Translations under genes and position numbers: made by a program
The notes under the pieces: model-generated
Databases searched by the model: none
The model's input: only the letters and a program-made list of their open reading frames with translations
What the model was told of the DNA's origin: nothing
Shown: piece after piece, positions 1-64,000 of the stretch
How positions within the stretch are numbered: position 1 is the stretch's first letter
How the letters are laid out: each line of letters opens with the position of its first letter
Virus record (IMG/VR): IMGVR_UViG_3300031972_001405
Coordinates: 1-64,000 of that record
DNA from: a virus
Strand: one strand, 5' to 3'
DNA: 64,000 nt

Positions 1-733
1 TCGCCATGTCACTAGAAAAGATACTATCGAGGGTGTCATCGACATCAACAAGAACACAGCTAGCAAACTGTCGAAGTGGAGTTCGCACCCCTGCCATGAT
101 AGGTGTGGGAATGTTGATTTTGTGCTTTGAGATTGCGTCGTAGTATCTTCTGACATATGAAAGTCTTGTGTCCTTAGGATAGTCTTGAAAGATAGTCAGA
201 GATATCATCATGTACATAAACTGAGGGGTTTCAAAAACCACTCCATTACTTCTGTCTTGCACCAAGTATTTATCACAAACCTGGCGTAAACCAGCGTAAG
301 TAAAAATAAAATCACGATCGTGATCGACGAAAGTATCGGCTTTTTCAATTTCTTCATGAGAGTATTTGCCGAAAATTGCTTTATCATAAAGATCATCATA
401 ACATAATTTAGTAATATGATCTACAAGTGATGGAGATTCCCAAATTTTCCCATACAATTGCTTCCTCAAAGAGAAGAGAAGAAGACGTGCTGCTACGAAC
501 TGATAGTTAGGATGATCAAGACTAATGAGGTCAGAAGCAGAACGAATTAAAATTTCTTGAATTTCTTGAGTGGTGATCTTATCGTAAAATTGAATACCAG
601 ATTGAATTTCTACCTGAGAAGCAGAAACACCCGCAAGATCTTTACAGGCTTCCTCAACCATCACATGCATTTTTTCTAGGTTGATCTGTTCAATGCGACC
701 ATCCCGTTTTGTAACCTTGATACCGTTGCTCAT
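1..733 (-). CDS. nrdA: Ribonucleoside-diphosphate reductase alpha subunit, N-terminal part (runs off the window)
   Basis: Translating the minus strand from the ATG at 733 gives an open frame of 244 codons with no stop before base 1. The first about 90 residues look like an ATP-cone (KRDGRIEQINLEKM near the N-terminus), the allosteric nucleotide-binding domain of class I reductases. Further on come the NYQFVAARLLL and NIPTPIMAGVRTP segments typical of NrdA. The enzyme makes deoxyribonucleotides for phage DNA synthesis together with NrdB, which is not in view. The start overlaps the gp61 stop as ATGA, suggesting translational coupling. The family is clear; the catalytic cysteines lie outside the window. 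Confidence 0.93.
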   Translation of the reverse strand, partial: MSNGIKVTKRDGRIEQINLEKMHVMVEEACKDLAGVSASQVEIQSGIQFYDKITTQEIQEILIRSASDLISLDHPNYQFVAARLLLFSLRKQLYGKIWESPSLVDHITKLCYDDLYDKAIFGKYSHEEIEKADTFVDHDRDFIFTYAGLRQVCDKYLVQDRSNGVVFETPQFMYMMISLTIFQDYPKDTRLSYVRRYYDAISKHKINIPTPIMAGVRTPLRQFASCVLVDVDDTLDSIFSSDMA

Positions 734-1701
734 ACTTTTTTCCAAAGATTGAATTTGAGTTTTGCTTCTAAACCAGAGTAGGTGTTTAACCTTAGCAGAT
801 CCTGAACGTTATGTCCAGCGATGACCATATCATTTATATCCTTTTCAACAACATCGTTTCTCCATATTACTACCTTGTGTCCTCTATCGATGAGTTTTGA
901 TACTCGGTTGACGATTTCTCTGTTACGTGGTTCGTTATCAAGAACCCAAATATAATTGCTCCAATCAAACGACCCAATATCAACATCGGACCCGCACATA
1001 GCAACAGAGTTTTCCACGAACGTGGAGTCGAAGGGTCCTTCAACGATATAGATTGGACTCTTTGTGGTGATTGTGTCGAGTCCATAGATTTTTGGTGCAT
1101 CGTTATTCAACATCACAGTGATATATTTAATCTTATTTGGTTTTACAGATCTGCCTTGGAAGCCGATGAGATTTTTTTTGTAATATAATGGAATGATGAT
1201 CCTAGACTCTTTACCCATATACGAGTAATCCACACCCTTGAACGTTCGCACAAACTCATCAAAGTTTTCTGCAAAATAAAATTTGGTGGGATCGATCTTA
1301 CGATTTTGAAGATAGGTTCTAGCAACTTCCACCTCACTGCATAAAGGAAGAACGATCCTCTGTACAAACTTAGGTTTCTCAAAAACAAATTTAGGTTCAT
1401 CGGTTACAAAGTTCCTACCTCCAGCATGTCCCTCTTTGAATTTTTCAAGAGTGTACTGCTTATGTAGAGTGGTATCTAATTTCTTGATGAAAGAGTTAAG
1501 TGACATCGAAGCACCACAATTATGGCACTTAAAGTTCGCATTAGACTTTACAGCGTAGATGTATCCTCTAGCTTTACTCTTATTCTTCTGAGAGTCTCCA
1601 CAAACAGGGCACCGAAAATTATACAGTCCTTGTTTGACTCGTTTAAATTTTTCTAATCTTGAGGATAGGAGACCAATAAATTTTGAATCAATAAGATCCA
1701 T
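730..1701 (-). CDS. gp61: DNA primase, T4 gp61-like
   Basis: This 323-residue protein has an N-terminal zinc-binding domain with CPVC (about residue 31) and CHNC (about residue 59). A Toprim-type catalytic domain follows, with IYIVEGPFDST carrying the acidic residue and VLDNEP further on. This is the DnaG-like layout of T4 gp61, which makes RNA primers on the lagging strand and works with the gp41 helicase. Length is close to T4 gp61 (342 aa). It lies directly before nrdA (ATGA overlap), linking primer synthesis and precursor supply in one operon. No missing key residue was noticed. Confidence 0.93.
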   Translation of the reverse strand: MDLIDSKFIGLLSSRLEKFKRVKQGLYNFRCPVCGDSQKNKSKARGYIYAVKSNANFKCHNCGASMSLNSFIKKLDTTLHKQYTLEKFKEGHAGGRNFVTDEPKFVFEKPKFVQRIVLPLCSEVEVARTYLQNRKIDPTKFYFAENFDEFVRTFKGVDYSYMGKESRIIIPLYYKKNLIGFQGRSVKPNKIKYITVMLNNDAPKIYGLDTITTKSPIYIVEGPFDSTFVENSVAMCGSDVDIGSFDWSNYIWVLDNEPRNREIVNRVSKLIDRGHKVVIWRNDVVEKDINDMVIAGHNVQDLLRLNTYSGLEAKLKFNLWKKV

Positions 1702-1714
1702 TCACAAAAAACCA

Positions 1715-2095
1715 TTACCTCACAACCATCATAGCAGATGTTTGTTGAGATGGCAAGACTTTATCAAAAGTTCCTGGCATATTGAGAATGAACATGACTG
1801 TGGTCAGTATTCCCAGTCCGACCCAAACCTTTCTCTCAAGTCCTCGGATTCGTTGAGTAACGCTGTCATGATCGCTGTCCATTTTATCACGGAGTTTGTC
1901 GATTTTATCAAACAATATGTTGTCAACCTGTTCTTGTTTTGCGAGTTTTTCTTCATGGACGGCAAGCATCCGAGATACATTATTATTTACTTCACTTATT
2001 TTTTCAATAGCATTATCTAACTTTATTGTTAATCTTTCAATGGAGTTAATCTTTTCTTCTACTACTGCTAGTTGAAGATTCCCGTTATTTTCCAT
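1715..2095 (-). CDS. Coiled-coil protein with a C-terminal membrane segment
   Basis: The 126-residue product begins at the ATG at 2095; a longer in-frame reading would need TTG. Residues 10-90 are a long charged helix with heptad-like spacing. They are followed by GLGILTTVMFILNMPG, one likely transmembrane segment, and a short tail. The shape resembles XhlA-type membrane-anchored coiled-coil proteins of phage lysis modules, but no sequence signature proves it. It overlaps the upstream small gene by 11 bases and sits between virion-like genes and the primase. Function unknown; a membrane or lysis role is only a suggestion. Confidence 0.75.
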   Translation of the reverse strand: MENNGNLQLAVVEEKINSIERLTIKLDNAIEKISEVNNNVSRMLAVHEEKLAKQEQVDNILFDKIDKLRDKMDSDHDSVTQRIRGLERKVWVGLGILTTVMFILNMPGTFDKVLPSQQTSAMMVVR

Positions 2096-2363
2096 TTTTT
2101 GGTGCAAAGTAAGGGTTGAAATCCATCACTTTACGCATTGCTTTTTTATCTTCTCGCTTCTTTTTCTTCTTCATCAACTGATCAAGATATTTCTTGACAT
2201 ACTTCCTGCGACCATCAAGTCTAACAGGAGGTTGATCAGGAGGAAGACCAGCTACACCGCCGCCAGTAGCGGCATTAGTTGGAACATCTTCGGAAACTGA
2301 GAACTCATGATACATCGCAGAACGAAATGCATCAATAATCTTATCAATTTTTTCCCGTTCCAT
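2085..2363 (-). CDS. Hypothetical small basic protein
   Basis: A 92-residue protein with three parts: an acidic helix (EREKIDKIIDAFRSAM), a flexible Gly/Pro linker around residues 33-50, and a very basic C-terminal half (QLMKKKKKREDKKAMRKV). It ends with FNPYFAPKNGK. No enzymatic motif is visible. The ATG at 2363 lies 20 bases inside the end of the preceding gene, as is common here. Such small conserved proteins occur beside virion genes in T4-like cyanophages. A nucleic-acid-binding or scaffold-associated role would fit the charge, but that is inference. Confidence 0.7.
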   Translation of the reverse strand: MEREKIDKIIDAFRSAMYHEFSVSEDVPTNAATGGGVAGLPPDQPPVRLDGRRKYVKKYLDQLMKKKKKREDKKAMRKVMDFNPYFAPKNGK

Positions 2364-2739
2364 AATACTCTTTTTGAAGGATTGAAAGTGCGTTTATATC
2401 AGGTTGTATGTCATGCAGTTTTGTCTTTGGGAACTCAGGTAATTTGTTTAGGAACATTAGGAATGATTTCGTTGTGTTCCAAAGACTGTTATCGAGTTTA
2501 AAAAACATGAGAGGAGTGGCAGATTCGCCAAACACATTGTATAAAACAATTATGTGATTGATTACTAAGTGTGTTTTGAGTTCTCCCCCTCTCTGATATC
2601 GCTTCAACAAACGTTTCACATACTTGAAACGTTTTAAGTCATCGTAAAAATCCTCTCTGGTTACTGCAGATGGATTATCATAATGCCTAATAGCAAATAA
2701 GACATAGTTTTTTTCGTTCAGTTCATCAAATAAATGCAT
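2344..2739 (-). CDS. Conserved phage hypothetical protein, 131 aa
   Basis: A predominantly helical protein without recognisable motif. It has aromatic and basic stretches (RFKYVKRLLKRYQRGG near residue 40) and a hydrophobic core segment (HLVINHIIVLYNVFGE). It resembles, from memory, a conserved cyanomyovirus protein of unknown role. It is placed directly after the beta-rich virion protein at 2755-3330 and is probably co-transcribed from the late promoter at 3361. That would make it a late, possibly virion-associated product. No signal peptide or transmembrane segment is evident. Confidence 0.75.
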   Translation of the reverse strand: MHLFDELNEKNYVLFAIRHYDNPSAVTREDFYDDLKRFKYVKRLLKRYQRGGELKTHLVINHIIVLYNVFGESATPLMFFKLDNSLWNTTKSFLMFLNKLPEFPKTKLHDIQPDINALSILQKEYYGTGKN

Positions 2740-2754
2740 GACATACTATACTAA

Positions 2755-3330
2755 TCAAGCCTGGTAGTTAGGATATGGAGCGTTGCCAGTTTGAATACCT
2801 GACATAGCAACCAGAACCTCAGACTTCACACGAAGATTGCCGTGGTTGTCAGTATACGTCTGAACACCAACCCAACCAGAGTGAGCAGGACGATATGCAG
2901 AGGTTGAAGCAAGACCAACAGATCCTTGTGCAAAGTCCTCATGACCAGCAGCAAGAGCAGTTGAACCTACACCAAAGTAAGTTACGGTTGATACTCCACT
3001 ACCACCATAGGCATACTGAGTTGCCAGAGGATCTACCTCAAGATATCTTGGAGCAGTGCTCAGAGAATAAGCAACACCAGCAATTGCTCCAATGGCATCT
3101 GTAACTAGAGCATCGGTGCTAGCAATAGTGACTACACTAGTACTAGAGACACTGACAATCTGTGCAAAACCACAAGTATTTCCGAGACCAAGATAGATGA
3201 AGTGCGAATCAGTTCCAACGCCTGCTTCAAAAGGTCCAGGTTCAATCTCAATTGAATTTGTAGACAACCCAACAGTAGCGACACCAACGGCCACCGACTG
3301 AAAATTGTCTCTATCTCCCCAAAGAGCCAT
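2755..3330 (-). CDS. Beta-rich virion structural protein
   Basis: This 191-residue protein is rich in Val, Ser, Thr and Gly, with a repetitive beta-strand texture (SVAVGVATVGLSTNSIEIEP) typical of cyanophage virion surface or tail proteins. The C-terminal motif GWVGVQTYTDNHGNLRVK followed by VLVAMSG is shared, as I recall it, with a family of T4-like cyanophage structural proteins. A perfect TATAAATA late box lies 31 bases before the ATG, so late expression is expected. The exact position in the particle cannot be told from sequence. Confidence 0.8.
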   Translation of the reverse strand: MALWGDRDNFQSVAVGVATVGLSTNSIEIEPGPFEAGVGTDSHFIYLGLGNTCGFAQIVSVSSTSVVTIASTDALVTDAIGAIAGVAYSLSTAPRYLEVDPLATQYAYGGSGVSTVTYFGVGSTALAAGHEDFAQGSVGLASTSAYRPAHSGWVGVQTYTDNHGNLRVKSEVLVAMSGIQTGNAPYPNYQA

Positions 3331-3360
3331 GTCTTTTTCCTAAATTACGTTCCTAGTTTA

Positions 3361-3368
3361 TATTTATA
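3361..3368 (-). promoter_or_regulatory. T4-type late promoter box TATAAATA
   Basis: Minus-strand TATAAATA, identical to the T4 late -10 consensus. It sits 31 bases upstream of the virion protein ATG at 3330, in a short AT-rich intergenic gap. The late sigma factor gp55, encoded in this window, recognises this element in T4. Confidence 0.75.
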
Positions 3369-3377
3369 AAAACGATA

Positions 3378-3581
3378 TCACTCACCGTCGCGGTTTTTAA
3401 TTGCCTTAGCTACGGATTCTAGTAATTGATCGTCCATATCAGTTTTGGTAAGTTTTACTGCCTTACCAAGAATAACCAAACAAATGTCAATCAACTTTTC
3501 TCCAAGTTCCTCATTTTCAGGGATCTTAGAGACAGCATCAGAAATAATCTTAGATGCTAATGGTAAGAGAAATGAAAGCAT
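3378..3581 (-). CDS. Small amphipathic hypothetical protein
   Basis: A 67-residue protein starting MLSFLLPLASKIISDAVSKI. The hydrophobic N-terminal helix is followed by an acidic region (PENEELGEKL), a second hydrophobic helix (IDICLVILGKAVKL) and a charged tail. The layout could place it at a membrane, and a holin-like or virion role is possible, but no motif decides it. It is preceded by a 10-bp perfect hairpin (3587-3620) that ends 5 bases before the ATG and may affect its translation. Confidence 0.7.
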   Translation of the reverse strand: MLSFLLPLASKIISDAVSKIPENEELGEKLIDICLVILGKAVKLTKTDMDDQLLESVAKAIKNRDGE

Positions 3582-3586
3582 GATGT

Positions 3587-3620
3587 CATAGCGGATTATA
3601 TTCTATATATATCCGCTATG
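3587..3620 (-). promoter_or_regulatory. Perfect 10-bp hairpin just upstream of a start codon
   Basis: CATAGCGGAT (3587-3596) pairs perfectly with ATCCGCTATG (3611-3620) around a 14-base AU-rich loop. No T-run follows in the transcription direction, so it is not a classic terminator. It fills the gap between the 685-residue gene and the small gene starting at 3581 and covers the region expected to hold the ribosome binding site. Confidence 0.6.
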
Positions 3621-3626
3621 AATTCT

Positions 3627-5684
3627 TCAAGTTGCTTTCTTCCTACGATTCATTTCTTTGTTCACCCTCTTCAACATGAATTGATTAGAAGGAAGACTCT
3701 GATCAGAACCACTCACCTGCTTGTGCAATGCTGCCAGTTTTTCATCTGACTGCTTTGCCATCTTAGCATCTTCTTTGATGGCACCTTTACCATGCTTGGC
3801 ACGGATATCTGCTTTTACTCTGTCAAGTGCAGAGGTGCCAGCACCATACTTCTTATCTGCTGCTTTCTGCAGAGGGGTCTTACCCTTCATCTTGGGTTGT
3901 GTCCCACCAGATCTAGCTGGTCTGTCGTAACGAGTGTTACCATCACCACCACCACGCTCCATGCGGCGGTCTCTCAGTCGATCTGCTTCTTCCTCATTAA
4001 CAAATTCTTCATTCTTAGCACCAGACTTATGACGGACGGTTCCTTTCTCGTCAGTATAAGTTTCTCTCTCCTTTCTAGGAGTTACATAACCTACACCAGG
4101 GACTACACCAGTCTTACCAGCAGCTCTGGCAGCATTTCTATCTGCTGCTCTTTGTGCTGCTCTCTTACGGTTCCTATCGTATGAAGACATTGCTTCGTCA
4201 ACAGTCTCCTCACTCATACGATCGACAACTTTCTGTGCCATCTTTCTGATGCCACGCTTTGCAGAGGTTTTTGCTCTCTGAGCAGCGGGAGTTGCTTTCA
4301 CCTTAAGTTCTCTGGCCTTATTATATGCCTTGACAGAAACTTTACCAATAAACTCTTTTGCTTTGCTCTTCAGTTTGTCTCTCTTTCTTTCACGCTTAGG
4401 AGCCTCAGTGTCATGACCCATGGTTACTGATGCTTCAATAGCATACTCAAGTGCTTCTTCGATAACATCCTCATCATATCCTTCCTCAAGAAGTTCATCA
4501 TAAACGCTACCGACAAGATAATCAATCTCATCAATCTCGGTGACTTCAAGAATGGTGCCACCCATTTCTTCAAAAGCAGATTCAAGTTTTACAGTAGGAT
4601 TAATATCAACCTTGTTCTTTACGGTCTTCTCTTTAACCTTCTGCTGTGGCATATCGCCAGTGTCAATAATCTCAATCAGATCTTGTCTCCAATTGTGATA
4701 AGACTCTCTCTGAACCTTAGTCTTAAGTTTCTTCTTACCATCTGCGGATGGAACAAACTCACCCATCTCACCAGACTTAGGATCATGGGTATCTACATCA
4801 CCATCAACGTCAGCATCAATTCTCTTATTTGCTTTAGAAGCAAGTTTCTTCAGGTTGCCGCCACCAATCTTGGACTCTTCTGCTTCAGCAAATTCTAGTT
4901 CTTCTTTAGATAAATTTGCTTTACGATAGGCAAGATAGTCTCTATCTTTCTTACCCATACGGGCTTGACCTTGAGGTTTCTGTGAACCACCAGCGGGATT
5001 AGAACCAGTGTTCTTTGCTCTGTAGGAGTAGTTTGCACCACTTCCTTTGGAGTCACCAGAGACCATCTTGCCTGCATCAGATCTGCTGTCCTGATACTGC
5101 TTCTCAGTCTGACCGTGCTTACCCTTGTAGAGTTCTTCTACATTCTCGATTTCTTCTTTTGCAATTGCCTTACCAATTGCCTTACGACGTTTGGCAAGAT
5201 ACTTATCAGTTTTATCTTTCTTACCATCATTATTGATATCACCATCTTCCTGCCCTACAGGATCAAGTCCTTCTTTCTTTACTCCTCTCTTTGCTTCGTG
5301 CTCTTTCTTTCTTGCTGCCATAGCATCAAGACCTGGAGCACCCGTCATTCCCTTCTTCTTCATGAATGATTGAGTTCTTGCAATATCCTTTTCGCCTGAA
5401 CCAGGTGCTGCACCATATCCTTCTTTCTGATGCATTTCTTTGTATGCACCAACAAGAGATTTTATAATATCTGGTCCTTGCTGCTTCTCTTCAAAATGAG
5501 GGTTCTTCTGACTAGGAACCTTCTCCATGTCCTTACGGGCCTTCTCATTATTCTTTTGACGCTTCTTCATATCTGGTTCAAGATATGAATCGTGCTTCTT
5601 TTCAGAAACTTCTGCTGTACCAGCAACTGAAGCATAAAGTTTATTCAGCTCATCAAGAGCTTTCTTGCTATCGTGATGATCCAT
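3627..5684 (-). CDS. Large charged, low-complexity phage protein with EF-hand/dockerin-like loops
   Basis: A 685-residue, very hydrophilic protein with many Lys/Glu/Asp runs and little hydrophobic core, suggesting disorder or long helices. Around residues 146-162 the stretch DGDINNDGKKDKTDKYL matches the spacing of a calcium-binding dockerin/EF-hand loop. A second Asp-rich stretch (DADVDGDVDTHD) occurs near residue 290. The middle (about 375-420) is acidic and more folded. The C-terminal half is basic (RNRKRAAQRAADRNAARAAG). Homologues with the DGDxNNDGK motif occur in T4-like cyanophages, usually called structural or hypothetical. The composition suits an internal head or scaffold-associated protein; this is inference. 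A late-type box lies inside the end of the preceding gene. Confidence 0.8.
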   Translation of the reverse strand: MDHHDSKKALDELNKLYASVAGTAEVSEKKHDSYLEPDMKKRQKNNEKARKDMEKVPSQKNPHFEEKQQGPDIIKSLVGAYKEMHQKEGYGAAPGSGEKDIARTQSFMKKKGMTGAPGLDAMAARKKEHEAKRGVKKEGLDPVGQEDGDINNDGKKDKTDKYLAKRRKAIGKAIAKEEIENVEELYKGKHGQTEKQYQDSRSDAGKMVSGDSKGSGANYSYRAKNTGSNPAGGSQKPQGQARMGKKDRDYLAYRKANLSKEELEFAEAEESKIGGGNLKKLASKANKRIDADVDGDVDTHDPKSGEMGEFVPSADGKKKLKTKVQRESYHNWRQDLIEIIDTGDMPQQKVKEKTVKNKVDINPTVKLESAFEEMGGTILEVTEIDEIDYLVGSVYDELLEEGYDEDVIEEALEYAIEASVTMGHDTEAPKRERKRDKLKSKAKEFIGKVSVKAYNKARELKVKATPAAQRAKTSAKRGIRKMAQKVVDRMSEETVDEAMSSYDRNRKRAAQRAADRNAARAAGKTGVVPGVGYVTPRKERETYTDEKGTVRHKSGAKNEEFVNEEEADRLRDRRMERGGGDGNTRYDRPARSGGTQPKMKGKTPLQKAADKKYGAGTSALDRVKADIRAKHGKGAIKEDAKMAKQSDEKLAALHKQVSGSDQSLPSNQFMLKRVNKEMNRRKKAT

Positions 5685-5694
5685 TACGGTGCAA

Positions 5695-6912
5695 TTACTT
5701 CTTTTTCTTATACTTATTTATGAAATTTTTGATCTGCTTAGTGCCTGTCATTCTCATAGCATACTTCCGATACTCGTCAGTACCAACTTCATAGGGAGGA
5801 TTCTTCTTCTCTTTACTATGATCACACCCACAGTCCTCATTCAAATCTTTAATCCAGGACTTAAACATCTGTCCACCTGGAGTGACACAGATCAAGTGAT
5901 TAGTTCCTCTACGAACAATCTCACCAATCAATCCTGTGTTTAGATTCTCAACAATGTCACCAATCCTAAAGATCTTCTCAAGATAATAGTTCTCTCTCAA
6001 AGTTTGGAAGTCTAACTTTGGAGCGATTTGCCATAGATAAGACTCTTTAGTAGCAACTTTCATCTTACGACGAAGAGTATTGAAAATATCTTTAGTAACC
6101 TCGTCATCAAGTGAGTTTGGAACACCGCCTTTAAAAGTTTCAAAATCATTTTCTGCGGCAGCTGCCCTCATTTTAGACGCAGACATTCCCGAGATGCCCT
6201 CAGCATCTGGATCTCGTTCCCCTGCTGACACAACGTTAATCGTCTCAAAGTCATATAACTCTCCGTTGTATTTGTTGGCGAGTTTTTCAAATTCAGATTG
6301 TCTGTCAGAACCAACCATGATGTTGACCGTGGAGTATCCATCTTCATCTGCCCGTTTCAATACATCAAAAATAGATTTCATATCAGGATCATTAACGATT
6401 CTCTCTCCATGCTTGGAGAACATTACGCGCATGAACTCAATTTTAGTATCAGCATCAAGAGGATTCTTTTTCGGATCCTCTGAACGTGACGGGTAGATTT
6501 TATAGTCTCCACCACTAGATTGTGAAGCAGCTGCATCCAATAATTTCTGATGTCCAACTGTAGGAGGATTAAACCTACCAAAAGCAACAGTTACAGTTCC
6601 CTTATCTTCTGCTTCGTCTCCACCTTCTTCCCCAGACTCTTTACCCTTTGAATCTTCTGGTGCTGGTTCCTGAGGTCCAGGTGCAGCAGGTGCTGGAGGT
6701 TCTGCTGATGCTGCTTTCTTAGCAGCTGCCTCGTCTCCGCCCTTACCTCTACCCTTAGCAAATTCTAGATCACCGTCCAATGTGCGAGCAACGTACTTAC
6801 CGCTTCTATCATACCAGTTTCCATGACCATCCGACTGAAGACCAAGACGTTTTGCCTTTTCTACAGCGCGAGAAAGTTTCGCCTCAGATAAGAAGTTGAG
6901 AAAGTTCTTCAT
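5695..6912 (-). CDS. Nucleotidyltransferase-fold protein with virion-type N-terminus
   Basis: A 405-residue protein. Residues 1-50 (MKNFLNFLSEAKLSRAVEKA) carry an N-terminal leader seen in several cyanophage virion-linked proteins. A Pro/Ala/Glu-rich linker (about 60-105) follows. Then comes a cytidylyltransferase-like domain with FGRFNPPTVGHQKLL (HxGH-type motif, about residue 112) and SGMSASKMRAAA, the second nucleotide-binding signature of NMN or pantetheine-phosphate adenylyltransferase relatives. The C-terminal 110 residues include a beta-strand segment (IFRIGDIVENLNTGLIGEIV) and CGCDHS. The catalytic fold seems intact; the substrate is unknown. A CTAAATA late box precedes it. Confidence 0.8.
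   Translation of the reverse strand: MKNFLNFLSEAKLSRAVEKAKRLGLQSDGHGNWYDRSGKYVARTLDGDLEFAKGRGKGGDEAAAKKAASAEPPAPAAPGPQEPAPEDSKGKESGEEGGDEAEDKGTVTVAFGRFNPPTVGHQKLLDAAASQSSGGDYKIYPSRSEDPKKNPLDADTKIEFMRVMFSKHGERIVNDPDMKSIFDVLKRADEDGYSTVNIMVGSDRQSEFEKLANKYNGELYDFETINVVSAGERDPDAEGISGMSASKMRAAAAENDFETFKGGVPNSLDDEVTKDIFNTLRRKMKVATKESYLWQIAPKLDFQTLRENYYLEKIFRIGDIVENLNTGLIGEIVRRGTNHLICVTPGGQMFKSWIKDLNEDCGCDHSKEKKNPPYEVGTDEYRKYAMRMTGTKQIKNFINKYKKKK
5715..5722 (-). promoter_or_regulatory. Possible late promoter box CATAAATA
   Basis: Seven of eight match to TATAAATA, 31 bases before the ATG at 5684. It lies within the last codons of the upstream gene. The spacing equals that of the stronger box at 3361. 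Confidence 0.45.
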
Positions 6913-6933
6913 TATTGTCAGACTCTATACATT

Positions 6934-6940
6934 TATTTAG
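6934..6940 (-). promoter_or_regulatory. Late promoter box CTAAATA
   Basis: CTAAATA followed by AATG lies 22 bases before the ATG at 6912, in a 32-base gap. CTAAATA is the form I recall as typical of cyanophage late promoters. Confidence 0.5.
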
Positions 6941-6944
6941 CGGA

Positions 6945-8378
6945 TTAATACACCTTGACATAGACACTAGCATTAAAAGAAACTGATCTAGTTCCTATGG
7001 GAGACGACATATTCTCTTCCAGTGCTCTCTCTTCTTTATTCAATCCAGTAACGTAACTAATAGAGGCAGCTGCTTGATATAAATTTTCAATTACTCTTTT
7101 TCTAACTCTATCATTAGGTATAGCAGAGATTGACATTCCCATTTCTCCAGCTCTTGCTTTACTCCAAATTGCCGATGCACTATTCATAGACCTTTCGGAT
7201 GGATCAAAATTAGTTCCATTTATTTCTTTCCACATTTCACCAACATATTCAGCAATCCTGTCCATATGTGGTTCAATTAATTGTTCTTGGTTTCTTGCTT
7301 TTATTACTTTAAGTTGTTTACCATTGAACCAAGGACTAGTTTTTATATCAATATCAGAATATTTACGTTGTATTTGATTTAACTTTCTAACACCAGAACC
7401 AGCAGTTTGATTTATAATTGTTTGAAAATTATCTGCACCGATGTTACCCATCTTTGCTGCAGCATAATTCATACCTTTTCCAGTTTGAGAATATTCAAGT
7501 TCCATTTTTTTATTATCAACGTGATACTTCAATCGAATATGCTTTTGTGATCCAGGAACGACTTTACCTCTAGCAGCATCAGGATTTCTTCTAGCAGTCG
7601 ATGCTTTTTGACCTTTTGCAAGTTCAACAGTTTCTATTGTAAAGTTTATTTTTACGTCTTTGTTTCCATAAGTATATTCAATGGTTGGATTGTTAGTTCC
7701 ATTCAATGAAACTCTACTAAAATATTGATTACTATTGACAATATCAATATGCGGAGATGATTGTGGTTTCTTCAATGAGATTGGAATAATGTTTCCTTCA
7801 TCAAATTGCGTGGCTAAAAATTGATTACAATACTCCACCGATACTTTACTTCTACCCATAACTCTTTTGTTTAACTTATTAAGTGCTCTTATACCATTCA
7901 AATTCATCGCCCAAATATCAGCAGGATTCCACTTATCAGTTTTAGCACCACTGCCAACAGATTTCACGAATGCTGTATATGGATTATCTGCAGTTAATCT
8001 AGTATCAAATAATTTATCATTAAAAACTTTATGTCGAGAATTAATTTTAAATCTTCTTTTAACTTCTTGCATATTTCTTCCTTGAGCATCAACCCAATTT
8101 AGTTTTCCACTCACATTACCCTTAACATAGGTAACGAAACCAGAATAAGAAACTGACCTTCCAGTAATACGTTTACCGACAAGATTTACAGAAGAGGGAG
8201 TAACAATATACCTGTTAATTTTATCAATGACTTTTTTGTTTAGTTCATTGCCACTGACTAACTCCTTCAAAGTCAGTGCTTTATTTTCTGCAATAGAGTA
8301 TGCTAAACAGACTTGAGCCAAAACCTCTGAATAAGTCTCTGTTGCAGATCCTGACATTTCTTCTAATTGACTACTCAT
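6945..8378 (-). CDS. Unknown 477-residue protein with possible nuclease-like motif
   Basis: I do not recognise this family with certainty. The ATG at 8378 (MSSQLEEMSG) is preferred over an upstream GTG. Residues 1-60 are helical. A central segment has DKWNPADIW (about 148-156), followed about 45 residues later by NIIPISLKK (about 197-204). That pairing of a strand ending in Asp with a strand ending in S-x-K recalls a degenerate PD-(D/E)xK nuclease core, but this is a guess. A polar beta-rich part follows (GKVVPGSQKHIRLKYH) and then a helical C-terminal third. It sits between the helicase/mazG cluster and virion-like genes and is much longer than its neighbours of unknown role. Confidence 0.75.
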   Translation of the reverse strand: MSSQLEEMSGSATETYSEVLAQVCLAYSIAENKALTLKELVSGNELNKKVIDKINRYIVTPSSVNLVGKRITGRSVSYSGFVTYVKGNVSGKLNWVDAQGRNMQEVKRRFKINSRHKVFNDKLFDTRLTADNPYTAFVKSVGSGAKTDKWNPADIWAMNLNGIRALNKLNKRVMGRSKVSVEYCNQFLATQFDEGNIIPISLKKPQSSPHIDIVNSNQYFSRVSLNGTNNPTIEYTYGNKDVKINFTIETVELAKGQKASTARRNPDAARGKVVPGSQKHIRLKYHVDNKKMELEYSQTGKGMNYAAAKMGNIGADNFQTIINQTAGSGVRKLNQIQRKYSDIDIKTSPWFNGKQLKVIKARNQEQLIEPHMDRIAEYVGEMWKEINGTNFDPSERSMNSASAIWSKARAGEMGMSISAIPNDRVRKRVIENLYQAAASISYVTGLNKEERALEENMSSPIGTRSVSFNASVYVKVY

Positions 8379-8568
8379 CAACACTATTTAGAAAATCCTT
8401 TTCTTTTTGGTAGGGGGTTGTCTGTCCTGTCCACAACTCATATCCTTGTTTAATTTCTGGAAAGAGCCACTGGTCCACCCGATAGCAATGCTTCCAATTG
8501 ACAGGATGAGAACAACTCACCACTACAACAGAAAAGAATGCTCGTAAGTGGATCCAGAGACTATACAT
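8371..8568 (-). CDS. Conserved small cyanophage protein, 65 aa
   Basis: The product starts MYSLWIHLRAFFSVVVVSCSHPVNWKHCYRV and is rich in Trp, His and Cys in its first half. A short hydrophobic stretch (residues 8-19) could touch a membrane. A polar tail follows (GQTTPYQKEKDFLNSVDE). From memory this small protein is conserved behind mazG in T4-like cyanophages, but no function is established. Its ATG sits on the mazG stop, so translation is probably coupled. Confidence 0.75.
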   Translation of the reverse strand: MYSLWIHLRAFFSVVVVSCSHPVNWKHCYRVDQWLFPEIKQGYELWTGQTTPYQKEKDFLNSVDE

Positions 8569-8978
8569 TATCTGTCATCAGCAGAACGATTTTCAGAACG
8601 ATAGATGTCAAACGTTCCTTCAGGATAACGCTTAGAAAGTTTCTTAAAGTTCATCTCCATGAGATCTTCAAAGGTCACATCCAGTGCCATACACGCTTGA
8701 GCAACATACCACAGGACATCACCAAGTTCAATCTTCATGTGCTCAATGTTACTCTCATCATATGGTTTGCCCTGGAAAACAATCTTCTTGACAATCTCAG
8801 TGAACTCACCACCCTCTGCAGTGATACCAACAGCAGCAGTCAAAAGACGAGGCATATCAGCATCTTGTGCCTCAAGTTCTGTAAGACGACGGAACATGGT
8901 AGCAAAGTCAGTGCTAGGTTCACTAGTGACAGCGTTGACAAATGCAAGGTACTTTTCGGTATCGATGTTGGAAGTCAT
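8568..8978 (-). CDS. mazG: MazG-like nucleoside triphosphate pyrophosphohydrolase
   Basis: A 136-residue all-alpha protein with the MazG metal-binding pattern: EGGEFTEIVKKI (about residue 55) and HMKIELGDVLWYVAQACM (about 80), which supply the acidic ExxE and ExxD residues. MazG hydrolyses (d)NTPs to monophosphates. In cyanophages it is a common auxiliary gene, proposed to act on nucleotide pools or on ppGpp levels in the starved host. It follows gp41 with an ATGA-type overlap (8978), placing it in the replication operon. Confidence 0.88.
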   Translation of the reverse strand: MTSNIDTEKYLAFVNAVTSEPSTDFATMFRRLTELEAQDADMPRLLTAAVGITAEGGEFTEIVKKIVFQGKPYDESNIEHMKIELGDVLWYVAQACMALDVTFEDLMEMNFKKLSKRYPEGTFDIYRSENRSADDR

Positions 8979-10351
8979 TAGAATTTCAGTCTAGAGAATT
9001 TTTCTTTTGTGGTTTCTTCGTTATTATACTCCGCATCCTGAGCACTGTCAAGGATGTCGTCTTGTGCTGTTTGCTCACAATCGTAGAGTCGCATCTTGGA
9101 TCGGTCAATACCAATCACAAATCTCTTACAAACATTGCCATCATTGTATCTGTTCTTCAACTGCTTCACAAGTATCTGTCCCAAGGATTCGAGTTCTTCA
9201 GTAGAAATAAGGGCAAACATAAGATCAGCAGTAGCAGGGAGGCCAAAGGACTCAGAAGTGTCAGTAATGTCAACATCAGAGCTACCATAACCAGAACGAG
9301 TGGTCTGCGTGGCAGAAACGATAGGGACGTTTGCTTCAACAGCCAACCCTCTAAGCTCCTCAGCAATAGATTTGACAATTGTATATGAATTGACAGCGCC
9401 GCCTCCGCGATAGCGGGAGGAAGCACATATATTAAGGTAATCAACGAAAATAATATCAGGTCTAAATGATTTCTTAAGTGCAAGCTCGCTAAGAAGTGCT
9501 CTAAAATGTCCACTATGTGCGCTCGCAGTTGGATACTCTTTAATAATCAGTTGACCTTGAGTCTTCTTTGATAGGTTATTGATTTTGTTTTCAAACATAA
9601 CCTTAGGAAGATCACCAATATCTTGGATATTGACGTTCAAAAGATTCGCGTCAATTCGTTCAGCAATTCTTTCCTCTGCCATCTCAAGTGTAATGTAGAG
9701 AACGTTGCGCCCTTGTGCGAGGCAGGCACTAGCCACATGGCACATGAATAAACTTTTCCCGACGCCTGTGCCAGCAAGAGCGACATTGAGAGTCTTGTTA
9801 GGCAAACCACCTTTGGTAATTTTGTTAAAATAGTCGAGATCAAATGGAATCTTTTCCTCTTCATGTTGGTAAAAGTTGTAGCGTTCTTCATAGTCCTCTA
9901 AGTAATCGTGCCCAACATGATTGTCAAAAGACACTGAAAGTGCGTCTTTAAGAATATCTGGGATAGCATCACGGTTTTTTGTACTGTCATTACCATCCGC
10001 AAGTTGGATGGATTCCATGAGTGCCAGGTATATAGCACGGTCGCGACACCACTTTTCAGTAGTGTCCATCAACCAGTCAGTATCAGACGGCATGTCATCT
10101 AAGATGTCAATAGTCTGTGATATTTGATTGTAGGTTTCTTGAGTTAGATCTGTCAGATTTGACAACTCAATTTGTAAGACTTCTTTTGTAGGAAGTTTAT
10201 TGTACTGCTCAACAAATTCCGAAATTTCACCATAAAGAATTCTTTGAGACTCTAGTTCAAAGTAGTCTTTCTTAAGGAATGGAATTACCTTACGAGCATA
10301 GACTTCATTATGAATGAGATTCCTCAGAATTAGAATCTCAACTTTCTCCAT
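8978..10351 (-). CDS. gp41: Replicative DNA helicase, T4 gp41-like
   Basis: A 457-residue DnaB-family helicase. The N-terminal helical domain (1-150) is followed by a RecA-like motor with Walker A GTGVGKS (about 193-199), Walker B-type IIFVDYLNI (about 297) and SATQTTRSG with the switch Gln. It forms a hexamer on the lagging-strand template and works with the gp61 primase. Length is close to T4 gp41 (475 aa). It overlaps uvsX by 14 bases and precedes mazG, so polymerase, recombinase and helicase share one transcript. Confidence 0.95.
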   Translation of the reverse strand: MEKVEILILRNLIHNEVYARKVIPFLKKDYFELESQRILYGEISEFVEQYNKLPTKEVLQIELSNLTDLTQETYNQISQTIDILDDMPSDTDWLMDTTEKWCRDRAIYLALMESIQLADGNDSTKNRDAIPDILKDALSVSFDNHVGHDYLEDYEERYNFYQHEEEKIPFDLDYFNKITKGGLPNKTLNVALAGTGVGKSLFMCHVASACLAQGRNVLYITLEMAEERIAERIDANLLNVNIQDIGDLPKVMFENKINNLSKKTQGQLIIKEYPTASAHSGHFRALLSELALKKSFRPDIIFVDYLNICASSRYRGGGAVNSYTIVKSIAEELRGLAVEANVPIVSATQTTRSGYGSSDVDITDTSESFGLPATADLMFALISTEELESLGQILVKQLKNRYNDGNVCKRFVIGIDRSKMRLYDCEQTAQDDILDSAQDAEYNNEETTKEKFSRLKF

Positions 10352-11348
10352 AGGAAAACTCCTTCATAGCAATTTCATCAAGTTGTTGCATCACTTCATC
10401 AGTGAAGTATTTTTCAGGTTCTTTAAGAATCTGTTTGGCATAGACTTTTTTGTCACCCATTACATAGCGACCTGCTACATTTTTCCAAAGTCCGCCAATC
10501 TCACCGAGTTCAAGAAGACCAAAATATCGATCAAGACCACGCTCATCGTAATACAGACGCACCGTAACATCCTTGTTCTCCTTACTTAAACGTGACTTGT
10601 GAGTCTTAGCCTTGATAAGATTACCAATGACCTCTGTTCCATCCTTCTCTTTCTTTTTGCTGAGATAGATGATTGTACTTGCTGCATACTTGAGACCAGA
10701 GCCTCCTCCCATTTCCTTTGTAGGGACATAAGAACCAATGACATCGTAAGTGTGGTTGGTGACGATCATAGGTATTCTAGCCTGTCCTAGCTTCAATGTC
10801 AACATCCTGAACGCACCTTTAATCAGTTGTGATTTTGTCATATCACGAACCTGTTTGTCGTCAAGAGCATCTCTGATCTCCTTCTCGGTGGAAAGCATAC
10901 CAAGAGAGTCTAGCACAAACATACAGGGTTTACGATCCTCCTCAGGTGTTTTGAGATACATGTCCACTGCCTTCAGGGCATAGGTTCTAAACTGCTCCAC
11001 AGTCACCACGTTAGCGACTACAAGGCGGTCTAGATCAATACCACGACTCTCTAAGAGAGACTTGTTAACTGCTGCCTCTGTGTCAAAATATAGACAGTAC
11101 CCATTAGGATTAGAATCAAGAAAATTTTTAACGACAGCGAGGCTGAAGAAAGTTTTGCCAGTAGAAGACTCACCAGCAATGGCAGTAATCTTATTGCCAG
11201 ATACACCACCAAAAATAGAACCTGAAACCAATGCGTTAAAAATGTACGAACCCGTGTCCACATAGTTTTCAGTGTCATCAATGTCTCTGGCAACGGTGGT
11301 GTACTCATCACCAATCTCCTTTACAATGTCCTTGAGAAAATCCATCAT
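10338..11348 (-). CDS. uvsX: UvsX recombinase (RecA/Rad51 family)
   Basis: A 336-residue recombinase with Walker A GESSTGKT (about 57-64), a Walker B strand (CMFVLDSLGML) and the KEMGGGSGLKYAAS loop of RecA-like proteins. UvsX coats single-stranded DNA and drives strand exchange for recombination-dependent replication, loaded by UvsY (32246-32677). The ATGATG start overlaps the preceding gene's TGA, giving an ATGA junction. No inteins or insertions are seen. Confidence 0.95.
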   Translation of the reverse strand: MMDFLKDIVKEIGDEYTTVARDIDDTENYVDTGSYIFNALVSGSIFGGVSGNKITAIAGESSTGKTFFSLAVVKNFLDSNPNGYCLYFDTEAAVNKSLLESRGIDLDRLVVANVVTVEQFRTYALKAVDMYLKTPEEDRKPCMFVLDSLGMLSTEKEIRDALDDKQVRDMTKSQLIKGAFRMLTLKLGQARIPMIVTNHTYDVIGSYVPTKEMGGGSGLKYAASTIIYLSKKKEKDGTEVIGNLIKAKTHKSRLSKENKDVTVRLYYDERGLDRYFGLLELGEIGGLWKNVAGRYVMGDKKVYAKQILKEPEKYFTDEVMQQLDEIAMKEFSYGES

Positions 11349-11803
11349 TTTGTAATTAGTTTAGTTTTCTTTTTGTAGAAGTCATTAAGAATCCAGCTAC
11401 TGCTGTTCATCTTATCCTCTCCCCCTACTCCAAAAGCAAATTCTACCATAGGATCGTCACCATAGCGATCAATCTCAGGGATATTTGTTTTGGTTCTGTC
11501 ACCGCCATTGGCAAAAATCACGGATTCATTTCTATAGCGTTCCTTGATCACTGCTATAGCTCCACATGCAGAACCATCAGCATCATCAAATGCGATGACA
11601 TCATCTACCATCTGTAAATGATAAACGATATTTGCTCTTTCTACCCACGGCATAAATGGATGACCCTTCTTTCTTGTCAACCATTCATCAGAGTTAACTC
11701 CAACAATAAGTTTGTCACCTAATTTTTTAGCAGACTTGAAATACTCAATGTGTCCACTATGAATGGGATCAAATCCACCCGTTACTAATATGATTTTTGA
11801 CAT
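11345..11803 (-). CDS. Cytidylyltransferase-like nucleotidyltransferase
   Basis: A 152-residue single-domain protein with GGFDPIHSGHIEYF (HxGH catalytic motif, about residues 8-21). SSSWILNDFY near the C-terminus corresponds to the second nucleotide-binding motif of TagD/RfaE-C-type cytidylyltransferases. These enzymes couple CTP or ATP to a phosphorylated alcohol, sugar or NMN; the substrate cannot be told here. The start at 11803 forms TAATG with the upstream stop. Its place between gp43 and uvsX is odd for a surface-sugar enzyme, so a nucleotide or cofactor role is possible. It is the second gene of this fold in the window (see 5695-6912). Confidence 0.85.
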   Translation of the reverse strand: MSKIILVTGGFDPIHSGHIEYFKSAKKLGDKLIVGVNSDEWLTRKKGHPFMPWVERANIVYHLQMVDDVIAFDDADGSACGAIAVIKERYRNESVIFANGGDRTKTNIPEIDRYGDDPMVEFAFGVGGEDKMNSSSWILNDFYKKKTKLITK

Positions 11804-12000
11804 TAATTCCAACGCAACGTTTTTAAATACTCCAAAACATTCTCTCTTACATCCATCAACTCAGTATAGCACTTCTGATTGTGAGAACACTCACGTAATT
11901 TGCTATCTGGTTTCAAGACAGACTCGATAAAAAGATCGAGTCCACGATTCCATTTATCTTTTTTATTCTCATCTTCTTCAATTGTGTTTTGGTCTTTCAT
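11803..12000 (-). CDS. Small charged hypothetical protein
   Basis: A 65-residue protein starting MKDQNTIEEDENKKDKWNRG. The ATG at 12000 forms ATGA with the gp43 stop, which decides the start over a longer in-frame reading. It is acidic and basic by turns, with Cys at two positions (RECSHNQKCYTELMD). It is likely an all-helical protein of unknown role, co-translated with DNA polymerase. No membrane segment. Confidence 0.7.
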   Translation of the reverse strand: MKDQNTIEEDENKKDKWNRGLDLFIESVLKPDSKLRECSHNQKCYTELMDVRENVLEYLKTLRWN

Positions 12001-14492
12001 GAAAAGAAACTCTCTAGTGTAATGGTTTTTTCCACATTCCATCCAATAGAATCTAAGATTGCTTCCAATGGGTAGACGAAAGATTTCTCAAATTGAAGAT
12101 TATAATCAACGTATTTTGAGATGTTTAATTCGTGTGGGAAGTCTTGGATAAATGATATCACATTTTCATGGATTGGATTGGGTTTTGATAGATAAAGAAA
12201 CTTTATCTTCTCACCATTCTGAATGAACGAATACTTCGCATCCAATTTGTTCTGCTTTACATAGTGATTGTATAGCAGAGCACCACGAACATGAATTGGA
12301 GTGCCCTTATCATAGATAAAGGTCGATGAATGATACTTGTTAACATCAGAGACAGATCTAGGGAAAGCAACCTCCTCAGGGGACATTTGCTTAAACTTTG
12401 TTCTTGACTCCTCAATGTATTTAATCACGTCATCTTCCGTACCATTCATGATGATGTTGATTGCTTCCTTAATCATCGCCCTACAAGGTGCAGGAGTGGA
12501 TGATTTGACTGCTTCAAGCCCCATGATCTTAAGTTTAGGTGCAGCATATCGAACACCCTCACTATCCCATACGTTGAGAATATATCGCTTCTTCGCGGTC
12601 CAGATACCACGTTCAGCGATATTCTCACGCTTCATGATCATTTTTTGTTGATACGCCGAAACATAGTCCGAAAGTTCTTGGTAGGAGTTCTCGATAAAAG
12701 GTTCCAATTTTTCTTGGCAGATCTTGTCAAGTAACTCCACAACTGTTGTTTTATCACTAGACTTACTAGCAAGAAATTTATCAACAAGAGGTCCAAGATT
12801 AAGATAGATTGAATCAGTGTCAGATGCGATAACATAATCAACCTCCTCTGTAGACAAGATGTTATTTAGATAAGAATTCATTTTATTCTCAATCCAGCGA
12901 ATCGAGACTTGACCTGATAAAGTAATTGCTTCAGCGTTTGCTAACTTATAATAACGGAAGTATTGATTACCAATAGCACCATAAGCAGAGTTCAATTGAA
13001 TCTTACGAGCCATCTGGATGTTGTTACATCTGGAAATTTCCTTCCTGAGTTTATCAGTAGGAGTTTTTTCATACTCCTGTTTAGCAGCAAGCATCTTCTT
13101 CTTATAGACGGTGCGATCCTTATAGATCTTATCCATCAATTCAGGTAGAAACCCACGGACATCTTTGCGATACATTGCACCATTGGCACATACCGCATTG
13201 TTTTTATACATCTCAAATGTTATTTGCTGAGTAAGTATTTTTTCAACGTTAACTGTTGGATGTCTTTCGTCGAGTAATGTCTCTGGCGAAATATTGTACT
13301 GCATGATAAGGTGAGGATATAGACTGTTAAGGTCAAAACTAACAACCCAATCATACTTTCCTGGAATCGGTTCCTTGACATAGGCACCTGCATACTTTGC
13401 ATCTTTTTGAGAATCTACTTTCGGTGGAATTACAATGTTCCTCTCTTTAAGATAGTTAAAGATAATCGTATCCCACATACGAACTTGATAGAACACATCA
13501 ACATAGTTGACTTTCGCATCATATGCCATAGTAATAGCAAGCTCAATCAACTTCATCTTATCTTCAAGACGGTCAACCAGTTCCACGTCAACAATATTAT
13601 AGTCAACAAATTTCTGCCAGTTGCCAGTATAAAAATCTTTGAAGGTGTCAAACTCAGAGTGATCAAGTTTTTGTTGACCAAGTTCGACCAGAGCAATGTG
13701 ATCTAATCTATAAGATTCCCGATTAGTATAAGTAAATTTTTTATACAAGTCAAGATAGTCAAGTTGTGTTACACCACCAATGTCAAAGGTCTTAAACTTT
13801 CTACCCTTGATGTAAGTTTCATTCTCAGTTACTAGTCCCCAAGGTGATAGACGCTTCATCATCTTCTCACCCAACACACGGTTCAGGCGGCCAGCGATGT
13901 ATGGAATATCGAATAGTTGCAGGTTCCATCCAGTGATGACTTCAGGAGTATCATCCATCCACCACTGAATAAAACTTAGACAGAGTTCATACTCCGAAGA
14001 ACAGTACCGATACTCAAAATTCTTACGAGTAGAGTGATATGGTTTTACGCCCCATGTGATAATCTTCTTAGTCGATGCTTCTTGAACTGTAATGGTTTGC
14101 AGTTCTTCTTGTGGATCATTAACATCTGGAAAACCGTACTCGGTTGTGGTTTCAATGTCAATCGTAAACAGTTTGATCTTAGAAATATCAAACTTAATTT
14201 CTTTCTGTGGATACTTGTCAGAAATGTATTGATAGATGTATCGCTCATTGCCATGGACACTAAATCCATTCACATCTTGATACTTTTTAAAGAACTCCCG
14301 ACAGTCACGAACATATCCTGGTTGGATAGGTTCAACAAATTCACCATCGAGAGTCTTATATTCAGTCTTCTTTTTACTGTTCACATAGAGAGTTGGGCGA
14401 TACTCTTCACGATGCATAAAATGTTTTCCATTGTCGTATCCTCGAACGAGGAATTGATTGCCGACAAGTTGAACATTAGTATAAAACTTCAT
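11997..14492 (-). CDS. gp43: Family B DNA polymerase, T4 gp43-like
   Basis: An 831-residue polymerase. The 3'-5' exonuclease motif FTIDIETTTEYG lies near residue 108. Polymerase motif A SFDLNSLYPHLIM lies near 382, motif B NSAYGAIGNQYFRYY near 500, and motif C ASDTDSIY near 552. All catalytic aspartates are present. The C-terminal tail ends FF-S-like (TITLESFFS), compatible with a clamp-binding peptide for gp45. It is shorter than T4 gp43 (898 aa), as is usual in cyanophages. No intein is visible. It lies downstream of the early promoter at 15332. Confidence 0.97.
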   Translation of the reverse strand: MKFYTNVQLVGNQFLVRGYDNGKHFMHREEYRPTLYVNSKKKTEYKTLDGEFVEPIQPGYVRDCREFFKKYQDVNGFSVHGNERYIYQYISDKYPQKEIKFDISKIKLFTIDIETTTEYGFPDVNDPQEELQTITVQEASTKKIITWGVKPYHSTRKNFEYRYCSSEYELCLSFIQWWMDDTPEVITGWNLQLFDIPYIAGRLNRVLGEKMMKRLSPWGLVTENETYIKGRKFKTFDIGGVTQLDYLDLYKKFTYTNRESYRLDHIALVELGQQKLDHSEFDTFKDFYTGNWQKFVDYNIVDVELVDRLEDKMKLIELAITMAYDAKVNYVDVFYQVRMWDTIIFNYLKERNIVIPPKVDSQKDAKYAGAYVKEPIPGKYDWVVSFDLNSLYPHLIMQYNISPETLLDERHPTVNVEKILTQQITFEMYKNNAVCANGAMYRKDVRGFLPELMDKIYKDRTVYKKKMLAAKQEYEKTPTDKLRKEISRCNNIQMARKIQLNSAYGAIGNQYFRYYKLANAEAITLSGQVSIRWIENKMNSYLNNILSTEEVDYVIASDTDSIYLNLGPLVDKFLASKSSDKTTVVELLDKICQEKLEPFIENSYQELSDYVSAYQQKMIMKRENIAERGIWTAKKRYILNVWDSEGVRYAAPKLKIMGLEAVKSSTPAPCRAMIKEAINIIMNGTEDDVIKYIEESRTKFKQMSPEEVAFPRSVSDVNKYHSSTFIYDKGTPIHVRGALLYNHYVKQNKLDAKYSFIQNGEKIKFLYLSKPNPIHENVISFIQDFPHELNISKYVDYNLQFEKSFVYPLEAILDSIGWNVEKTITLESFFS

Positions 14493-14746
14493 TTAAGACA
14501 GGAAAGGTAGGCACGAAGGACTTTACTATTTGGTTCAACAATAGTGGTGATGCTGCTAGAATGAACCTTCATCTCGTTCTGAGTTGTATACTCACACAAC
14601 CATGGTCTGACTACAATCTCATTTTCAGGTCCAAGAATAACTTGGTATGGTTCTTTGAGCAAGCAATCTGGTTCACCAATATCAGCACCAACCTCCTGAA
14701 GAGTGGCGATGATCATCATACCATTAAAAAGTAATAGTTGAATCAT
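14489..14746 (-). CDS. Sm-like small protein, paralogue A
   Basis: The 85-residue product starts at the ATG at 14746 (ATGA with the preceding stop). The pattern is strand (MIQLLLFNGMMIIATLQEV), KEPYQVIL, a central VRPWLCEYTTQ and a C-terminal SSITTIVEPNSKVLRAYL. This is the same order of motifs as the 14743-15309, 18868-19161 and 30378-30788 products: a K/Q-L-L-x-G-E start, a x-P-W hinge and an I-x-x-I-V-x-P end. The fold suggests an Sm/LSm-type small beta barrel. Its location directly before the gp43 start suggests a role with replication proteins, but this is unproven. Confidence 0.75.
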   Translation of the reverse strand: MIQLLLFNGMMIIATLQEVGADIGEPDCLLKEPYQVILGPENEIVVRPWLCEYTTQNEMKVHSSSITTIVEPNSKVLRAYLSCLK

Positions 14747-15309
14747 GCCCCAGTCTCCGTTGCCCCATCCCATTCGGCGTCAGAAGTACCAACTTCAGGA
14801 TCATATTCCACACTCTCAGGAATCAAATCAACTGGATTGCCTTCCTCATCGGTATAACCCTGAAGCATTTCATTGGGGTCATAGTATCCAGTAGACTCAT
14901 CCTCAAATGCGTCATCAGCGTCTACGCCTTCCCCATCATCAGGCTGCTCTTCATATTCAGCATCAGTATCATCATCCAAAGAATCTTGATCGGCAAGATA
15001 ACCTTCAGGTGCTTTACCGACACCAGACAGACCATCCTTGTACTGTTGAACAATCTGTTCAATTGGATTAACAATGCTGATCACCCAGTCCCTAGGAATC
15101 ATAATCTCCCTATCAGCAGACAGTGGACACCAAGGAGCAAAGTGAACCTGAGTATCTGTGACTTCAGTATAGAGTTCGTCTGGAGACGATAGGTCAACGG
15201 TTACAGGTCTATCAAGACGATAACCGAGAAGCGTCTCTCCATGCTTAAGTTCCTTTACGTCAGCGATAACATCTTCTCCTGACTTGAGAAGAACCATCTT
15301 AATAGTCAT
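14743..15309 (-). CDS. Sm-like protein with long acidic tail, paralogue B
   Basis: A 188-residue protein. Residues 1-90 carry the Sm-like pattern: MVLLKSGEDVIADVKEL, GYRLDRPVTVDL, HFAPWCPLS and VISIVNPIEQIVQQY. Residues 105-188 are strongly acidic and low in complexity (DDDTDAEYEEQPDDGEGVDADD). The acidic tail could mimic DNA or keep the barrel off nucleic acids, as in other Sm-like proteins with charged tails; this is inference. It is the first gene after the sigma70-like promoter at 15332-15360 and heads the gp43-uvsX-gp41 operon. Confidence 0.78.
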   Translation of the reverse strand: MTIKMVLLKSGEDVIADVKELKHGETLLGYRLDRPVTVDLSSPDELYTEVTDTQVHFAPWCPLSADREIMIPRDWVISIVNPIEQIVQQYKDGLSGVGKAPEGYLADQDSLDDDTDAEYEEQPDDGEGVDADDAFEDESTGYYDPNEMLQGYTDEEGNPVDLIPESVEYDPEVGTSDAEWDGATETGA

Positions 15310-15331
15310 AACCGTTCTCTAGATCCCTTAC

Positions 15332-15360
15332 AGTATAAAAGATCCCCGTGAGTTTGTCAA
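15332..15360 (-). promoter_or_regulatory. Sigma70-like early promoter TTGACA-17-TATACT
   Basis: The -35 TTGACA (15355-15360) and -10 TATACT (15332-15337) are separated by exactly 17 bases, and the gene starts 23 bases after the -10. It matches the host sigma70 consensus in 11 of 12 positions. A weak CCCC/GGGG hairpin overlaps it. The -35 lies in CTTGACAAA, also present at the gp55 promoter. Confidence 0.8.
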
Positions 15361-15376
15361 GGGGACCTGAGCACAA

Positions 15377-15384
15377 TATTTATA
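15377..15384 (-). promoter_or_regulatory. Late promoter box TATAAATA
   Basis: A perfect TATAAATA at the very end of hsp20, upstream of the sigma70-like promoter that serves the gene starting at 15309. Together they would allow both early and late transcription of the replication operon. Confidence 0.55.
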
Positions 15385-15814
15385 AGTAATTCTTCCGCTC
15401 ATGGGCCTTAGGAACAACCTTACCTAAGATGACTGTCAGTAACCCATCCTCAAAAGTAACTGATCTAACTTCCGTGTCTTCGCTAAGTGTCCACGCTCGT
15501 GTAAAACTCCGTTGAGCCACACCCTTGTGGAGGTAGTTCGTTTCCGTTTCCTTATCTTCCTTCTGACCTTCGATAAAGAGTTTACCATCTTGTGTGTAGA
15601 CGAAGACTTCTGCCTTCTTAAAACCTGCCAAAGCAAGTTCCAGACTTGACTCAACATTACTTAGAGAAATTAAATTGTACGGTGGATATTTAGACGTTGT
15701 TTCGTGCAGACTGAAGATACGATCGAAGTAATCTTCCATACCAATTGTATTGCGATTGATCCTGTCAAACAGTTGATCCAAGTTCGCAGCATGATACTTT
15801 GCTAGACCTGTCAT
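15380..15814 (-). CDS. hsp20: Small heat shock protein, Hsp20/alpha-crystallin family
   Basis: A 144-residue chaperone. The ATG at 15814 is chosen because a clear ribosome binding site (AGGAG) lies 8 bases upstream; longer in-frame readings cross the late promoter. The alpha-crystallin domain spans about residues 40-135. It has AQRSFTRAWTLSEDTEVRSV and the conserved DGLLTVILGK, equivalent to G-x-L-x-I/V. Hsp20 genes are common in T4-like cyanophages and may protect proteins or membranes during infection. A late box lies 58 bases upstream and a terminator lies just beyond it. Confidence 0.93.
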   Translation of the reverse strand: MTGLAKYHAANLDQLFDRINRNTIGMEDYFDRIFSLHETTSKYPPYNLISLSNVESSLELALAGFKKAEVFVYTQDGKLFIEGQKEDKETETNYLHKGVAQRSFTRAWTLSEDTEVRSVTFEDGLLTVILGKVVPKAHERKNYL

Positions 15815-15871
15815 TTGTAGCTCTCCTAAAAAGCGAGATTGCGTTGTGTGGACCCTTGCGGCGTCCATCTA

Positions 15872-15879
15872 TATTTATA
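15872..15879 (-). promoter_or_regulatory. Late promoter box TATAAATA for hsp20
   Basis: A perfect match to the T4 late element. It lies between the terminator at 15890-15917 and the hsp20 ribosome binding site, so hsp20 transcription seems to start afresh here. Confidence 0.78.
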
Positions 15880-15889
15880 GCATAGCACA

Positions 15890-15917
15890 TAAAAAAAGCG
15901 GGTGTGGAAACCCGCTT
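15890..15917 (-). terminator. Intrinsic terminator after the ParB-like gene
   Basis: AAGCGGGT (15910-15917 read on the minus strand) pairs with ACCCGCTT (15896-15903) across a 6-base loop and is followed by a run of seven T. It lies 16 bases after the ParB-like stop. Confidence 0.88.
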
Positions 15918-15932
15918 GATTTTATTCGGTTA

Positions 15933-16991
15933 TCACTTACGAATGAACTGTCCTTCCTGCACTCCCTCAGTGTGATGATCTTGTGCAAGAAATGCATGTT
16001 GACACTTCGGATGTTGGAATGGATAAAATCCATTAATTGCATGATAGACTCGAATTTCATCAAGTGTATCTGAAAGATTTTGCAAAGCAACATCATGAAC
16101 TTTCTTGCGCTTAACGTCCAGAGACTCAACACGAGAGGGAAGAGAAACAGATGCTTGAATGTTCATCCAAGAATCTTTAGGAGTTTTCGCTGCCTCTGTA
16201 ATCAAAGGATTAGTACGAGATCCCCAGTTATCCATATTAACATAGTAATTACGGACATCAGGATTGTTCAACACTTCTTTGACATATGTGTCAGTAGAAC
16301 GATCAACATAGTCCTGATATGTTTTCTCATTATGAGAAGTGTATCGTTCAAGTTTAACTTGAGTATTACCACTGCTATGGATAAAACTCACCATCTCTTT
16401 CACAAGACGACCCTGCCTGGTCTTGCTTAGTGAGTTGTTAGCAATCAATTTGATTTCATCTTTAATTTGCTGTTGGCATGTAATTTTTCCTGCCTCCACA
16501 CCAAACTTGATATGCTCAACAACTTCATCCTCATTGTTAAGAGTAGCATGAAATACACGCTCATTGTTCAAAGCTTTAGCAAAACGCTTACGCGACCACT
16601 CACTTCCACACTGAACGTAGACAAACATATATCCAGGGATGCCAAGGATGGAGCACATATCATGGCGGTGTCCACCAGTGATGATATCTCCAGTGTCAAC
16701 ATCAATATAAACAGGAGGTTGAGAGCAATCGACACCATTTTGCTCAACATCCTCTTTAAGAAGATTTACTTTGTTTTGGTCAGTGCCCATGACACGACCA
16801 ATATTATTCTGCTTGACAGTATCTTTCCACAGACCAAACTTCTTCTCAACAATTTTAACGTCATCAATTCCTTTGTCGTTGACAGGGAAGGTCCAGTTGG
16901 CAGGATCCATCAACTTTTCATCAAAAAAGTCGCAAACATAGTCTGCAAGTTTGATGGGAGTGTCAAAGATTGTAGAGAGTGTCATGATCAT
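15933..16991 (-). CDS. ParB/Srx-like domain protein
   Basis: A 352-residue protein with no T4 counterpart. Around residues 88-112 it shows YIDVDTGDIITGGHRHDM, the strand and G-x-x-R segment characteristic of the ParB N-terminal (CTPase/nuclease-like) domain, preceded by NKVNLLKEDVEQNG. The C-terminal 200 residues are helical and of unknown type (SGNTQVKLERYTSH). ParB-like domains in phages range from partition to nuclease and nucleotide-linked functions; which applies here is unknown. The gene has its own promoter (17008-17036) and is bracketed by terminators, so it looks like an independently expressed addition. A second ATG at 16985 is possible. Confidence 0.75.
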   Translation of the reverse strand: MIMTLSTIFDTPIKLADYVCDFFDEKLMDPANWTFPVNDKGIDDVKIVEKKFGLWKDTVKQNNIGRVMGTDQNKVNLLKEDVEQNGVDCSQPPVYIDVDTGDIITGGHRHDMCSILGIPGYMFVYVQCGSEWSRKRFAKALNNERVFHATLNNEDEVVEHIKFGVEAGKITCQQQIKDEIKLIANNSLSKTRQGRLVKEMVSFIHSSGNTQVKLERYTSHNEKTYQDYVDRSTDTYVKEVLNNPDVRNYYVNMDNWGSRTNPLITEAAKTPKDSWMNIQASVSLPSRVESLDVKRKKVHDVALQNLSDTLDEIRVYHAINGFYPFQHPKCQHAFLAQDHHTEGVQEGQFIRK

Positions 16992-17007
16992 GATTGATTA
17001 CCCACAT

Positions 17008-17036
17008 ATCATAGCATAAAGAAGGCAGGAGCGCAA
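17008..17036 (-). promoter_or_regulatory. Extended -10 promoter for the ParB-like gene
   Basis: TTGCGC (17031-17036), 17 bases, then TATGAT (17008-17013) preceded by TGC, giving an extended -10. The -35 lies in the loop of the terminator at 17021-17048. The gene starts 17 bases after the -10. Confidence 0.6.
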
Positions 17037-17048
17037 GCCCCTGCCTTC
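17021..17048 (-). terminator. Terminator-like hairpin after regA
   Basis: GAAGGCAGG pairs with CCTGCCTTC (9 bp, GC-rich) around a 10-base loop, followed by TTTATG only. The T-run is short, so efficiency may be moderate. It lies 55 bases after regA. Confidence 0.7.
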
Positions 17049-17102
17049 TGGTAGCGTTATATTCCGTTGTAGCGTGTCGCGCACGAAAGAGCGACGGTTT
17101 AT

Positions 17103-17543
17103 TTAGGCTGCTTCAACCTTCTTTTTCTTACCGATGTTGTACTTAGTCTCCAAAATCCACTCAGTTTTTTCTTTATATGCTAACACTTTGATCTGATTGA
17201 GTGGAGCAATACTCTCAACTGCTTCAGGATTCACAACACTAATCAAACCCCAGTCACAAAGAAGTTGAGTGATTCTGTTACGACGCTGAACATCATTAAG
17301 AGTCAGATTGGCATGTTTACCGTCAAGAGCAAACAGTTCCTTAAAATGAACGATATAGTATCTGCCCTGCTTATGCAGAATATGGCAGGACTGGTACAGT
17401 TTCTTTTCTTTACGAGAAGCAACACCAATGCGTGTTAGAGTTTCTCTTACTTTCAAAAAATCATCTGGTTCATTCAGTGCTACTTCGATCATGTTATCTT
17501 GTGACCAAGTAACTTCAGGTTCCTGAATGCTATTAGTTGTCAT
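17103..17543 (-). CDS. regA: RegA translational repressor
   Basis: A 146-residue protein of the T4 RegA family. Residues 15-146 show the typical VALNEPDDFLKVRETLTRIGV, SCHILHKQGRYYIVHFKELFALDG and RRNRITQLLCDWGL. RegA binds start regions of early mRNAs, including its own and clamp-loader genes, and blocks ribosomes. An N-terminal extension of about 12 residues is present relative to T4 RegA (122 aa), and a basic tail (KKKKVEAA) ends it. It overlaps gp62 by 4 bases (ATGA), as in T4 where the 44-62-regA order is the same. Confidence 0.93.
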   Translation of the reverse strand: MTTNSIQEPEVTWSQDNMIEVALNEPDDFLKVRETLTRIGVASRKEKKLYQSCHILHKQGRYYIVHFKELFALDGKHANLTLNDVQRRNRITQLLCDWGLISVVNPEAVESIAPLNQIKVLAYKEKTEWILETKYNIGKKKKVEAA

Positions 17544-17908
17544 CGTGTGCCTCCAACGTCAAGTCGCTGTTTAATAAAGTCGATTTGTTCTCTAGTTAGA
17601 ATTTTCAAAGACTGGAGTGCTTTTTCATTACTATATCCATAGTAAGATTTTATTGCCTCAAGGTCCTTTACCTTTTCCTTCTTGAGCCACGGAGAATATC
17701 TCTTCCGTTTTCTCAGACTATTTAGCAAAAATTTATATTGCATATCTTTGTTAAGATGAGAGTGCATGTTCATTTGATTAACAAACAGCACAGCATCCAT
17801 GTGTCCCGATAAGCAGCGATTGACAATGTATGGGGGATAAGACTTGATGTCTTCACTCAAATCTTCTTTGTTGATGTTGATACTATTGAGCCAGTCTTTG
17901 AGTTCCAT
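17540..17908 (-). CDS. gp62: Clamp loader small subunit, T4 gp62-like
   Basis: A 122-residue helical protein (MELKDWLNSININKEDLSED, then YPPYIVNRCLSGHMDAVLFV and a basic RKRKRYSPWLKKEK). This matches the cyanophage form of T4 gp62, which is shorter than T4's 187 residues. It joins gp44 to load the gp45 clamp. Between gp44 and gp62 the phage carries three extra genes, including a DNA methyltransferase, which is unusual compared with T4. Confidence 0.88.
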   Translation of the reverse strand: MELKDWLNSININKEDLSEDIKSYPPYIVNRCLSGHMDAVLFVNQMNMHSHLNKDMQYKFLLNSLRKRKRYSPWLKKEKVKDLEAIKSYYGYSNEKALQSLKILTREQIDFIKQRLDVGGTR

Positions 17909-18051
17909 TAATTAAAAACCGCAGTAACGCTAACAATTGTTGCTCCAGGATTACGAGCAAGAGCAACTTGTTTTGCATCTTGATAATCCCTAGCAATCAC
18001 CTCTTCTTTAAAGACCGTTCCTGCCTTAAACAATGTGACCTGGCATTTCAT
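17908..18051 (-). CDS. Conserved 47-residue protein
   Basis: Starts at the ATG at 18051 (MKCQVTLFKAGTVFKEEVIA); longer readings would sit far inside the methyltransferase gene. The predicted pattern is strand, strand, helix (YQDAKQVALARNPGA), strand (TIVSVTAVFN), a compact alpha/beta mini-domain. From memory, similar short proteins occur beside gp62 in cyanophages. It overlaps the methyltransferase gene by 26 bases. Function unknown. Confidence 0.72.
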   Translation of the reverse strand: MKCQVTLFKAGTVFKEEVIARDYQDAKQVALARNPGATIVSVTAVFN

Positions 18052-18868
18052 AATTAAAGAGTACGAGTTCCTTGCGTTCTTTCTGCTCTCGCATATACTC
18101 ACCTACAGAACGCATTGTATAGGTAAGACCAAACTCTCCTGCTTCCCAAGTTTTGAATCTTTCTTTGACCAGTTGAGACGAATTATAAGATATGAGTTGA
18201 GGAGCAACAAAGCGATCACAATTACTAGCAAAGACATCATGATCAAAGGACTTGTGCATATCACCCTTCTTACCATACAAGTTATCTTTGATATCGTATG
18301 GAGGATCTAAGTATGTGAAAGTATCTCGGTTGTCAGTTAAGAGTTTCTCATAACTGATGTTTGTGATCTTCCAGTTTTCAATTATCTGGGTGTAACCTGG
18401 AAGCTTCTCGATTCCTCGCATTGAGAAGTTGGAGTCAGACGCTTGCCTGCTAAAGGATGAGGACTCAGTGAGACCAGAAAAAGAGCACTTGTTAATAACG
18501 TAGAAACTACAAGCACGAAATAGAGGGGAAATGGAATGGTCATTTACAAGTTCCTTTGCTTCTAAAAACAATCCTCTGGCGGATTCTTGATCGGGATAGC
18601 GAGACTTCAGTTCCTGAAGACGCTTGAACATTTTGTATCCATCATCCTGCAAAGTCTTCCAGAAGTTGACCAGAGGTTCATACAAATCATTCACCCAGAT
18701 GTCTAGGTGCGGATACTTCTTGGTGATATGAATGGCTACACTGCCACCACCAAGGAAAGGTTCACGAAACTCTCTGTAGTCCCTGAGATCAGGGAGAAAG
18801 GTTTCTAGTTTAACGCAAGCACGGGACTTACCCCCTGGATAACGTAATGGTGTCTTGTAGGACTTCAT
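18026..18868 (-). CDS. dam: DNA adenine N6-methyltransferase, Dam/D12 class
   Basis: A 280-residue methyltransferase with the D12-class order. The PLRYPGGKSRA AdoMet-contact motif lies at 7-17, FREPFLGGGSVA (motif I) at 34-45, the target-recognition region in the middle, and TYLDPPYD (motif IV, catalytic DPPY) near 186. All key residues are present. Dam-like enzymes of T4-type phages methylate adenine, often in GATC, protecting DNA from host restriction or marking it. No partner endonuclease is adjacent, so it is probably a solitary methylase. The start forms TGATG with the upstream Sm-like gene. Its position inside the clamp-loader operon suggests insertion. Confidence 0.92.
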   Translation of the reverse strand: MKSYKTPLRYPGGKSRACVKLETFLPDLRDYREFREPFLGGGSVAIHITKKYPHLDIWVNDLYEPLVNFWKTLQDDGYKMFKRLQELKSRYPDQESARGLFLEAKELVNDHSISPLFRACSFYVINKCSFSGLTESSSFSRQASDSNFSMRGIEKLPGYTQIIENWKITNISYEKLLTDNRDTFTYLDPPYDIKDNLYGKKGDMHKSFDHDVFASNCDRFVAPQLISYNSSQLVKERFKTWEAGEFGLTYTMRSVGEYMREQKERKELVLFNYEMPGHIV

Positions 18869-19161
18869 CAGATAATTAGTTTCTTTTCATCAGGGGTAAT
18901 GACTTTGCTGCCATAAAGTTCATTATACTTCTTGGTGACAGTTGGATCTACTTCAGCAACGTAAATAACGTGCTTTCGATCCAGAGTAATTTCAGGTTTC
19001 TCCCTGTCAATTACAGTTGCCCATGGCATAAATCCATAGGATTGTCCGTTGGGTAGAACCACCAGACCATGTTGAACAGTGATAGTATCATCGGTTTCAG
19101 AAACAAGTTCTGCGATGACTTCTTCACCAGTTACGACGCGAATAAGTTTGAGATCGATCAT
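18868..19161 (-). CDS. Sm-like small protein, paralogue C
   Basis: A 97-residue protein with the shared pattern LKLIRVVTGEEVIAELVSE, an intermediate strand (ITVQHGLVVL), GFMPWATVI and HVIYVAEVDPTVTKKYNELYG. It is the best-preserved copy of the GEEVIAE strand among the four paralogues in this window. The fold suggests an Sm-like small barrel. It starts on the gp44 stop (ATGA) and lies in the clamp-loader operon. The role is unknown; RNA binding or protein bridging would be typical of the fold. Confidence 0.78.
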   Translation of the reverse strand: MIDLKLIRVVTGEEVIAELVSETDDTITVQHGLVVLPNGQSYGFMPWATVIDREKPEITLDRKHVIYVAEVDPTVTKKYNELYGSKVITPDEKKLII

Positions 19162-20105
19162 TTGAAGTTACACTCCACCATAATTTCTGTTAATGCTGCT
19201 AAAAGGTTTATTTCCTGGTCTGCTACGAACGCAATTTGATATTGATACTTAGCAATAATGAGCACAGCAGCAGCAATGCTAGGACCGTCAAGGGATGTAG
19301 TAAGAGAGTCGTAAATACGACGAAGAAGTACACTAGGATCATTGTCCAAATTATTAACGGTCCATTTCCTGACCGCTTGAAAATCCTTCTCCTTAAGAAA
19401 CTTAAGCAACTCACTGACCGAGACATCACTAAACGAAGCAAGAATAGCACTATCTATACTACCACCAACTGAGTAACGTTGCAACTCATTGAGTACACGA
19501 CGCCAGTCAGGAAAGTGCTTGTTGATTAACGTTGCCAATACTTTCTGATCATATTCGATATTCTCTGTCTCAAGAATAGTCCTGACACGGTTGAAGAAGT
19601 GTCCTGCAATTTCTGGTTTTTTCTTGTTTGGAATTCCGAATTCGACCACCGCACATCGGGAGTGGAGAGGTTCGATAATTTTGTTTTTGAAATTACAGGT
19701 GAAGATGAAGCGACAGTTGTTATAAAATGTCTCAATATTCGCCCGTAAGAGGAGTTGTACATCATGGGTTGTGTTGTCAGCTTCGTCAATAATGATGACT
19801 TTGTGCTTTGCATCCAGTGCTTGAAGTGATACGGTCGAAGCAAAGTTCTTTGCTTGGTTTCGTACCGTGTCCAGAAATCGTCCTTCATCAGATCCATTAA
19901 TAATAATATAATCGCAACCCAGTTGCTCACATAGAGCACGGGCCACAGTTGTCTTACCTACACCAGCAGGTCCAGATAAGAGTAAGTTTGGAATCTCACC
20001 TTTACTGAGAAAGTCTTGAAAGGTCTTTTTCAGATCACTAGGGAGAATACACTCATCAATTGTTTTGGGTCGGTATTTTTCAACCCAAAGAAAATCACTA
20101 CGCAT
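19158..20105 (-). CDS. gp44: Clamp loader large subunit, T4 gp44-like ATPase
   Basis: A 315-residue AAA+ ATPase of the replication factor C type. It has WVEKYRPKTIDECILP at the N-terminus, Walker A GPAGVGKTT (about 46-54), Walker B VIIIDEADNT (about 105), and the SRC motif (PLHSRCAV, about 145), which supplies the arginine finger. Four gp44 with one gp62 load the gp45 clamp at primer ends. The ATG at 20105 is used rather than a TTG 12 bases earlier. Length agrees with T4 gp44 (319 aa). Confidence 0.95.
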   Translation of the reverse strand: MRSDFLWVEKYRPKTIDECILPSDLKKTFQDFLSKGEIPNLLLSGPAGVGKTTVARALCEQLGCDYIIINGSDEGRFLDTVRNQAKNFASTVSLQALDAKHKVIIIDEADNTTHDVQLLLRANIETFYNNCRFIFTCNFKNKIIEPLHSRCAVVEFGIPNKKKPEIAGHFFNRVRTILETENIEYDQKVLATLINKHFPDWRRVLNELQRYSVGGSIDSAILASFSDVSVSELLKFLKEKDFQAVRKWTVNNLDNDPSVLLRRIYDSLTTSLDGPSIAAAVLIIAKYQYQIAFVADQEINLLAALTEIMVECNFK

Positions 20106-20256
20106 AATCGTAATCAATAATAAATTTGTCCTTTAAGTGCCAGTGAATGTCATCATGCACTTGTTGCATTGCATTGTGTTTGATTGCCCAGTGATCATCA
20201 TCCTCGTTGATGAGGACAGTGACTTGGGTTTTCACATCAACCCTAATTGCTTTCAT
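20098..20256 (-). CDS. Small acidic/His-rich protein, 52 aa
   Basis: A short frame from the ATG at 20256 (TAATG with the upstream stop) to the TAG overlapping the gp44 start. The product MKAIRVDVKTQVTVLINEDD continues with DHWAIKHNAMQQVHDDIHWH. A beta strand is followed by a helix rich in His, Asp and Trp. The tight junctions on both sides support it as a real gene. No known function. Confidence 0.65.
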   Translation of the reverse strand: MKAIRVDVKTQVTVLINEDDDHWAIKHNAMQQVHDDIHWHLKDKFIIDYDYA

Positions 20257-20768
20257 TACACCCACTCAGGTTTACGGTTGGGAAGACGAAGATAATTATC
20301 GCACACCCATGGTTTAGATGCAACATACATCTTATATTTGTCAAAGATGGATATTGAAGTGTCAAGCTTGAACTCATCAGGTCCTGCAAAGACAAAAGGA
20401 GTGTGATTATCCCACTTCACATAAGGAATGATCTCGTCAGCAGCAAGGAGAGTCCTATAGCAGGTATGGTTTTTTCCGTACCGATTATAATACTCGTCGC
20501 ATAAGGCAACGCCATGCTCAAGCAACCATCGAGAGTTTTCTACAGTCTCGTTTGCCCACTTGGTGCAAGGGTGATTACGGAACGCTCCTTTCTCTGTAGC
20601 ATAGGCGTTGCCATCTGCCTTAGGCAAAGTACCATAACCATGTCCCCACTTGTCTGAGGCGACTATAGCGAGCATCTGGCAGGTCTCCAGAGGCATCTTG
20701 ACAATGTGCTTGTCAGGTAGAACCTCGGCAGACTTGGCGGGAGACTCGTCAGTGACAAAGATGTTCAT
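20256..20768 (-). CDS. Conserved phage protein, possibly pyrimidine-dimer glycosylase-like
   Basis: A 170-residue product from the ATG at 20768 (ATGA overlap). It has the pattern LPDKHIVKMPLETCQMLA (about 18-35), then NHPCTKWANETVENSRWLLEHG and CDEYYNRYGKNH, and ends PNRKPEWV. Phage proteins with DKHxVKMxLExxQML and HPCxxWA are widespread. I recall some of them being annotated as pyrimidine-dimer DNA glycosylases related to DenV, but I am not certain the annotation is correct. The conserved His, Lys and Cys suggest an enzyme. It sits between the clamp gene and the clamp loader, so a DNA-repair role fits. Confidence 0.78.
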   Translation of the reverse strand: MNIFVTDESPAKSAEVLPDKHIVKMPLETCQMLAIVASDKWGHGYGTLPKADGNAYATEKGAFRNHPCTKWANETVENSRWLLEHGVALCDEYYNRYGKNHTCYRTLLAADEIIPYVKWDNHTPFVFAGPDEFKLDTSISIFDKYKMYVASKPWVCDNYLRLPNRKPEWV

Positions 20769-20980
20769 AGCAAATGCGATACAGAGATCACTAGGAGGAA
20801 TGTAACCATAATAACGATGTCCCAAGATTTTGTCCTTACAAAGTAAGGAATTGAAATACTATCACCCACCATCTGCAATACGACACCAAGTGTTGTATTG
20901 ATATGAAGGATAGTAAAGTAGGCAATGATCACAAGACCACTGCCTAATACTCTCATAAAGACATCAACTTTGGTCATCAA
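20765..20980 (-). CDS. Small membrane protein with two or three segments
   Basis: The 71-residue product MMTKVDVFMRVLGSGLVIIA continues with two further hydrophobic runs (TTLGVVLQMVGDSISIPYF and DIVIMVTFLLVISVSHLL) separated by a short basic loop (RTKSW). It is clearly an integral membrane protein. From memory it is conserved behind gp45 in T4-like cyanophages. Its ATG overlaps the gp45 stop. Why a membrane protein lies in the replication operon is unknown; anchoring or host interference are guesses. Confidence 0.8.
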   Translation of the reverse strand: MMTKVDVFMRVLGSGLVIIAYFTILHINTTLGVVLQMVGDSISIPYFVRTKSWDIVIMVTFLLVISVSHLL

Positions 20981-21648
20981 CCAAAAGTAGAATCGGGTTC
21001 TAGTGCAATAAAGTAACGGAGGTCATGATCCTTAGAAGTAAAGCAAGCAAGAAGTTTCTTAGAGATCTTAACCTCATAAGTTCCAGGAACTACGCGGATG
21101 TTCTCAACCTTGAAGTTAAAAGAAAACTCATCATTAGATTCAGCAACTACCACAGAATAGACATTGGAAGTGTCATTCTTTTTGTCGCGGACAATGAGTT
21201 TGACTACTCCATTTTCACCAATGACAGAGAGATCAGGTAATTGATACACTGCTGCTGCCTTAAGAACTTTTTCAAGTTGAGCAGTGGTCAGATCAAAAGC
21301 AACATCAACACTAGGAAGAGTCAGGGTTTGGTCTGGGGGAGCAATAATAACAGTGGGATCAGCAAAGAAATACTTGGAATGATTTTTACCTTCCCGAATG
21401 AATACATAAGAATCATTCTTGAAATCTAGGTCAGCATCACGATGTAAAGACAGACCGTTCAGGAACTGATTGAGATCATAGATACCAAAGTCCTTAGGAA
21501 ACTCCTCGGTGATAGTTGCCTCAGCCAAGATGTTTTTCATTACTGACATCGTGCGAAGTTGACTTCCTTGCTTGAAAAGAAGCGACTGATTAATTGAAGA
21601 GAAGTTCTTCAACAGGTTGAGAGTTTTGTCAGAGAGTTTCATTGTCAT
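20977..21648 (-). CDS. gp45: Sliding clamp, T4 gp45-like
   Basis: A 223-residue PCNA-type clamp subunit: KLSDKTLNLLKNFSSINQSL at the start, the inter-domain region with FDLTTAQLEKVLKAAAV near 120, and VVPGTYEVKISKKLLACF near the end. Three copies form the ring that holds gp43 on DNA. In T4 the same clamp also activates late promoters through gp55 and gp33, linking it to the TATAAATA boxes in this window. Length is close to T4 gp45 (228 aa). Two in-frame ATGs are possible (21648 with ATGA, 21642). Confidence 0.94.
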   Translation of the reverse strand: MTMKLSDKTLNLLKNFSSINQSLLFKQGSQLRTMSVMKNILAEATITEEFPKDFGIYDLNQFLNGLSLHRDADLDFKNDSYVFIREGKNHSKYFFADPTVIIAPPDQTLTLPSVDVAFDLTTAQLEKVLKAAAVYQLPDLSVIGENGVVKLIVRDKKNDTSNVYSVVVAESNDEFSFNFKVENIRVVPGTYEVKISKKLLACFTSKDHDLRYFIALEPDSTFG

Positions 21649-22058
21649 TGAGGGTAGATTTCACGGTTAGCGTTTTTGTCATTGAAATGCATTAGAAGCA
21701 CAGCATAATGCAGAATCTTCATAATGTCACGACGGGCGGTGCCTTTCTTGTCATATCGAGAGGCATACTTGAGAATGTTGGATCGGCAGAATGCTTCACC
21801 ATCACCACAAGCTTCGATAAGATCAAGGGTTTGAATCCTATCATCACCAGCAGAATAATGCTGATTATAAGTTCCAGAGATGTAATCTCTGAGCTCCTTG
21901 AGGATTTTTTCCTCGTTGTACTTAAGACGTTTGCCTTCATTGAAGGTTATTACATCGTCATTATTAAGGGTTATTCTATCGTCATTCTTATCTGGTGGAA
22001 TCCAGAAACCTTCCCCACTCATTTCGTAACCTTCGTTGATCAGTTCATCATAGTTCAT
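21645..22058 (-). CDS. DUF3310-like protein
   Basis: A 137-residue protein. The N-terminal third is polar. The C-terminal part contains DDRIQTLDLIEACGDGEAFC followed by RSNILKYASRYDKKGTARRD and IMKILHYAVLLMHF. This resembles the DUF3310 pattern of a short helix with D-x-I-E, a coupled N-x-x-K-Y-x-x-R and a final amphipathic helix. The family is frequent in phages and is sometimes fused to nucleotide kinases. No catalytic role is known. The ATG at 22058 lies just after the CobS-like stop. Confidence 0.8.
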   Translation of the reverse strand: MNYDELINEGYEMSGEGFWIPPDKNDDRITLNNDDVITFNEGKRLKYNEEKILKELRDYISGTYNQHYSAGDDRIQTLDLIEACGDGEAFCRSNILKYASRYDKKGTARRDIMKILHYAVLLMHFNDKNANREIYPQ

Positions 22059-22062
22059 TGTA

Positions 22063-23148
22063 TCAAAACTCCGTAGTGTTGTCAATAGTGTCAATAGTGT
22101 CAGTGTCAACATCAGCATCAATCTTAGCATAAAGATCGGTGAATGCACTCTTGGTTTCTTCATCGAAACGATTGAGACAGACTTGAATTGCTTTCAGTTT
22201 GTCACCCCAGATAGCATATGCACGAGTGATGTGAACTAGGCGACGGGTACTGATCACCTCATCGACACCACCATCATAGAAAGTCTTGCGGATGATGTCT
22301 GCCCAGTCAGCAAGACGCTTGCAGAAGTTCTCATCGTCACAAACTTTGGTGAGAATTTTAGTCTCAACAGCGACAGTAGGATACTCCTGCTCAAAGGTCA
22401 CAGGAAAACGCTCAAGGAATGCTTCATTCATAACATTGGTGCCGATGAAGCGACCATCCTCAGAACCTTTACCCTTGGTATTAGCAGTGGCAAAGATTTG
22501 AAAACCAGATGTTGGTTGAACATATGCCCCAGTCTTCTTCAAGAACACCCCCTTACCTTCAAGGATTGATTGAAGACAAAGGATTTTATTGGAGGCTAGG
22601 TCAATCTCATCAAGGAGCAAGATTGCTCCACGCTGGAGTGCTTCGATGACTGGTCCATTGTGCCATACAGTAGCACCATTCACAAGACGAAACCCGCCGA
22701 TAAGATCGTCTTCATCAGTTTCAATAGTAATGTTTACACGGATGAGTTCACGTCCAAGTTGAGCACATGCTTGCTCCACACCAAGAGTCTTGCCATTACC
22801 AGAAAGACCAGTAATGAATACAGGGTAGAACATATTAGACTTAACAATACGTTTTACATCAGCAAAGTTGCCGAATGGAACGAAGTTCTCATCCTTTGCA
22901 GGAATAAGATTCTGCTGAACTACAGGCATAGCAGCAGGTGCTTGATAGTTACGTTCAATTTCTTCCACTTTACGTTGAGTTACTTCCAGATTCCATTTGC
23001 CGCGACCAACCTTATATTGCTCAAGTCGTTTGGTAATAGTCTGATATGCAACATCATGAGAGGCACAAAATCCACGGATGTCTGCAGCCGTAAACTCAGA
23101 ACCATAGAGACTGCGAAGTTCTTCGATGTAGTTCACTTGAGAAGGCAT
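22063..23148 (-). CDS. cobS: CobS-like AAA+ ATPase (MoxR type)
   Basis: A 361-residue protein. The N-terminal 60 residues (YGSEFTAADIRGFCASHDV) resemble the CobS N-terminal domain. An AAA+ module follows, with Walker A GLSGNGKT (about 112-119), Walker B ILLLDEIDLAS (about 173), FQIFATANTKGKG (sensor 1) and ERFPVTFEQEYP. Cyanophages are known to carry this gene under the name cobS, the ATPase subunit of aerobic cobalt chelatase. The neighbouring VWA protein matches CobT, so the two would form an AAA+/VWA machine. The substrate in phage infection is uncertain. The ATG at 23148 is used; an upstream reading would not start with ATG. Confidence 0.9.
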   Translation of the reverse strand: MPSQVNYIEELRSLYGSEFTAADIRGFCASHDVAYQTITKRLEQYKVGRGKWNLEVTQRKVEEIERNYQAPAAMPVVQQNLIPAKDENFVPFGNFADVKRIVKSNMFYPVFITGLSGNGKTLGVEQACAQLGRELIRVNITIETDEDDLIGGFRLVNGATVWHNGPVIEALQRGAILLLDEIDLASNKILCLQSILEGKGVFLKKTGAYVQPTSGFQIFATANTKGKGSEDGRFIGTNVMNEAFLERFPVTFEQEYPTVAVETKILTKVCDDENFCKRLADWADIIRKTFYDGGVDEVISTRRLVHITRAYAIWGDKLKAIQVCLNRFDEETKSAFTDLYAKIDADVDTDTIDTIDNTTEF

Positions 23149-23183
23149 TTGGTTGATCCGTTTGGTATGTATATACAATACAC

Positions 23184-23207
23184 TAAAAAACCGCCCCGTG
23201 GGGCGGT
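23184..23207 (-). terminator. Strong intrinsic terminator after the HNH gene
   Basis: CCGCCCC (minus strand from 23206) pairs perfectly with GGGGCGG across a minimal loop and is followed by TTTTTT. It lies 11 bases after the HNH stop and 36 bases before the CobS-like start, so cobS expression needs read-through or its own promoter, which I could not identify clearly. Confidence 0.9.
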
Positions 23208-23217
23208 AGTGGACAGT

Positions 23218-23697
23218 TTATAAACTGGCCTTTCTATGAACATTGTTCTCCTTCGGAGTCACGTATCTGAGGTTATCGATATTGTTATTGGATGGATCAC
23301 CATCAATATGGTCAATCACCACAGTGTCGCGCACCCATTGCTTTGCTTCCTCAGGAAGAGTGTTCCAGACTTCCTTGAGTGCCTCTGGAGGATACTGATC
23401 GACAGGCTTCCATGCTTCCATCACTGCCTTGTGGACAGTAATATTCATCACAGATTTAGTACCACCCTTGGATCTAACGTGATCAAAGTCTTCAAACAAT
23501 TCTGGACTAATGACAACGGTGAAGTTGCATTCATCCAAGCGGCCGCGCTTACTATACTTGTAACGCCAGGATTTAAATTTATTACGAAAAGTGGTGTAGA
23601 TATCTCCACACCTATTCACATAATAACCAGGAATAGTAATACTATATCGAGTGAGAGCTCTCCACTCTGAATTGGATTCAATGCTAGTAATGATCAT
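23218..23697 (-). CDS. HNH homing endonuclease, free-standing
   Basis: A 159-residue protein. The N-terminal part (EWRALTRYSITIPGYYVNRC followed by GDIYTT) resembles a NUMOD4-type DNA-binding motif. The C-terminal part has VVIDHIDGDPSNNNIDNLRY followed by VTPKENN, a classic HNH core with the catalytic His and the closing Asn-x-x-Asn-Leu. Such genes are mobile and spread by cutting unoccupied sites. It sits between the VWA gene and the CobS-like gene and carries its own terminator, consistent with insertion into what is otherwise one operon. Base composition looks similar to its surroundings. Confidence 0.9.
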   Translation of the reverse strand: MIITSIESNSEWRALTRYSITIPGYYVNRCGDIYTTFRNKFKSWRYKYSKRGRLDECNFTVVISPELFEDFDHVRSKGGTKSVMNITVHKAVMEAWKPVDQYPPEALKEVWNTLPEEAKQWVRDTVVIDHIDGDPSNNNIDNLRYVTPKENNVHRKASL

Positions 23698-23718
23698 AAT
23701 TTTTTAGATTAAAGTAGA

Positions 23719-25887
23719 TTATGCAATTTGATCTACGAAGTCGTTAAGAATTTTACGATTCATAGAACTTGCTTTAAGTGATTTTTTGAATGCACTGCGA
23801 ATCTGAGATTTGCTAGCAGCATCAGGAACAACGAACTCACTGTCATCGTTCAGTTTATTGGAAGCAAGAATGAATAGTCTGGAGAAACCCAAGGCAGTCA
23901 GGGAAAGACTACGTTCTTTCTTCCAAGTTCTTCTCATCTTTTCATCTTCAGACCCCCGAAGATCAAAGCTATTAAGCATTCGAGAGACATCAGAGTTAGT
24001 AACAATCCGAACACCAATGAAGTTAACTGAGGGATTTTCGTCTGCGATACACCGTAGAAATCCTTGTGTCTGAGTCCACCAGTTACCAACATCGTAGGAA
24101 CCACCAGTCTTACGATTACGAAGGATCGTACCGTAGCGACAAGCGTTCATACCAATTCTATCACCAATTTGCACAGTTCGCACAGATCCTTGTGCTTCTC
24201 CATCAGTCAGAATAACACACTGCACCTTTTGAACGCCAGTTTTTGATTTGAATTGAGGAATAATCTTCCTGAGACAAGCGATTGCCTCGTTGAGAGGAGT
24301 GCCAGATAGTGAGAAGGCATTACAAATATTATAGTGCCATCTGTAACCGCGACGACCTTGACCATCTTGATGCCATGCCAAGCGATAAAGATTTTCACAA
24401 TCCCTTTCAAAGTCCTTTGACTTTGCAGTGCTACTCAAGACATTCAACAAATGGAATTCTCTAGGAATAGCAATCTTATTCTCTTCATCTTCATGATGAA
24501 ACCTAAGGTGTGAATTTAATTCATTCTCACGAATTTCCTCAGGAACATATCGGAGATGAAAATCATTGGTGAAAGCATACACATCAAAAGGAATGTTGAC
24601 TTTCTTACAGAATCGAACCAGATTCAAGAGTTGTTTGGTCGTATCTACAAGTTTATCGCTCATAGAACCAGACCAATCAAGAAGAAAGATTAGACCATGA
24701 TTTTTACCGTCAGGAACAGTGGTAATTTTCTTGAATAGATCTTCATTGTACTTATATGTGTGAAGCTTAGAGCAATCTAAGACACCAGTGCGAGCAATAG
24801 TAGACCGCGAATAAGCATCAGCAGACTTACGACACTCAAACTCTTTAACCATGTAACTCACTTCTTTAGAAGAAGACTTCTTATGAGCATTATACTCAGA
24901 AGTTACAGTAGTGAAATCAAATTCACAATTCTCGGGAGGATTACTCCACCAGAATTCATTGATTTTGCGAATATAGTCATTACCTATCATGATGGTGTCA
25001 AGATCCATGTCAGGAAACTCAACATACACTGGGTCTCTACCATCTCTTGCAACATTAAGATCCTGAACAGATTCGCTTAGGTTAGTTTCAGTCTTAACTT
25101 CTAGGGGATTTACAGGATTGTAATGACTACCACCCCCAGAAGGCATAGTAGTAGAAACGGAATCTTCAGAAACAACATCAGAATCAGAGTCGTCAGTCTG
25201 AGAAGAATTACCAGGAGTGGAATCCATAGAGGACTCAGAAGAACCAGAGTCAGAGCTAGAAGAACTTTGTTGCGACGAACTTTGCGGAACGCTTTCTTCA
25301 TTCTTTTGGAGATTTTTTTCAAGAGTTTGTTCATACTGTTGCTGACGTTGGCAATATTCATAAAGATTTTCAGAGACAATTAAGACATCAGCAAAAGTTT
25401 CGCATTCGGAAATTTGATTGATCAGATCCATCTCTTCCCCACTCTTAATGGGGATGTCAGAAAAATTGCCAATCTTGAAGTGCAGATTAGCACGATCAGC
25501 AAGATTCATGCTATCAAGATCTTCTTCATCAATACCAAAGAAATCCTGGTCACTCAGATCACTATACCCCCGATAGAAGGTTTTGGCAAGACCTGCATAC
25601 TTTCTCTTCATCAGTTTCTCGATGCGAGCATCTTCAACTACATTGATGAATTGGAAAGGAATATTTCTTGGGGGATCTTCATTAGGAGTGAAGAGAGCAT
25701 GTCCGACTTCATGTGCGACCAGAAGATCATACACGATGTTAGAAGCACGTTGCCACATCGGAAGGACCAACAATCGGTTATTAACATCGAAGGATGCTGT
25801 GTCAACATGCTTGTTTTCAACGATGAGATTCTCAGTCGCTAGCAGTTTGGCGAGTTGACCTTTGACCTCATAGTTGACGATTGCCAT
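23719..25887 (-). CDS. CobT-like protein: zinc metallopeptidase plus VWA domain
   Basis: A 722-residue protein. VAHEVGHALF (HExxH at 59-63), followed by NVVEDARIEKLMKR (about 83-96, supplying a third acidic ligand), is the layout of a zincin-type metallopeptidase. Residues about 195-265 are a Ser/Asp-rich low-complexity linker. The C-terminal half is a von Willebrand A domain with a full MIDAS: DWSGSMS (near 408), SGTPLNEA (near 530) and LTDGE (near 562). This resembles CobT, the partner of the CobS ATPase, but with a complete protease-like centre. A promoter with repeats lies just upstream. It may act as a metal chelatase subunit or as a protein-remodelling protease; sequence alone cannot decide. 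Confidence 0.85.
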   Translation of the reverse strand: MAIVNYEVKGQLAKLLATENLIVENKHVDTASFDVNNRLLVLPMWQRASNIVYDLLVAHEVGHALFTPNEDPPRNIPFQFINVVEDARIEKLMKRKYAGLAKTFYRGYSDLSDQDFFGIDEEDLDSMNLADRANLHFKIGNFSDIPIKSGEEMDLINQISECETFADVLIVSENLYEYCQRQQQYEQTLEKNLQKNEESVPQSSSQQSSSSSDSGSSESSMDSTPGNSSQTDDSDSDVVSEDSVSTTMPSGGGSHYNPVNPLEVKTETNLSESVQDLNVARDGRDPVYVEFPDMDLDTIMIGNDYIRKINEFWWSNPPENCEFDFTTVTSEYNAHKKSSSKEVSYMVKEFECRKSADAYSRSTIARTGVLDCSKLHTYKYNEDLFKKITTVPDGKNHGLIFLLDWSGSMSDKLVDTTKQLLNLVRFCKKVNIPFDVYAFTNDFHLRYVPEEIRENELNSHLRFHHEDEENKIAIPREFHLLNVLSSTAKSKDFERDCENLYRLAWHQDGQGRRGYRWHYNICNAFSLSGTPLNEAIACLRKIIPQFKSKTGVQKVQCVILTDGEAQGSVRTVQIGDRIGMNACRYGTILRNRKTGGSYDVGNWWTQTQGFLRCIADENPSVNFIGVRIVTNSDVSRMLNSFDLRGSEDEKMRRTWKKERSLSLTALGFSRLFILASNKLNDDSEFVVPDAASKSQIRSAFKKSLKASSMNRKILNDFVDQIA

Positions 25888-25911
25888 TGCTGTGTCCGTT
25901 TCGATGTCCTT

Positions 25912-25939
25912 AGTATAGGGCAGAGTGGGGCAGAGTCAG
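25912..25939 (-). promoter_or_regulatory. Sigma70-like promoter before the VWA gene
   Basis: CTGACT (25934-25939), 16 bases, TATACT (25912-25917), then 24 bases to the ATG. The -10 matches 5 of 6. The -35 is weak and lies inside a set of short direct repeats. Confidence 0.55.
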
Positions 25940-25948
25940 GGGCAGAGT
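25918..25948 (-). repeat. Three direct copies of ACTCTGCCC at a promoter
   Basis: Plus-strand GGGCAGAGT occurs at 25918-25926, 25928-25936 and 25940-25948, that is at 10- and 12-base steps. The copies cover the spacer and -35 region of the promoter at 25912-25939. Spacing near one helical turn suggests a protein-binding array. Confidence 0.7.
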
Positions 25949-25972
25949 GGACACTTTCAGAACTGTCCACTC
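25945..25972 (-). promoter_or_regulatory. 9-bp hairpin after the dehydrogenase gene
   Basis: GAGTGGACA (25945-25953) pairs with TGTCCACTC (25964-25972) around a 10-base loop, starting right at the dehydrogenase stop. No T-run follows, so it may slow or protect the transcript end rather than terminate it. Confidence 0.5.
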
Positions 25973-26743
25973 TCAGGAACGATGCTCGTCGTTCAAATCA
26001 TTGATGAACCTGATCAAAGAACTGTCAGAGAACTGCATGAACTCGTAGTTGTCCTTATCTAAGCAGTGGCCTCCCCATCCAAACTTACCATCCCATCCAG
26101 GAACTTGAGTGTGTGATCTGCCGATCCTAGGATCAGAACCAACTAATGCAGCAAACGCTTCATAGGATGATTCGCACCCAAGATTTTTATGGATTTTATA
26201 CAGTTCATTAAAGTAACTGACCTTTAAACCTAGGAAGAAGTTCTCTGCATACTTTACTAGGGCGGCAGTTTTAATATCTGTGGTATAGATCTTACCAGCA
26301 TTCAACTTGTCCAGTCTGGTCCAGAAGATATCAGCAATAACTTCACATGCAGTTTCGTCACCACCGATAATACAGAAAGTTTGATTCTGAAACTTCTCAA
26401 TATTGTTATTAGAACTCAGATACTCTGGACTATGGACAATTTTGATGTTCTGATATGTATCCTCAGCCCATGAATAAAAGTTAGGTGTTGCAGTTGACTT
26501 ACAACATACAGGGGTCTTCTGTCCAATGTATGTGTTTAGTTCATCCAAGACTGGTTTGATAATCTTAGTGTTATCTTCCTTGGGAGTATCGACGCAAACA
26601 AAGACGGCATTAAATTCTTGCCCAGTAAAATCTTTGATCTTATTACTATTAATCTTTGGATCAATAATAACTTTTTCTTCATCAGTGAAGATAGATGCCA
26701 CGGCAGAACCAACGTAACCATGACCGACAATCATTACTTTCAT
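25973..26743 (-). CDS. UDP-glucose/GDP-mannose dehydrogenase-like protein, C-terminally short
   Basis: A 256-residue protein. The NAD-binding Rossmann motif GHGYVGSAVA lies at the start, VFVCVDTP near 49, KSTATP near 82, HSPEYLSSNN near 104, and FGWGGHCLDKDN near 232 with the catalytic Cys of nucleotide-sugar dehydrogenases (GGxCxxKD). The family normally has about 400 residues. Here the protein stops about 20 residues after the catalytic loop, so the C-terminal nucleotide-sugar-binding domain is missing. It could use another substrate or pair with a separate domain. It overlaps gp46 by 4 bases and is probably co-expressed with the recombination genes. Confidence 0.85.
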   Translation of the reverse strand: MKVMIVGHGYVGSAVASIFTDEEKVIIDPKINSNKIKDFTGQEFNAVFVCVDTPKEDNTKIIKPVLDELNTYIGQKTPVCCKSTATPNFYSWAEDTYQNIKIVHSPEYLSSNNNIEKFQNQTFCIIGGDETACEVIADIFWTRLDKLNAGKIYTTDIKTAALVKYAENFFLGLKVSYFNELYKIHKNLGCESSYEAFAALVGSDPRIGRSHTQVPGWDGKFGWGGHCLDKDNYEFMQFSDSSLIRFINDLNDEHRS

Positions 26744-28452
26744 AATACCTTTTGACTAAAACCTTTGACTTTTTCAAATTTGATAGAGTTGGGAAATCTA
26801 TCGTAGAGTTCTGTCTTGTGAGAGATCACAAATATATTAGCATCTCTGATAACAAATCGAATGATCTTCAAGAACTCTTCGGTTCCCATTCCATCGAGAG
26901 AACTATCAAACACTTCATCCAGGACAAGGAGGTTGGTGTTTGTAGAGTTCTTATATTTAGCAACCTCTCTCCAAGTGAACAAGAGAGCAAGGTCAATACG
27001 CATCTTTTCTCCTTCGCTGAAGGATGCGTAAGAAAAATTTTCGTGGATAGGAGACTGAACAGTCTCACTAAACTCTTCATCCAGAGTGAAGTTTATATAA
27101 AACTCCATCATCTGAAGGTAGCGATTAACTTGTTGATTGATTAGGGGGAGATACTTTTTGATGATCTTAGTTTTTACTCCCCCATCCTTAAGTAAGGAAT
27201 ATACAAACTCGTTGAGATAAATTTGTTCTTTATCAGTAGCAAGTTCGTTGTAGGATGTCTTCAGTTTTTCGTTGAAATCTCTTAACTTGTCATGCTCAGT
27301 ATTTCGGTTTGCAATTTGCTCGGTAATTCTTTGAACTTCCGATTCCAGATCTCGGCATTGGCGTTGCAACCCAGAAATCCGAACATTGTTTTGAGAAATG
27401 CCATGTGTTAGTGAAGATGCCTCCTTAGTGAGCTCAGTAAAACGAATCTGTTTGGACTCCTCATCTTGTAGTTTGGTTTCAAGTTCTGAGAGACCTGTTT
27501 CTAGTTTAGTTACAGAAGTATTCAGATTCGTAATTCTATTTAATCTAAAACTTTCTTCGATATCCTGAGTGCATGTTGGGCAAACCGTATTTTTGTCAAA
27601 AAAGTTACATTCTTCTTGTGTTGCAGTTACTTTTGTTTTTAATTGTACACGAATATTATTCATTTTTTTAATCGTGCTCTGAGGGTTAGTTGTCTTCTCC
27701 ATCTCAGATCGAACTTTATTCAATTCATTACCAAGTGTTTCATTATCAACCAGATAAAGATCAACTTCAGTATTCAGTTTGGTAATCTTTTCTTTATTAG
27801 CATCTATATTGTCATTGCTACGAGTCTCCAACTCATCAATAAAATTTTTCTGCATCTGAATTTTTTCCAGAAGAGTTTCTTTCTTGAGATCAAGAGTTCT
27901 GACACGATCTTTATTTTCACGTATTCTATCTCTAACAATATTATTCATAGCAGAGAAGATCTTAATGTCAAGAATATCTTCAATGACTTCACGTCTTTGA
28001 GATGAACCAAGTTGCATGAATGGAGTAAATCCAGCAGATCCAAGAATTACAATCTGAGTGAAGGACTTATAGTTTAACTTAAGAATTTGCTGCTCAAGTT
28101 TCTTTTGTTGGTCATTCGCATTTGATGATTGATCTTGCATCTTACCATCAATCCAAATCTCAAACTTATTCGGTTTGATGCCACGGACAATTCTATACTC
28201 CTTTCCTTTGATATCAAACTCAATTTCAACTACACAATCCTTTTCGTTTACAGAGTTAACTAGTTGTGGTTTATTGATCTTTCGATATGGTTTTCCAAAC
28301 AACGAAAAAGTTAGAGCATCAAGAACTGTTGACTTACCAGCACCATTAGATCCAATAATGATCGTACCGTGAGCTTCATTCAGTTTAATTTCAGTCCAGT
28401 GATTTCCAGTGCTGAGGAAGTTTTTCCATTTAACGTTTTTAAAAACGATCAT
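26740..28452 (-). CDS. gp46: Recombination nuclease subunit, T4 gp46-like (SbcC/Rad50)
   Basis: A 570-residue SMC-type ATPase with Walker A GSNGAGKST (34-42) and a long coiled coil. The zinc-hook CPTC lies near 288 in the middle, the ABC signature FSEGEKMR near 474, and Walker B LLVLDEVFDSS near 508. With gp47 it forms the Mre11/Rad50-like complex that resects DNA ends to feed recombination-dependent replication and helps degrade host DNA. Length matches T4 gp46 (560 aa). Confidence 0.95.
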   Translation of the reverse strand: MIVFKNVKWKNFLSTGNHWTEIKLNEAHGTIIIGSNGAGKSTVLDALTFSLFGKPYRKINKPQLVNSVNEKDCVVEIEFDIKGKEYRIVRGIKPNKFEIWIDGKMQDQSSNANDQQKKLEQQILKLNYKSFTQIVILGSAGFTPFMQLGSSQRREVIEDILDIKIFSAMNNIVRDRIRENKDRVRTLDLKKETLLEKIQMQKNFIDELETRSNDNIDANKEKITKLNTEVDLYLVDNETLGNELNKVRSEMEKTTNPQSTIKKMNNIRVQLKTKVTATQEECNFFDKNTVCPTCTQDIEESFRLNRITNLNTSVTKLETGLSELETKLQDEESKQIRFTELTKEASSLTHGISQNNVRISGLQRQCRDLESEVQRITEQIANRNTEHDKLRDFNEKLKTSYNELATDKEQIYLNEFVYSLLKDGGVKTKIIKKYLPLINQQVNRYLQMMEFYINFTLDEEFSETVQSPIHENFSYASFSEGEKMRIDLALLFTWREVAKYKNSTNTNLLVLDEVFDSSLDGMGTEEFLKIIRFVIRDANIFVISHKTELYDRFPNSIKFEKVKGFSQKVL

Positions 28453-28712
28453 AATTCAGGGGGCACGACAATATCGTTGGGGGTGATGATAACGTATTTT
28501 AAATTCTGATGATGACAAGTTTTCTTTGCTAGATCCTCATCAACTTCAGTAACCTTGACAAGATTATACTTCTCACTATCTTGCAACATCATAGCATATC
28601 TTTCAGCGTCGTCCTCTTTTTCAAAGAACATTATAACCTTCTCTCCCCATCGATTATGGACAGCAAAAGCTCCAGAGTCTTCATTTTGAGCAACGCTGAC
28701 CATATACATCAT
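28449..28712 (-). CDS. DUF3110-like protein
   Basis: An 87-residue protein: MVSVAQNEDSGAFAVHNRWG, then EKVIMFFEKEDDAERYAMML, an acidic middle and CHHQNLKYVIITP. The V-x-V-x-Q-N-x-G-x-Y/F and F-x-x-E-D-D-A-x-R-Y-x-x-x-L pattern matches DUF3110, a short alpha/beta family which I know mainly from cyanobacteria and their phages. It therefore supports a cyanobacterial host. No biochemical role is known. It is embedded between gp47 and gp46 with ATGA overlaps, so it may be made in step with the resection nuclease. Confidence 0.82.
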   Translation of the reverse strand: MMYMVSVAQNEDSGAFAVHNRWGEKVIMFFEKEDDAERYAMMLQDSEKYNLVKVTEVDEDLAKKTCHHQNLKYVIITPNDIVVPPEL

Positions 28713-29749
28713 TCTACTTCACAAGCCTCTTTATAGATCAAACTGACAAGATTCTTTACAGCAGATTTATCAACCTGAGTATCAGACTCCTCAATGTATC
28801 TAGAAAGGATCGCAAGTGTATCTTCAGATTCAAATGCTTCAAAGTCATCATTTTCAATGACGTTAAAGTTCTCCACAATTTTTAGCTCTGCAGGATTAGC
28901 AGAGAAAATTTTGTCAATAAACTTTTCAAATGCAATGTCATTAGTCTTTTTACGGACAACAACTTTTAAAATTTTTCCAGAGCATTCAGTTGCATCGAAT
29001 AATTGATATGGGGTGTCTTCATAATAGACCGTATGAAAAATATGAAATGGATTATTAACTGGAGTATGCTCTAGGGTTTCAGTGTCAAAGATGTGAAATC
29101 CCCTAACGTCTCCAGCATCATTCCAATACATTTCATATGGATTGCCGAGATAGTGAACATTGGCTTGATTACTACGGTGATGATAATGCCCAGTGAACAC
29201 TTTATCATAGCGAGAAAAAACACTCCTGTCCATACCATGCTCCATCCAGATTCCATGGTTTGCTTTGAACCCTTGCAATTCTAGATGTCCAAAGGCAACT
29301 TTAGACTTTGACTTTGAAATCTTTTTCAGAACTTCTGTTTTGGTATCTTCAGTAATCCAGGCAATCAATGATATATCTAAACCACCAACCTTAACTTCTT
29401 TAAAATTAGATACAGGAATAATATTGTCGTACTCTCTGAGTAGCAATTCAATGGCATTAACATCGTTCGTGTTTTTATAGTATGCGGTATGATTACCGAC
29501 AACTGTATACACTTTGATTCCCATCTTTCGGAGACGATCATAATAATTTTTCTTAGCCCATGATAAAGCAGAAAAGTCGATGCCTTTACGGCTATCGAAA
29601 GTATCGCCCATGTCGATGACACAAGTGATATTCTGTACTTCCAGAGTTGGGAAGAAAACTTCATTATAGAATTTTAGAAAATAGTCATGGAACAGTTTTG
29701 AATTTTTACGAGCACCGAAGTGTTGGTCTGTAATTACTGCTACCTTCAT
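28709..29749 (-). CDS. gp47: Recombination nuclease subunit, T4 gp47-like (SbcD/Mre11)
   Basis: A 346-residue calcineurin-type phosphoesterase with all metal motifs: ITDQHFGA (6-13), IDMGDTFDSR (about 45), VVGNHTAYY (about 80), FGHLEL (about 153) and FTGHYHHRS (about 189). Together with gp46 it forms the end-processing nuclease. Length is near T4 gp47 (339 aa). It begins on the gp55 stop (ATGA), so late sigma factor and recombination nuclease are translated from one message. Confidence 0.95.
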   Translation of the reverse strand: MKVAVITDQHFGARKNSKLFHDYFLKFYNEVFFPTLEVQNITCVIDMGDTFDSRKGIDFSALSWAKKNYYDRLRKMGIKVYTVVGNHTAYYKNTNDVNAIELLLREYDNIIPVSNFKEVKVGGLDISLIAWITEDTKTEVLKKISKSKSKVAFGHLELQGFKANHGIWMEHGMDRSVFSRYDKVFTGHYHHRSNQANVHYLGNPYEMYWNDAGDVRGFHIFDTETLEHTPVNNPFHIFHTVYYEDTPYQLFDATECSGKILKVVVRKKTNDIAFEKFIDKIFSANPAELKIVENFNVIENDDFEAFESEDTLAILSRYIEESDTQVDKSAVKNLVSLIYKEACEVE

Positions 29750-30243
29750 TGATTCTTCAACTTGTGATAAACGTTGTCTTTGATTGAATTATAACTGGAA
29801 TAGTTATTTCCGCCAAGGGTGTTATCATCTACAAACACTTCGTCATAACCAGACTTAGTGAGAATTTTATTTTTGATTTCTAATTGCTTCTTCTCTTTTT
29901 GAATGCGACGGAGGAAAGCGTAGTGAATAATCTGAGTGAAGTATGCAAAAGGATTGGTTGATTTTGCTGGATCAAAATTGTTGATGTACTGCACACAATT
30001 TTCAATACCATCACAAACCATGTCATCCTTGAACATGTAGTTCACGAAGTTTGGTTTGAATGAAAGGTGAGTGGCAATCTTCAAGAAACATTCCCCAATG
30101 TAATTTGGGATTCTTGGTTTCTGTTCTCCCAGTTCTACTGCTGCTTTGACTTTCTTTTTGTAGATAACCAAAGCTTCGAGAAACTCCTTGTTATTTACAT
30201 AGTGTTCGGACCTCTTTCTCCCTCTTGGCATAATCGCATTCAT
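29746..30243 (-). CDS. gp55: Late-promoter sigma factor, T4 gp55-like
   Basis: A 165-residue divergent sigma70-family protein. It contains region 2-like sequence (NCVQYINNFDPAKSTNPFAY followed by FTQIIHYAFLRRIQKEKK, near 85-125), which contacts the TATAAATA -10 box and core polymerase. An N-terminal basic segment (RGRKRSEHYVNNKEF) is typical of cyanophage forms. gp55 redirects host RNA polymerase to late promoters. Alternative ATGs at 30243 and 30231 exist, and neither has a strong ribosome binding site. The gene has both a near-consensus sigma70 promoter and a late box upstream, suggesting early onset and later self-reinforcement. Confidence 0.93.
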   Translation of the reverse strand: MNAIMPRGRKRSEHYVNNKEFLEALVIYKKKVKAAVELGEQKPRIPNYIGECFLKIATHLSFKPNFVNYMFKDDMVCDGIENCVQYINNFDPAKSTNPFAYFTQIIHYAFLRRIQKEKKQLEIKNKILTKSGYDEVFVDDNTLGGNNYSSYNSIKDNVYHKLKNQ

Positions 30244-30254
30244 TTTATGAAGTA

Positions 30255-30262
30255 TATTTATA
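30255..30262 (-). promoter_or_regulatory. Late promoter box TATAAATA at gp55
   Basis: A perfect late element 12 bases before the first gp55 ATG and downstream of the sigma70-like -10. The late transcript leader would be very short, favouring the second ATG (30231). Confidence 0.6.
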
Positions 30263-30274
30263 TATTGTATTTAA

Positions 30275-30303
30275 ACTATAACAAAATCCACTGCATTTGT
30301 CAA
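30275..30303 (-). promoter_or_regulatory. Near-consensus sigma70 promoter for gp55
   Basis: TTGACA (30298-30303), 17 bases, TATAGT (30275-30280): 11 of 12 consensus positions with ideal spacing. It lies in the 134-base gap before gp55 and is the strongest host-type promoter seen in the window. Confidence 0.85.
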
Positions 30304-30314
30304 GAGCTTGACAA
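30297..30314 (-). promoter_or_regulatory. Operator-like palindrome over the gp55 -35
   Basis: TTGTCAAG-CT-CTTGACAA: two perfect 8-base half-sites with a 2-base centre, covering the -35 hexamer. Such symmetry is typical of a dimeric repressor or activator site. The CTTGACAA half-site also occurs at the promoter at 15332-15360. Confidence 0.6.
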
Positions 30315-30377
30315 GACTTTGAAATACGTGTACAATTACCTTTGTGGAGGTTCAAAAGGATCAGTAGCTTAGATACT

Positions 30378-30788
30378 TTAAGTCTCCTGTTCTAAACGAA
30401 AGATCTTTTCAAGTAATTGTTTAGCGTCATCTACAGTAGAGATATATCCCATTCCTCTATCAATATCATTTCTATCAGAAGGAAGTTTATCTAACTCCTG
30501 TTCCATAACAAATCGACAATGCATAGTAATCATATCCATATTGTTATTTTCTGTCATCGTAAGAATATTCTTTATATCAATGATATAGAGAGTATCATCT
30601 GTGGTCTTTAACCATGGTTCAACTTTATATCCAATAGCCATACCATTGTGAGGTAGTTTTACTTCCTCAACAATTACTGGGTCAGACAACAACAAAAGAG
30701 TTCTGTCATCTTCATCAGAAGCAGAGACTTTAGCAAAGATCTCTTCTCCAGATAATAATTTTATTGTTGCATAGAAATCATCTTCCAT
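30378..30788 (-). CDS. Sm-like protein, paralogue D
   Basis: A 136-residue protein: YATIKLLSGEEIFAKVSASD, LLLSDPVIVEE, YKVEPWLKTTDDTLYIIDIK and ILTMTENN, then a C-terminal extension (CRFVMEQELDKLPSDRNDID followed by a helical SVDDAKQLLEKIFRLEQ). The first 80 residues match the other three Sm-like products in motif order, with the clearest LLSGEEIFAK strand. It lies between uvsW and gp55, one base after the uvsW stop. Its function is unknown. The repeated association with replication and transcription genes suggests a common partner. Confidence 0.78.
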   Translation of the reverse strand: MEDDFYATIKLLSGEEIFAKVSASDEDDRTLLLLSDPVIVEEVKLPHNGMAIGYKVEPWLKTTDDTLYIIDIKNILTMTENNNMDMITMHCRFVMEQELDKLPSDRNDIDRGMGYISTVDDAKQLLEKIFRLEQET

Positions 30789-30789
30789 A

Positions 30790-32253
30790 TTATTTTGATA
30801 GATTGACTGAAATAATATCGTAATTAAAGTTTTCCTCGTTATAAATTCTGATCCTCTCTATTAAATGATTTAGTGTGTAGTTCTTTCTTGATCCTTTTGT
30901 GCAGTCATCGGATATATCATATAGCACTGCTTTATCTTTGTTAGTCCCCTTCCTCAATACTCGTCCGATGGATTGTAGATTCCGTATTCTCGATTTAGAA
31001 GGAGAAGCAAAAATAACGTTATGTAGATTTTTAATGTTAATTCCTGTGGAGAAGGTTCCATAAGATGCTACGATAATTGCATTGTTTTCAATGTCAACGA
31101 TCTCTCTAACTTTCTCTCTTTCTAGGGAATTAACCCCACCATGAACGTAAAAGACCTTTCGGTTTTCTTTTACGGAACTATTTATTAGTTCAAATAACGG
31201 CTGTCCGTGAGACTCTACTCTATTAAATAGAACAAGAGTATTTCCATCCAAGTCTACTGTTAGATTTTTGATGAAATTATTTCTTCTTTCGTGTGTTATA
31301 ATGTATTGAACTTCATCTTCATATGTTTCAAATATTTGAGGATCATGTTTGAGGATGATACAATTAATATCAAGTTTAGATACATGACCCTTTCTCATCA
31401 GTTCTTCTGTTCTGATAATTTTATATGAAGGACCAAACAATCCTTCCAAAACCCACTTATGAGTTTGTGTCCCATCTAATGTTCCAGTAAAACCATAACG
31501 ATACTTTGCAGTATGCATCTTCGTCATGATATTGATTAAAGACTTAGACTTAAATAAGTGTGCCTCATCTCCAATCACAACATCAAACTTCTCAAACCAC
31601 TTACGTTCTAGCTTGTAAACTGATTGCCAAGTTGTAATTGTGATTGCTTTGTTACTCTCCTTCTCCTTCCCCGAATATATTTTGTGACAATATGTCTCAG
31701 GATCCCATCCATATTCCTCAAAGTCCTTATACATCTGCTCTACTAGAGATGTCGTTGGAACAACTACCAGGATTTTTCTGTTGTAGTCAGTATGATATCT
31801 TGAAAGAGCATACACCATCAAAGATTTGCCAGATGCAGTGGGACTTATCAATAACCTTCTATTGTGTCTTAGAGCATCGTATACTCCCTCTACTTGGTAT
31901 TCGCGTGGTTTATGACAAGCAATCTTAGTCATATAATCCTTTACGCCCTCCTTTGAAATCATTTCATTGACTTCAAATGGTGTGCCAAAAAATTTATTAT
32001 CTACAAATTTGTAATCATAATCATATTGTTTGCAGAAAGAAATGACCTTATCAAGGAGACCAACATAGATCTCTCCTGTATGCGTAGAGAATAATCGTAT
32101 CTTTCCATCCCAATACTTACTTCTGTATTGGGGCATAAATTTTGCACCAGGAACTTCAAATGTGAAGTGATCTGATAGTTCCTGATATACGTGTGGCTCA
32201 GCAGATATTTTTAGATAAACTTCATTCTTCTTTTGGATTTCGAGATTAACCAT
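30790..32253 (-). CDS. uvsW: UvsW-like superfamily 2 helicase
   Basis: A 487-residue helicase. The start at 32253 (MVNLEIQKKNEVYLKISAEP) is chosen because it aligns with the T4 UvsW N-terminus; a longer reading from 32286 is possible. The N-terminal substrate domain (to about 110) is followed by Walker A SPTASGKS (about 136), DEAH-type GDEAHLF (about 224), GFTGTLDG (motif III) and QSIGRVLRKG (motif VI, about 426). UvsW unwinds branched intermediates and R-loops, switching replication from origin to recombination mode. It overlaps uvsY by 8 bases. Confidence 0.94.
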   Translation of the reverse strand: MVNLEIQKKNEVYLKISAEPHVYQELSDHFTFEVPGAKFMPQYRSKYWDGKIRLFSTHTGEIYVGLLDKVISFCKQYDYDYKFVDNKFFGTPFEVNEMISKEGVKDYMTKIACHKPREYQVEGVYDALRHNRRLLISPTASGKSLMVYALSRYHTDYNRKILVVVPTTSLVEQMYKDFEEYGWDPETYCHKIYSGKEKESNKAITITTWQSVYKLERKWFEKFDVVIGDEAHLFKSKSLINIMTKMHTAKYRYGFTGTLDGTQTHKWVLEGLFGPSYKIIRTEELMRKGHVSKLDINCIILKHDPQIFETYEDEVQYIITHERRNNFIKNLTVDLDGNTLVLFNRVESHGQPLFELINSSVKENRKVFYVHGGVNSLEREKVREIVDIENNAIIVASYGTFSTGINIKNLHNVIFASPSKSRIRNLQSIGRVLRKGTNKDKAVLYDISDDCTKGSRKNYTLNHLIERIRIYNEENFNYDIISVNLSK

Positions 32254-32677
32254 ATCCACTAATAAATTTTTGCCATTCAATTGCATTCTTAATTTGATAA
32301 GTTCGATTACCTATCTGCTTGAGAATGCTCTCAATATAATTTAGTTGAGTTTCATAGTAGTCAATTTTTAAATTGACCTGACTAAGTTTTTCATCAGCAC
32401 TTAAATATCTTTCCATATCGCTCTTGTCCCTAACTTTTCTGGGGAAAGGATTTTCAATATAAACATCTGGATCTGCTTTGCCAGAGTAATACTGATACCG
32501 TTCGTGACGAATATTTCTTTTTTGTTGTTCTGCCTTCTTCCTCAAGAGGAGAAGATTGTTAAAAATATCATGATACTTTGCATGTAGTGCTGGTATCTTT
32601 AGTGATTCTGTGTGAAGATTATCTTGATCAATCTGTGAGTCTTTTTCCCACATACTTTGTATAGTATCAAGATTCAT
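32246..32677 (-). CDS. uvsY: UvsY recombination mediator
   Basis: A 143-residue helical protein: MNLDTIQSMWEKDSQIDQDN, a basic centre (KKAEQQKRNIRHERYQYYSG) and a C-terminal coiled coil (ADEKLSQVNLKIDYYETQLN). UvsY loads UvsX onto single-stranded DNA covered by gp32. Size matches T4 UvsY (137 aa). The neighbour order, followed by uvsW, is as in T4. The ATG overlaps the preceding stop. Confidence 0.92.
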   Translation of the reverse strand: MNLDTIQSMWEKDSQIDQDNLHTESLKIPALHAKYHDIFNNLLLLRKKAEQQKRNIRHERYQYYSGKADPDVYIENPFPRKVRDKSDMERYLSADEKLSQVNLKIDYYETQLNYIESILKQIGNRTYQIKNAIEWQKFISGYG

Positions 32678-33243
32678 AAAAGTTTCCCGCTCAAGTCTGT
32701 TACTTCATAGTAAGTATACTTGAAAGTAACGTCTGCTGTAAAGTAGTCTATATCAGTTGGTGTAGCATCAAACTGAACTGTAGATAAATTTACTGGAAAC
32801 AATCCATAGAACTTTAGATAGAACTGCGGAGTCATATTATTACTCAGAATTTGTAGAGTTCCATCTGAAAATAATTCCTCCTCTCCCATTTCAGATGCAT
32901 TCTTATAAAGAGAAGCACCCTTTGCTCTTTCATCATATATTTGCTGCAAAGATTCTGGAAATCCAAGACCACGCATCCAGTTCTGAATCTGCATATAATT
33001 TTCCAAGTCCTCATCAATTAAGAATCTCAGAGAGAAATCCTCAAACTGTAGTACATCACCAGGTCTGTCTATCTCTTTAAGATATGTTGGTTGAATAGCA
33101 ACTCCAAGAGTTACTGCTGGTAAATTGCAAGAGTTGGCAAAGAAACTTGCTTGTGGACATCTCTGCAGGGAAAATTTAAATCCTGTTGGAGATAGGAAGT
33201 TTCTATTTTGTACCTGTCTTTTATATGGGTTTGAATTGGTCAT
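32674..33243 (-). CDS. Tail-tube-fold protein (gp19/gp54-like; position of gp3)
   Basis: A 189-residue beta-rich protein: LSPTGFKFSLQRCPQASFFA, PGDVLQFEDFSLRFLIDEDL, ENYMQIQNWMRGLGFPES and a final VTFKYTYYEV. The pattern resembles the tail-tube superfamily (gp19, gp54) more than the tail terminator. In cyanophages the protein at this position is often annotated as gp3 (tail completion and sheath stabiliser). I cannot decide between the two names from sequence, so no symbol is given. It is very probably a structural part of the tail tube or its ends. It starts on the glutaredoxin-like stop (ATGA). Confidence 0.82.
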   Translation of the reverse strand: MTNSNPYKRQVQNRNFLSPTGFKFSLQRCPQASFFANSCNLPAVTLGVAIQPTYLKEIDRPGDVLQFEDFSLRFLIDEDLENYMQIQNWMRGLGFPESLQQIYDERAKGASLYKNASEMGEEELFSDGTLQILSNNMTPQFYLKFYGLFPVNLSTVQFDATPTDIDYFTADVTFKYTYYEVTDLSGKLL

Positions 33244-33695
33244 ACAAACATTCCTTTCTTATCCATGTACTGGAGAGCTTCTTTGAGATTACCAATATGC
33301 TTGGCACCAATAGCAACTTGAGGATACGTTGCTCCTGCACCAAACTCTTGATTAAATGCCCTTTGTGTAAAATGTTCATTGAGACGATACTCATGAAACT
33401 TGACATCAATATGAGATAGTAGGGAGCAGATTCGTTCACACTCCTGACTACCATCGCTATAGACTACGCAAAGATTGTCGAGCATTTTGTTTCTAGCAAG
33501 TCTTTGGTTTTCTTTTTCCCACATATCAGCAACCATATCAACAGTATGTCTTACTGGTTGAGGTATAGGAGTGGCATTTTGCCATTCATCAATTGCTTCT
33601 TGTGTGGGAATAGCAATTCTGAATGGGATGTCATCATCAATGAACTCTTGGTTCATATCAATATATGTTTGAGGAGTAATTTTAATTTCAGTCAC
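33240..33695 (-). CDS. Glutaredoxin-like protein lacking the first active-site cysteine
   Basis: A 151-residue product. I choose a GTG start at 33695 because GGAGG lies 4 bases upstream; the ATG at 33710 would put the ribosome site inside the gene. Residues about 70-151 form a thioredoxin/glutaredoxin fold: NLCVVYSDGSQECERICSLL, VKFHEYRLNEHFTQRAF and GAGATYPQVAIGAKHIGNLK with the cis-proline TYPQV. The usual CPYC is replaced by SQEC, leaving at most one active cysteine plus a nearby Cys in the helix. The N-terminal 70 residues (IPFRIAIPTQEAIDEW) are an extra domain typical of cyanophage homologues. Possible monothiol or structural role. Confidence 0.8.
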   Translation of the reverse strand: MTEIKITPQTYIDMNQEFIDDDIPFRIAIPTQEAIDEWQNATPIPQPVRHTVDMVADMWEKENQRLARNKMLDNLCVVYSDGSQECERICSLLSHIDVKFHEYRLNEHFTQRAFNQEFGAGATYPQVAIGAKHIGNLKEALQYMDKKGMFV

Positions 33696-34002
33696 GTTGC
33701 CTCCAGTCATCAGGTTTATCTTGCTGAAACCAATTTTTAATGTCTTCAGGACTATCAAATCCAGTTTTATGATTGGATGGATCTGGATCTCCTAAACCCA
33801 TCCTATTCATAAAATCATCTATACTTCCCTCTTCAATGTTTTGTGATGCTTGGCGTCTTGCCATCTTTAACATCTCATTAGCAGATGTATTTGCTTTAGC
33901 AAGTTTCTGTGCCCAAACCATATCGTCTAGTTTGACTTCTTCATTATTTGCAATACATTTGCAAATAAATTCTAATCGCAGTCTATATTGGGTAGATAGC
34001 AT
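33688..34002 (-). CDS. Conserved cyanophage protein after gp23
   Basis: A 104-residue protein: MLSTQYRLRLEFICKCIANN, then a helix (EMLKMARRQASQ) and an acidic C-terminus (IDDFMNRMGLGDPDP, then PEDIKNWFQQDKPDDWRQRD). From memory it is conserved directly downstream of the major capsid gene in T4-like cyanophages. The function is unknown; a small virion or assembly protein is plausible. It lies after the gp23 terminator and has its own CTAAATA box. Confidence 0.8.
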   Translation of the reverse strand: MLSTQYRLRLEFICKCIANNEEVKLDDMVWAQKLAKANTSANEMLKMARRQASQNIEEGSIDDFMNRMGLGDPDPSNHKTGFDSPEDIKNWFQQDKPDDWRQRD

Positions 34003-34023
34003 GTAGATTCAACTCGTCATCTC

Positions 34024-34031
34024 TATTTAGA
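34024..34031 (-). promoter_or_regulatory. Late promoter box TCTAAATA
   Basis: Lies 22 bases before the ATG at 34002 and directly after the T-run of the gp23 terminator. Transcription of the uvsY-uvsW group could restart here late in infection. Confidence 0.6.
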
Positions 34032-34032
34032 C

Positions 34033-34059
34033 AAAAAAAGAGGGGTCCGAAGACCCCTC
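34033..34059 (-). terminator. Strong intrinsic terminator after gp23
   Basis: Minus-strand GAGGGGTC-TTCG-GACCCCTC followed by seven T: a perfect 8-bp stem with a stable TTCG tetraloop. It closes the head-gene transcription unit 34 bases after the capsid stop. Confidence 0.95.
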
Positions 34060-34084
34060 AGCACTATCCTTCACACGGTGAGGA

Positions 34085-34092
34085 TATTTATA
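34085..34092 (-). promoter_or_regulatory. TATAAATA next to the gp23 stop (doubtful promoter)
   Basis: A perfect match to the late box, directly after the gp23 stop codon. A transcript from here would meet the terminator at 34033-34059 within about 20 bases, so it may be fortuitous or give only a tiny RNA. Confidence 0.25.
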
Positions 34093-35502
34093 TCACATCA
34101 AGTTCGTGACCTTGACGCGACGATAGTAACGGTTTGCGTTTACACGCAGTCTGCCAAGACCCTGGGTGGTGCCTTCTGCGAATGGGTTAGCGACCAGACC
34201 ATAACGGGTCTTGAAGCCAATCTTCGGCTGGAAGGAGTTCTCACCAACTGCACGAACCATCTGAAGAGGAACGTAAGGGCAGTAGAAGATGCCAGCATCA
34301 TAAGGGGAAGTACCCTTATAACCAACAACATAGTACTGGTTAGCACTATTGTTAGCAGCGTAAGGATCGATGTATACGCGATACTTACCATTAATAGTAC
34401 CAGCAAATGTGTTGCCAGTGTCATCAACGCTCAGGTTAGCGTTAAGAGCAGGGGTGTAATCCAGGATGCCTGCCATCGTGAGTGCGGAAGCAACGTCTGC
34501 AGAACACAGAACAATGTTGCCTTTGCCTCTACGAGTTCTTTGTGCAATCTGGTTCGCATCTCTTTCGATTTGGAACAGAAGACCCTTGAACTTCTCAACA
34601 GACCAGCGACCATTGGAGTCAACGTCCAGGTTGAACTCACCAGCAGTTGCAGTGTTGAGGGTAGCGCCTTGCTCGGCAACCTTGTAGATGGTTCTGATCA
34701 CTTCTCTGTTGATTTCCGCAAGGATTTCAGTAGAGAGGATGTTAGCAAGTTCTGCTTCAGCGTTAAGACCGTGAATTGCCTTAAGGTCTTGTGCCAGTTC
34801 CAGAGAGTACTCTGCTTTCAGCGCACGAGACTTAGCAGTAACGGTGACTTTCTCGATCGAGAATGCCATCTCGTTGAAGGCATCCGAACCAGTGCCGTCC
34901 AGAGCTTCAGCATCGCCAGTTGCCATGCCCTGACCCACGGTATAACCGAGGGAAGATGCAGAACCAACAGGGTTGAGTGCAGATGGGTTGCTACCAGTCT
35001 GTGAGGTAGTACCCAAACCAGCAACGTTATCGCTACCAGTAAGATCGAAACCATGATCCTGACCAGAGAAGGCAGTATCTGCTTCGTCGAAGAATGCTTC
35101 AGTACCGCCTTGACCTGGGGTGCCAGGACCAGCATAACGTGAACGCATTGCGAAGATCAGTCCAGTAGGACCGCTCATCGGTTGAACGCCTGCAAGGTCA
35201 TATGCGACCAAGTTAGGCATAGAGCGTCTGATCAAGGAGATCAGAACGGGGTCGAAACCAGCAGTAGGACCAGCAGCGGCAGAACTGCCACTGAAAGCAC
35301 CAGACCCACCAGCGGCATTACCAGCGTTGGTAGGCGTTTCCATCAGGTTGAAACCTGACTGGAAAGACTGCTCTTCTTGTAAAAACTTTTCTTGATTTTC
35401 TAGCAGAACAGCGGTAACTGCTCTACGGTGTGAGTCGGAGATTCCTCCGTCGTGGTCGAGAAGTGGCTTCCACTTTTCAACCAGATGCTCTGATTGGAAC
35501 AT
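34093..35502 (-). CDS. gp23: Major capsid protein, T4 gp23-like
   Basis: A 469-residue capsid protein of the HK97-like T4 family: FDPVLISLIRRSMPNLVAYD, LAGVQPMSGPTGLIFAMRSR, SLELAQDLKAIHGLNAEAEL, and a C-terminal PLQMVRAVGENSFQPKIGFK. The N-terminal 55 residues form a helical pro-region. LME at 53-55 matches the (L/I)-x-E rule of the gp21 protease, so cleavage after Glu55 is likely. It forms the hexamers of the head. No separate gp24 vertex protein is seen nearby, as is usual in cyanophages. Confidence 0.97.
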   Translation of the reverse strand: MFQSEHLVEKWKPLLDHDGGISDSHRRAVTAVLLENQEKFLQEEQSFQSGFNLMETPTNAGNAAGGSGAFSGSSAAAGPTAGFDPVLISLIRRSMPNLVAYDLAGVQPMSGPTGLIFAMRSRYAGPGTPGQGGTEAFFDEADTAFSGQDHGFDLTGSDNVAGLGTTSQTGSNPSALNPVGSASSLGYTVGQGMATGDAEALDGTGSDAFNEMAFSIEKVTVTAKSRALKAEYSLELAQDLKAIHGLNAEAELANILSTEILAEINREVIRTIYKVAEQGATLNTATAGEFNLDVDSNGRWSVEKFKGLLFQIERDANQIAQRTRRGKGNIVLCSADVASALTMAGILDYTPALNANLSVDDTGNTFAGTINGKYRVYIDPYAANNSANQYYVVGYKGTSPYDAGIFYCPYVPLQMVRAVGENSFQPKIGFKTRYGLVANPFAEGTTQGLGRLRVNANRYYRRVKVTNLM

Positions 35503-35542
35503 TTCTTTATAAGGTTAGTGTTTGCTTTAATAAAAAATTCAA

Positions 35543-36628
35543 CTAGTTGCCAGCTGCGTCTAGGAACTTAAGGTAATGAGACATTCTGCCTTCCGAAGAA
35601 GCGCCTGCATCATCTACACCTTCCGAGAGTGACTCAGCTTGAGCAGATTGGGAAGTGGTTTTGCCGCTAGTGAAGTACGACTCCTTAAGCGTTTCCAGTC
35701 TTCCTCTATAAGATTCTTCACTTTCAAACTCTACACCTTCTGCGAGAGAAGCGAGTTTCTCTTTCTGAGTGGAAGCAAGTCCATCAGAAACGTTCTCCAG
35801 AATACCATCAGCAACCGACTCTGCGAGGCGCTTGTTGAGTGTAATATTTCTATCGATTTGCTCGTTGAGTTTAGTCTCCATGTCATCTAGTTTCTCTACC
35901 ATATTGGAGAGAACATCATACTTATCTTCAGGGATGGTTACATAATGTTCTTCAAAAAGACTCTTCATTCCGCCGAGGAATGATTCGGTCATTTCGGACT
36001 TAAGTCCGTTTTCAACAGCGAGTTGATTCTCGGATAGCCACTCATCAGCGACATATTCCAAGTAAGAGTCAACACGCTCTTGGAGTTCGACTTTCATAGA
36101 GTCGATCTCTTCGGCAACACGCTCTTGATATTGAGCTTCTAGTGCCTCTTTGATTTCTGCAGCCTTAGCGGTCAAAGCAGCTTCAAAGATAGTCTTTGCT
36201 TTCTCTCTGAATTCTTCAGAAAGTTCTTCGCCACCGAGAAGAGCATTAACGTCTTCATCAACGTCATACTCTGCAGTTTCTTCGACAGTTTCCTCTTCGG
36301 TAACTTCGTCTTCGGCAACGATTTCTTGACCGTCCTCTAGCACTTCTTCTTCCTCTTCTTTGGACATCGATTGCATAGGATCGGCCTTCTTTGCGCCACG
36401 ATTAACAACGTCAGCAACAGTACGAAGATTTGGTTCTTTCAGTTTTGCCGAGTCATCATCGGGTTTGTAGTTTTCGGGGGTAGGCCCACCGAGGTCTTCT
36501 ACTGATGCGAGTTGAGTACCTGGATCTGCCATTGTCGGCATTGGATCACCCGCCTTAGCACCGCGAGTAACTTGATCAGATACTTTCGTAGTCTTAGTTT
36601 CCATTTCTTGTAAGCGTCCAAGCGACAT
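35543..36628 (-). CDS. gp22: Prohead scaffolding protein, T4 gp22-like
   Basis: A 361-residue acidic, coiled-coil-rich protein. The N-terminal 110 residues have a repeated unit, TRGAKAGDPM (about 21-30) and NRGAKKADPM (about 77-86), each followed by acidic linkers. The centre (about 120-330) is helical with many Glu/Lys heptads, typical of scaffold cores (EKAKTIFEAALTAKAAEIKE). It ends EGRMSHYLKFLDAAG. It forms the prohead core and is degraded by gp21. The duplicated N-terminal unit makes it longer than T4 gp22 (269 aa). Confidence 0.92.
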   Translation of the reverse strand: MSLGRLQEMETKTTKVSDQVTRGAKAGDPMPTMADPGTQLASVEDLGGPTPENYKPDDDSAKLKEPNLRTVADVVNRGAKKADPMQSMSKEEEEEVLEDGQEIVAEDEVTEEETVEETAEYDVDEDVNALLGGEELSEEFREKAKTIFEAALTAKAAEIKEALEAQYQERVAEEIDSMKVELQERVDSYLEYVADEWLSENQLAVENGLKSEMTESFLGGMKSLFEEHYVTIPEDKYDVLSNMVEKLDDMETKLNEQIDRNITLNKRLAESVADGILENVSDGLASTQKEKLASLAEGVEFESEESYRGRLETLKESYFTSGKTTSQSAQAESLSEGVDDAGASSEGRMSHYLKFLDAAGN

Positions 36629-36664
36629 TGAAGGTTTCTCCGATTAATCTACTTAATCTATATT

Positions 36665-36672
36665 TATTTATA
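36665..36672 (-). promoter_or_regulatory. Late promoter box TATAAATA for gp22-gp23
   Basis: A perfect late element in the short gap after gp21, 37 bases before the gp22 ATG. It is likely the main source of capsid transcript together with read-through from upstream. Confidence 0.75.
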
Positions 36673-36674
36673 AT

Positions 36675-37325
36675 CTAAAGATTTGCAAGGAAGTCGTTGA
36701 AAAGATCCAATTTCTTCTCGTCAAGTTGTTTTTGTGTTACCAATGTATTGATATGATTGTATGTCTTACGGGCAGCTGCCTCTCTAAGAATGCCTCCATC
36801 CCATACCCAATCCTTTCCTTCCATGATTCCTGATACAAATGCATCAGGTGCAGAGGGGTCAGCAACAATGTCAGCAGCAGTTGCCAACGTGAAGTCTTCA
36901 CCAACAACATTGGTGCCTTCACGAGTCATACTCAATGAACCAATACCACGAGAAGAAACGCCCAACTTAACACCTTCATCGATAAGATTTTGTGCAATCT
37001 TACCCATAGGGGTGCTGAGGATCTTTGCCTTACCAATAAAATTAGAACCACTTTCTCTAAGAGAAACGATCTTGTGTGAAACTCGATCTAGGTTAACGGT
37101 AGGACCCTCAGGATGTCCAAGTTCACCCAAAGCACGACCACTTTGGATATGGTTTTCATTGTAACGAGACACTTCTTTACGAAGAGTTTCCATAGGATAC
37201 ATCCGACCATTACGGTTCTTGATATCTCCTTGAAGAAATACTCCCTCAATGTACAGGGATTTTTTGCCGTTCTTTTGTTCGACAATGAAATCGACTGATT
37301 CGATTTCTTCTCTGATAAGTTTCAT
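36675..37325 (-). CDS. gp21: Prohead core protease, T4 gp21-like
   Basis: The 216-residue product starts at the ATG at 37325 (MKLIREEIESVDFIVEQKNG); upstream in-frame codons would overlap the neighbouring gene. It shows the fold of herpes-assemblin-like prohead proteases: GRALGELGHPEGPTVNLDRV carries the catalytic His, and LGVSSRGIGSL carries the catalytic Ser. It processes gp22, gp23 and other head proteins after shell assembly. Length agrees with T4 gp21 (212 aa). Confidence 0.94.
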   Translation of the reverse strand: MKLIREEIESVDFIVEQKNGKKSLYIEGVFLQGDIKNRNGRMYPMETLRKEVSRYNENHIQSGRALGELGHPEGPTVNLDRVSHKIVSLRESGSNFIGKAKILSTPMGKIAQNLIDEGVKLGVSSRGIGSLSMTREGTNVVGEDFTLATAADIVADPSAPDAFVSGIMEGKDWVWDGGILREAAARKTYNHINTLVTQKQLDEKKLDLFNDFLANL

Positions 37326-37330
37326 TTTGC

Positions 37331-37603
37331 TTAGTTTGTAAATCCTACTTTGGCGAACTTCACAGCAGCGTGACCAGCCCACATAACATCCTTATAGTCT
37401 TTATCAACAAATTCAACCGTTGCAGGAGCAACCGTAATTGAACCATAACCAACTACATCAGCAGTTGAGGTGGAAACAGCAACAAAGACAGCAGCACTAT
37501 GTCCGTTGTAAACACGAACAAGTCTTGCATGACCGACCGAACTAGCGGTACTAACAACAGTTGTGGCGGCAATTTCTTTGCCAATCATACGAGTAAAACT
37601 CAT
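37331..37603 (-). CDS. Small beta-rich structural protein (position of gp68)
   Basis: A 90-residue protein (MSFTRMIGKEIAATTVVSTA then GHARLVRVYNGHSAAVFVAV and a final HAAVKFAKVGFTN) made almost entirely of short beta-strand segments rich in Val, Ala and Thr. It occupies the place of T4 gp68 between gp67 and gp21 but does not resemble that core protein. A small virion component, such as a head decoration, is likely from cyanophage analogy. The ATG forms ATGA with the gp67-like stop. Confidence 0.78.
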   Translation of the reverse strand: MSFTRMIGKEIAATTVVSTASSVGHARLVRVYNGHSAAVFVAVSTSTADVVGYGSITVAPATVEFVDKDYKDVMWAGHAAVKFAKVGFTN

Positions 37604-37797
37604 TCTTCTTCCTCAGGATCTTCTGTGATTTCATCTTCAATTTCCCCTAACTCATCTTCGCCAAACAAAGTTGTAGCTACGACTGGTTTAAGATTTTCAA
37701 TCCTCTCTGCTGATTTAGAAAACAGAGCGTCTTTAATTTGGTCACTGATTTGCGACGGTGATTCCGCAGAAATCATCAAATCCATAAGATCATCCAT
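37600..37797 (-). CDS. gp67: Prohead core protein, T4 gp67-like
   Basis: A 65-residue protein: a helical N-terminus (MDDLMDLMISAESPSQISDQ) followed by a strongly acidic C-terminus (EDELGEIEDEITEDPEEEE). This is the composition and position (between portal and protease) of T4 gp67, an internal prohead core component that is cut by gp21. Sequence identity to T4 is low, so the call rests on position and composition. A TATAAATA box lies 28 bases before the ATG. Confidence 0.78.
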   Translation of the reverse strand: MDDLMDLMISAESPSQISDQIKDALFSKSAERIENLKPVVATTLFGEDELGEIEDEITEDPEEEE

Positions 37798-37824
37798 TGG
37801 AAATTAATATAAACATACTAAATA

Positions 37825-37832
37825 TATTTATA
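37825..37832 (-). promoter_or_regulatory. Late promoter box TATAAATA for the gp67-gp21 group
   Basis: A perfect late element between the gp20 stop and the gp67-like start, in an AT-rich gap of 36 bases. Confidence 0.75.
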
Positions 37833-37833
37833 C

Positions 37834-39519
37834 TCAAATAATTCCACCGTCTGGGGATTCAGTTGACTTGCCCTGTTTTTCTAAATCTGGTTCAGTAACT
37901 GGTGCTCCAAGATCCATACCTGCAGCTGGTGCAGATTCTGATGGCTGTCCTGGTTCTGCACCCCCTAGACCATCAACTGCCATATCCATTTCATAAGGAT
38001 CAGCAATCACACCTTGCTTAATTTCCTTCTGGATGATATCATCTTGTTCGATCATTTCATCATCACTCTGACGCAAGATCTTACGGCGAACATAATCTTG
38101 TGAGAAGTATCTTCCAACATAAGGTTCTGCAACCTGAATGAGGTTGAGTCTTTCTTGCATAAGTTCTGCTTCTTTGAGTTCTGAGAAATGATTGTCGTAG
38201 ATAAAGTCAAACTGAATATGCTCAGACATTGACTCCCAGTCTTCAACTGTGACAATGTTCTTGAGAAGTAATTGTGTTCTCAGCATATCTAAGAACATAT
38301 TACTAAAGCGTTTGCGGAGTCTACCTACAAACTTACTAAACTTAAGTTCATCTCTCAGAATTTCTGAAGATCTGCCAAGATTAAATCCACCATCACCCTC
38401 TAGTCTAGAGACAGGGACGTTCAGTGCTCTATAAAGTTTCTTCTTAAAGTATTCAATATCTGTAATTTCTCCAAGGTTTTGTCCACCAGGGAGAGTTGTG
38501 ATCTCTGTTCCTCTACCACCTTCGCGACGAGGCAACCAGAAATCCTCAAGCATACTCATATGCTTTTTCTCATCTCGCATCTCACCTGTGTTAGCATCAT
38601 ATACTAATTTGTTACGATAGCGACCCATAACATCACGCAGATATTGTTCTGCTTTTTGCTTTGGCAAATTGCCAACATCAATATAGAAAATTCTACGTTC
38701 TGGAGCGCGAGAAATACGATAGATTACCAAGGAGTCTTCAATCATCCGAAGTTGATTGAGTGCCTTGATTGCCTTATGCAAATATGATAGTGTCGTTCCT
38801 CTATTACGGTCAACTAAACCAGACGTACAATATGAAATAGAATCTTTTGTAAATTTGATTCCTTTACCCTGACCTTGAGCACCATGTGGGATTCCAGGTT
38901 GCTTACTCAATTTGGGGGTGTATACAAAATACTCTTCGATTGGTGGGAAAGCAGAACCAACCTCTTCGTTCTGTTGTAGATTTGCTCTCAGTCTATCTTC
39001 TTTAGGTTGAATAGCATGTCTCACAAAACGCATTTTCATTGCGTCAATATACCGAAGTTCTTTAATACCTTCTTCTGGCTTCTTTACATCGATTACTTTG
39101 TGATAATATAGTCTACCATCCACATACCAATTACGATAAATCTCATGAGATTTTTTATCAAAATCCATAAGGTCTTTAATAACTTTAAATTCTTCTCTTA
39201 TTTTTTTCTTAATTCCTTCACTAGCATTGAGGTTTGATAGTTCAATTTCTACTGGACTATCGTTAGTATCTGTGACAATTGCTTCCTGGATAATATCTTC
39301 AATCGCACTATCGCACTCTGGGTGCAATGACATCTCACGATATCGTTTGATTAAATCAAACTCAGTTTTGAATACACCTTCTAAGTCAACATATGACCCA
39401 AAAAACCCACTAGTCAGATAGTTGTCATTCCCGTCCTCTTGTGAAGGAGGAACGGGAGACACTACTGTCTTAGCAGGTTCTTCGTTTGGTTGAATTGAAA
39501 AGCCAAATAATTTAGCCAT
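37834..39519 (-). CDS. gp20: Portal vertex protein, T4 gp20-like
   Basis: A 561-residue portal protein. Characteristic stretches are VDLEGVFKTEFDLIKRYREM near the start, CDSAIEDIIQEAIVTD (about 74), RAPERRIFYIDVGNLPKQKA (about 278), RNKLVYDANTGEMRD and LNVPVSRLEGDGGFNLGRSS (about 365). It forms the dodecameric ring through which DNA enters and leaves the head. This is the g20 gene often used as a cyanophage marker. Length is close to T4 gp20 (524 aa). Confidence 0.97.
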   Translation of the reverse strand: MAKLFGFSIQPNEEPAKTVVSPVPPSQEDGNDNYLTSGFFGSYVDLEGVFKTEFDLIKRYREMSLHPECDSAIEDIIQEAIVTDTNDSPVEIELSNLNASEGIKKKIREEFKVIKDLMDFDKKSHEIYRNWYVDGRLYYHKVIDVKKPEEGIKELRYIDAMKMRFVRHAIQPKEDRLRANLQQNEEVGSAFPPIEEYFVYTPKLSKQPGIPHGAQGQGKGIKFTKDSISYCTSGLVDRNRGTTLSYLHKAIKALNQLRMIEDSLVIYRISRAPERRIFYIDVGNLPKQKAEQYLRDVMGRYRNKLVYDANTGEMRDEKKHMSMLEDFWLPRREGGRGTEITTLPGGQNLGEITDIEYFKKKLYRALNVPVSRLEGDGGFNLGRSSEILRDELKFSKFVGRLRKRFSNMFLDMLRTQLLLKNIVTVEDWESMSEHIQFDFIYDNHFSELKEAELMQERLNLIQVAEPYVGRYFSQDYVRRKILRQSDDEMIEQDDIIQKEIKQGVIADPYEMDMAVDGLGGAEPGQPSESAPAAGMDLGAPVTEPDLEKQGKSTESPDGGII

Positions 39520-39544
39520 TATGATATAGTGGACTTACCAAATC

Positions 39545-39552
39545 TATTTATT
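39545..39552 (-). promoter_or_regulatory. Possible late box AATAAATA for gp20
   Basis: Seven of eight match to the late element, 26 bases upstream of the gp20 ATG, in the gap after gp19. Confidence 0.5.
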
Positions 39553-39561
39553 CAACCAGAA

Positions 39562-40194
39562 TTATGAGAGTGATCCAGGACCAGCACCGATCTCAAACCA
39601 CTGAACTTGAAGTTCTACTGTGAAATCTTCAAGAGTATCAGTAGTTTCATATGATAGATCGATAGCAGAGATGTTCGTTGGGAAAACATCGTAGAAACGA
39701 TATGATCTCAGAACATTACTCTTAGTGCCCGTGCCTACTTTGCCAGATCCAGCATCTGGGACCGAATTAATGGTCTCTTTGCCTTTACCGCCTCTACCGA
39801 GTTGGTAGACATATGCATCTCTCATATATGAAGTCGGGTTAGTAGCACCCGTATAGTTAGAGAGTTTTGCGATACCGTTCATCCACATTTCCATGGCATG
39901 ACGAATTTTAAAGTCTTCGTCATTGATAACGGTAATAGTCCATGTCTCAAAGGTTCTGTCACCAGCGACCTTCAGGATTCGACCCCTGAAGGGAACGTCA
40001 ACTGGAGCGACGTTCGATGCTGGAAGTTGCGCTGCTTTGCAAAGGAAAGTGAGATCCTTGAGGGTCTCTTGATCCTTTGTTACGAAAGCAGGGAACTCAG
40101 GAATCTGTACTTCAAACAGATTAGGTCTCGCACCACCACCTTTAAGTACGGACTTAAAGTTGGAAATAGTCTTAATTGTTGGTGATTCAGCCAT
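39562..40194 (-). CDS. gp19: Tail tube protein, T4 gp19-like
   Basis: A 210-residue beta-rich protein: LKGGGARPNLFEVQIPEFPA, AAQLPASNVAPVDVPFRGRI, FETWTITVINDEDFKIRHAM and IDLSYETTDTLEDFTVELQV. This is the tail-tube fold of contractile-tail phages. Hexamers stack to form the inner tube inside the gp18 sheath. It is longer than T4 gp19 (163 aa), through an added loop around residues 115-160 (NPTSYMRDAYVYQLGRGGKG). It directly follows the sheath gene. Confidence 0.95.
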   Translation of the reverse strand: MAESPTIKTISNFKSVLKGGGARPNLFEVQIPEFPAFVTKDQETLKDLTFLCKAAQLPASNVAPVDVPFRGRILKVAGDRTFETWTITVINDEDFKIRHAMEMWMNGIAKLSNYTGATNPTSYMRDAYVYQLGRGGKGKETINSVPDAGSGKVGTGTKSNVLRSYRFYDVFPTNISAIDLSYETTDTLEDFTVELQVQWFEIGAGPGSLS

Positions 40195-40229
40195 TGCTCT
40201 TTAATCTCCTGTAGTTATTTACTAGTGGT

Positions 40230-42521
40230 TCAAACTCTGCCAGCGACTTCTTGGAAGTCAACTCCAGTTCTAGTAGCAACAAACGTCAGTGTAACGTAGT
40301 TGATAGACTTGGTGGGCTTCAGGAAGATGTCGGCGCGGAATTCATTATTGTCAATAATATCGGGGGTGTTGTTAGTCTCATCACAGATGACAAGATAATC
40401 ATAAACACCTCGTTTCGCTTGAACGTCACGGAGGTAAGGTTCAACAATGTTGATGAAGTTTGCTCTAGTCAGTTCATCATTCAGTTCAAACAGTTGAGCT
40501 TCGGCAGCACCTTGAAGTGCTTGTTCAACAGTCAGGAACAAACGACGGACGTTGATTCTGTCAAACGCAGAAGCATATCCGAGAGCAGTCTTATCACCAA
40601 AGAGCAGAACACCAAGACCAGGAGTGGAGACTACAGGGTTAATTCTGGCTTCATAGAGTTGATCTCTTTCTGCTTGGTTCGGGTTGTATGCCAGTTTAAC
40701 GGCATTGTTCAGAATTCCTCTTTGCTGACCAGCAGGTGAATACCATGGGAAAGCATTAAGAGCAGTTCTTACACATAGACCAGCGATATCTCCATTGGTT
40801 GGAATATATCTAAACTGATTGTTAAATCTATCAAAAGTATACTTATATCCAGAATCAAAGATCGCATATGATGTGGATGGAATTCCATTGAAGTGCTTCA
40901 ACAGAGAATCAGTCTGCGTATCACTATCGGTTTTTCCAACCAAATCGGATCTATGTGGTCCAATTACAGCAATACAATCCTTTCTTTCATTAGCAACAGA
41001 GATTAGTCTACCAGCTTTTGCTTGAGACTCTTCATTTGTGGCACATCCAGGACCCATGATCAAGAAATCAACTGCTACATCCTTAGGTCTAAACAGATTA
41101 TATGAAGTAATCAAGTCTCCGAGACTTGCCTTCATTCCACCGTTATCATCATAATCTTGACCACCCTTAAGGGTAAATCCTTGGTTTCCAATTGAAGAGA
41201 ACGTAATTCCCTGTGCATCTAGACCCCAAAGACCGAGGTTCTGCGTAACCACGCTAGTAGTGATAGAAACATTACTAACATAGTTTGTTGTAAATCCAGT
41301 TGCGGTAGGAGCCCAGTTATACTCCTCATTGTTTTCACACAATTCGGATGGGTTACGACCAGCAAAGATGTACTCAGAGAAGTCTGCAAGATAATCTTTG
41401 TAGTAAATTCTTGTAGGTGCGTTAGCAGAACTTACAGCGTCCGCTGCCTTAGACAGTGACGGGTGAACTTCCAGGATATTTGCCTGGATACCAGTGATAG
41501 TACCGCTATCATCAACAACAGCAACGTGAATGCCATCGTTCTTTCCTTGTCTATCAAGGACATATGCGTTAGAAACTGGCTTCGATGCAATAGATTTCCA
41601 GAAGATTGTTCCGTTGTCTAGTGGAAGTTTCTGTTGATCATACCAGTCAACGGCTGTGGTAGCAGCAAGACCTGTTGCACTAACAAGAGCTCCAGCGTTA
41701 TCTCTGAAGTAAAGTCTGTTAGTGTTACCAACACCAGCAAAACCAGCAGTATTTGCTTGGAAAGCGTTAGTGCTGCTCTTCTTCTGATAATAGATCTTAG
41801 TTTCTGTCTCACCAGTTCCAACCGTCTCTACACGAGAAACGATCTTAACATCAATACTATTACCACCCATCGTGCCAGCAGCACCAGCGGTATTAATACC
41901 AGTGATGATTCCTTTCAGATAACCATTGAACACTGAAGTCGCATTCGTGGTGAAACCAGATTGTGCAGGCAGTGTTACAGATTCTAGAGCAACGGTGACG
42001 CCATATCCGACATTAAGACCAAAACCTGCAGGACCGAATGTTCCCATTCCAGCCACACCCAAGGTCTGGTCTGCAAGGTCGTCAATCATGCAAACTTTAA
42101 GTGTGTTTGCCCATTGACCTGGGTTTTGAGCAGCAAAATACCAACCACTATCGGTTTGGTAATTTAACTTATAATCATCATAGTTCTTAAGGTAAAGCGA
42201 AGTATCGCTAGATACGCCTGCTGAACCTGCGTTTGCGTTGTTTAGTGTTCCCCCTCCAGTACGAACGACCTTGATAATACCACCGTATGTAAGATACGAT
42301 GCTGCGGTCATCCAATATTCGTACTGTGCGTCCGTGGAAAGTGGTTTACCGAATTTCTTGATGAGTTCCTGTTCCGTCTCAACTTGAATCGGATCGTCGA
42401 TGGGGCCTTGAGAAAAGGGTCCAGCGATTGCTCCGATATTGTCAAGTACGTTTTCGGCTCTACCTACGGTAAGGTCAACTTCCCTGGTTAATACGCCAGG
42501 AGACAAAAGCTGTACTGCCAT
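40230..42521 (-). CDS. gp18: Tail sheath protein, T4 gp18-like
   Basis: A 763-residue sheath subunit. The N-terminus (LLSPGVLTREVDLTVGRAEN, VLDNIGAIAGPFSQGP) and C-terminal domain (LGVLLFGDKTALGYASAFDR, INVRRLFLTVEQALQG, TFVATRTGVDFQEVAGRV) are diagnostic of contractile sheaths. The variable middle (about 130-450) is beta-rich with Gly/Ala/Thr loops (NTAGAAGTMGGNSIDVK). It contracts to drive the tube into the host. Length is above T4 gp18 (659 aa), due to the expanded central domain. Confidence 0.97.
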   Translation of the reverse strand: MAVQLLSPGVLTREVDLTVGRAENVLDNIGAIAGPFSQGPIDDPIQVETEQELIKKFGKPLSTDAQYEYWMTAASYLTYGGIIKVVRTGGGTLNNANAGSAGVSSDTSLYLKNYDDYKLNYQTDSGWYFAAQNPGQWANTLKVCMIDDLADQTLGVAGMGTFGPAGFGLNVGYGVTVALESVTLPAQSGFTTNATSVFNGYLKGIITGINTAGAAGTMGGNSIDVKIVSRVETVGTGETETKIYYQKKSSTNAFQANTAGFAGVGNTNRLYFRDNAGALVSATGLAATTAVDWYDQQKLPLDNGTIFWKSIASKPVSNAYVLDRQGKNDGIHVAVVDDSGTITGIQANILEVHPSLSKAADAVSSANAPTRIYYKDYLADFSEYIFAGRNPSELCENNEEYNWAPTATGFTTNYVSNVSITTSVVTQNLGLWGLDAQGITFSSIGNQGFTLKGGQDYDDNGGMKASLGDLITSYNLFRPKDVAVDFLIMGPGCATNEESQAKAGRLISVANERKDCIAVIGPHRSDLVGKTDSDTQTDSLLKHFNGIPSTSYAIFDSGYKYTFDRFNNQFRYIPTNGDIAGLCVRTALNAFPWYSPAGQQRGILNNAVKLAYNPNQAERDQLYEARINPVVSTPGLGVLLFGDKTALGYASAFDRINVRRLFLTVEQALQGAAEAQLFELNDELTRANFINIVEPYLRDVQAKRGVYDYLVICDETNNTPDIIDNNEFRADIFLKPTKSINYVTLTFVATRTGVDFQEVAGRV

Positions 42522-42554
42522 TAGTTTCTCCTACTAATATCATTTGTCTTCAAA

Positions 42555-42562
42555 TATTTATT
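42555..42562 (-). promoter_or_regulatory. Possible late box AATAAATA for gp18
   Basis: Seven of eight match to the late element, 34 bases before the gp18 ATG, in the 81-base gap after the zinc-binding gene. Confidence 0.5.
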
Positions 42563-42602
42563 ATTCGGAACTATTTCAACTGAGGAAACAATGCATGAAC
42601 AA

Positions 42603-42833
42603 CTACCAATCAGGATATAGTTCTCCTTCTAATCTCTTCGTCTTTTCTCTTCTAGATCTAGATATCCTTTTCTTGGAACAGTCCTTACATTCATATGAAT
42701 ATGATGATGGTTGATACTTATTCTTTCGAGTTCTGTAGAAACCATCAATAAGATTTTTTGTTTTACCACACACCCTACACTTTCTATCGGTAAGATAGAG
42801 ATGTTCTATCTGAAATTGTTCTTCAACATTCAT
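42603..42833 (-). CDS. Small zinc-finger-like protein
   Basis: A 76-residue product from the ATG at 42833 (TAATG with the terminase stop). Two Cys pairs, CRVCG (about residue 19) and CKDC (about 49), form a likely treble-clef or zinc-ribbon site. FYRTRKNKYQPSSYSYECKD lies between them and a basic tail (KKRISRSRREKTKR) follows. The spacing resembles HNH-associated or recombination endonuclease VII-type zinc fingers, but no catalytic HNH residues follow. DNA binding is probable. It is placed between terminase and sheath genes, as in cyanophages from memory. Confidence 0.78.
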   Translation of the reverse strand: MNVEEQFQIEHLYLTDRKCRVCGKTKNLIDGFYRTRKNKYQPSSYSYECKDCSKKRISRSRREKTKRLEGELYPDW

Positions 42834-44488
42834 TATTGATATTCCCACATGTGAGACATATCACCATATTCACCAACTGATGCATTAGACCAACGATCAC
42901 CCTGAGCATCGACAAAGCTAGTATCTTCTAGACCATCAGACATGAATCCAAATGGTGCCATATCCTGTTCAATCTGATTCTTCTGCTCGTCATATAATCT
43001 CTTTCTAATATCTTGATCCGTCAGTTCTTTGAAGTAGTCTTTTAAAACTAACCAGGCATAGATCACAAGACACATTGCCAGGTCATCATTACACCCCTCT
43101 TCTGCTTCAAAGGAATTGTGTTTTTGGATGAACGTTGTCAACTCTGAGATGATATCATAGTCATTGAAGATTAACTTATCTTCTTCAATCAAAGTCTTTA
43201 GATTCAAGCATCCTTCTTTCTTTACGGTCTTGGACATCTTGACACCCAGTTGTGTCTTCTTGCCAGAAAATCCCTGACCAACAATTTGTCCTGCTCTACC
43301 TCTCATAGAGCACATTAAAATATTTTGATATTCGAGATCATACTGTAGGATTGATGCTACTTGATCTCCAATATCATTCACCTCACATAAAATATATGCG
43401 TTGTTATATCCTCTTACAGTATCGTAAATGATACTTGGGAATAGCATTGGTTTAATTTCATTATTTCTATATCTTGCTACAACTACATGTGGATATTGTG
43501 TGATGTCTATAACAATAAATGCAGAATAGTCGCACCCAACTCCTCTAGCTACGTCTACTGTACACACATAATCATGATCTGGTTTAGGATCTTCATAAAC
43601 GTATAGTCCTGCATTCTGTTTGATTGGGTCAGTATAGACCATTGTCCTAATCTTACTAGGAGATATCAGTGTATCAACTGATCCTAGGAATTCACATTCA
43701 AACTCAACCTTAAATTGTTGTTCTGAAGTGTTAGCAATAGTTTGCCTCTTCCACTCAGAATCTCTACCAGGAACTTCAGACCAGTGAACCTCGGTTGCAA
43801 CATAATCATTTTTCTGTCTCTCTGCATCATGCCAATATCTGTAGAAATGGTTCATGCCGTGAGGCGTTGAAACCATAATTACTTTTGTGCTTTTACCAGA
43901 AGAAATAGTAGGATAAACAGATGCAAAGAATTGGTCTGCAATATGGTTTGGAATAAACGCAAATTCGTCGAGGAAGATGACATTATATGAACCGCCTCGG
44001 ACAGCAGATGCAGATGTAGAAGCTGCCAGTATCTTACTGCCATTCTCCAACTCCATGGAACCTTTATTGTAAACCACAATACCTTGCTGCATCCATTGTG
44101 GTAACTTTTCATATGCAAATTGCAATCTTCCAAGAAGATCTCTAGCAGTTGATGCTTTGTTTGCTAGAATTGCAATGTTTACATTGGCATTAAAGATGGC
44201 ATAATGTAGTAGATATGATACACACGTTGTAGACTTTCCAGTCTGACGTGGCATCTTGCAAATATTGAAACGGTGTTCGTGGAAGTTCCTCACCAATTTT
44301 TCCTGAAAAGGATACATCGAAAAAGGAACCTCACCCTCATCTAGTGAGACGATCTTAATATAATTCTTTGCAAAATATACTGGATCGGATTTACATTTCA
44401 AAAACTCTTGAATTTGATCACCAGTAAATTCAACCTGAACGTTTGCACGTTTTAGATTGGGATTACCGAGATATACTGCATCAGACAT
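42833..44488 (-). CDS. gp17: Terminase large subunit, T4 gp17-like
   Basis: A 551-residue packaging motor. The ATPase domain has CKMPRQTGKST (Walker A, about 76-86), VIFLDEFAFI (Walker B plus catalytic Glu, about 167) and VSTPHG (coupling motif). The RNase-H-like nuclease domain has VDVARGVGCDYSAF (about 308), EVNDIG (about 355) and NDDLAMCLVI (about 480), giving the acidic triad. It cuts concatemeric DNA and pumps it through gp20. Length is slightly below T4 gp17 (610 aa). Confidence 0.97.
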   Translation of the reverse strand: MSDAVYLGNPNLKRANVQVEFTGDQIQEFLKCKSDPVYFAKNYIKIVSLDEGEVPFSMYPFQEKLVRNFHEHRFNICKMPRQTGKSTTCVSYLLHYAIFNANVNIAILANKASTARDLLGRLQFAYEKLPQWMQQGIVVYNKGSMELENGSKILAASTSASAVRGGSYNVIFLDEFAFIPNHIADQFFASVYPTISSGKSTKVIMVSTPHGMNHFYRYWHDAERQKNDYVATEVHWSEVPGRDSEWKRQTIANTSEQQFKVEFECEFLGSVDTLISPSKIRTMVYTDPIKQNAGLYVYEDPKPDHDYVCTVDVARGVGCDYSAFIVIDITQYPHVVVARYRNNEIKPMLFPSIIYDTVRGYNNAYILCEVNDIGDQVASILQYDLEYQNILMCSMRGRAGQIVGQGFSGKKTQLGVKMSKTVKKEGCLNLKTLIEEDKLIFNDYDIISELTTFIQKHNSFEAEEGCNDDLAMCLVIYAWLVLKDYFKELTDQDIRKRLYDEQKNQIEQDMAPFGFMSDGLEDTSFVDAQGDRWSNASVGEYGDMSHMWEYQ

Positions 44489-44610
44489 TAGTCTTCCTTA
44501 AAGAAATTTGCAACTGCACTTAGCGCAGAATGGAAAGCAACATATAGAAAAAATTGGTCGGAAGATTCCTTCCTCATTTTTTTCTTATAAGTCATGGGAG
44601 TGCGAGCCAT
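44488..44610 (-). CDS. 40-residue basic protein before terminase
   Basis: MARTPMTYKKKMRKESSDQF followed by FLYVAFHSALSAVANFFKED. The start at 44610 has a good ribosome site (GGAG 6 bases upstream) and the stop forms TAATG with the gp17 start, supporting a real gene. It has a basic N-terminus and a hydrophobic helix at the C-terminal end. Function unknown; translational coupling to gp17 is likely. Confidence 0.65.
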   Translation of the reverse strand: MARTPMTYKKKMRKESSDQFFLYVAFHSALSAVANFFKED

Positions 44611-44666
44611 AATAATCTCCAAAATTTCAACTATTTAACAATTCTCATAGAATTCTCATAGAATTC

Positions 44667-44945
44667 TTAGAAAGGAGCGATTCCCCCCGTCATTCCACCA
44701 GCAGGACTAGCAGGAGCAGGAATGATACCACCAGTGGCACCAGGCATTTCTGGAATCTCTGGCATAAGTCCATCTAGCATACCAGGAAGAGCACCTGCAA
44801 CTGCTTCTGTTGCTGCCTTAGTTGCTGCTTCTTTTGCTTGTTCGATAAGTGAATCTTTATTCACATAGACATAGGTTCCAGCACCTACGATAGTTGCAGT
44901 TCCTAGAAAGGATAGAACTGCCAGGACATTAATTAGTTTTTGCAT
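44667..44945 (-). CDS. Membrane-anchored Ala/Pro/Gly-rich small protein
   Basis: A 92-residue protein. One N-terminal transmembrane or signal-anchor segment (LINVLAVLSFLGTATIVGAG) is followed by an Ala-rich helix (EQAKEAATKAATEAVAGALP) and a Pro/Gly/Met-rich tail (GATGGIIPAPASPAGGMTGG). It probably sits in the host inner membrane with the tail outside or in the periplasm. From memory, similar proteins occur before gp17 in cyanophages. Function unknown. Confidence 0.78.
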   Translation of the reverse strand: MQKLINVLAVLSFLGTATIVGAGTYVYVNKDSLIEQAKEAATKAATEAVAGALPGMLDGLMPEIPEMPGATGGIIPAPASPAGGMTGGIAPF

Positions 44946-44946
44946 C

Positions 44947-45036
44947 TTAACCTTTACCTTTTTTTATAGGCCATGTTATATGTAGTCCATAACAAAGTAG
45001 AGTTATAAATCCAAATACAAAAATTCCACTTAACAT
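44947..45036 (-). CDS. 29-residue membrane peptide
   Basis: MLSGIFVFGFITLLCYGLHI followed by TWPIKKGKG: one transmembrane helix and a basic end. The start overlaps the preceding gene's stop by a few bases and the stop lies just before the next ATG, which supports translation. It is too short for a firm call. Confidence 0.45.
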   Translation of the reverse strand: MLSGIFVFGFITLLCYGLHITWPIKKGKG

Positions 45037-45203
45037 GGTCCAGAATCGCGACTAGGTATTAGTTGGTATGCCATTTTATCTCTCAACTTATTGACACGAT
45101 CTTCATTGTATTGTTTGAAGTTTCCACGTTTCTCTACTTTTTTATAGTAGTGTAATGCATTGAGGATGATCGCATAATCATCCATATCTAATTCAAAATT
45201 CAT
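45030..45203 (-). CDS. Small helical protein, 57 aa
   Basis: MNFELDMDDYAIILNALHYY then KKVEKRGNFKQYNEDRVNKL and a short tail ending GPC. The ATG at 45203 forms ATGA with the nuclease stop. It has an acidic N-terminus and two amphipathic helices. From memory, similar short helical proteins are conserved in cyanophages. No function known. Confidence 0.62.
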   Translation of the reverse strand: MNFELDMDDYAIILNALHYYKKVEKRGNFKQYNEDRVNKLRDKMAYQLIPSRDSGPC

Positions 45204-45661
45204 TCTACTAGTGTTCCATGTGCTCTACGAATTTCACGAAGTGCTTCAAGGTTCATGTCCTTTGTGCCACCATCATATGCGTGAGCATATCCTTCAGTAA
45301 TCATTTGTTCGTTGAGGGACACTGACTCGTCCCCAATGTATAACCAACCAAGAAGACGCCCATATTTCCCAGTGCCACCAACAAGTTCAGTCCTAACAGA
45401 CAACTCATCATCACCAGCCAAAGTGCCTTCGAGTTTCTCTTTGAGCCAGTTGGTTGCGTCGATTCCAAGTGCCTTCTCCTCTAAGTTTCTGGTCCTCTTC
45501 TCTGGCGTATCAACGCCTGCAACTCTAACTCTTTCTTTCTTGTATAAATCAAACCCGAGGTCAATAGTGACATCGATAGTATCGCCATCAAGAACACGAT
45601 TGATCTCCGTTACTCGGAAGTTGTAGCAGCTCTTCCTGCTTGGTGGTGTCAGTCCTGCCAT
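45200..45661 (-). CDS. Staphylococcal-type (thermonuclease family) nuclease
   Basis: A 153-residue protein of the SNase fold: VLDGDTIDVTIDL (calcium-binding Asp, about 23), RVRVAGVDTPE (the catalytic Arg, Asp and Glu, about 44-54) and GKYGRLLGWLYIGD (second catalytic Arg, about 97). All residues of the family's active site are present, so it should cleave DNA or RNA. No signal peptide is visible. The gene overlaps the preceding membrane-protein gene by 74 bases. The first 12 residues may not belong to the domain, but no later start codon exists before the catalytic core. A role in host nucleic-acid breakdown is plausible. Confidence 0.88.
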   Translation of the reverse strand: MAGLTPPSRKSCYNFRVTEINRVLDGDTIDVTIDLGFDLYKKERVRVAGVDTPEKRTRNLEEKALGIDATNWLKEKLEGTLAGDDELSVRTELVGGTGKYGRLLGWLYIGDESVSLNEQMITEGYAHAYDGGTKDMNLEALREIRRAHGTLVE

Positions 45662-45797
45662 CTTCTAATTCTGCGAATGCCATTCTTAGTATGTATATGA
45701 CTACAAACAAAGCACCTGCAACTGCAAGTATCACACATATAATCACTGACCATACAGGATCATCTAGATTTGTACTGGGACGTAATATAAGATTCAT
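45588..45797 (-). CDS. Single-pass membrane protein, 69 aa
   Basis: MNLILRPSTNLDDPVWSVII then a strongly hydrophobic CVILAVAGALFVVIYIL helix and a polar C-terminal tail (ELEDGRTDTTKQEELLQLPS). One transmembrane segment with the tail probably cytoplasmic. Its last 25 codons overlap the nuclease gene in another frame. The start overlaps the upstream stop (ATGA). Confidence 0.68.
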   Translation of the reverse strand: MNLILRPSTNLDDPVWSVIICVILAVAGALFVVIYILRMAFAELEDGRTDTTKQEELLQLPSNGDQSCS

Positions 45798-45991
45798 AAT
45801 TTATTAAATCGATAGTCTAAAATTATTCTGTATAAAGAATCTCTTAGATGCCAAAGATGCTCTTGCTCCTCGTATGGACGTGCTGGTGCTCCAGGCCAAA
45901 ATTTTATAGTCTCTTGAACTGAATGATGCAATAGTCTAATGTCTTCTATTCTCAGACTAATCTCATAATCTGGAAGATTTGGGTCGTTCAT
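45794..45991 (-). CDS. Small helical protein, 65 aa
   Basis: MNDPNLPDYEISLRIEDIRL followed by LHHSVQETIKFWPGAPARPY and a helical tail ending ILDYRFNKL. The ATG at 45991 makes an ATGA junction with the upstream gene, which settles the start against a longer reading. The pattern E-D-I-R-L-L-H-x-S-V is, I believe, shared with small cyanophage proteins. No function known. Confidence 0.68.
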   Translation of the reverse strand: MNDPNLPDYEISLRIEDIRLLHHSVQETIKFWPGAPARPYEEQEHLWHLRDSLYRIILDYRFNKL

Positions 45992-46218
45992 GGGTTGTTT
46001 GGATTTAAACCTAATCTGATTAGATACTCTTGCCACCAATCTTGATCTTTCACATATCTCCAATTGGGAACTTCTTGCCCACGCTCTATAACATAATATT
46101 CATAAAGAGCATCATCTATAGTCTGTGCGATCTGTAAATTCTTCTTCCTCCTCGTCAACATCTTCATACGGATTGTCCACGTATGGTCCTCGTTTTCGTA
46201 GAGGTTCTTTTCCGACAT
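45988..46218 (-). CDS. Conserved small cyanophage protein, 76 aa
   Basis: MSEKNLYENEDHTWTIRMKM then LTRRKKNLQIAQTIDDALYE, YYVIERGQEVPNWRYVKDQD and WWQEYLIRLGLNPNN. Trp-rich, mixed helix and strand. The W-T-I-R-x-K-M-L-T-R-R and Q-E-Y-L-I-R-L-G segments are, as I recall, typical of a cyanophage family without known function. The start is uncertain: 46218 keeps the WTIR segment but overlaps the upstream gene by 107 bases, while 46161 would shorten both. Confidence 0.62.
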   Translation of the reverse strand: MSEKNLYENEDHTWTIRMKMLTRRKKNLQIAQTIDDALYEYYVIERGQEVPNWRYVKDQDWWQEYLIRLGLNPNNP

Positions 46219-46321
46219 AAGAGTTTTCTGTATTAACTGCAGATACCCACACCACAAGTTTCATTACTATGAAAATAATAACCAGTGGTGTAAAGCAACC
46301 GATTAAAATTACAGGATTCAT
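46112..46321 (-). CDS. Membrane protein with acidic tail, 69 aa
   Basis: MNPVILIGCFTPLVIIFIVM and KLVVWVSAVN form one membrane segment. A polar stretch and a strongly acidic end (VDNPYEDVDEEEEEFTDRTD) follow. The N-terminal Cys after a hydrophobic run is reminiscent of a lipobox but lacks the usual signal structure. The second half overlaps the next gene's start. Function unknown. Confidence 0.6.
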   Translation of the reverse strand: MNPVILIGCFTPLVIIFIVMKLVVWVSAVNTENSYVGKEPLRKRGPYVDNPYEDVDEEEEEFTDRTDYR

Positions 46322-46323
46322 TC

Positions 46324-46479
46324 CTATTTCCCCTCAAACGGTTCCCAGTGCTCCCAACCATATTTATGAACTGCCCACATACCAAGAATGGGGACGAAGA
46401 CTAGGCACCATGCCAAGACTCCAACTCCCCAAGGGTTGTTTAATACTGTTCCGCAAAATCTAGCAAATTGTAACATCAT
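46324..46479 (-). CDS. Membrane protein, 51 aa
   Basis: MMLQFARFCGTVLNNPWGVG then VLAWCLVFVPILGMWAVHKY and GWEHWEPFEGK. One transmembrane helix with a Trp-rich end. The double ATG at 46479 overlaps the stop of the preceding peptide (ATGA). A longer reading would need TTG and would overlap it completely. Function unknown. Confidence 0.6.
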   Translation of the reverse strand: MMLQFARFCGTVLNNPWGVGVLAWCLVFVPILGMWAVHKYGWEHWEPFEGK

Positions 46480-46571
46480 TCTTGAAAAACCGATAGGATG
46501 AATAGAAATAATCCAAGGAAGCAAACCAATCCTATTAAAACAAATGGAATATAATCAGGTAGGGTATGCAT
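46476..46571 (-). CDS. 31-residue membrane peptide
   Basis: MHTLPDYIPFVLIGLVCFLG followed by LFLFILSVFQE: one long hydrophobic helix. ATGA junction with the next gene. It resembles small single-helix subunits of photosynthetic complexes in size only; no specific match was recognised. Confidence 0.42.
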   Translation of the reverse strand: MHTLPDYIPFVLIGLVCFLGLFLFILSVFQE

Positions 46572-46647
46572 GACTCAACCCCCAGACAACAAAAATCGCA
46601 ATTGAAGATAATATAATTGTTGCTGAAAGACTAGTTTCTGGTTTCAT
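46555..46647 (-). CDS. 30-residue membrane peptide
   Basis: MKPETSLSATIILSSIAIFV followed by VWGLSHAYPT: a polar N-terminus and a single hydrophobic helix. It overlaps the next small gene by 17 bases. It is supported by its place in a chain of coupled small frames but too short to be sure. Confidence 0.4.
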   Translation of the reverse strand: MKPETSLSATIILSSIAIFVVWGLSHAYPT

Positions 46648-46649
46648 TT

Positions 46650-46805
46650 TTATAGATTTGGCCAGGGATCCGAATTGTGGAGACATGACCTAGGATGTGT
46701 CCACTCTCTATTTAATTCTTGTAGTTCCATTTTTAACTTTAAATTTTCGAGTTTCAACATAATGTTTTCTTTCTCTAACTTTTTAAGTTTCTTCCTGAAA
46801 TTCAT
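46650..46805 (-). CDS. Leucine-zipper-like small protein, 51 aa
   Basis: MNFRKKLKKLEKENIMLKLE then NLKLKMELQELNREWTHPRS and a tail CLHNSDPWPNL. Leucines at heptad spacing with many Lys/Glu indicate a dimeric coiled coil. GGA upstream of the ATG is a moderate ribosome site. It overlaps the preceding gene by 23 bases. A DNA-binding or bridging role is conceivable because of the basic start, but unproven. Confidence 0.5.
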   Translation of the reverse strand: MNFRKKLKKLEKENIMLKLENLKLKMELQELNREWTHPRSCLHNSDPWPNL

Positions 46806-47094
46806 TTCTTGTTTTCCATAGTTCTAAAAAGTACCTATCAACCAGGTACAAATCACCAACTGGTGGTTGATCTTCAATCTGAGACCACTCTCTACATACA
46901 TCTCTCATTTCTAAAGAGATGTGATCTGGACGAAACATTCTACCAAAAGAAGACATGGCAAACGCAAATCGCATTCTAATGCGCTGTTCCATTTCCTCTG
47001 TAGGCGTCGGTTTCATAATAGTTATTTTCACCTCTTCTGTGCCCGAAATATGCGGTGGCACATATAAAGGGTAGTGATCCGTAAAGTAGGACAT
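46783..47094 (-). CDS. Hypothetical protein, 103 aa
   Basis: MSYFTDHYPLYVPPHISGTE, a strand (EVKITIMKP), then a helical part (EEMEQRIRMRFAFAMSSFGR) and a Trp-containing C-terminus (FLELWKTRNEFQEET). No recognised family. The first third is proline- and aromatic-rich, the rest amphipathic helix. It belongs to the chain of small accessory genes between the dehydrogenase-like fragment and gp17. Possibly conserved among cyanophages; function unknown. Confidence 0.66.
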   Translation of the reverse strand: MSYFTDHYPLYVPPHISGTEEVKITIMKPTPTEEMEQRIRMRFAFAMSSFGRMFRPDHISLEMRDVCREWSQIEDQPPVGDLYLVDRYFLELWKTRNEFQEET

Positions 47095-47103
47095 GTGCTA
47101 AAG

Positions 47104-47337
47104 TCATACGCCTGGTTTAGGTTGTGGAAATATATTAGCAGGTCCCGTAGGTTCTGCAAGTTTTATTTCGATAACGCGACAAAGACGATTAACTTGCTTC
47201 TTGTCACATCCACATGGAGCATTTTGTAAGCACCTGAGCATTAGTAAGTCATCACTAATAGGAGGTTTGATTGTAAACCCCCATTTGTCAACCTTACCTT
47301 CTGTAGGTGCTTCGACGTAATCAAATTCACTTGTCAT
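47104..47337 (-). CDS. Hypothetical protein with a small Cys cluster, 77 aa
   Basis: MTSEFDYVEAPTEGKVDKWG then FTIKPPISDDLLMLRCLQNA and PCGCDKKQVNRLCRVIEIKL. Four cysteines (one single, CGC, one single) lie within 20 residues and could bind a metal. It ends in a Pro-rich tail (PANIFPQPKPGV). The TAATG junction with the dehydrogenase-like gene suggests coupled translation with it. Function unknown. Confidence 0.66.
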   Translation of the reverse strand: MTSEFDYVEAPTEGKVDKWGFTIKPPISDDLLMLRCLQNAPCGCDKKQVNRLCRVIEIKLAEPTGPANIFPQPKPGV

Positions 47338-47807
47338 TAGATAACATTACCTGGAGATAAGGATTGGAAAATTTTAGAACAAGCATTGATAGCATGACTT
47401 GCTCCGTATGTATTAGAGAAAATATATGAGATTCCCAACTTAGAGCAATACTTTTCAAGCTCCTGACATTTTGATATGTCCCTATTGCTATGATCAATAA
47501 TGATATCACCCTCCTCAAGTAAGGGTAGCAACTCATCAAGTATGTCTTCTACTTTTACTTCTGGGAGTGTAATCTGAAAAATACCAGGAATTCTACCAGC
47601 ACTAGTGTATTGCTTACTATCAGATTTAACTGCTTGAACAAGATACTCCAGTGAAGTTACACACCCACTAAGATGTCCTGCTTCATATTGTCCACAGGCA
47701 TTCTCGTAGTTGGTACTACTGTAACCCCAAACTTCAATTCCTTTTTCAATCATACGGCGGGACATACCTTCACCAGTACGACCTAGACCAATCATTCCAA
47801 CTTTCAT
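47337..47807 (-). CDS. 6-phosphogluconate dehydrogenase-like NAD(P)-binding domain only
   Basis: A 156-residue protein. MKVGMIGLGRTGEGMSRRMI (Rossmann GxGxxG) and GIEVWGYSSTNYENACGQYE are typical of the Gnd/hydroxyacid dehydrogenase family. FQITLPEVKVEDILDELLPL, LEEGDIIIDHSNRDISKCQE and a final NTYGASHA follow. Full enzymes have about 300-480 residues and a second helical domain with the catalytic Lys. That part is absent here and the frame ends cleanly. Complete gnd genes are known from cyanophages, where they serve the pentose phosphate pathway. This one may be a remnant or a stand-alone nucleotide-binding protein. Confidence 0.8.
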   Translation of the reverse strand: MKVGMIGLGRTGEGMSRRMIEKGIEVWGYSSTNYENACGQYEAGHLSGCVTSLEYLVQAVKSDSKQYTSAGRIPGIFQITLPEVKVEDILDELLPLLEEGDIIIDHSNRDISKCQELEKYCSKLGISYIFSNTYGASHAINACSKIFQSLSPGNVI

Positions 47808-47992
47808 TTTAATCTCTCTATAATTCTGAGCATTCCATCAGCATAACCGATCAATGCTATTGATCCCAATATGATGCTAATCAATGTTGCTCTGCGATTG
47901 TGTTTGTCCATCGCATCATCAATCATTTTTTGAACATCTTTTCTTACTAACCTCTCAGGAGGTTCAATGTCTTTCCCCCATTTTTCAAACAT
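47804..47992 (-). CDS. Small membrane protein, 62 aa
   Basis: MFEKWGKDIEPPERLVRKDV, a charged helix (QKMIDDAMDKHNRR), then one transmembrane segment (ATLISIILGSIALIGYADGM) and a basic end. The overall shape is a cytoplasmic helix plus a membrane anchor. The stop overlaps the start of the dehydrogenase-like gene. From memory it is similar to small conserved cyanophage proteins. Function unknown. Confidence 0.68.
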   Translation of the reverse strand: MFEKWGKDIEPPERLVRKDVQKMIDDAMDKHNRRATLISIILGSIALIGYADGMLRIIERLK

Positions 47993-47996
47993 GTTA

Positions 47997-48293
47997 TTAT
48001 GACCCCATCATATCATTAAGGTCAGTCATAGTCTTCTTTTTAGATTCAAATACACCATCAATATATCCTGATCTATACTCCCATGTTTGTCCACCATCAA
48101 GTCCTTTCGATGGATTGATACATTGATCATCGCCTAGTTTATTGCAAACAAGACCAGCAAGATCTAATTCACTTCTGTCATATGATGCAGCTGTGCCACT
48201 AAAGACATGCTTGCCGTTAATCCAAATAGCACCACATTTAGGACATTCTTTTCTCTCAAGTTTGAGATCAGACAGTTCCTTATCGTTGGTCAT
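47997..48293 (-). CDS. Zinc-ribbon-like conserved protein, 98 aa
   Basis: KLERKECPKCGAIWINGKHV gives one CxxC near residue 17. Further cysteines occur at LAGLVCNKLGDDQCINPSKG (about 48-57), so a four-Cys metal site is possible. TWEYRSGYIDGVFESKKK follows. It appears to be a small globular domain with a Zn-stabilised start. A similar protein is found, I believe, in several cyanomyoviruses. It overlaps the upstream membrane-protein gene by 14 bases. Function unknown. Confidence 0.7.
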   Translation of the reverse strand: MTNDKELSDLKLERKECPKCGAIWINGKHVFSGTAASYDRSELDLAGLVCNKLGDDQCINPSKGLDGGQTWEYRSGYIDGVFESKKKTMTDLNDMMGS

Positions 48294-48513
48294 TTTTCAA
48301 TTCCTTTATGAGTTTGTTGTAATCTGGTAAATCCTTGATGAGTTGTTGTTCTAATTTACGACGCATCAAATACATCCTAAATCGAATCCAGGCATAACGC
48401 AACTGTAGATCGACGTAGGCGAACAGTCTCCATGTATCTTCTATTCCCGCGTAAGATACGAGTAGAATAAAACAAACTAATAGTAGATAAAATCCTAGCA
48501 TAAGTATCAACAT
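48280..48513 (-). CDS. Membrane protein with basic helix, 77 aa
   Basis: MLILMLGFYLLLVCFILLVS is one transmembrane segment. A Trp/Tyr-containing amphipathic stretch (DTWRLFAYVDLQLRYAWIRF) and a basic, helical C-terminus (RMYLMRRKLEQQLIKDLPDY) follow. Probably membrane-anchored with its C-terminus in the cytoplasm. A TCTAAATA box lies 16 bases before the ATG, so it may head the late transcription of this accessory block. Confidence 0.7.
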   Translation of the reverse strand: MLILMLGFYLLLVCFILLVSYAGIEDTWRLFAYVDLQLRYAWIRFRMYLMRRKLEQQLIKDLPDYNKLIKELKNDQR

Positions 48514-48528
48514 GATACTGTCTAGGAT

Positions 48529-48536
48529 TATTTAGA
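48529..48536 (-). promoter_or_regulatory. Late promoter box TCTAAATA
   Basis: Lies in the 51-base gap between the two-module protein and the accessory block, 16 bases before the ATG at 48513. Confidence 0.55.
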
Positions 48537-48564
48537 TGCCTCTAGCACCATTATTTTTAAATTG

Positions 48565-50106
48565 TCAGCAATTCCAAGCTCTAAGAGACTTATTGATTCT
48601 GCTATCGGGATCTCTAGCAGTCTTGGCAGAAGTTAGTTTTGCCTTCATACCTTTCATTCTTGCACAGAATGATGCTCTTCTCTTATTACCTTTCTTCTTA
48701 GAAGGTGCTTTCAGATCAGAACCAGGGTTATCTCTTTCATAAGACTTGCGTCCTTTTTCATTGAGACCACCTTCTTTATTCTTACCTGCACTACGAGTCC
48801 AAGCAGCTGCTTCCTGTTGCTGAACCTGGGAATTATCACCCGTCTTCATAGAAGTGGAGAGACGCTTCTTTGCTTGCTGAGTCTTCTTCAGATTCAACAT
48901 AATCTGTTGTTTTTGAAGTTGAATATCTTTAGGTTCCATACTCTCACCAACATTCATCATAAATGTTGGTTTTGTGGGATCCTTCATGGAAGGATAATAC
49001 GTTTGCAGAAGTCCTCCAGGATAAACTTTCTGAACTGCATCTTGAACTTCACTTCTTTTTGGAAGCTTCATTTGTGGGAAGAATACTTGCATCATAAGTG
49101 GCTTCCCACGGAAGTTCAAATATACTACTATGGTTTGTCCATTCTGTGTGGGAATCCGAGTAGCAGCCTCATTGATAGATGAATTGTCCTGGTGTTCCAG
49201 ATCCTGTCCATGATCGTTCTCCTTGACACAACGATTGTAGGTCTTACCGAAGAGTTTCTGCGTGCCTGCTTTCTTGTACCCTTTCCAACATTTTTTACCT
49301 GCTTCGTCAAGTTCAATCACACCAATACTTTCCATAGCACGAATCTGTGCTGGACTGAAACCCTCTTTCTTAGTACTGTTGCCCCAATTCTTTGCACCCT
49401 TCTTACGGCACTTTACAAGGGCACCTGAGGCGTATGCAGAAGGCCATACAGAATAGCGAGACTTGACCTTATGGTAGCAAGCATCCTTCTCTCCCTTACC
49501 TTCCAATTGCACTTCTTCTTTCTTTATACCAGCAACACGATCAATTGCGTTACCAAGTGCTCTGCCAATCTTGTCGCGCTTACGCTCTTTGGGTTTGATA
49601 TTAGCACCCATCTTATTCAATCTACTAGCAGCAGTGCCAGACTTTTGCTTTGATGCCTTCTGACGTTTGGAGTAGTCCATGTAGGACTCACCTGGTTTCA
49701 GTTTCTTAGGATCTGTCTTAGGTTTTGCTGCATCAGCACGATCTTCACGAGCACGAGCATTAGCACCAGGTCCACCCAGTTTCTTATCCTTCTCAGGATC
49801 GGGATGCCAGGTATCAGCACGTTCGATAACAGTTTCTTCAGTCTTCACGTTGATTGCCTTCCCTGAACGATTTGGATTTGGGTCTTTTGTATTCTTACGA
49901 CGGAATGCTGACTCCTCCTCATCTTTGGAGAGAGCACGTTTCATTTTACTGGAACCACACTTAGGTTTGGTAGTTTGTCCTGGTTGCTTGGCACATGGCT
50001 TACCAGAATACTTTCCACCCAGTTGAACCCAACCAGGCTTGCCGTCAGATGACTTGCTTTTACCAAACCAGTCGCGTAGTGATGAGTCTCCAGACTTAGA
50101 TGCCAT
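48565..50106 (-). CDS. Two-module cysteine-containing protein (DUF5872/DUF6321-like ends)
   Basis: A 513-residue basic protein. Residues 1-65 contain SLRDWFGKSKSSDGKPGWVQ and a Cys pair region (GKPCAKQPGQTTKPKCGSSK). The C-terminal 70 residues contain NEKGRKSYERDNPGSDLKAP, RRASFCARMKGMKAKLTSAK and SRINKSLRAWNC. These two end modules match, from memory, domains found on many cyanophage proteins (DUF5872 at the N-terminus, DUF6321 at the C-terminus). Between them are disordered Lys-rich stretches and a compact beta part (about 315-400: NGQTIVVYLNFRGKPLMMQV). A third cysteine region (KDACYHKVKSRYSVWPSAYA) lies near 208. A DNA-associated or internal virion role fits the charge; unproven. Confidence 0.8.
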   Translation of the reverse strand: MASKSGDSSLRDWFGKSKSSDGKPGWVQLGGKYSGKPCAKQPGQTTKPKCGSSKMKRALSKDEEESAFRRKNTKDPNPNRSGKAINVKTEETVIERADTWHPDPEKDKKLGGPGANARAREDRADAAKPKTDPKKLKPGESYMDYSKRQKASKQKSGTAASRLNKMGANIKPKERKRDKIGRALGNAIDRVAGIKKEEVQLEGKGEKDACYHKVKSRYSVWPSAYASGALVKCRKKGAKNWGNSTKKEGFSPAQIRAMESIGVIELDEAGKKCWKGYKKAGTQKLFGKTYNRCVKENDHGQDLEHQDNSSINEAATRIPTQNGQTIVVYLNFRGKPLMMQVFFPQMKLPKRSEVQDAVQKVYPGGLLQTYYPSMKDPTKPTFMMNVGESMEPKDIQLQKQQIMLNLKKTQQAKKRLSTSMKTGDNSQVQQQEAAAWTRSAGKNKEGGLNEKGRKSYERDNPGSDLKAPSKKKGNKRRASFCARMKGMKAKLTSAKTARDPDSRINKSLRAWNC

Positions 50107-50128
50107 ATCTAAAGTGTTATTCGTTTAG

Positions 50129-50410
50129 TTATTTATCTTTTTTCTCTTCGTTAACTGTGGGTTCTTCTTTCTTTTTAGACGCAACGACACCGAACGTCGC
50201 GAGCGTTCCAGTAAAAACGCTGGCGATAAAAGTTGGATCAATGTTTTTCTGGGGAATTCCAGGAACAGTTACATAATTAAGGGTGAGAATTGCTGCTGAC
50301 CATCCAAGAATAATAACTCGGACGAGAGTTGATACACCCTCATCCGCCCACTCAAATTTGTTTGAGTTTGGTTTTTCAGGTTTCGCTACCTTTACCACCT
50401 TTTCTTCCAT
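50129..50410 (-). CDS. Two-segment membrane protein, holin-like in shape
   Basis: The 93-residue product starts at the ATG at 50410, which has AAGGAG 7 bases upstream; a longer reading does not have such a site. The N-terminus is polar (MEEKVVKVAKPEKPNSNKFE). Two hydrophobic segments follow (VRVIILGWSAAILTLNYV and PTFIASVFTGTLATFGVVA) and a Lys/Glu-rich tail ends it (KKKEEPTVNEEKKDK). Two helices plus a charged tail is the class II holin layout, but many other small membrane proteins share it. It overlaps gp16 by 35 bases, so lysis function would be unusual here. Confidence 0.72.
   Translation of the reverse strand: MEEKVVKVAKPEKPNSNKFEWADEGVSTLVRVIILGWSAAILTLNYVTVPGIPQKNIDPTFIASVFTGTLATFGVVASKKKEEPTVNEEKKDK
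50130..50137 (-). promoter_or_regulatory. Possible late box GATAAATA
   Basis: Seven of eight match to the late element, 24 bases before the ATG at 50106. It lies in the final codons of the membrane-protein gene. Confidence 0.45.
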
Positions 50411-50822
50411 TGTCCATCTCCTTGAGCATTTTTTGTAAGTCTGCTGTTGATCCGACAAATAGTGCATTAGTAACGTTAGTTGGACCAGTTACCTTGTTAT
50501 CATCATCTAAGTCTTTCACTTTCTTTTGTAAATCCATCAGTTTGTCTGTAGCATCAGACACATTTTTAATTAACTGACCAGCAACTTCATATGCTCTAGG
50601 CATCTCACTCTCACCTGCTAGTTCAAGAATACCATTGATAGCTTCTTGACCTTTTTCTATAATTGAATATAGATTGCCTCTAGTGTAATCATAATCTTTT
50701 TTAATGTGGTCAACATTATTTAAGTGCTTTTCGATTTTCACATCGACGTTCACTTTAGGTTCTGCTGGCATGATGTCAGCAGTAACGTCAAATGCATCAC
50801 TCAAAGAATCAAAATCTGCCAT
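50376..50822 (-). CDS. gp16: Terminase small subunit, T4 gp16-like
   Basis: A 148-residue helical protein: VDVKIEKHLNNVDHIKKDYD, YTRGNLYSIIEKGQEAINGI, LELAGESEMPRAYEVAGQLI and VSDATDKLMDLQKKVKDLDD, a coiled-coil core flanked by flexible ends. This is the T4 gp16 pattern. It forms a ring that controls gp17 and marks DNA for packaging. T4 gp16 has 164 residues. Unlike T4, gp17 is not adjacent: about 6 kb of accessory genes separate them. Confidence 0.92.
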   Translation of the reverse strand: MADFDSLSDAFDVTADIMPAEPKVNVDVKIEKHLNNVDHIKKDYDYTRGNLYSIIEKGQEAINGILELAGESEMPRAYEVAGQLIKNVSDATDKLMDLQKKVKDLDDDNKVTGPTNVTNALFVGSTADLQKMLKEMDNGRKGGKGSET

Positions 50823-51856
50823 CAGATGTCACCTTCCTGAGTAGAATCTTTGAAATCCTGGAAGTATGATATTGACTCATTGAATCCGAAGTCATCTCCA
50901 ATTTCAATAAGAGCATCGTCAGCAGTAGTAAGAACATTGACCGTTGCTCCATTGACATGTTCAGCAGCGATAGTTCCTTCATATCCTCTCTTAACGACTA
51001 ATTGATTGTTATCGATCTTCTCGATATACATCATCTCACTATCAACTACAAATCTACCATAGGCAGACAAGGAGGATGCATCGTTGACTGTGATATATCT
51101 TTCTTCCGCAGAAAGATCTTCTGCGATAGATGTAGTGGCATCATTATCATAATCTTGAGTAGCTCTTGGTGTAACAGTATATCTGACTTCTCTTGGACCT
51201 CTTGGTGCAATTGTGGTGACATCCACTGTTGCAGATTTGATAAGACCTGTGTCGCGACCAACAGGACCGAACAGATATGTCTTAGCAGAAAATCTAACAG
51301 TATAGATCAATGCTCTTCTTGTGGTAAAATCTCCCTCGTATTGATCGTCCATGGAAATGTTTTCCAAAATAATTGGAACATCTCTCTTTTCTCCAATCTC
51401 ATCAACTAGATTAATTGTAATATTATATTGTGGTTGAAAGAATGGTAAGATTTGTTCAATAATCTCAAGAGCATCTTCATTCGTCTTCGACATAATGCTC
51501 AGTTCAAAATTCATACTATATGGAACAGGCATGAATGTCTTACGTGCCTTAGTTTTTTCCGATAACTTTTGGCTGATAAATGTTTGAGTTGATGTGGTTT
51601 TTCTTGCTGGGTCATATGTCATTCCATTCATCTCAAAAGACATTCTCGGAAGAGATAGAGATGTCGGAGCATTAATATTGGGATTTTGATCTAACCTTGC
51701 TAAGAACTTTTGTGTAGGTCCATATGCCAAAGGCACCTTCAGGATACTGATTACATCTCCCGAGGAATTGGTCTTCCTAATTGTAATATTGTTAAAGAGA
51801 GTTCCGAAACCGATTACGGTTTTTCTAAAGATCTCGTGATAAAAATATTCAAACAT
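50822..51856 (-). CDS. gp15: Proximal tail sheath stabiliser, T4 gp15-like
   Basis: A 344-residue protein. MFEYFYHEIFRKTVIGFGTL, FNNITIRKT, VPLAYGPTQKFLARLDQNPN and PYSMNFELSIMSKTNEDALE are diagnostic of gp15, the tail terminator ring that joins the head. The C-terminal 100 residues (ITVNDASSLSAYGRFVVDSE, then IEKIDNNQLVVKRGYEGTIA) look like an extra beta domain absent from T4 gp15 (272 aa), of the type found in other cyanophage tail proteins. Stop and start of gp16 overlap as TGATG. Confidence 0.94.
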   Translation of the reverse strand: MFEYFYHEIFRKTVIGFGTLFNNITIRKTNSSGDVISILKVPLAYGPTQKFLARLDQNPNINAPTSLSLPRMSFEMNGMTYDPARKTTSTQTFISQKLSEKTKARKTFMPVPYSMNFELSIMSKTNEDALEIIEQILPFFQPQYNITINLVDEIGEKRDVPIILENISMDDQYEGDFTTRRALIYTVRFSAKTYLFGPVGRDTGLIKSATVDVTTIAPRGPREVRYTVTPRATQDYDNDATTSIAEDLSAEERYITVNDASSLSAYGRFVVDSEMMYIEKIDNNQLVVKRGYEGTIAAEHVNGATVNVLTTADDALIEIGDDFGFNESISYFQDFKDSTQEGDI

Positions 51857-51890
51857 GGATCTAAATTGCCTTGTGTACTATTTAACTGTT

Positions 51891-53264
51891 TTAAACTTCA
51901 CCAAATGGGTTTCTTTCTGTGAAGTCCAAGAGGTTATCTGCTTCAGTTTGTATGTTATCGTTATCAGCAAATGCTAGAGTAAGATCGTCAGAGTTTTGAT
52001 CTCTCATCGAATATACAGAACCAGACTCATTTCCAGTGATAGATTCGCCAACAATAAATGAACCATTGACAATAGAAACTGAAAGTTCTTTTGTGGATGC
52101 ATTCCAAGTTTTAACTCTTCCAGTTGTTCCAGAAGTTCCACCAGTGACAATTTCATTGAAGATATAACTTCCAGAACCAACCAGTGGCGGCGCAGAGATT
52201 GTAATTATTGGAGATGTTGTGTATCCAATACCAGCATTAGAAAGTCTGATTCCACTAATAGTTCCAGCAGCACTGACGATTGCAGTTCCGATTGCAGTAC
52301 TTCCAGAAAGAGGTGCAGAGAAGGTAATAGTCGGTGGACTATCTGCAGAGTATGCAGCACCACCACTGGAGACAGTAATAATTCCAACACCACCAGTAGT
52401 GGCAAGTCCCACAGTAACAGCGACTCCAGTTCCACCACCGCTTTGGAATACAACAGATGGAGGAACAGTATATCCAGCTCCAGGATTAGTTAACTCAACT
52501 CTATCAATTGACATTGAAGTAGAGAGTCCAGACCGATACGTTGTAATTCCAATCGCACTTGCTGTGATACCAGTAGATGTGCTGATAGCAATGGTTGGTG
52601 TGCTTGTAAATCCATATCCACTATCAAGAATGGTGATGTTTCTGATACCACCATTGGTGAAAGTTGCACTAGCGGTAGCAGTTGATCCAATACCAAATAG
52701 TGACAGAGTTTGAATATAACCAGTCTCTACCAAATTATTATCAATCTCTTCAATATTAGTATCCAAGACCTCATCTTGTGGTCTGAACAGTTCACACTTC
52801 AGAGTGTATACATATGTCTTTTGAAGTTGGTAGAAAGGATTTTCATGCTCTACAAACTTAATCTCAAACAATCTATCTCCGAGTGGGAAATAAATTAGAT
52901 CACCTTCTTTTGGTCTTGACGACAATCTAATATTACTCTGGTTCCTAATAAGTGGAGAGATATACTCTTCAAACCGTTCTCTTGAAACTGTCAGAGTTAA
53001 ATCATCTGAATTCTCAATACCAAATTTAGAAAGCAGAGTTCCTTGACCCTCATATCCATCGTAGTTTTCTACATATGCTTCAATGGGATAAGCATCAGTA
53101 AACTGAGATTCAATAACCTCTCTAATTACGGTATTGGTTGTAATATATTTTCTGGGAATATAATGCACCTCAACACCATACATCCGCAGTTGTTCATTGA
53201 CCAACTGCTGAATGAGACTTTGTTCGCCTCTTGTTCCTTGCTTGAAAAAAGGATTTAAAGCCAT
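51891..53264 (-). CDS. gp14: Neck protein, T4 gp14-like, with internal repeats
   Basis: A 457-residue protein. Residues 1-190 match gp14 (MALNPFFKQGTRGEQSLIQQ, LVNEQLRMYGVEVHYIPRKY, RNQSNIRLSSRPKEGDLIYF). The C-terminal end (ADNLLDFTERNPFGEV) is also gp14-like. Between them, about residues 205-375, four repeats of a beta motif appear with the pattern I-x-x-x-G-x-G-Y-x-x-x-P-x-I/V, each about 35-45 residues long (LDSGYGFTSTPTIAI, TNPGAGYTVPPSVVF, SSGGAAYSADSPPTITF, SNAGIGYTTSPIITI). T4 gp14 has 256 residues, so these repeats account for the extra length. They may decorate the neck or form whisker-like projections. Confidence 0.93.
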   Translation of the reverse strand: MALNPFFKQGTRGEQSLIQQLVNEQLRMYGVEVHYIPRKYITTNTVIREVIESQFTDAYPIEAYVENYDGYEGQGTLLSKFGIENSDDLTLTVSRERFEEYISPLIRNQSNIRLSSRPKEGDLIYFPLGDRLFEIKFVEHENPFYQLQKTYVYTLKCELFRPQDEVLDTNIEEIDNNLVETGYIQTLSLFGIGSTATASATFTNGGIRNITILDSGYGFTSTPTIAISTSTGITASAIGITTYRSGLSTSMSIDRVELTNPGAGYTVPPSVVFQSGGGTGVAVTVGLATTGGVGIITVSSGGAAYSADSPPTITFSAPLSGSTAIGTAIVSAAGTISGIRLSNAGIGYTTSPIITISAPPLVGSGSYIFNEIVTGGTSGTTGRVKTWNASTKELSVSIVNGSFIVGESITGNESGSVYSMRDQNSDDLTLAFADNDNIQTEADNLLDFTERNPFGEV

Positions 53265-54103
53265 TACCCGATCATGTCAAGTGGTGGAAGTTCGTAAGTA
53301 TTAGACATCTTTTCCATCAAAGTGTCTAATTCTTTTTGTGCGTCATCATAGATCTGTCTTCCATTCAGTTCAATGCCTCCTGGTAGTTTTACTCCATTGA
53401 ACTTAATTAAATTCTGACCCCACTGTTTTTTGATCAGAATAGTTAGATATTGCTTTAAGAATGAATCATTATAAACTCTTGTGAAAGTATTTGGATCTAA
53501 CAATCTCCAACAATCAATAATCATGTAATCTCCAGCACTAACTTCACTCCAATCCATATCAATGTAAAGTCTGTCTTGTCTTTGATTAAATCTGAAATGC
53601 TTCAACGGATTAAGTAAAAAGTCAATATCAGATAACTTTTGCTGAACCATCGAGAAGTTCAACAAATCAAGAGAGTCAAAGAAGTAAATATCATTTAGAA
53701 ATAATTGATACTTTACACTAAACATCGATCCTGAAATGGTGGATGAAGCTTGTAATCTGAATACTTTGTTTACTCCTAAAACAGAAGATGGGACTGGAAT
53801 ATAATTACTGTTCTCTTCAAAAACAAAAGATGTACTTTCACCAACAGTTTGAGTTACGGTCTCTGTTGTTACACCCACTGGCGATGTAGATCTTGCCCTT
53901 CCTCGATTAATATCATCCTGAGTAAATTGATACTTCATATATGTCTGAATCACACCATCAAAATGTCTCTCATGAAAATATTGAACTGCATCATCAACTA
54001 GGTCAGAAATCTGTTCGTCAGCGACGTTGATTTCCAACACTGGAGCGCCTAATCTCCTTAGACAATAGTCAATTAGTTGTTGTCTAGAAGCGGGTTGAGA
54101 CAT
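53264..54103 (-). CDS. gp13: Neck protein, T4 gp13-like
   Basis: A 279-residue protein: LIDYCLRRLGAPVLEINVAD, EQISDLVDDAVQYFHERHFD (the typical helical N-terminus), a variable loop (about 75-120), then FRFNQRQDRLYIDMDWSEVS, YNDSFLKQYLTILIKKQWGQ and GVKLPGGIELNGRQIYDDAQ. gp13 closes the packaged head and binds gp14. Length is close to T4 gp13 (309 aa). TAATG junction with gp14. Confidence 0.95.
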   Translation of the reverse strand: MSQPASRQQLIDYCLRRLGAPVLEINVADEQISDLVDDAVQYFHERHFDGVIQTYMKYQFTQDDINRGRARSTSPVGVTTETVTQTVGESTSFVFEENSNYIPVPSSVLGVNKVFRLQASSTISGSMFSVKYQLFLNDIYFFDSLDLLNFSMVQQKLSDIDFLLNPLKHFRFNQRQDRLYIDMDWSEVSAGDYMIIDCWRLLDPNTFTRVYNDSFLKQYLTILIKKQWGQNLIKFNGVKLPGGIELNGRQIYDDAQKELDTLMEKMSNTYELPPLDMIG

Positions 54104-54125
54104 TTTTTTTATAGTTCTCCTGTCT

Positions 54126-54133
54126 TATTTATG
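54126..54133 (-). promoter_or_regulatory. Possible late box CATAAATA for gp13
   Basis: Seven of eight match to the late element, 23 bases before the gp13 ATG, overlapping the end of the preceding gene. Confidence 0.5.
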
Positions 54134-54503
54134 GTGCAGATGAAATGCCCTGACGGACATCAATAGATCCCTCAACAATTCTATGAACCGTACTGCCAAG
54201 ACTCACTAGTAAATCATAATAATATCTGCCATCGCTTAAAGTTCTTGTATCTGTAGAAGACATAGAAACTTTAACCTTTCCATCATATGCACTTGTGAAT
54301 CCTACAGTAAATGTTGCGGTAGCAGCTGCCCCAACATGTTTAGCAACCTGTGATGATCCATCATAACCTGTAAGGTCGAAAGCAGAACCAGCTGGAGTAT
54401 TTACGGTAAAAACGTTTTCAAAACTCGCACCAGTATTGATCACCAGGTTTGCATTTGGAACTGCATCGGATGCAGTGTCAAAAGTAATTGTTCTACTAGA
54501 CAT
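54129..54503 (-). CDS. BppU-like Ig-fold virion protein
   Basis: A 124-residue beta-rich protein: ITFDTASDAVPNANLVINTG, ASFENVFTVNTPAGSAFDLT, TFTVGFTSAYDGKVKVSMSS and DGRYYYDLLVSLGSTVHRIV followed by EGSIDVRQGIS. The pattern of a D-L-T-G-Y strand, a central loop and Y-Y-Y-D-L/V-x-V-x-x-G-S ending in E-G-x-I-x-V resembles the N-terminal domain of BppU-type baseplate proteins. It is likely a small virion part near the neck or whisker. It overlaps the upstream gene by 8 bases. Confidence 0.8.
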   Translation of the reverse strand: MSSRTITFDTASDAVPNANLVINTGASFENVFTVNTPAGSAFDLTGYDGSSQVAKHVGAAATATFTVGFTSAYDGKVKVSMSSTDTRTLSDGRYYYDLLVSLGSTVHRIVEGSIDVRQGISSAP

Positions 54504-54780
54504 CTTTCTTTAGTCCTTGTACTAGATCTTTAAGTAGGGATTTGATCTCACTAACATCATCTTTAAGACCGTCAACTTCGCTCTTCATTTTCTGCTGTTC
54601 TTTCTTTTGCTCCCTAACTCTATCACCTCTTGCTATGGAAGATTTTTCCATAGCATCTCTCCATTCTCTATACTCTTGAATCGTATCTTCGTCAAAGTTG
54701 CATAAGAGACCCGTTCTTGGGTCTCTTCCCCAATTTTCTAGATTTTCAATGGGTTCGTATTCAAATGTGTCATTATGCAT
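54496..54780 (-). CDS. Small coiled-coil protein, 94 aa
   Basis: The N-terminal half has MHNDTFEYEPIENLENWGRD and PRTGLLCNFDEDTIQEYREW. The C-terminal half is a coiled coil (KKEQQKMKSEVDGLKDDVSE then IKSLLKDLVQGLKKDV) with heptad hydrophobics. It lies between the giant tail protein and the BppU-like protein. A role as a small virion or chaperone-like assembly protein would fit; no homology was recognised. Confidence 0.72.
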   Translation of the reverse strand: MHNDTFEYEPIENLENWGRDPRTGLLCNFDEDTIQEYREWRDAMEKSSIARGDRVREQKKEQQKMKSEVDGLKDDVSEIKSLLKDLVQGLKKDV

Positions 54781-54783
54781 ATG

Positions 54784-57700
54784 TTACACCAGAGCAATGA
54801 TCTTCAAACCAGTGAGTCTTGGGGGATCTGCCTGATTTCTAGAAGCACACATAACCTTAATCTTAAACTGAGTGAATGGTGCTTGGTTGTCAATACTAAA
54901 CTTCATCGCTTGGAATTCATCTTTTTCAGATCTAGGAACACGCTTGTCGGGCCGACCATCATTCCTCGCTTCGTCAATAATATTGCCCTTAGAATCAATA
55001 TTCTTGTAACCAGGGAACAGAGTATAAAGACCGTTGTCTTCATCACCAGGACTGATAATGTTATATGCCATTCTGATGTCTGCTCTTGATGGGAAGTATG
55101 CATCAAGTCTTACTTGAAGTGCAGTAGCAGAAGTTGGAAGATCAAGAACTTTGCTCACATAGATGAACTCATGATCATCGCGACCTTTTCCTTTGAAGAC
55201 ACGCTTATTACCAGCGTATCTACCGTTATAAGGTTTGTTGATGATGTTGTCAGTTATGACAACAGATGCTCTGTCAAGATCAATGACTGGAGACAGTTTG
55301 TCATCAGCACTTTCTAAAGTCACATCCATTGTGAATGATCTCTTTCCTGGGAATTCGGTTGAGTCAAGTTTACGAACCTCATTTAGTCTAGAAGGAATCA
55401 TTCTCAGAGTATCTAACTCGTTGATAGATCCCCATTCAACTGGTTGATATCCAGCATCTTGGAATGAATTTTCATTGCCATCGATACTAGTTGCGGTAAC
55501 AGATCTCATTCTTCCACTAATCTTAGTATTTGGGAATACAAGGTTATGGAAATTCGGAGTAATGGCAGAGTATGTCCAGTTCTGAGTCAGAACTCCATCT
55601 TCGCCGCCACATCTCTTACCTTTTCTAAAAGTAAGTCTTGGTAGACTAGCATTTCCACTTCTATCAACACCCTTCTTAGTAAGATCAATATCAATATCAA
55701 ACCAGTTGTGATCTGATCTCATTTTAGTATTCTCACGCTGACTTCTTGAATATTGATTCGGAATGAAATCATGCAGAGTGTTAATTCTTCTCAGAGAGAT
55801 GCCGTCAAGCTCATACCTGTTGATTTCTTCACCTGCTTCATGATAGTCTCTTCTAGTATAGTCCTTACCACGAGCAGTAATACCAACTAGTTTTTGACCA
55901 TCAACACCAGTGTATTCAATAACTTCATCACCAATGATTGCATAACCTGGATTGGTTGTGCTAACTCCAACTCTCTCAAATGTATTGAAGATGCCCATAT
56001 TACCTTGTACGGTAATATCTTCAGTACCAATCGAGTCAACATCAAATTTGATCTTTCTTGGTCTACTATCAGGATCAAGTCCGCGTAGTCTCACTTGATT
56101 GTCTCTATCATACATGCCATGATTTCTGGCACGTATCCTGATAGTTTCTCCACCCCAGTATCTGTAATTGTTGAATGTGGAAACAGCAATTCCAGTAGCA
56201 AGAGCACTGGTGATACCAGTGGGAGTTCTGAATGAAAGAGAGGAAGCAGAACCAGTTGCACCCGTTTCTGGGATGCCATAGACATCTCCAACTCTAAGAA
56301 CAATACCAGAACCAATTCCAGTTACTCTACCTAAGAAGTCTCTACCAATCTGTCCATCACCAAGACCGCCGATAGAAGAAATACCAACTAGTTCATTTCT
56401 CTGCCAGTCTCTACCACCAGAAGTAATATCAATATTGGTAATAGAACCATCATTAACAGTCACATCACCGACAAGTTGTTCTCCTTGCCTATGTCTAATT
56501 CCCCATGCGTTAAGAGTCGTGAATGCAACACCAACAAAAGTAGCAACACCTGATGTTGGGGTGAAACCAACACCTGCCTTGACAATGGTGACGGCAGCAT
56601 CGCTTTCGATTACACCAGACTCAACTCTATGGATAACCGCTCTGAAGTTTGGATTTGCAGGTTGTTTAATAACAACCCCCCTCTTCAAGAAACCAGTTTC
56701 AATTCCAGATAGAGGTTGTGATAGAGCAATCTTACCTGCTGCATGAAGAGTTCTGAGAGGATTCTTATCGAGAGAAACAATTCCTCTATTACCTCTGTTC
56801 AATGGAGTGTTATAGAACGTAGCAGTTCTAGGATTACTAGTATCAAACTGAGCTCTGTATAGAGTCCACTTCAGATCTTCAAGTCTGCTTGGTGTCCAGA
56901 ATCCAGCTGCCTGTGATCTGAAGAGTTGACCTGTCAGTGGTTGTTGTGAAACCTTACGACGGTTTACACGACGGATCGCTCTGAGATAAACTCTTCTTCT
57001 ACGTCCAGTACCTCTCTTCTCAAGTCTCAGTCTAAGACCTCTTCTGGTCTCAACAAGACGCCCACGGACACGGAACTCAGAACCTCTTGCAAGGTCTCTT
57101 CTACCAGCATCTTCAACAACTCTTGCTGTGACACCGCCAGGTCCGCGACGATTGCGAACTCTTCTGAGTCTATCTTGGAATTCTCCAGATTCCTGAACAG
57201 CAGCAGCACGAGAAGCACTAAGTCTTCTTCTTTCGCGCTTATTCAGTCTAGTGTAATCAACATAACCAGCAGTTCTTACGAATATAGACCTGCCTCTACG
57301 ATCTCTGAGAACTTCATCATCTCTAATGGTAACGTCGATCTCACCCATTCTGGAGATCCAAACTCTATATCTTCTGGAGTCAGTATCGAGAACAAGAGCG
57401 TACTCTTTACCACCTTCCAGATATACTGGTTCTTCAAAGTCAACTTCAGTTTTATTTCTAGCATAACGAGATCTACGAATGTCATCTGGTGCAATCTCAA
57501 CCCTTGTTCCAGGAACAATGGTATCAGTTGGAATGCCATTCTCACAAGTGCGAAGTTCAGCAGTAACACTGAACCTCTTGTCCTTTCTCTGGAAGTAGAG
57601 ATCGAACTTTGTTACAAAGATTCCTGGTTGCTCATCAATAGTAAATGTTTGTGCCAAAGGATCTCTGAGATAACCTCTCTTGATAAGTCTTCTACTGATA

Positions 57701-60700
57701 GCAAGTCTTCTTCTTTCCGCTCTAATAGCAGAACGATAAAGAACTTGACCCGCTCTTCTTGCAATTCTTCGGGCAAGAATTCTATTTCTAATTTTTGCCT
57801 TTTGTCCTCTGCCACCGACTCCAAATGTGTATGGGTTAGCAGCATTACCAGTCAGGAGGTTAATCTGTCTTCTAAGTTGCCTTCTAGCAATCTTGTATTG
57901 AGCTCTATGTCTACCAACGAAGATTCCATTATACCATCTTGCACGGTGTCTAATGAAAGGATACAGACTAGTTCCTACTGGAGTAACCTTGTTCACTGCA
58001 CCATCACACAGAACAGTATGTACTGCCTCTGTTCTTGGTCTCCTTCTCCACCTATTTCTTCTATTAGAAGAAAGTCTAAACTCAACTAGACCAGACTTGA
58101 ACTTTCTGGGTTTCCATCTGGGGTTGGGAATAAAGACACTACAATCAATTACGCCGCCTCTTCTGACCTTGAGTCTTCTATGAACAACTTTGGCGATAGC
58201 ACCAGAAGATTGTCCACGAAGAACCATTCCAGCAGAAATATATCCATAGTATCTTGGATTTCTACTGCTTGCCAGAGTTCCAAGATCCACGTTCAGGAAA
58301 CGAGAAGAAGAAGTATATCTCTTAGGAATAATTCTATTTCTTCCATAACCAGTTCTTCTGTAAGTAAGACCCAGTTTATACTTAGTTCCTCTGAAATTGG
58401 GATTGCGTCTCCATCTACGTGTTTGACCTGATCTGATGTTGCCATATCTATGTCTAGGATGTGCCACTCTGAACACAATCTTTGCATTTCTTCTAGGCCA
58501 ACCCCACCGTCTTCTACGACGTGGCATGTAACCAACGACTCTTTCGCCAACTCTGAATACACCTCTTCTCATTCTGATTCTGAGGAGTTTCGGTGTTGTG
58601 AAACCAGTCATCTGTTTATCATTGAGATAGCACCAGACTCTTGCTCTAGGTCTCATACGAGATCCTCTCAAGCGGAAGTTTCTGCTTTGGATATATCTCG
58701 TACCTGATCCCGACGCCAAGTACTTATCCTCAATATTACTGAGGTTTCTTGCGACAGCACCTCGTAATGCTTTTCTTGCACGGAATGATGCGATTCCAGT
58801 TCTGATGATAGCTCTTTTACGTGCTCTACGAATTTGTTTTTTAGTAATTCTTCCAAGCCCACCTCTTCTTTCGTTCCACCACTTTGGAACTCTCTTTCTA
58901 TAACCCTTTCTACCACCAATTGCTCTGATTCTTCTACCAAATCTCAAACGGCGACCAATCAGTTCAGTCAACCAAGATCCCCAAATAATTTCATTATAAC
59001 CATACTGAGCACCAATTCCAATGGAGAGTCTCATTGCTCTGAAGTCACCATAGAGATCAGCATTTCTAACCTTAAATCTCTTTGTAGTAACCCAATTGTC
59101 GGTTCTAGGCCATACTCTCAATCTACCAAACCAGTATGTAATCCTGAATGGATTAATTCTGACAGTTCTAGTAGCGAAAGGATTGCTCATATACTCAACT
59201 TCTTGATAGTCGAGTGTAAGAACATCGCCAGTTCTTCTCAGACCCTCTGGAACATCTCCATCATCACTATCATCAAAGTCAACAACCTTGATATCATTCT
59301 TATCTGCTTCATCATCACTATCATCCTCATCCAAGATAATGCCATCTTGTGACAACTGAAGGGGAAGAATTCTGGTGAAATGTTTTGGTCTCAATTCTCC
59401 TTCTTCTTTATCAATAGATGCTTTGAATTCTGGATCTTCCTGATCAGCAGTCGTGAAGTCTTGGAAAGAGTCTACAATGACACCAGCTTTTGGTCTTTCC
59501 ACTTTAGGCACATCGACACCACCACCGCCGCCAGCTGGATCATCTGCGTCTGCATTAATTAGTGCAGTGATTTTAATATTCATTGCATCCTGCTCTTCCA
59601 TGAGCAGTTTGTAATAATACTCAAGATTTTTAATTCTCTTCTCAAGTTCAGCGATATCCTTCATCGTATAACGCTTATGCTCAGAAAGAGTGATCTTAGC
59701 GTCATCTACATCAAATAGATATGCTGGAAGACCAATGGCAGCAATTTCCATTGATCCGTCATCAAGACCCTCTGGCAATTCTGGATCTTCAGCAGACTGA
59801 CCCTTAACAACTTGGAAGTCACCATCTGGGGTAAGATACAATCTATCAATTCTAGACAGATAATAATCGTATGTAACTTGAATCTGCTCATCAGAAACAA
59901 GAATATTTGGAGCAGAAAGACCAGCAACAGCAAAGTTTCTGCTCTTCTGATCTAGAGGAGATAGAGTACTATTGAGATCATATGCACCAACTCTAGGACG
60001 ATAATCAATAATATCACATTGTCTTACATCCTGAGTAAATCCAATTTCTTCTTTATAGAATTCTTCTGCATAACTGGAAGCAGTAATTAACTCTCCAGAA
60101 TCGCCTTCTTGAATATCAAAAGTGGAGAAAATAATTGTGAGACGATTATCTGGAATGGACATTCCTCTCTGAGCCTGACCACCAGTTGCCTCAGCATCAT
60201 CCGATCTAGATTCAATTCTCTCAAGAACTCCATAATTCATATAATCTCTTCTACGACCTTGATCAACTGAGTATTGATCTTTGATGTCTTTAACACCTTT
60301 AGTGAAGTCTTTGACTGCACCACGTACATCAGACTTGCTTCCTCTGATTTGCTCTCCATCACGGAGTTCTCCATCAGAGAGCATAATCACTCTAATCTCA
60401 GTTGAACTATCAATTCTAACAACAAGAGCAACTTCTTCACTAGTTTCGCCAAATAATTCTTCTCCAACGATTAGATCGCTTGTATCACTATTAGGTCCAT
60501 TTAGACTATCGAATTCTAGTTTGGGTAGATCAGGATCATCTGCGTCGTTTGATTCCAAAACAGCATATACATCAACAATATCTGGTTTCAAAAGGCAGAT
60601 TCTATCATCCTGAATTCTAGTTCCATATGCATAGTTTGGATCATAAATCAAACCATCATTCAAAGTAGTGCTACCAATACCAGATGAAGGATTGCTAGAT

Positions 60701-63102
60701 CTATTGATTGTGAGAATATTAACTGGGTTGAAAATCTTTTTCTTTGCCTTTACATTGAATTTTTTCTGAGTAGCATATGCGATAGCATTAGTATCCGTTG
60801 TCTTAGAAAGACCCACAAGAGTTGCATCCTTTCCATCAGTAGAAATAGCTACATTTCCTCGTGCCAGAGGTTGAATACTACCATCGGAATATGCAAGAAC
60901 ATATCTATCTTGCTGGAATGGTTCAAAGAAGAAATCATTTTCTGCCTGAGGTAAAGGCGCTGCATTCTCTGATACTGTTATCCCATTGAAGAATTTTCTG
61001 ACAACGATATCAGAACCATTCAATTCAATATTAGTTGCTGGAGACTTATGTAGAATCTCATAGAGGGTATTCTCATCCTTTGGTTCATACTCTGCTCTTG
61101 GAGCAATGAGTTCAGTAATTGTGGTTTGTACCTGAGGCAAACCACCCTCAAAGATTTTTCTAACAGTGCTAATACCAGCAACTTCAATCTTAAAGACACC
61201 AGACTCAGATTTGGCAACTCCGACTACCTTGACAAGAGTTGGATCTGAGTTCCCCATAATTGGGAAAGCAAACATTTGACCTGGTGTTGCAATTCCAATT
61301 GGTTTGTTCGTAACAATTGTGGAAATACCACCAGACTCTGCAGAAATAGTATAAGATTCGCCAACGAATAGTTTGGCGGCACCAAGAACAAGATCAGCGT
61401 TGAAAGTATTAATTCCAACTGAAGAACCTTGGAATATAGACTTTGCTTTATTAATACTGAGGTTTTCAAATCCAGAAACCGTCAGAGCATTATCTTCTCC
61501 ATCAATCTCAATTGTCTCTCCTGCTTTGAAAATACCTTCAGCGTGTCTGATCGTAACAGTAGTGATGCCAGTTGTAGTTACGCCGACAGGTCCAACAATA
61601 AATCCATTAGCACCACTCTGCTCACCCTCAATATGTGTTCCATCTTTAATTGCAAGATCTTCTAGAGTGCCCTGGAAAGTAATTTTGGCATAATTATCGA
61701 TGTCATATAGACGCAGAGAATACTGAGTAGTCTGATCCTCATGAATTCCATCAAGGAGGTGGTAATCATATACACGCGCTTCACCGATAATGTTGCCAGA
61801 AGCAGTTGTGCTGATATTTCCAACAAAATCATCACGGAACTGTACTGTAATAGTAGTTCCAAATCCTACTACTGGTGCTCCATAAACATTATGAACTTTC
61901 AGTACAGGTCCAACATCAATAGTAACCTGCTCAGTTTCTACTGTAGAAGTATCTCTTGGCTTGTCAACGTCTATATTACTAGTGCTTAGTTTCTCAACTT
62001 CATATCCCTTCACATATGCTTTTCCTTGCCCGAGTTCATAGACCATAAGGTCATCGGTAGGAGTTGCTCCCTCATCAGTTTCTTCTGTAGGATCAAATAC
62101 ACCATCATTGCCTTTGAAATCATTCAAAGACTCTTCTACATCAAAGTCAAATGCCTTAACGTAATAGTTCCCACTTTCATCATAGGTTCTACGAGCCATC
62201 TCGTCCCGAATGTGCTTATACATCGGGTTTTCGGCTTGGAATTCTTGGACCTCGCCTTCTTTGATTCTAATTAATTCGACGAAATTAGCATCGTCGAAGT
62301 CATCAATATCTTTTCTTCCTAAAGTTGCTTCAATTCTAAGTCTATCTGCACCAGGAGCAGCATAGTTGTTAAATCCCTGAGCATTATCAAGTAAAGAGTC
62401 ATCATCATATGCAGTGATAATCTCTTCTTCAATGAAGAGACCAACCCTATGAGACCCATCATTTGAATATTGCTCAAGAATAATCGACTGTTCGTCAACA
62501 TCAACGAAATGTCCTCTAACAAAATATACACCATCCTGGACTTCAACTGCTGAACCAGTTTCTACGGCATTGTTTGCAATCAATTTAGCAAACGCAGATC
62601 CGACTGGAATTACATTTCCAGCATATTCGATAGTATCTTCTACAAGAAGGAGATTTTCTCCATCTTTGAATGCCTGATTATTACCCTCGTCATCGTCACC
62701 ATCATCCTCCATCTTAACATAAAGAGTCGTCACGCCCCTTTCAGACGACTCAGCAAAAAGAAAATCAACAACCTCAGCTTCAACAGTAGACGTAGCCCCC
62801 TTAATTTTAATCTCGTCTAACTGATCAAGATAAGTTTCGACATCTACCCCATTAAAATCAGACTCGATTTGAATGGCAGTATAACCGTTATTATAAGAAA
62901 CGTTTCCAGGAATGACCTTAGATCCTTCCTTAAAGAAGTGATTACCGAACTGCTCAATCTGATTTTGCAGCATAGACTGCACATTATTCAGTTCTCGCGC
63001 TTGAACTGGATGTGCAGGCTTGAAAAGAACCCGATAAAACTTATCATCAGGATCAAAATCATCAAAATATGGATTGTAGTTGAGGTTTGTTCTTAGGGGC
63101 AT
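54784..63102 (-). CDS. Giant DUF4815-type tail/baseplate protein with Arg-rich middle
   Basis: A 2772-residue protein. The first about 90 residues (NPYFDDFDPDDKFYRVLFKP, VQARELNNVQSMLQNQIEQF) are the DUF4815 signature of cyanophage tail proteins. Residues to about 1250 are acidic beta-rich modules, with an Asp-rich linker near 1220-1270. About 1300-2050 is a segment very rich in arginine, yet motifs of the family remain readable (RVAHPRHRYG, YYGYISAGMVLRGQSSGA, FIPNPRW, DPLAQTFTIDEQPGIFVTKF near 1815). From about 2050 (GQLFRSQAAGFWTPS) to the end, normal composition returns (FHNLVFPNTKISGRMRSVTA). It is much longer than most homologues I can recall and lies next to a gp8-like wedge gene. Probable baseplate or fibre-linked adhesin. 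Confidence 0.88.
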   Translation of the reverse strand: MPLRTNLNYNPYFDDFDPDDKFYRVLFKPAHPVQARELNNVQSMLQNQIEQFGNHFFKEGSKVIPGNVSYNNGYTAIQIESDFNGVDVETYLDQLDEIKIKGATSTVEAEVVDFLFAESSERGVTTLYVKMEDDGDDDEGNNQAFKDGENLLLVEDTIEYAGNVIPVGSAFAKLIANNAVETGSAVEVQDGVYFVRGHFVDVDEQSIILEQYSNDGSHRVGLFIEEEIITAYDDDSLLDNAQGFNNYAAPGADRLRIEATLGRKDIDDFDDANFVELIRIKEGEVQEFQAENPMYKHIRDEMARRTYDESGNYYVKAFDFDVEESLNDFKGNDGVFDPTEETDEGATPTDDLMVYELGQGKAYVKGYEVEKLSTSNIDVDKPRDTSTVETEQVTIDVGPVLKVHNVYGAPVVGFGTTITVQFRDDFVGNISTTASGNIIGEARVYDYHLLDGIHEDQTTQYSLRLYDIDNYAKITFQGTLEDLAIKDGTHIEGEQSGANGFIVGPVGVTTTGITTVTIRHAEGIFKAGETIEIDGEDNALTVSGFENLSINKAKSIFQGSSVGINTFNADLVLGAAKLFVGESYTISAESGGISTIVTNKPIGIATPGQMFAFPIMGNSDPTLVKVVGVAKSESGVFKIEVAGISTVRKIFEGGLPQVQTTITELIAPRAEYEPKDENTLYEILHKSPATNIELNGSDIVVRKFFNGITVSENAAPLPQAENDFFFEPFQQDRYVLAYSDGSIQPLARGNVAISTDGKDATLVGLSKTTDTNAIAYATQKKFNVKAKKKIFNPVNILTINRSSNPSSGIGSTTLNDGLIYDPNYAYGTRIQDDRICLLKPDIVDVYAVLESNDADDPDLPKLEFDSLNGPNSDTSDLIVGEELFGETSEEVALVVRIDSSTEIRVIMLSDGELRDGEQIRGSKSDVRGAVKDFTKGVKDIKDQYSVDQGRRRDYMNYGVLERIESRSDDAEATGGQAQRGMSIPDNRLTIIFSTFDIQEGDSGELITASSYAEEFYKEEIGFTQDVRQCDIIDYRPRVGAYDLNSTLSPLDQKSRNFAVAGLSAPNILVSDEQIQVTYDYYLSRIDRLYLTPDGDFQVVKGQSAEDPELPEGLDDGSMEIAAIGLPAYLFDVDDAKITLSEHKRYTMKDIAELEKRIKNLEYYYKLLMEEQDAMNIKITALINADADDPAGGGGGVDVPKVERPKAGVIVDSFQDFTTADQEDPEFKASIDKEEGELRPKHFTRILPLQLSQDGIILDEDDSDDEADKNDIKVVDFDDSDDGDVPEGLRRTGDVLTLDYQEVEYMSNPFATRTVRINPFRITYWFGRLRVWPRTDNWVTTKRFKVRNADLYGDFRAMRLSIGIGAQYGYNEIIWGSWLTELIGRRLRFGRRIRAIGGRKGYRKRVPKWWNERRGGLGRITKKQIRRARKRAIIRTGIASFRARKALRGAVARNLSNIEDKYLASGSGTRYIQSRNFRLRGSRMRPRARVWCYLNDKQMTGFTTPKLLRIRMRRGVFRVGERVVGYMPRRRRRWGWPRRNAKIVFRVAHPRHRYGNIRSGQTRRWRRNPNFRGTKYKLGLTYRRTGYGRNRIIPKRYTSSSRFLNVDLGTLASSRNPRYYGYISAGMVLRGQSSGAIAKVVHRRLKVRRGGVIDCSVFIPNPRWKPRKFKSGLVEFRLSSNRRNRWRRRPRTEAVHTVLCDGAVNKVTPVGTSLYPFIRHRARWYNGIFVGRHRAQYKIARRQLRRQINLLTGNAANPYTFGVGGRGQKAKIRNRILARRIARRAGQVLYRSAIRAERRRLAISRRLIKRGYLRDPLAQTFTIDEQPGIFVTKFDLYFQRKDKRFSVTAELRTCENGIPTDTIVPGTRVEIAPDDIRRSRYARNKTEVDFEEPVYLEGGKEYALVLDTDSRRYRVWISRMGEIDVTIRDDEVLRDRRGRSIFVRTAGYVDYTRLNKRERRRLSASRAAAVQESGEFQDRLRRVRNRRGPGGVTARVVEDAGRRDLARGSEFRVRGRLVETRRGLRLRLEKRGTGRRRRVYLRAIRRVNRRKVSQQPLTGQLFRSQAAGFWTPSRLEDLKWTLYRAQFDTSNPRTATFYNTPLNRGNRGIVSLDKNPLRTLHAAGKIALSQPLSGIETGFLKRGVVIKQPANPNFRAVIHRVESGVIESDAAVTIVKAGVGFTPTSGVATFVGVAFTTLNAWGIRHRQGEQLVGDVTVNDGSITNIDITSGGRDWQRNELVGISSIGGLGDGQIGRDFLGRVTGIGSGIVLRVGDVYGIPETGATGSASSLSFRTPTGITSALATGIAVSTFNNYRYWGGETIRIRARNHGMYDRDNQVRLRGLDPDSRPRKIKFDVDSIGTEDITVQGNMGIFNTFERVGVSTTNPGYAIIGDEVIEYTGVDGQKLVGITARGKDYTRRDYHEAGEEINRYELDGISLRRINTLHDFIPNQYSRSQRENTKMRSDHNWFDIDIDLTKKGVDRSGNASLPRLTFRKGKRCGGEDGVLTQNWTYSAITPNFHNLVFPNTKISGRMRSVTATSIDGNENSFQDAGYQPVEWGSINELDTLRMIPSRLNEVRKLDSTEFPGKRSFTMDVTLESADDKLSPVIDLDRASVVITDNIINKPYNGRYAGNKRVFKGKGRDDHEFIYVSKVLDLPTSATALQVRLDAYFPSRADIRMAYNIISPGDEDNGLYTLFPGYKNIDSKGNIIDEARNDGRPDKRVPRSEKDEFQAMKFSIDNQAPFTQFKIKVMCASRNQADPPRLTGLKIIALV

Positions 63103-63106
63103 TGCT

Positions 63107-64000
63107 TTAGAATTCTAAAATGACTTTGATGTCTTCTTTTTGGTTGACAGACCTAGTTACCTGGGGTCTGTTATCGATATAAATGATGTCGCCTGTGTAC
63201 TTTCGTACTTCTGGATCAGATACTCCAAGTTCAAAAGTTTGTCCAAGATTGTAAGTACGATTATTTATTGTGGTTGTAATACCACTAAACGACGTGTCAA
63301 TAGCAACTGTTGCCGTTCCACCATTAAGAGCGAAATCTCCATTAGTATCATCAATAAGAGAATTCTGGAATCTTAGAAGTTTGTTTCCAAACTCAACAGT
63401 TTCTCCAACAGTTTGTGCGACACCCAAAGTTCTATCTTGCCAATATTTGATAACACCAGTAGTGCTATCCCAAGAAATGACTCTACCAACAGCAGTAGAA
63501 CCAATACCAATAGTTTGAGTAATTACAGAATCTGGTACAAAATTAATGTCAGCAACATTCTGTGCAGTTACTTTTAACGCTCCTACTGCAGTTGCTCTAG
63601 ATGATGTAAGAATATCGATAGAATCATAAGCAAGAGGATCTTTTACAACACCAACTCTGGCAAATTGATTTCCAGTAATGAAATCTGGATTAGTATCATC
63701 ATTATCCATCCTCGCATAAAGCATGACTCGATTTCCACCAAGCTCTCTGTAAATGTCAGCTCCATGATTTCCCTGGGGAGGGACAATTACATTGAAGTTT
63801 GCTGGAGAAATTGAATTTGTTAAACCAGCATCATCAAGATCTAGTGTTCCGAATGTATAATTACTTCCACCCTTCTCAATATCAACTGCCTCAATCTTTC
63901 CATCTGCATTCACTGTTACAGTCGCTGTAGCACCGTCTCCATCGCCTCTAAGAGGGACATTTGAGTATGATGTAGCAGTTCCATATCCAGCACCTCTATC
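63107..64000 (-). CDS. Baseplate wedge-like protein, C-terminal part (starts outside window)
   Basis: The frame is open to base 64000 and ends at 63107, giving 297 residues of a longer protein. It begins inside a Gly-rich beta motif (DRGAGYGTATSYSNVPLRGD) like the repeats in gp14. It ends NRTYNLGQTFELGVSDPEVR, KYTGDIIYIDNRPQVTRSVN, QKEDIKVILEF. The Y-I-D-N-R-P and Q-K-E-D-I-K-x-V/I-x-E-F ending is what I remember for cyanophage gp8-type wedge proteins, but without the N-terminus the exact gene number is uncertain. Only 4 bases separate it from the giant tail gene. Confidence 0.75.
   Translation of the reverse strand, partial: DRGAGYGTATSYSNVPLRGDGDGATATVTVNADGKIEAVDIEKGGSNYTFGTLDLDDAGLTNSISPANFNVIVPPQGNHGADIYRELGGNRVMLYARMDNDDTNPDFITGNQFARVGVVKDPLAYDSIDILTSSRATAVGALKVTAQNVADINFVPDSVITQTIGIGSTAVGRVISWDSTTGVIKYWQDRTLGVAQTVGETVEFGNKLLRFQNSLIDDTNGDFALNGGTATVAIDTSFSGITTTINNRTYNLGQTFELGVSDPEVRKYTGDIIYIDNRPQVTRSVNQKEDIKVILEF

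Follow-up and report, generated by a model that had tools for sequence, protein, structure and literature searches.

The window, a stretch of 64,000 nucleotides of viral DNA (positions 1 to 64,000 of IMG/VR record IMGVR_UViG_3300031972_001405), belongs to a T4-like (Kyanoviridae-type) phage. On its minus strand, between positions 22063 and 25887, lie the genes for a CobS-like, MoxR-type AAA+ ATPase of the AAA_5 group (22063..23178) and for a CobT-like VWA protein of 722 residues with an ATG start (23719..25887). The ATPase is listed with 371 residues from a TTG; translation more likely begins at the in-frame ATG of codon 11. It carries a Walker A motif, GLSGNGKT (22786..22809, residues 124-131 of the listed frame), and a Walker B motif, LLLDE (22606..22620, residues 187-191), scores 64 bits against PF07728 and 456 bits against phrog_249, and matches the midasin modules, CobS and NorQ. 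The sequence-only reading had described the whole interval as an ATPase and VWA pair; both genes are present, but an HNH endonuclease gene also sits between them (23218..23697, minus strand; PF13392, 42.5 bits). Given that the median gap between the two partners is 61 bp in most relatives, the HNH gene is likely a mobile insertion unrelated to the AAA+/VWA system. The ATPase and VWA genes are adjacent and on the same strand in all 75 loci compared, which places a MoxR-type AAA+ protein with Walker A and B motifs beside a MIDAS-bearing VWA gene, the signature of a MoxR AAA+/VWA pair. The pair is found in nearly all marine T4-like phages, the two genes have been relocated together in S-CREM2, and replication genes adjoin them in unrelated phages. 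Neither window protein matches a PADLOC anti-phage defence family, and the open-access literature checked yielded no expression timing or virion content for the VWA or ATPase genes.

The VWA protein is organised as an N-terminal domain with a predicted metallopeptidase fold (25318..25887, residues 1-190), a disordered acidic and Ser-rich linker (about residues 198-259), a helical region and a C-terminal VWA domain. All three MIDAS motifs are encoded on the minus strand: DWSGSMS (24658..24678, residues 404-410), SGTPLNEA (24283..24306, residues 528-535, with T530 invariant) and LTDGE (24196..24210, residues 560-564, with D562 invariant). Within the N-terminal domain, HEVGH (25699..25713, minus strand, residues 59-63) provides two predicted metal-binding histidines and the catalytic glutamate, and NVVEDARIE (25618..25644, minus strand, residues 82-90) includes E85, the predicted third metal ligand. 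These motifs and the MoxR type of the ATPase had been pointed out from the letters of the window, and both observations hold. The protein scores 824 bits against phrog_459, annotated as 'peptidase', and its family extends to 463 phage records.

Conservation of the candidate metal site is strict. In 40 non-redundant phage relatives (pairwise identity below 90%, mean identity 46%), H59, E60, H63, E85, D86, R88 and E90 are identical throughout, and only 98 residues of the whole VWA protein are invariant in this set. The metal-site residues are likewise invariant in 54 of 54 relatives. In a wider set with pelagiphages and an Ochrobactrum phage, H59, E60, H63 and E85 remain invariant while E90 is replaced by D, and E85 is for this reason, as judged from the alignments, the likelier third ligand; E90 was dropped as a candidate. 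The site is kept in phages of Salmonella, Roseobacter, Rhizobium, Vibrio, Tsukamurella, Ochrobactrum and SAR11, which include phages of hosts lacking CobN or lacking B12 synthesis, and also in two Chloroflexota AAA+/VWA pairs. A single HExxH copy is weak evidence alone, and the motif appears in 2% of shuffles of the VWA protein, a frequency that favours regarding it as a relic or a coincidence that binds no metal. Such an explanation is nevertheless very improbable given that the site is invariant in the relatives examined, follows a helix-helix layout and recurs in distant phage families and in Chloroflexota; the invariance of HExxH is not chance. The relatives in Nican01 and on an A. baumannii plasmid have lost HExxH although the pair itself persists, which means that some versions can do without the site. 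Membership of the DUF2201_N putative metallopeptidases (PF13203) was rejected because the Pfam cut-off is not reached: the window VWA protein gives no match even at E<=10, and a single pelagiphage gives one match below the cut-off.

The AlphaFold2 model of the N-terminal domain (residues 1-190; pLDDT 92.3, pTM 0.88) places HExxH on a helix spanning residues 50-66 and E85 on the following helix (78-96), the arrangement expected of a gluzincin, and we predict a gluzincin-like fold. The suggestion that NVVEDARIE could supply the third zinc ligand thus gains support from both the invariance of E85 and its modelled position. Among the best 20 solved structures returned by Foldseek, 18 are HExxH metallopeptidases, the fold neighbours being selecase, abylysin, jannalysin, ArdC, M61, Wss1 and IrrE/PprI. 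The best PDB match has an E-value of 0.17 with a probability of 0.92, none of the matches is individually significant, and Foldseek also scores amino-acid letters, so that HExxH itself may draw such matches. In a viral structure library, phage CobT/VWFA proteins sharing as little as 16% identity show this domain again (E 1e-18 to 7e-4); SprT and PolyVal metallopeptidases come lower on the list. The bacterial CobT N-domain structures (21vu, 9uka) are absent among the fold matches listed, and neither the phage alignment nor the N-terminal stretch by itself drew a relevant match in sequence searches of solved structures. Among solved structures, the VWA part of the model is matched best by NorD as it appears in complex with NorQ (9qhe). 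Homology between the NorD N-terminal domain and the phage domain was considered and rejected, as no significant profile match was obtained.

The site differs from that of true CobT. The HExxH columns read [AS]xAL[RK] in bacterial CobT (n=32), and neither HExxH histidine nor the catalytic glutamate is kept in any of the 32 sequences, although the third-ligand glutamate is retained. The HHDxxxH motif of bacterial CobT was considered as a shifted HExxH and rejected, since HHD falls downstream of the HExxH columns when the sequences are aligned without gaps by way of Roseobacter phage CRP-810 (RGxxD-HEAGH-xxxxD). The window VWA protein has no match to the CobT equivalog TIGR01651 at E<=1 (cut-off 759 bits; Sphingomonas CobT reaches 838.8 bits) and scores 10.5 bits against the CobT N-terminal family PF06213, under the cut-off of 26.1. 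The window ATPase reaches 66.8 bits against the CobS equivalog TIGR01650, under its cut-off of 558.6. Of the CobS/CobT label that the sequence-only reading attributed to phage genes, the CobS part is in use, but the public records of phage VWA relatives mostly read 'peptidase', not CobT. Phage cobST is already known, and Liu et al. 2021 called the 'peptidase' label for phage CobT a mistake (PMC8651126); our results suggest that it is not.

A role for phage CobST in cobalt chelation has been proposed (PMC8651126), in which the pair would form an aerobic cobaltochelatase module with host CobN and raise cobalamin or pseudocobalamin, for example for ribonucleotide reductase. Consistent with this are the homology of the ATPase to CobS seen with TIGR01650, the homology to CobT through the EDARIE segment, and the CobN-family genes present in the one Synechococcus and one Prochlorococcus genome checked, cyanobacteria being reported to lack cobS and cobT (PMC9227772). 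Other B12 genes are also reported in some cyanophages (PMC10665884). Against it, the pair falls short of both equivalog models, none of the 8 phage records examined contains CobN, and the phage protein retains the metallopeptidase site at the very positions where it has vanished from true CobT. In addition, the pair occurs with an intact site in phages of SAR11, hosts reported to lack B12 synthesis (PMC8552899, PMC9296465), and CobT-like genes are found in a phage of E. coli K-12, the E. coli control having no CobN. Taken together, we consider cobalt chelation by the phage pair unlikely.

Our preferred model, to which we assign a probability of roughly 0.5, is a phage MoxR-AAA+/VWA remodelling machine equipped with a working zinc-metallopeptidase domain. 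The ATPase ring would dock the MIDAS-bearing VWA domain of its partner and turn or pull it with ATP, as NorQ does to NorD, with the N-terminal domain tethered through the flexible linker. H59, H63 and E85 would hold a zinc ion and E60 would act as the general base, allowing the N-terminal domain to cut or trim a protein bound and loosened by the ring and MIDAS. The target may most plausibly be a replication-phase infection protein of phage or host. In this reading the zinc peptidase domain is probably active and would act on a protein. The earlier proposal of a protein target rather than cobalamin stands in so far as a protein is more likely than a corrin, because the site residues are strictly conserved, a gluzincin-like fold is predicted, bacterial CobT no longer has the site, and some hosts lack CobN or B12 synthesis; the CobN-family genes of marine cyanobacterial hosts count against it, as they leave room for chelation through recruited host CobN in cyanophages.

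Alternatively, the pair may be a pure remodelling chaperone, with an N-terminal domain that is structural, serves in docking or binds zinc, no peptide cleavage, and ATP-driven VWA rotation as in NorQD, opening for instance a metalloprotein or replication complex. The versions that persist without HExxH in Nican01 and the A. baumannii plasmid, the standing of NorD as the closest solved VWA match and the midasin, CobS and NorQ matches of the ATPase all fit such a role. We regard it as somewhat unlikely, however, as the catalytic HExxH glutamate is invariant in all marine and most distant phage relatives, which a structural zinc site would not need, and bacterial CobT, where the function is lost, dropped both histidines and the catalytic glutamate at once.

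The distinction matters since marine T4-like cyanophages carry cobS among their core genes; ocean surveys count it as a B12-synthesis auxiliary metabolic gene and it serves as a community marker, while its function is acknowledged to be unknown (PMC9983427, PMC3037559). The usual 'B12 gene' label of the pair is probably wrong. Should the pair prove to be a protease or remodeller driven by ATP, much ecological inference on phage-boosted cobalamin falls, a core step of one of Earth's most abundant phage groups opens to direct testing by point mutants (E60, H59, H63, E85, D404), and descent of CobT from an ancestor with a metallopeptidase accounts for a domain that has been puzzling. More tentatively, 'cobS' may be unrelated to B12 and form with its partner a previously unrecognised replication-phase AAA+-driven metalloprotease, from which bacterial CobT, like other MoxR-VWA partners, could have descended by loss of the catalytic site.

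Among known systems, CobS/CobT (TIGR01650/TIGR01651; PDB 9uka, 21vu) share with the phage pair the two-gene AAA+/VWA layout, a VWA domain with MIDAS, an N-terminal segment with an E..R.E helix motif and detectable homology. They differ in carrying [AS]xAL[RK] in place of HExxH and in working with CobN, which the phage pair lacks. NorQ/NorD (PMC9976466, PMC13036017) resemble the pair in the ATPase match, the best VWA match and the order of N-terminal domain, flexible linker and VWA, whereas the NorD-like N-terminal region of a norQ-linked locus has no HExxH and the target differs. The phrog_459 'peptidase' family, equivalent to the T4-like cyanophage gene cluster T4-GC 146 (S-PM2p122), is the family of the window VWA protein itself, its label being attached to no mechanism, partner or site analysis in the records examined. 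The minigluzincins abylysin, jannalysin and selecase are the nearest solved folds, albeit at non-significant E-values, and share the order of an HExxH helix and then a glutamate helix; the phage domain exceeds them in size and is joined to a VWA domain. The two Chloroflexota pairs (L112, L113) are cellular and otherwise distant in sequence, yet like the phage pair they combine an adjacent MoxR-like AAA_5 ATPase with a VWA protein bearing HEVGHAL.T and [AM]LED.R.E.

The gene pair occupies 22063-25887 on the minus strand of the window, which belongs to an 87-kb IMG/VR virus record. Transcription runs from the VWA gene (23719-25887, 722 aa) through an HNH endonuclease gene (23218-23697, 159 aa) to the AAA+ ATPase gene (22063-23178, 371 aa). 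The surrounding order of gp43, RegA/gp62-like genes, gp44, gp45, CobS, CobT-like, gp46, gp47, gp55, UvsW and gp23 recurs in S-PM2 and other T4-like cyanophages. The HNH gene is inserted between the partners in the window, most relatives having about 61 bp at the same place. A short UDP-glucose/GDP-mannose dehydrogenase-like gene (25973-26743, minus strand, 256 aa), encoding N-terminal and central domains only, lies between gp46 and the VWA gene, and about 100 bp at the listed start of a DUF3310 protein gene (21645-22163, minus strand) are shared with the 3' end of the ATPase gene.

The two genes are consistently coupled. The ATPase lies on the same strand at 75 of 81 VWA loci with a median gap of 61 bp, and at the remaining six the contig ends at or shortly past the VWA gene. 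VWA and ATPase counts in a phage collection also match by record name (Synechococcus 365/365, Cyanophage 61/61, Prochlorococcus 24/24). The cluster-C phage S-CREM2 has been stated to lack cobS (PMC10665884), but its genome (OR473000.1) carries the full pair, together, at a different position and annotated as 'ribosome assembly protein' and 'MoxR-like ATPase'. The window ATPase matches AAA_5 with 64 bits, has Walker A (GLSGNGKT) and Walker B (LLLDE) motifs, and shares 155 residues conserved at 98% or more across 59 relatives; midasin, CobS, NorQ and CbbQ are its solved relatives by sequence.

The sequence-only reading credited the VWA protein with a complete metallopeptidase centre and MIDAS, and every motif it named is present (aa 59-63, 82-90, 404-410, 528-535 and 560-564). 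As shuffling of the protein yields HExxH in 2% of shuffles, conservation is the deciding test against chance. From 76 complete relatives on viral contigs, recovered using query peptides that lack the motif, 40 less than 90% identical to one another (mean identity 46%) were retained. Their 98 invariant residues include H59, E60, H63, N82, E85, D86, R88 and E90, and likewise D404, S406, S408, T530 and D562 of the MIDAS. In a wider set H59, E60, H63 and E85 are kept, while pelagiphages and an Ochrobactrum phage have D in place of E90, making E85 the likely third metal ligand.

An AlphaFold2 model of the full-length protein from 54 sequences (pLDDT 80.5) has a disordered linker at about 198-259. 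Modelled separately, aa 1-190 (pLDDT 92.3, pTM 0.88) form three strands followed by a helix with HEVGH (50-66) and a helix with E85 (78-96), the order of elements found in gluzincins. A Foldseek search of the PDB with this domain returned no match with E <0.001; 18 of the 20 nearest entries are HExxH metallopeptidases, and such neighbours include selecase, abylysin, jannalysin, ArdC, an M61 aminopeptidase, Wss1 and IrrE/PprI. In a viral structure library the domain recurs in phage proteins (E 1e-18 to 7e-4, down to 16% identity), several named cobalamin biosynthesis or VWFA, with SprT-like and PolyVal metallopeptidases lower in the list. The first structural match of the VWA half is NorD in the NorQD complex.

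Bacterial CobT differs at this site. Thirty-two alphaproteobacterial sequences were aligned with the CobT of Roseobacter phage CRP-810. This phage protein still has HEAGH, and the ATPase of the same phage clusters with bacterial CobS (support 98/95). The alignment is ungapped across the site, with anchors R, G and D in 32/32. In the bacterial proteins the first-His column holds A, S, G, Q or M, the Glu column is almost always hydrophobic and the second-His column is mostly R or K (H in 0/32), while the third-ligand Glu is present in 31/32. This argues that the predicted catalytic centre is lost in the cobaltochelatase lineage and retained in phages. The site is intact in Salmonella SSU5 (HEVAH/NALED), Rhizobium RHph_N1_10 (HEVGH/NIIED), ICP2 (HECYH, with D for E), Tsukamurella TIN2 (HEIGH/CMED), Ochrobactrum OC (HESAH/NVCED) and pelagiphages HTVC008M and Mosig. 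The proteins of Pseudomonas phage Nican01 and of an A. baumannii plasmid have lost it. These states need four changes on the ATPase tree, which long branches make weak; the number would fit repeated losses of an ancestral site. Two Chloroflexota contigs (L112, 2659-5756; L113, 1744-4991) have the same layout of an AAA_5 ATPase followed by a VWA protein with HEVGHAL.T...LED.R.E, one of which aligns with the phage profile at E 2e-9 (hhalign). Among plasmids, the CobT-like protein of ICP2 has matches in 2252 records, from Escherichia, Klebsiella, Salmonella, Enterobacter and others; in one A. baumannii plasmid a MoxR ATPase gene adjoins a CobT-like gene without HExxH.

Homology to cobaltochelatase subunits, and the published idea of viral CobST hijacking the CobN of the host (PMC8651126), favour a cobaltochelatase, yet the pair falls short of both equivalog models (TIGR01650 and TIGR01651), the ATPase scoring 66.8 bits against the TIGR01650 cut-off of 558.6. 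The protein target suggested from sequence gains from the absence of CobN in eight phage records and loses from the CobN-family genes of the tested Synechococcus and Prochlorococcus genomes. Two further observations count against cobalt: phages infecting SAR11, a host reported to be without B12 synthesis (PMC8552899, PMC9296465), have the pair with an intact site, and an E. coli K-12 phage has a CobT-like gene, CobN being absent from the E. coli control. We consider cobalt chelation by the phage pair improbable. Among 96 alphaproteobacterial genomes, CobN was not detectable in 33 of the 74 with CobT, several of these 3-5 Mb; the association (Fisher p 1.5e-4) is far from complete, and part of the genome set may be incomplete. 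Bacterial CobST may often have a role other than cobalt chelation. The Caulobacter control has CobT and lacks CobN.

Replication genes adjoin the pair in unrelated phages: gp46/47 and gp45/44 in T4-like cyanophages, DNA ligase and DNA polymerase III alpha in SSU5, Nickievirus and Rhizobium phages, and primase, helicase and polymerase in ICP2. Our favoured model, at a probability of roughly one half, is an AAA+/VWA remodelling machine in which the ATPase would dock with the VWA protein, whose N-terminal domain would hold zinc and may cleave a protein of the replication phase. A remodeller whose zinc domain does not cut ranks second and is rather unlikely, though ahead of cobalt chelation.

Phage cobST itself and the 'peptidase' label in databases are already known. 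New here is evidence that this label, described as mistaken (PMC8651126), is probably more apt, with true CobT probably being a derived form without the site.
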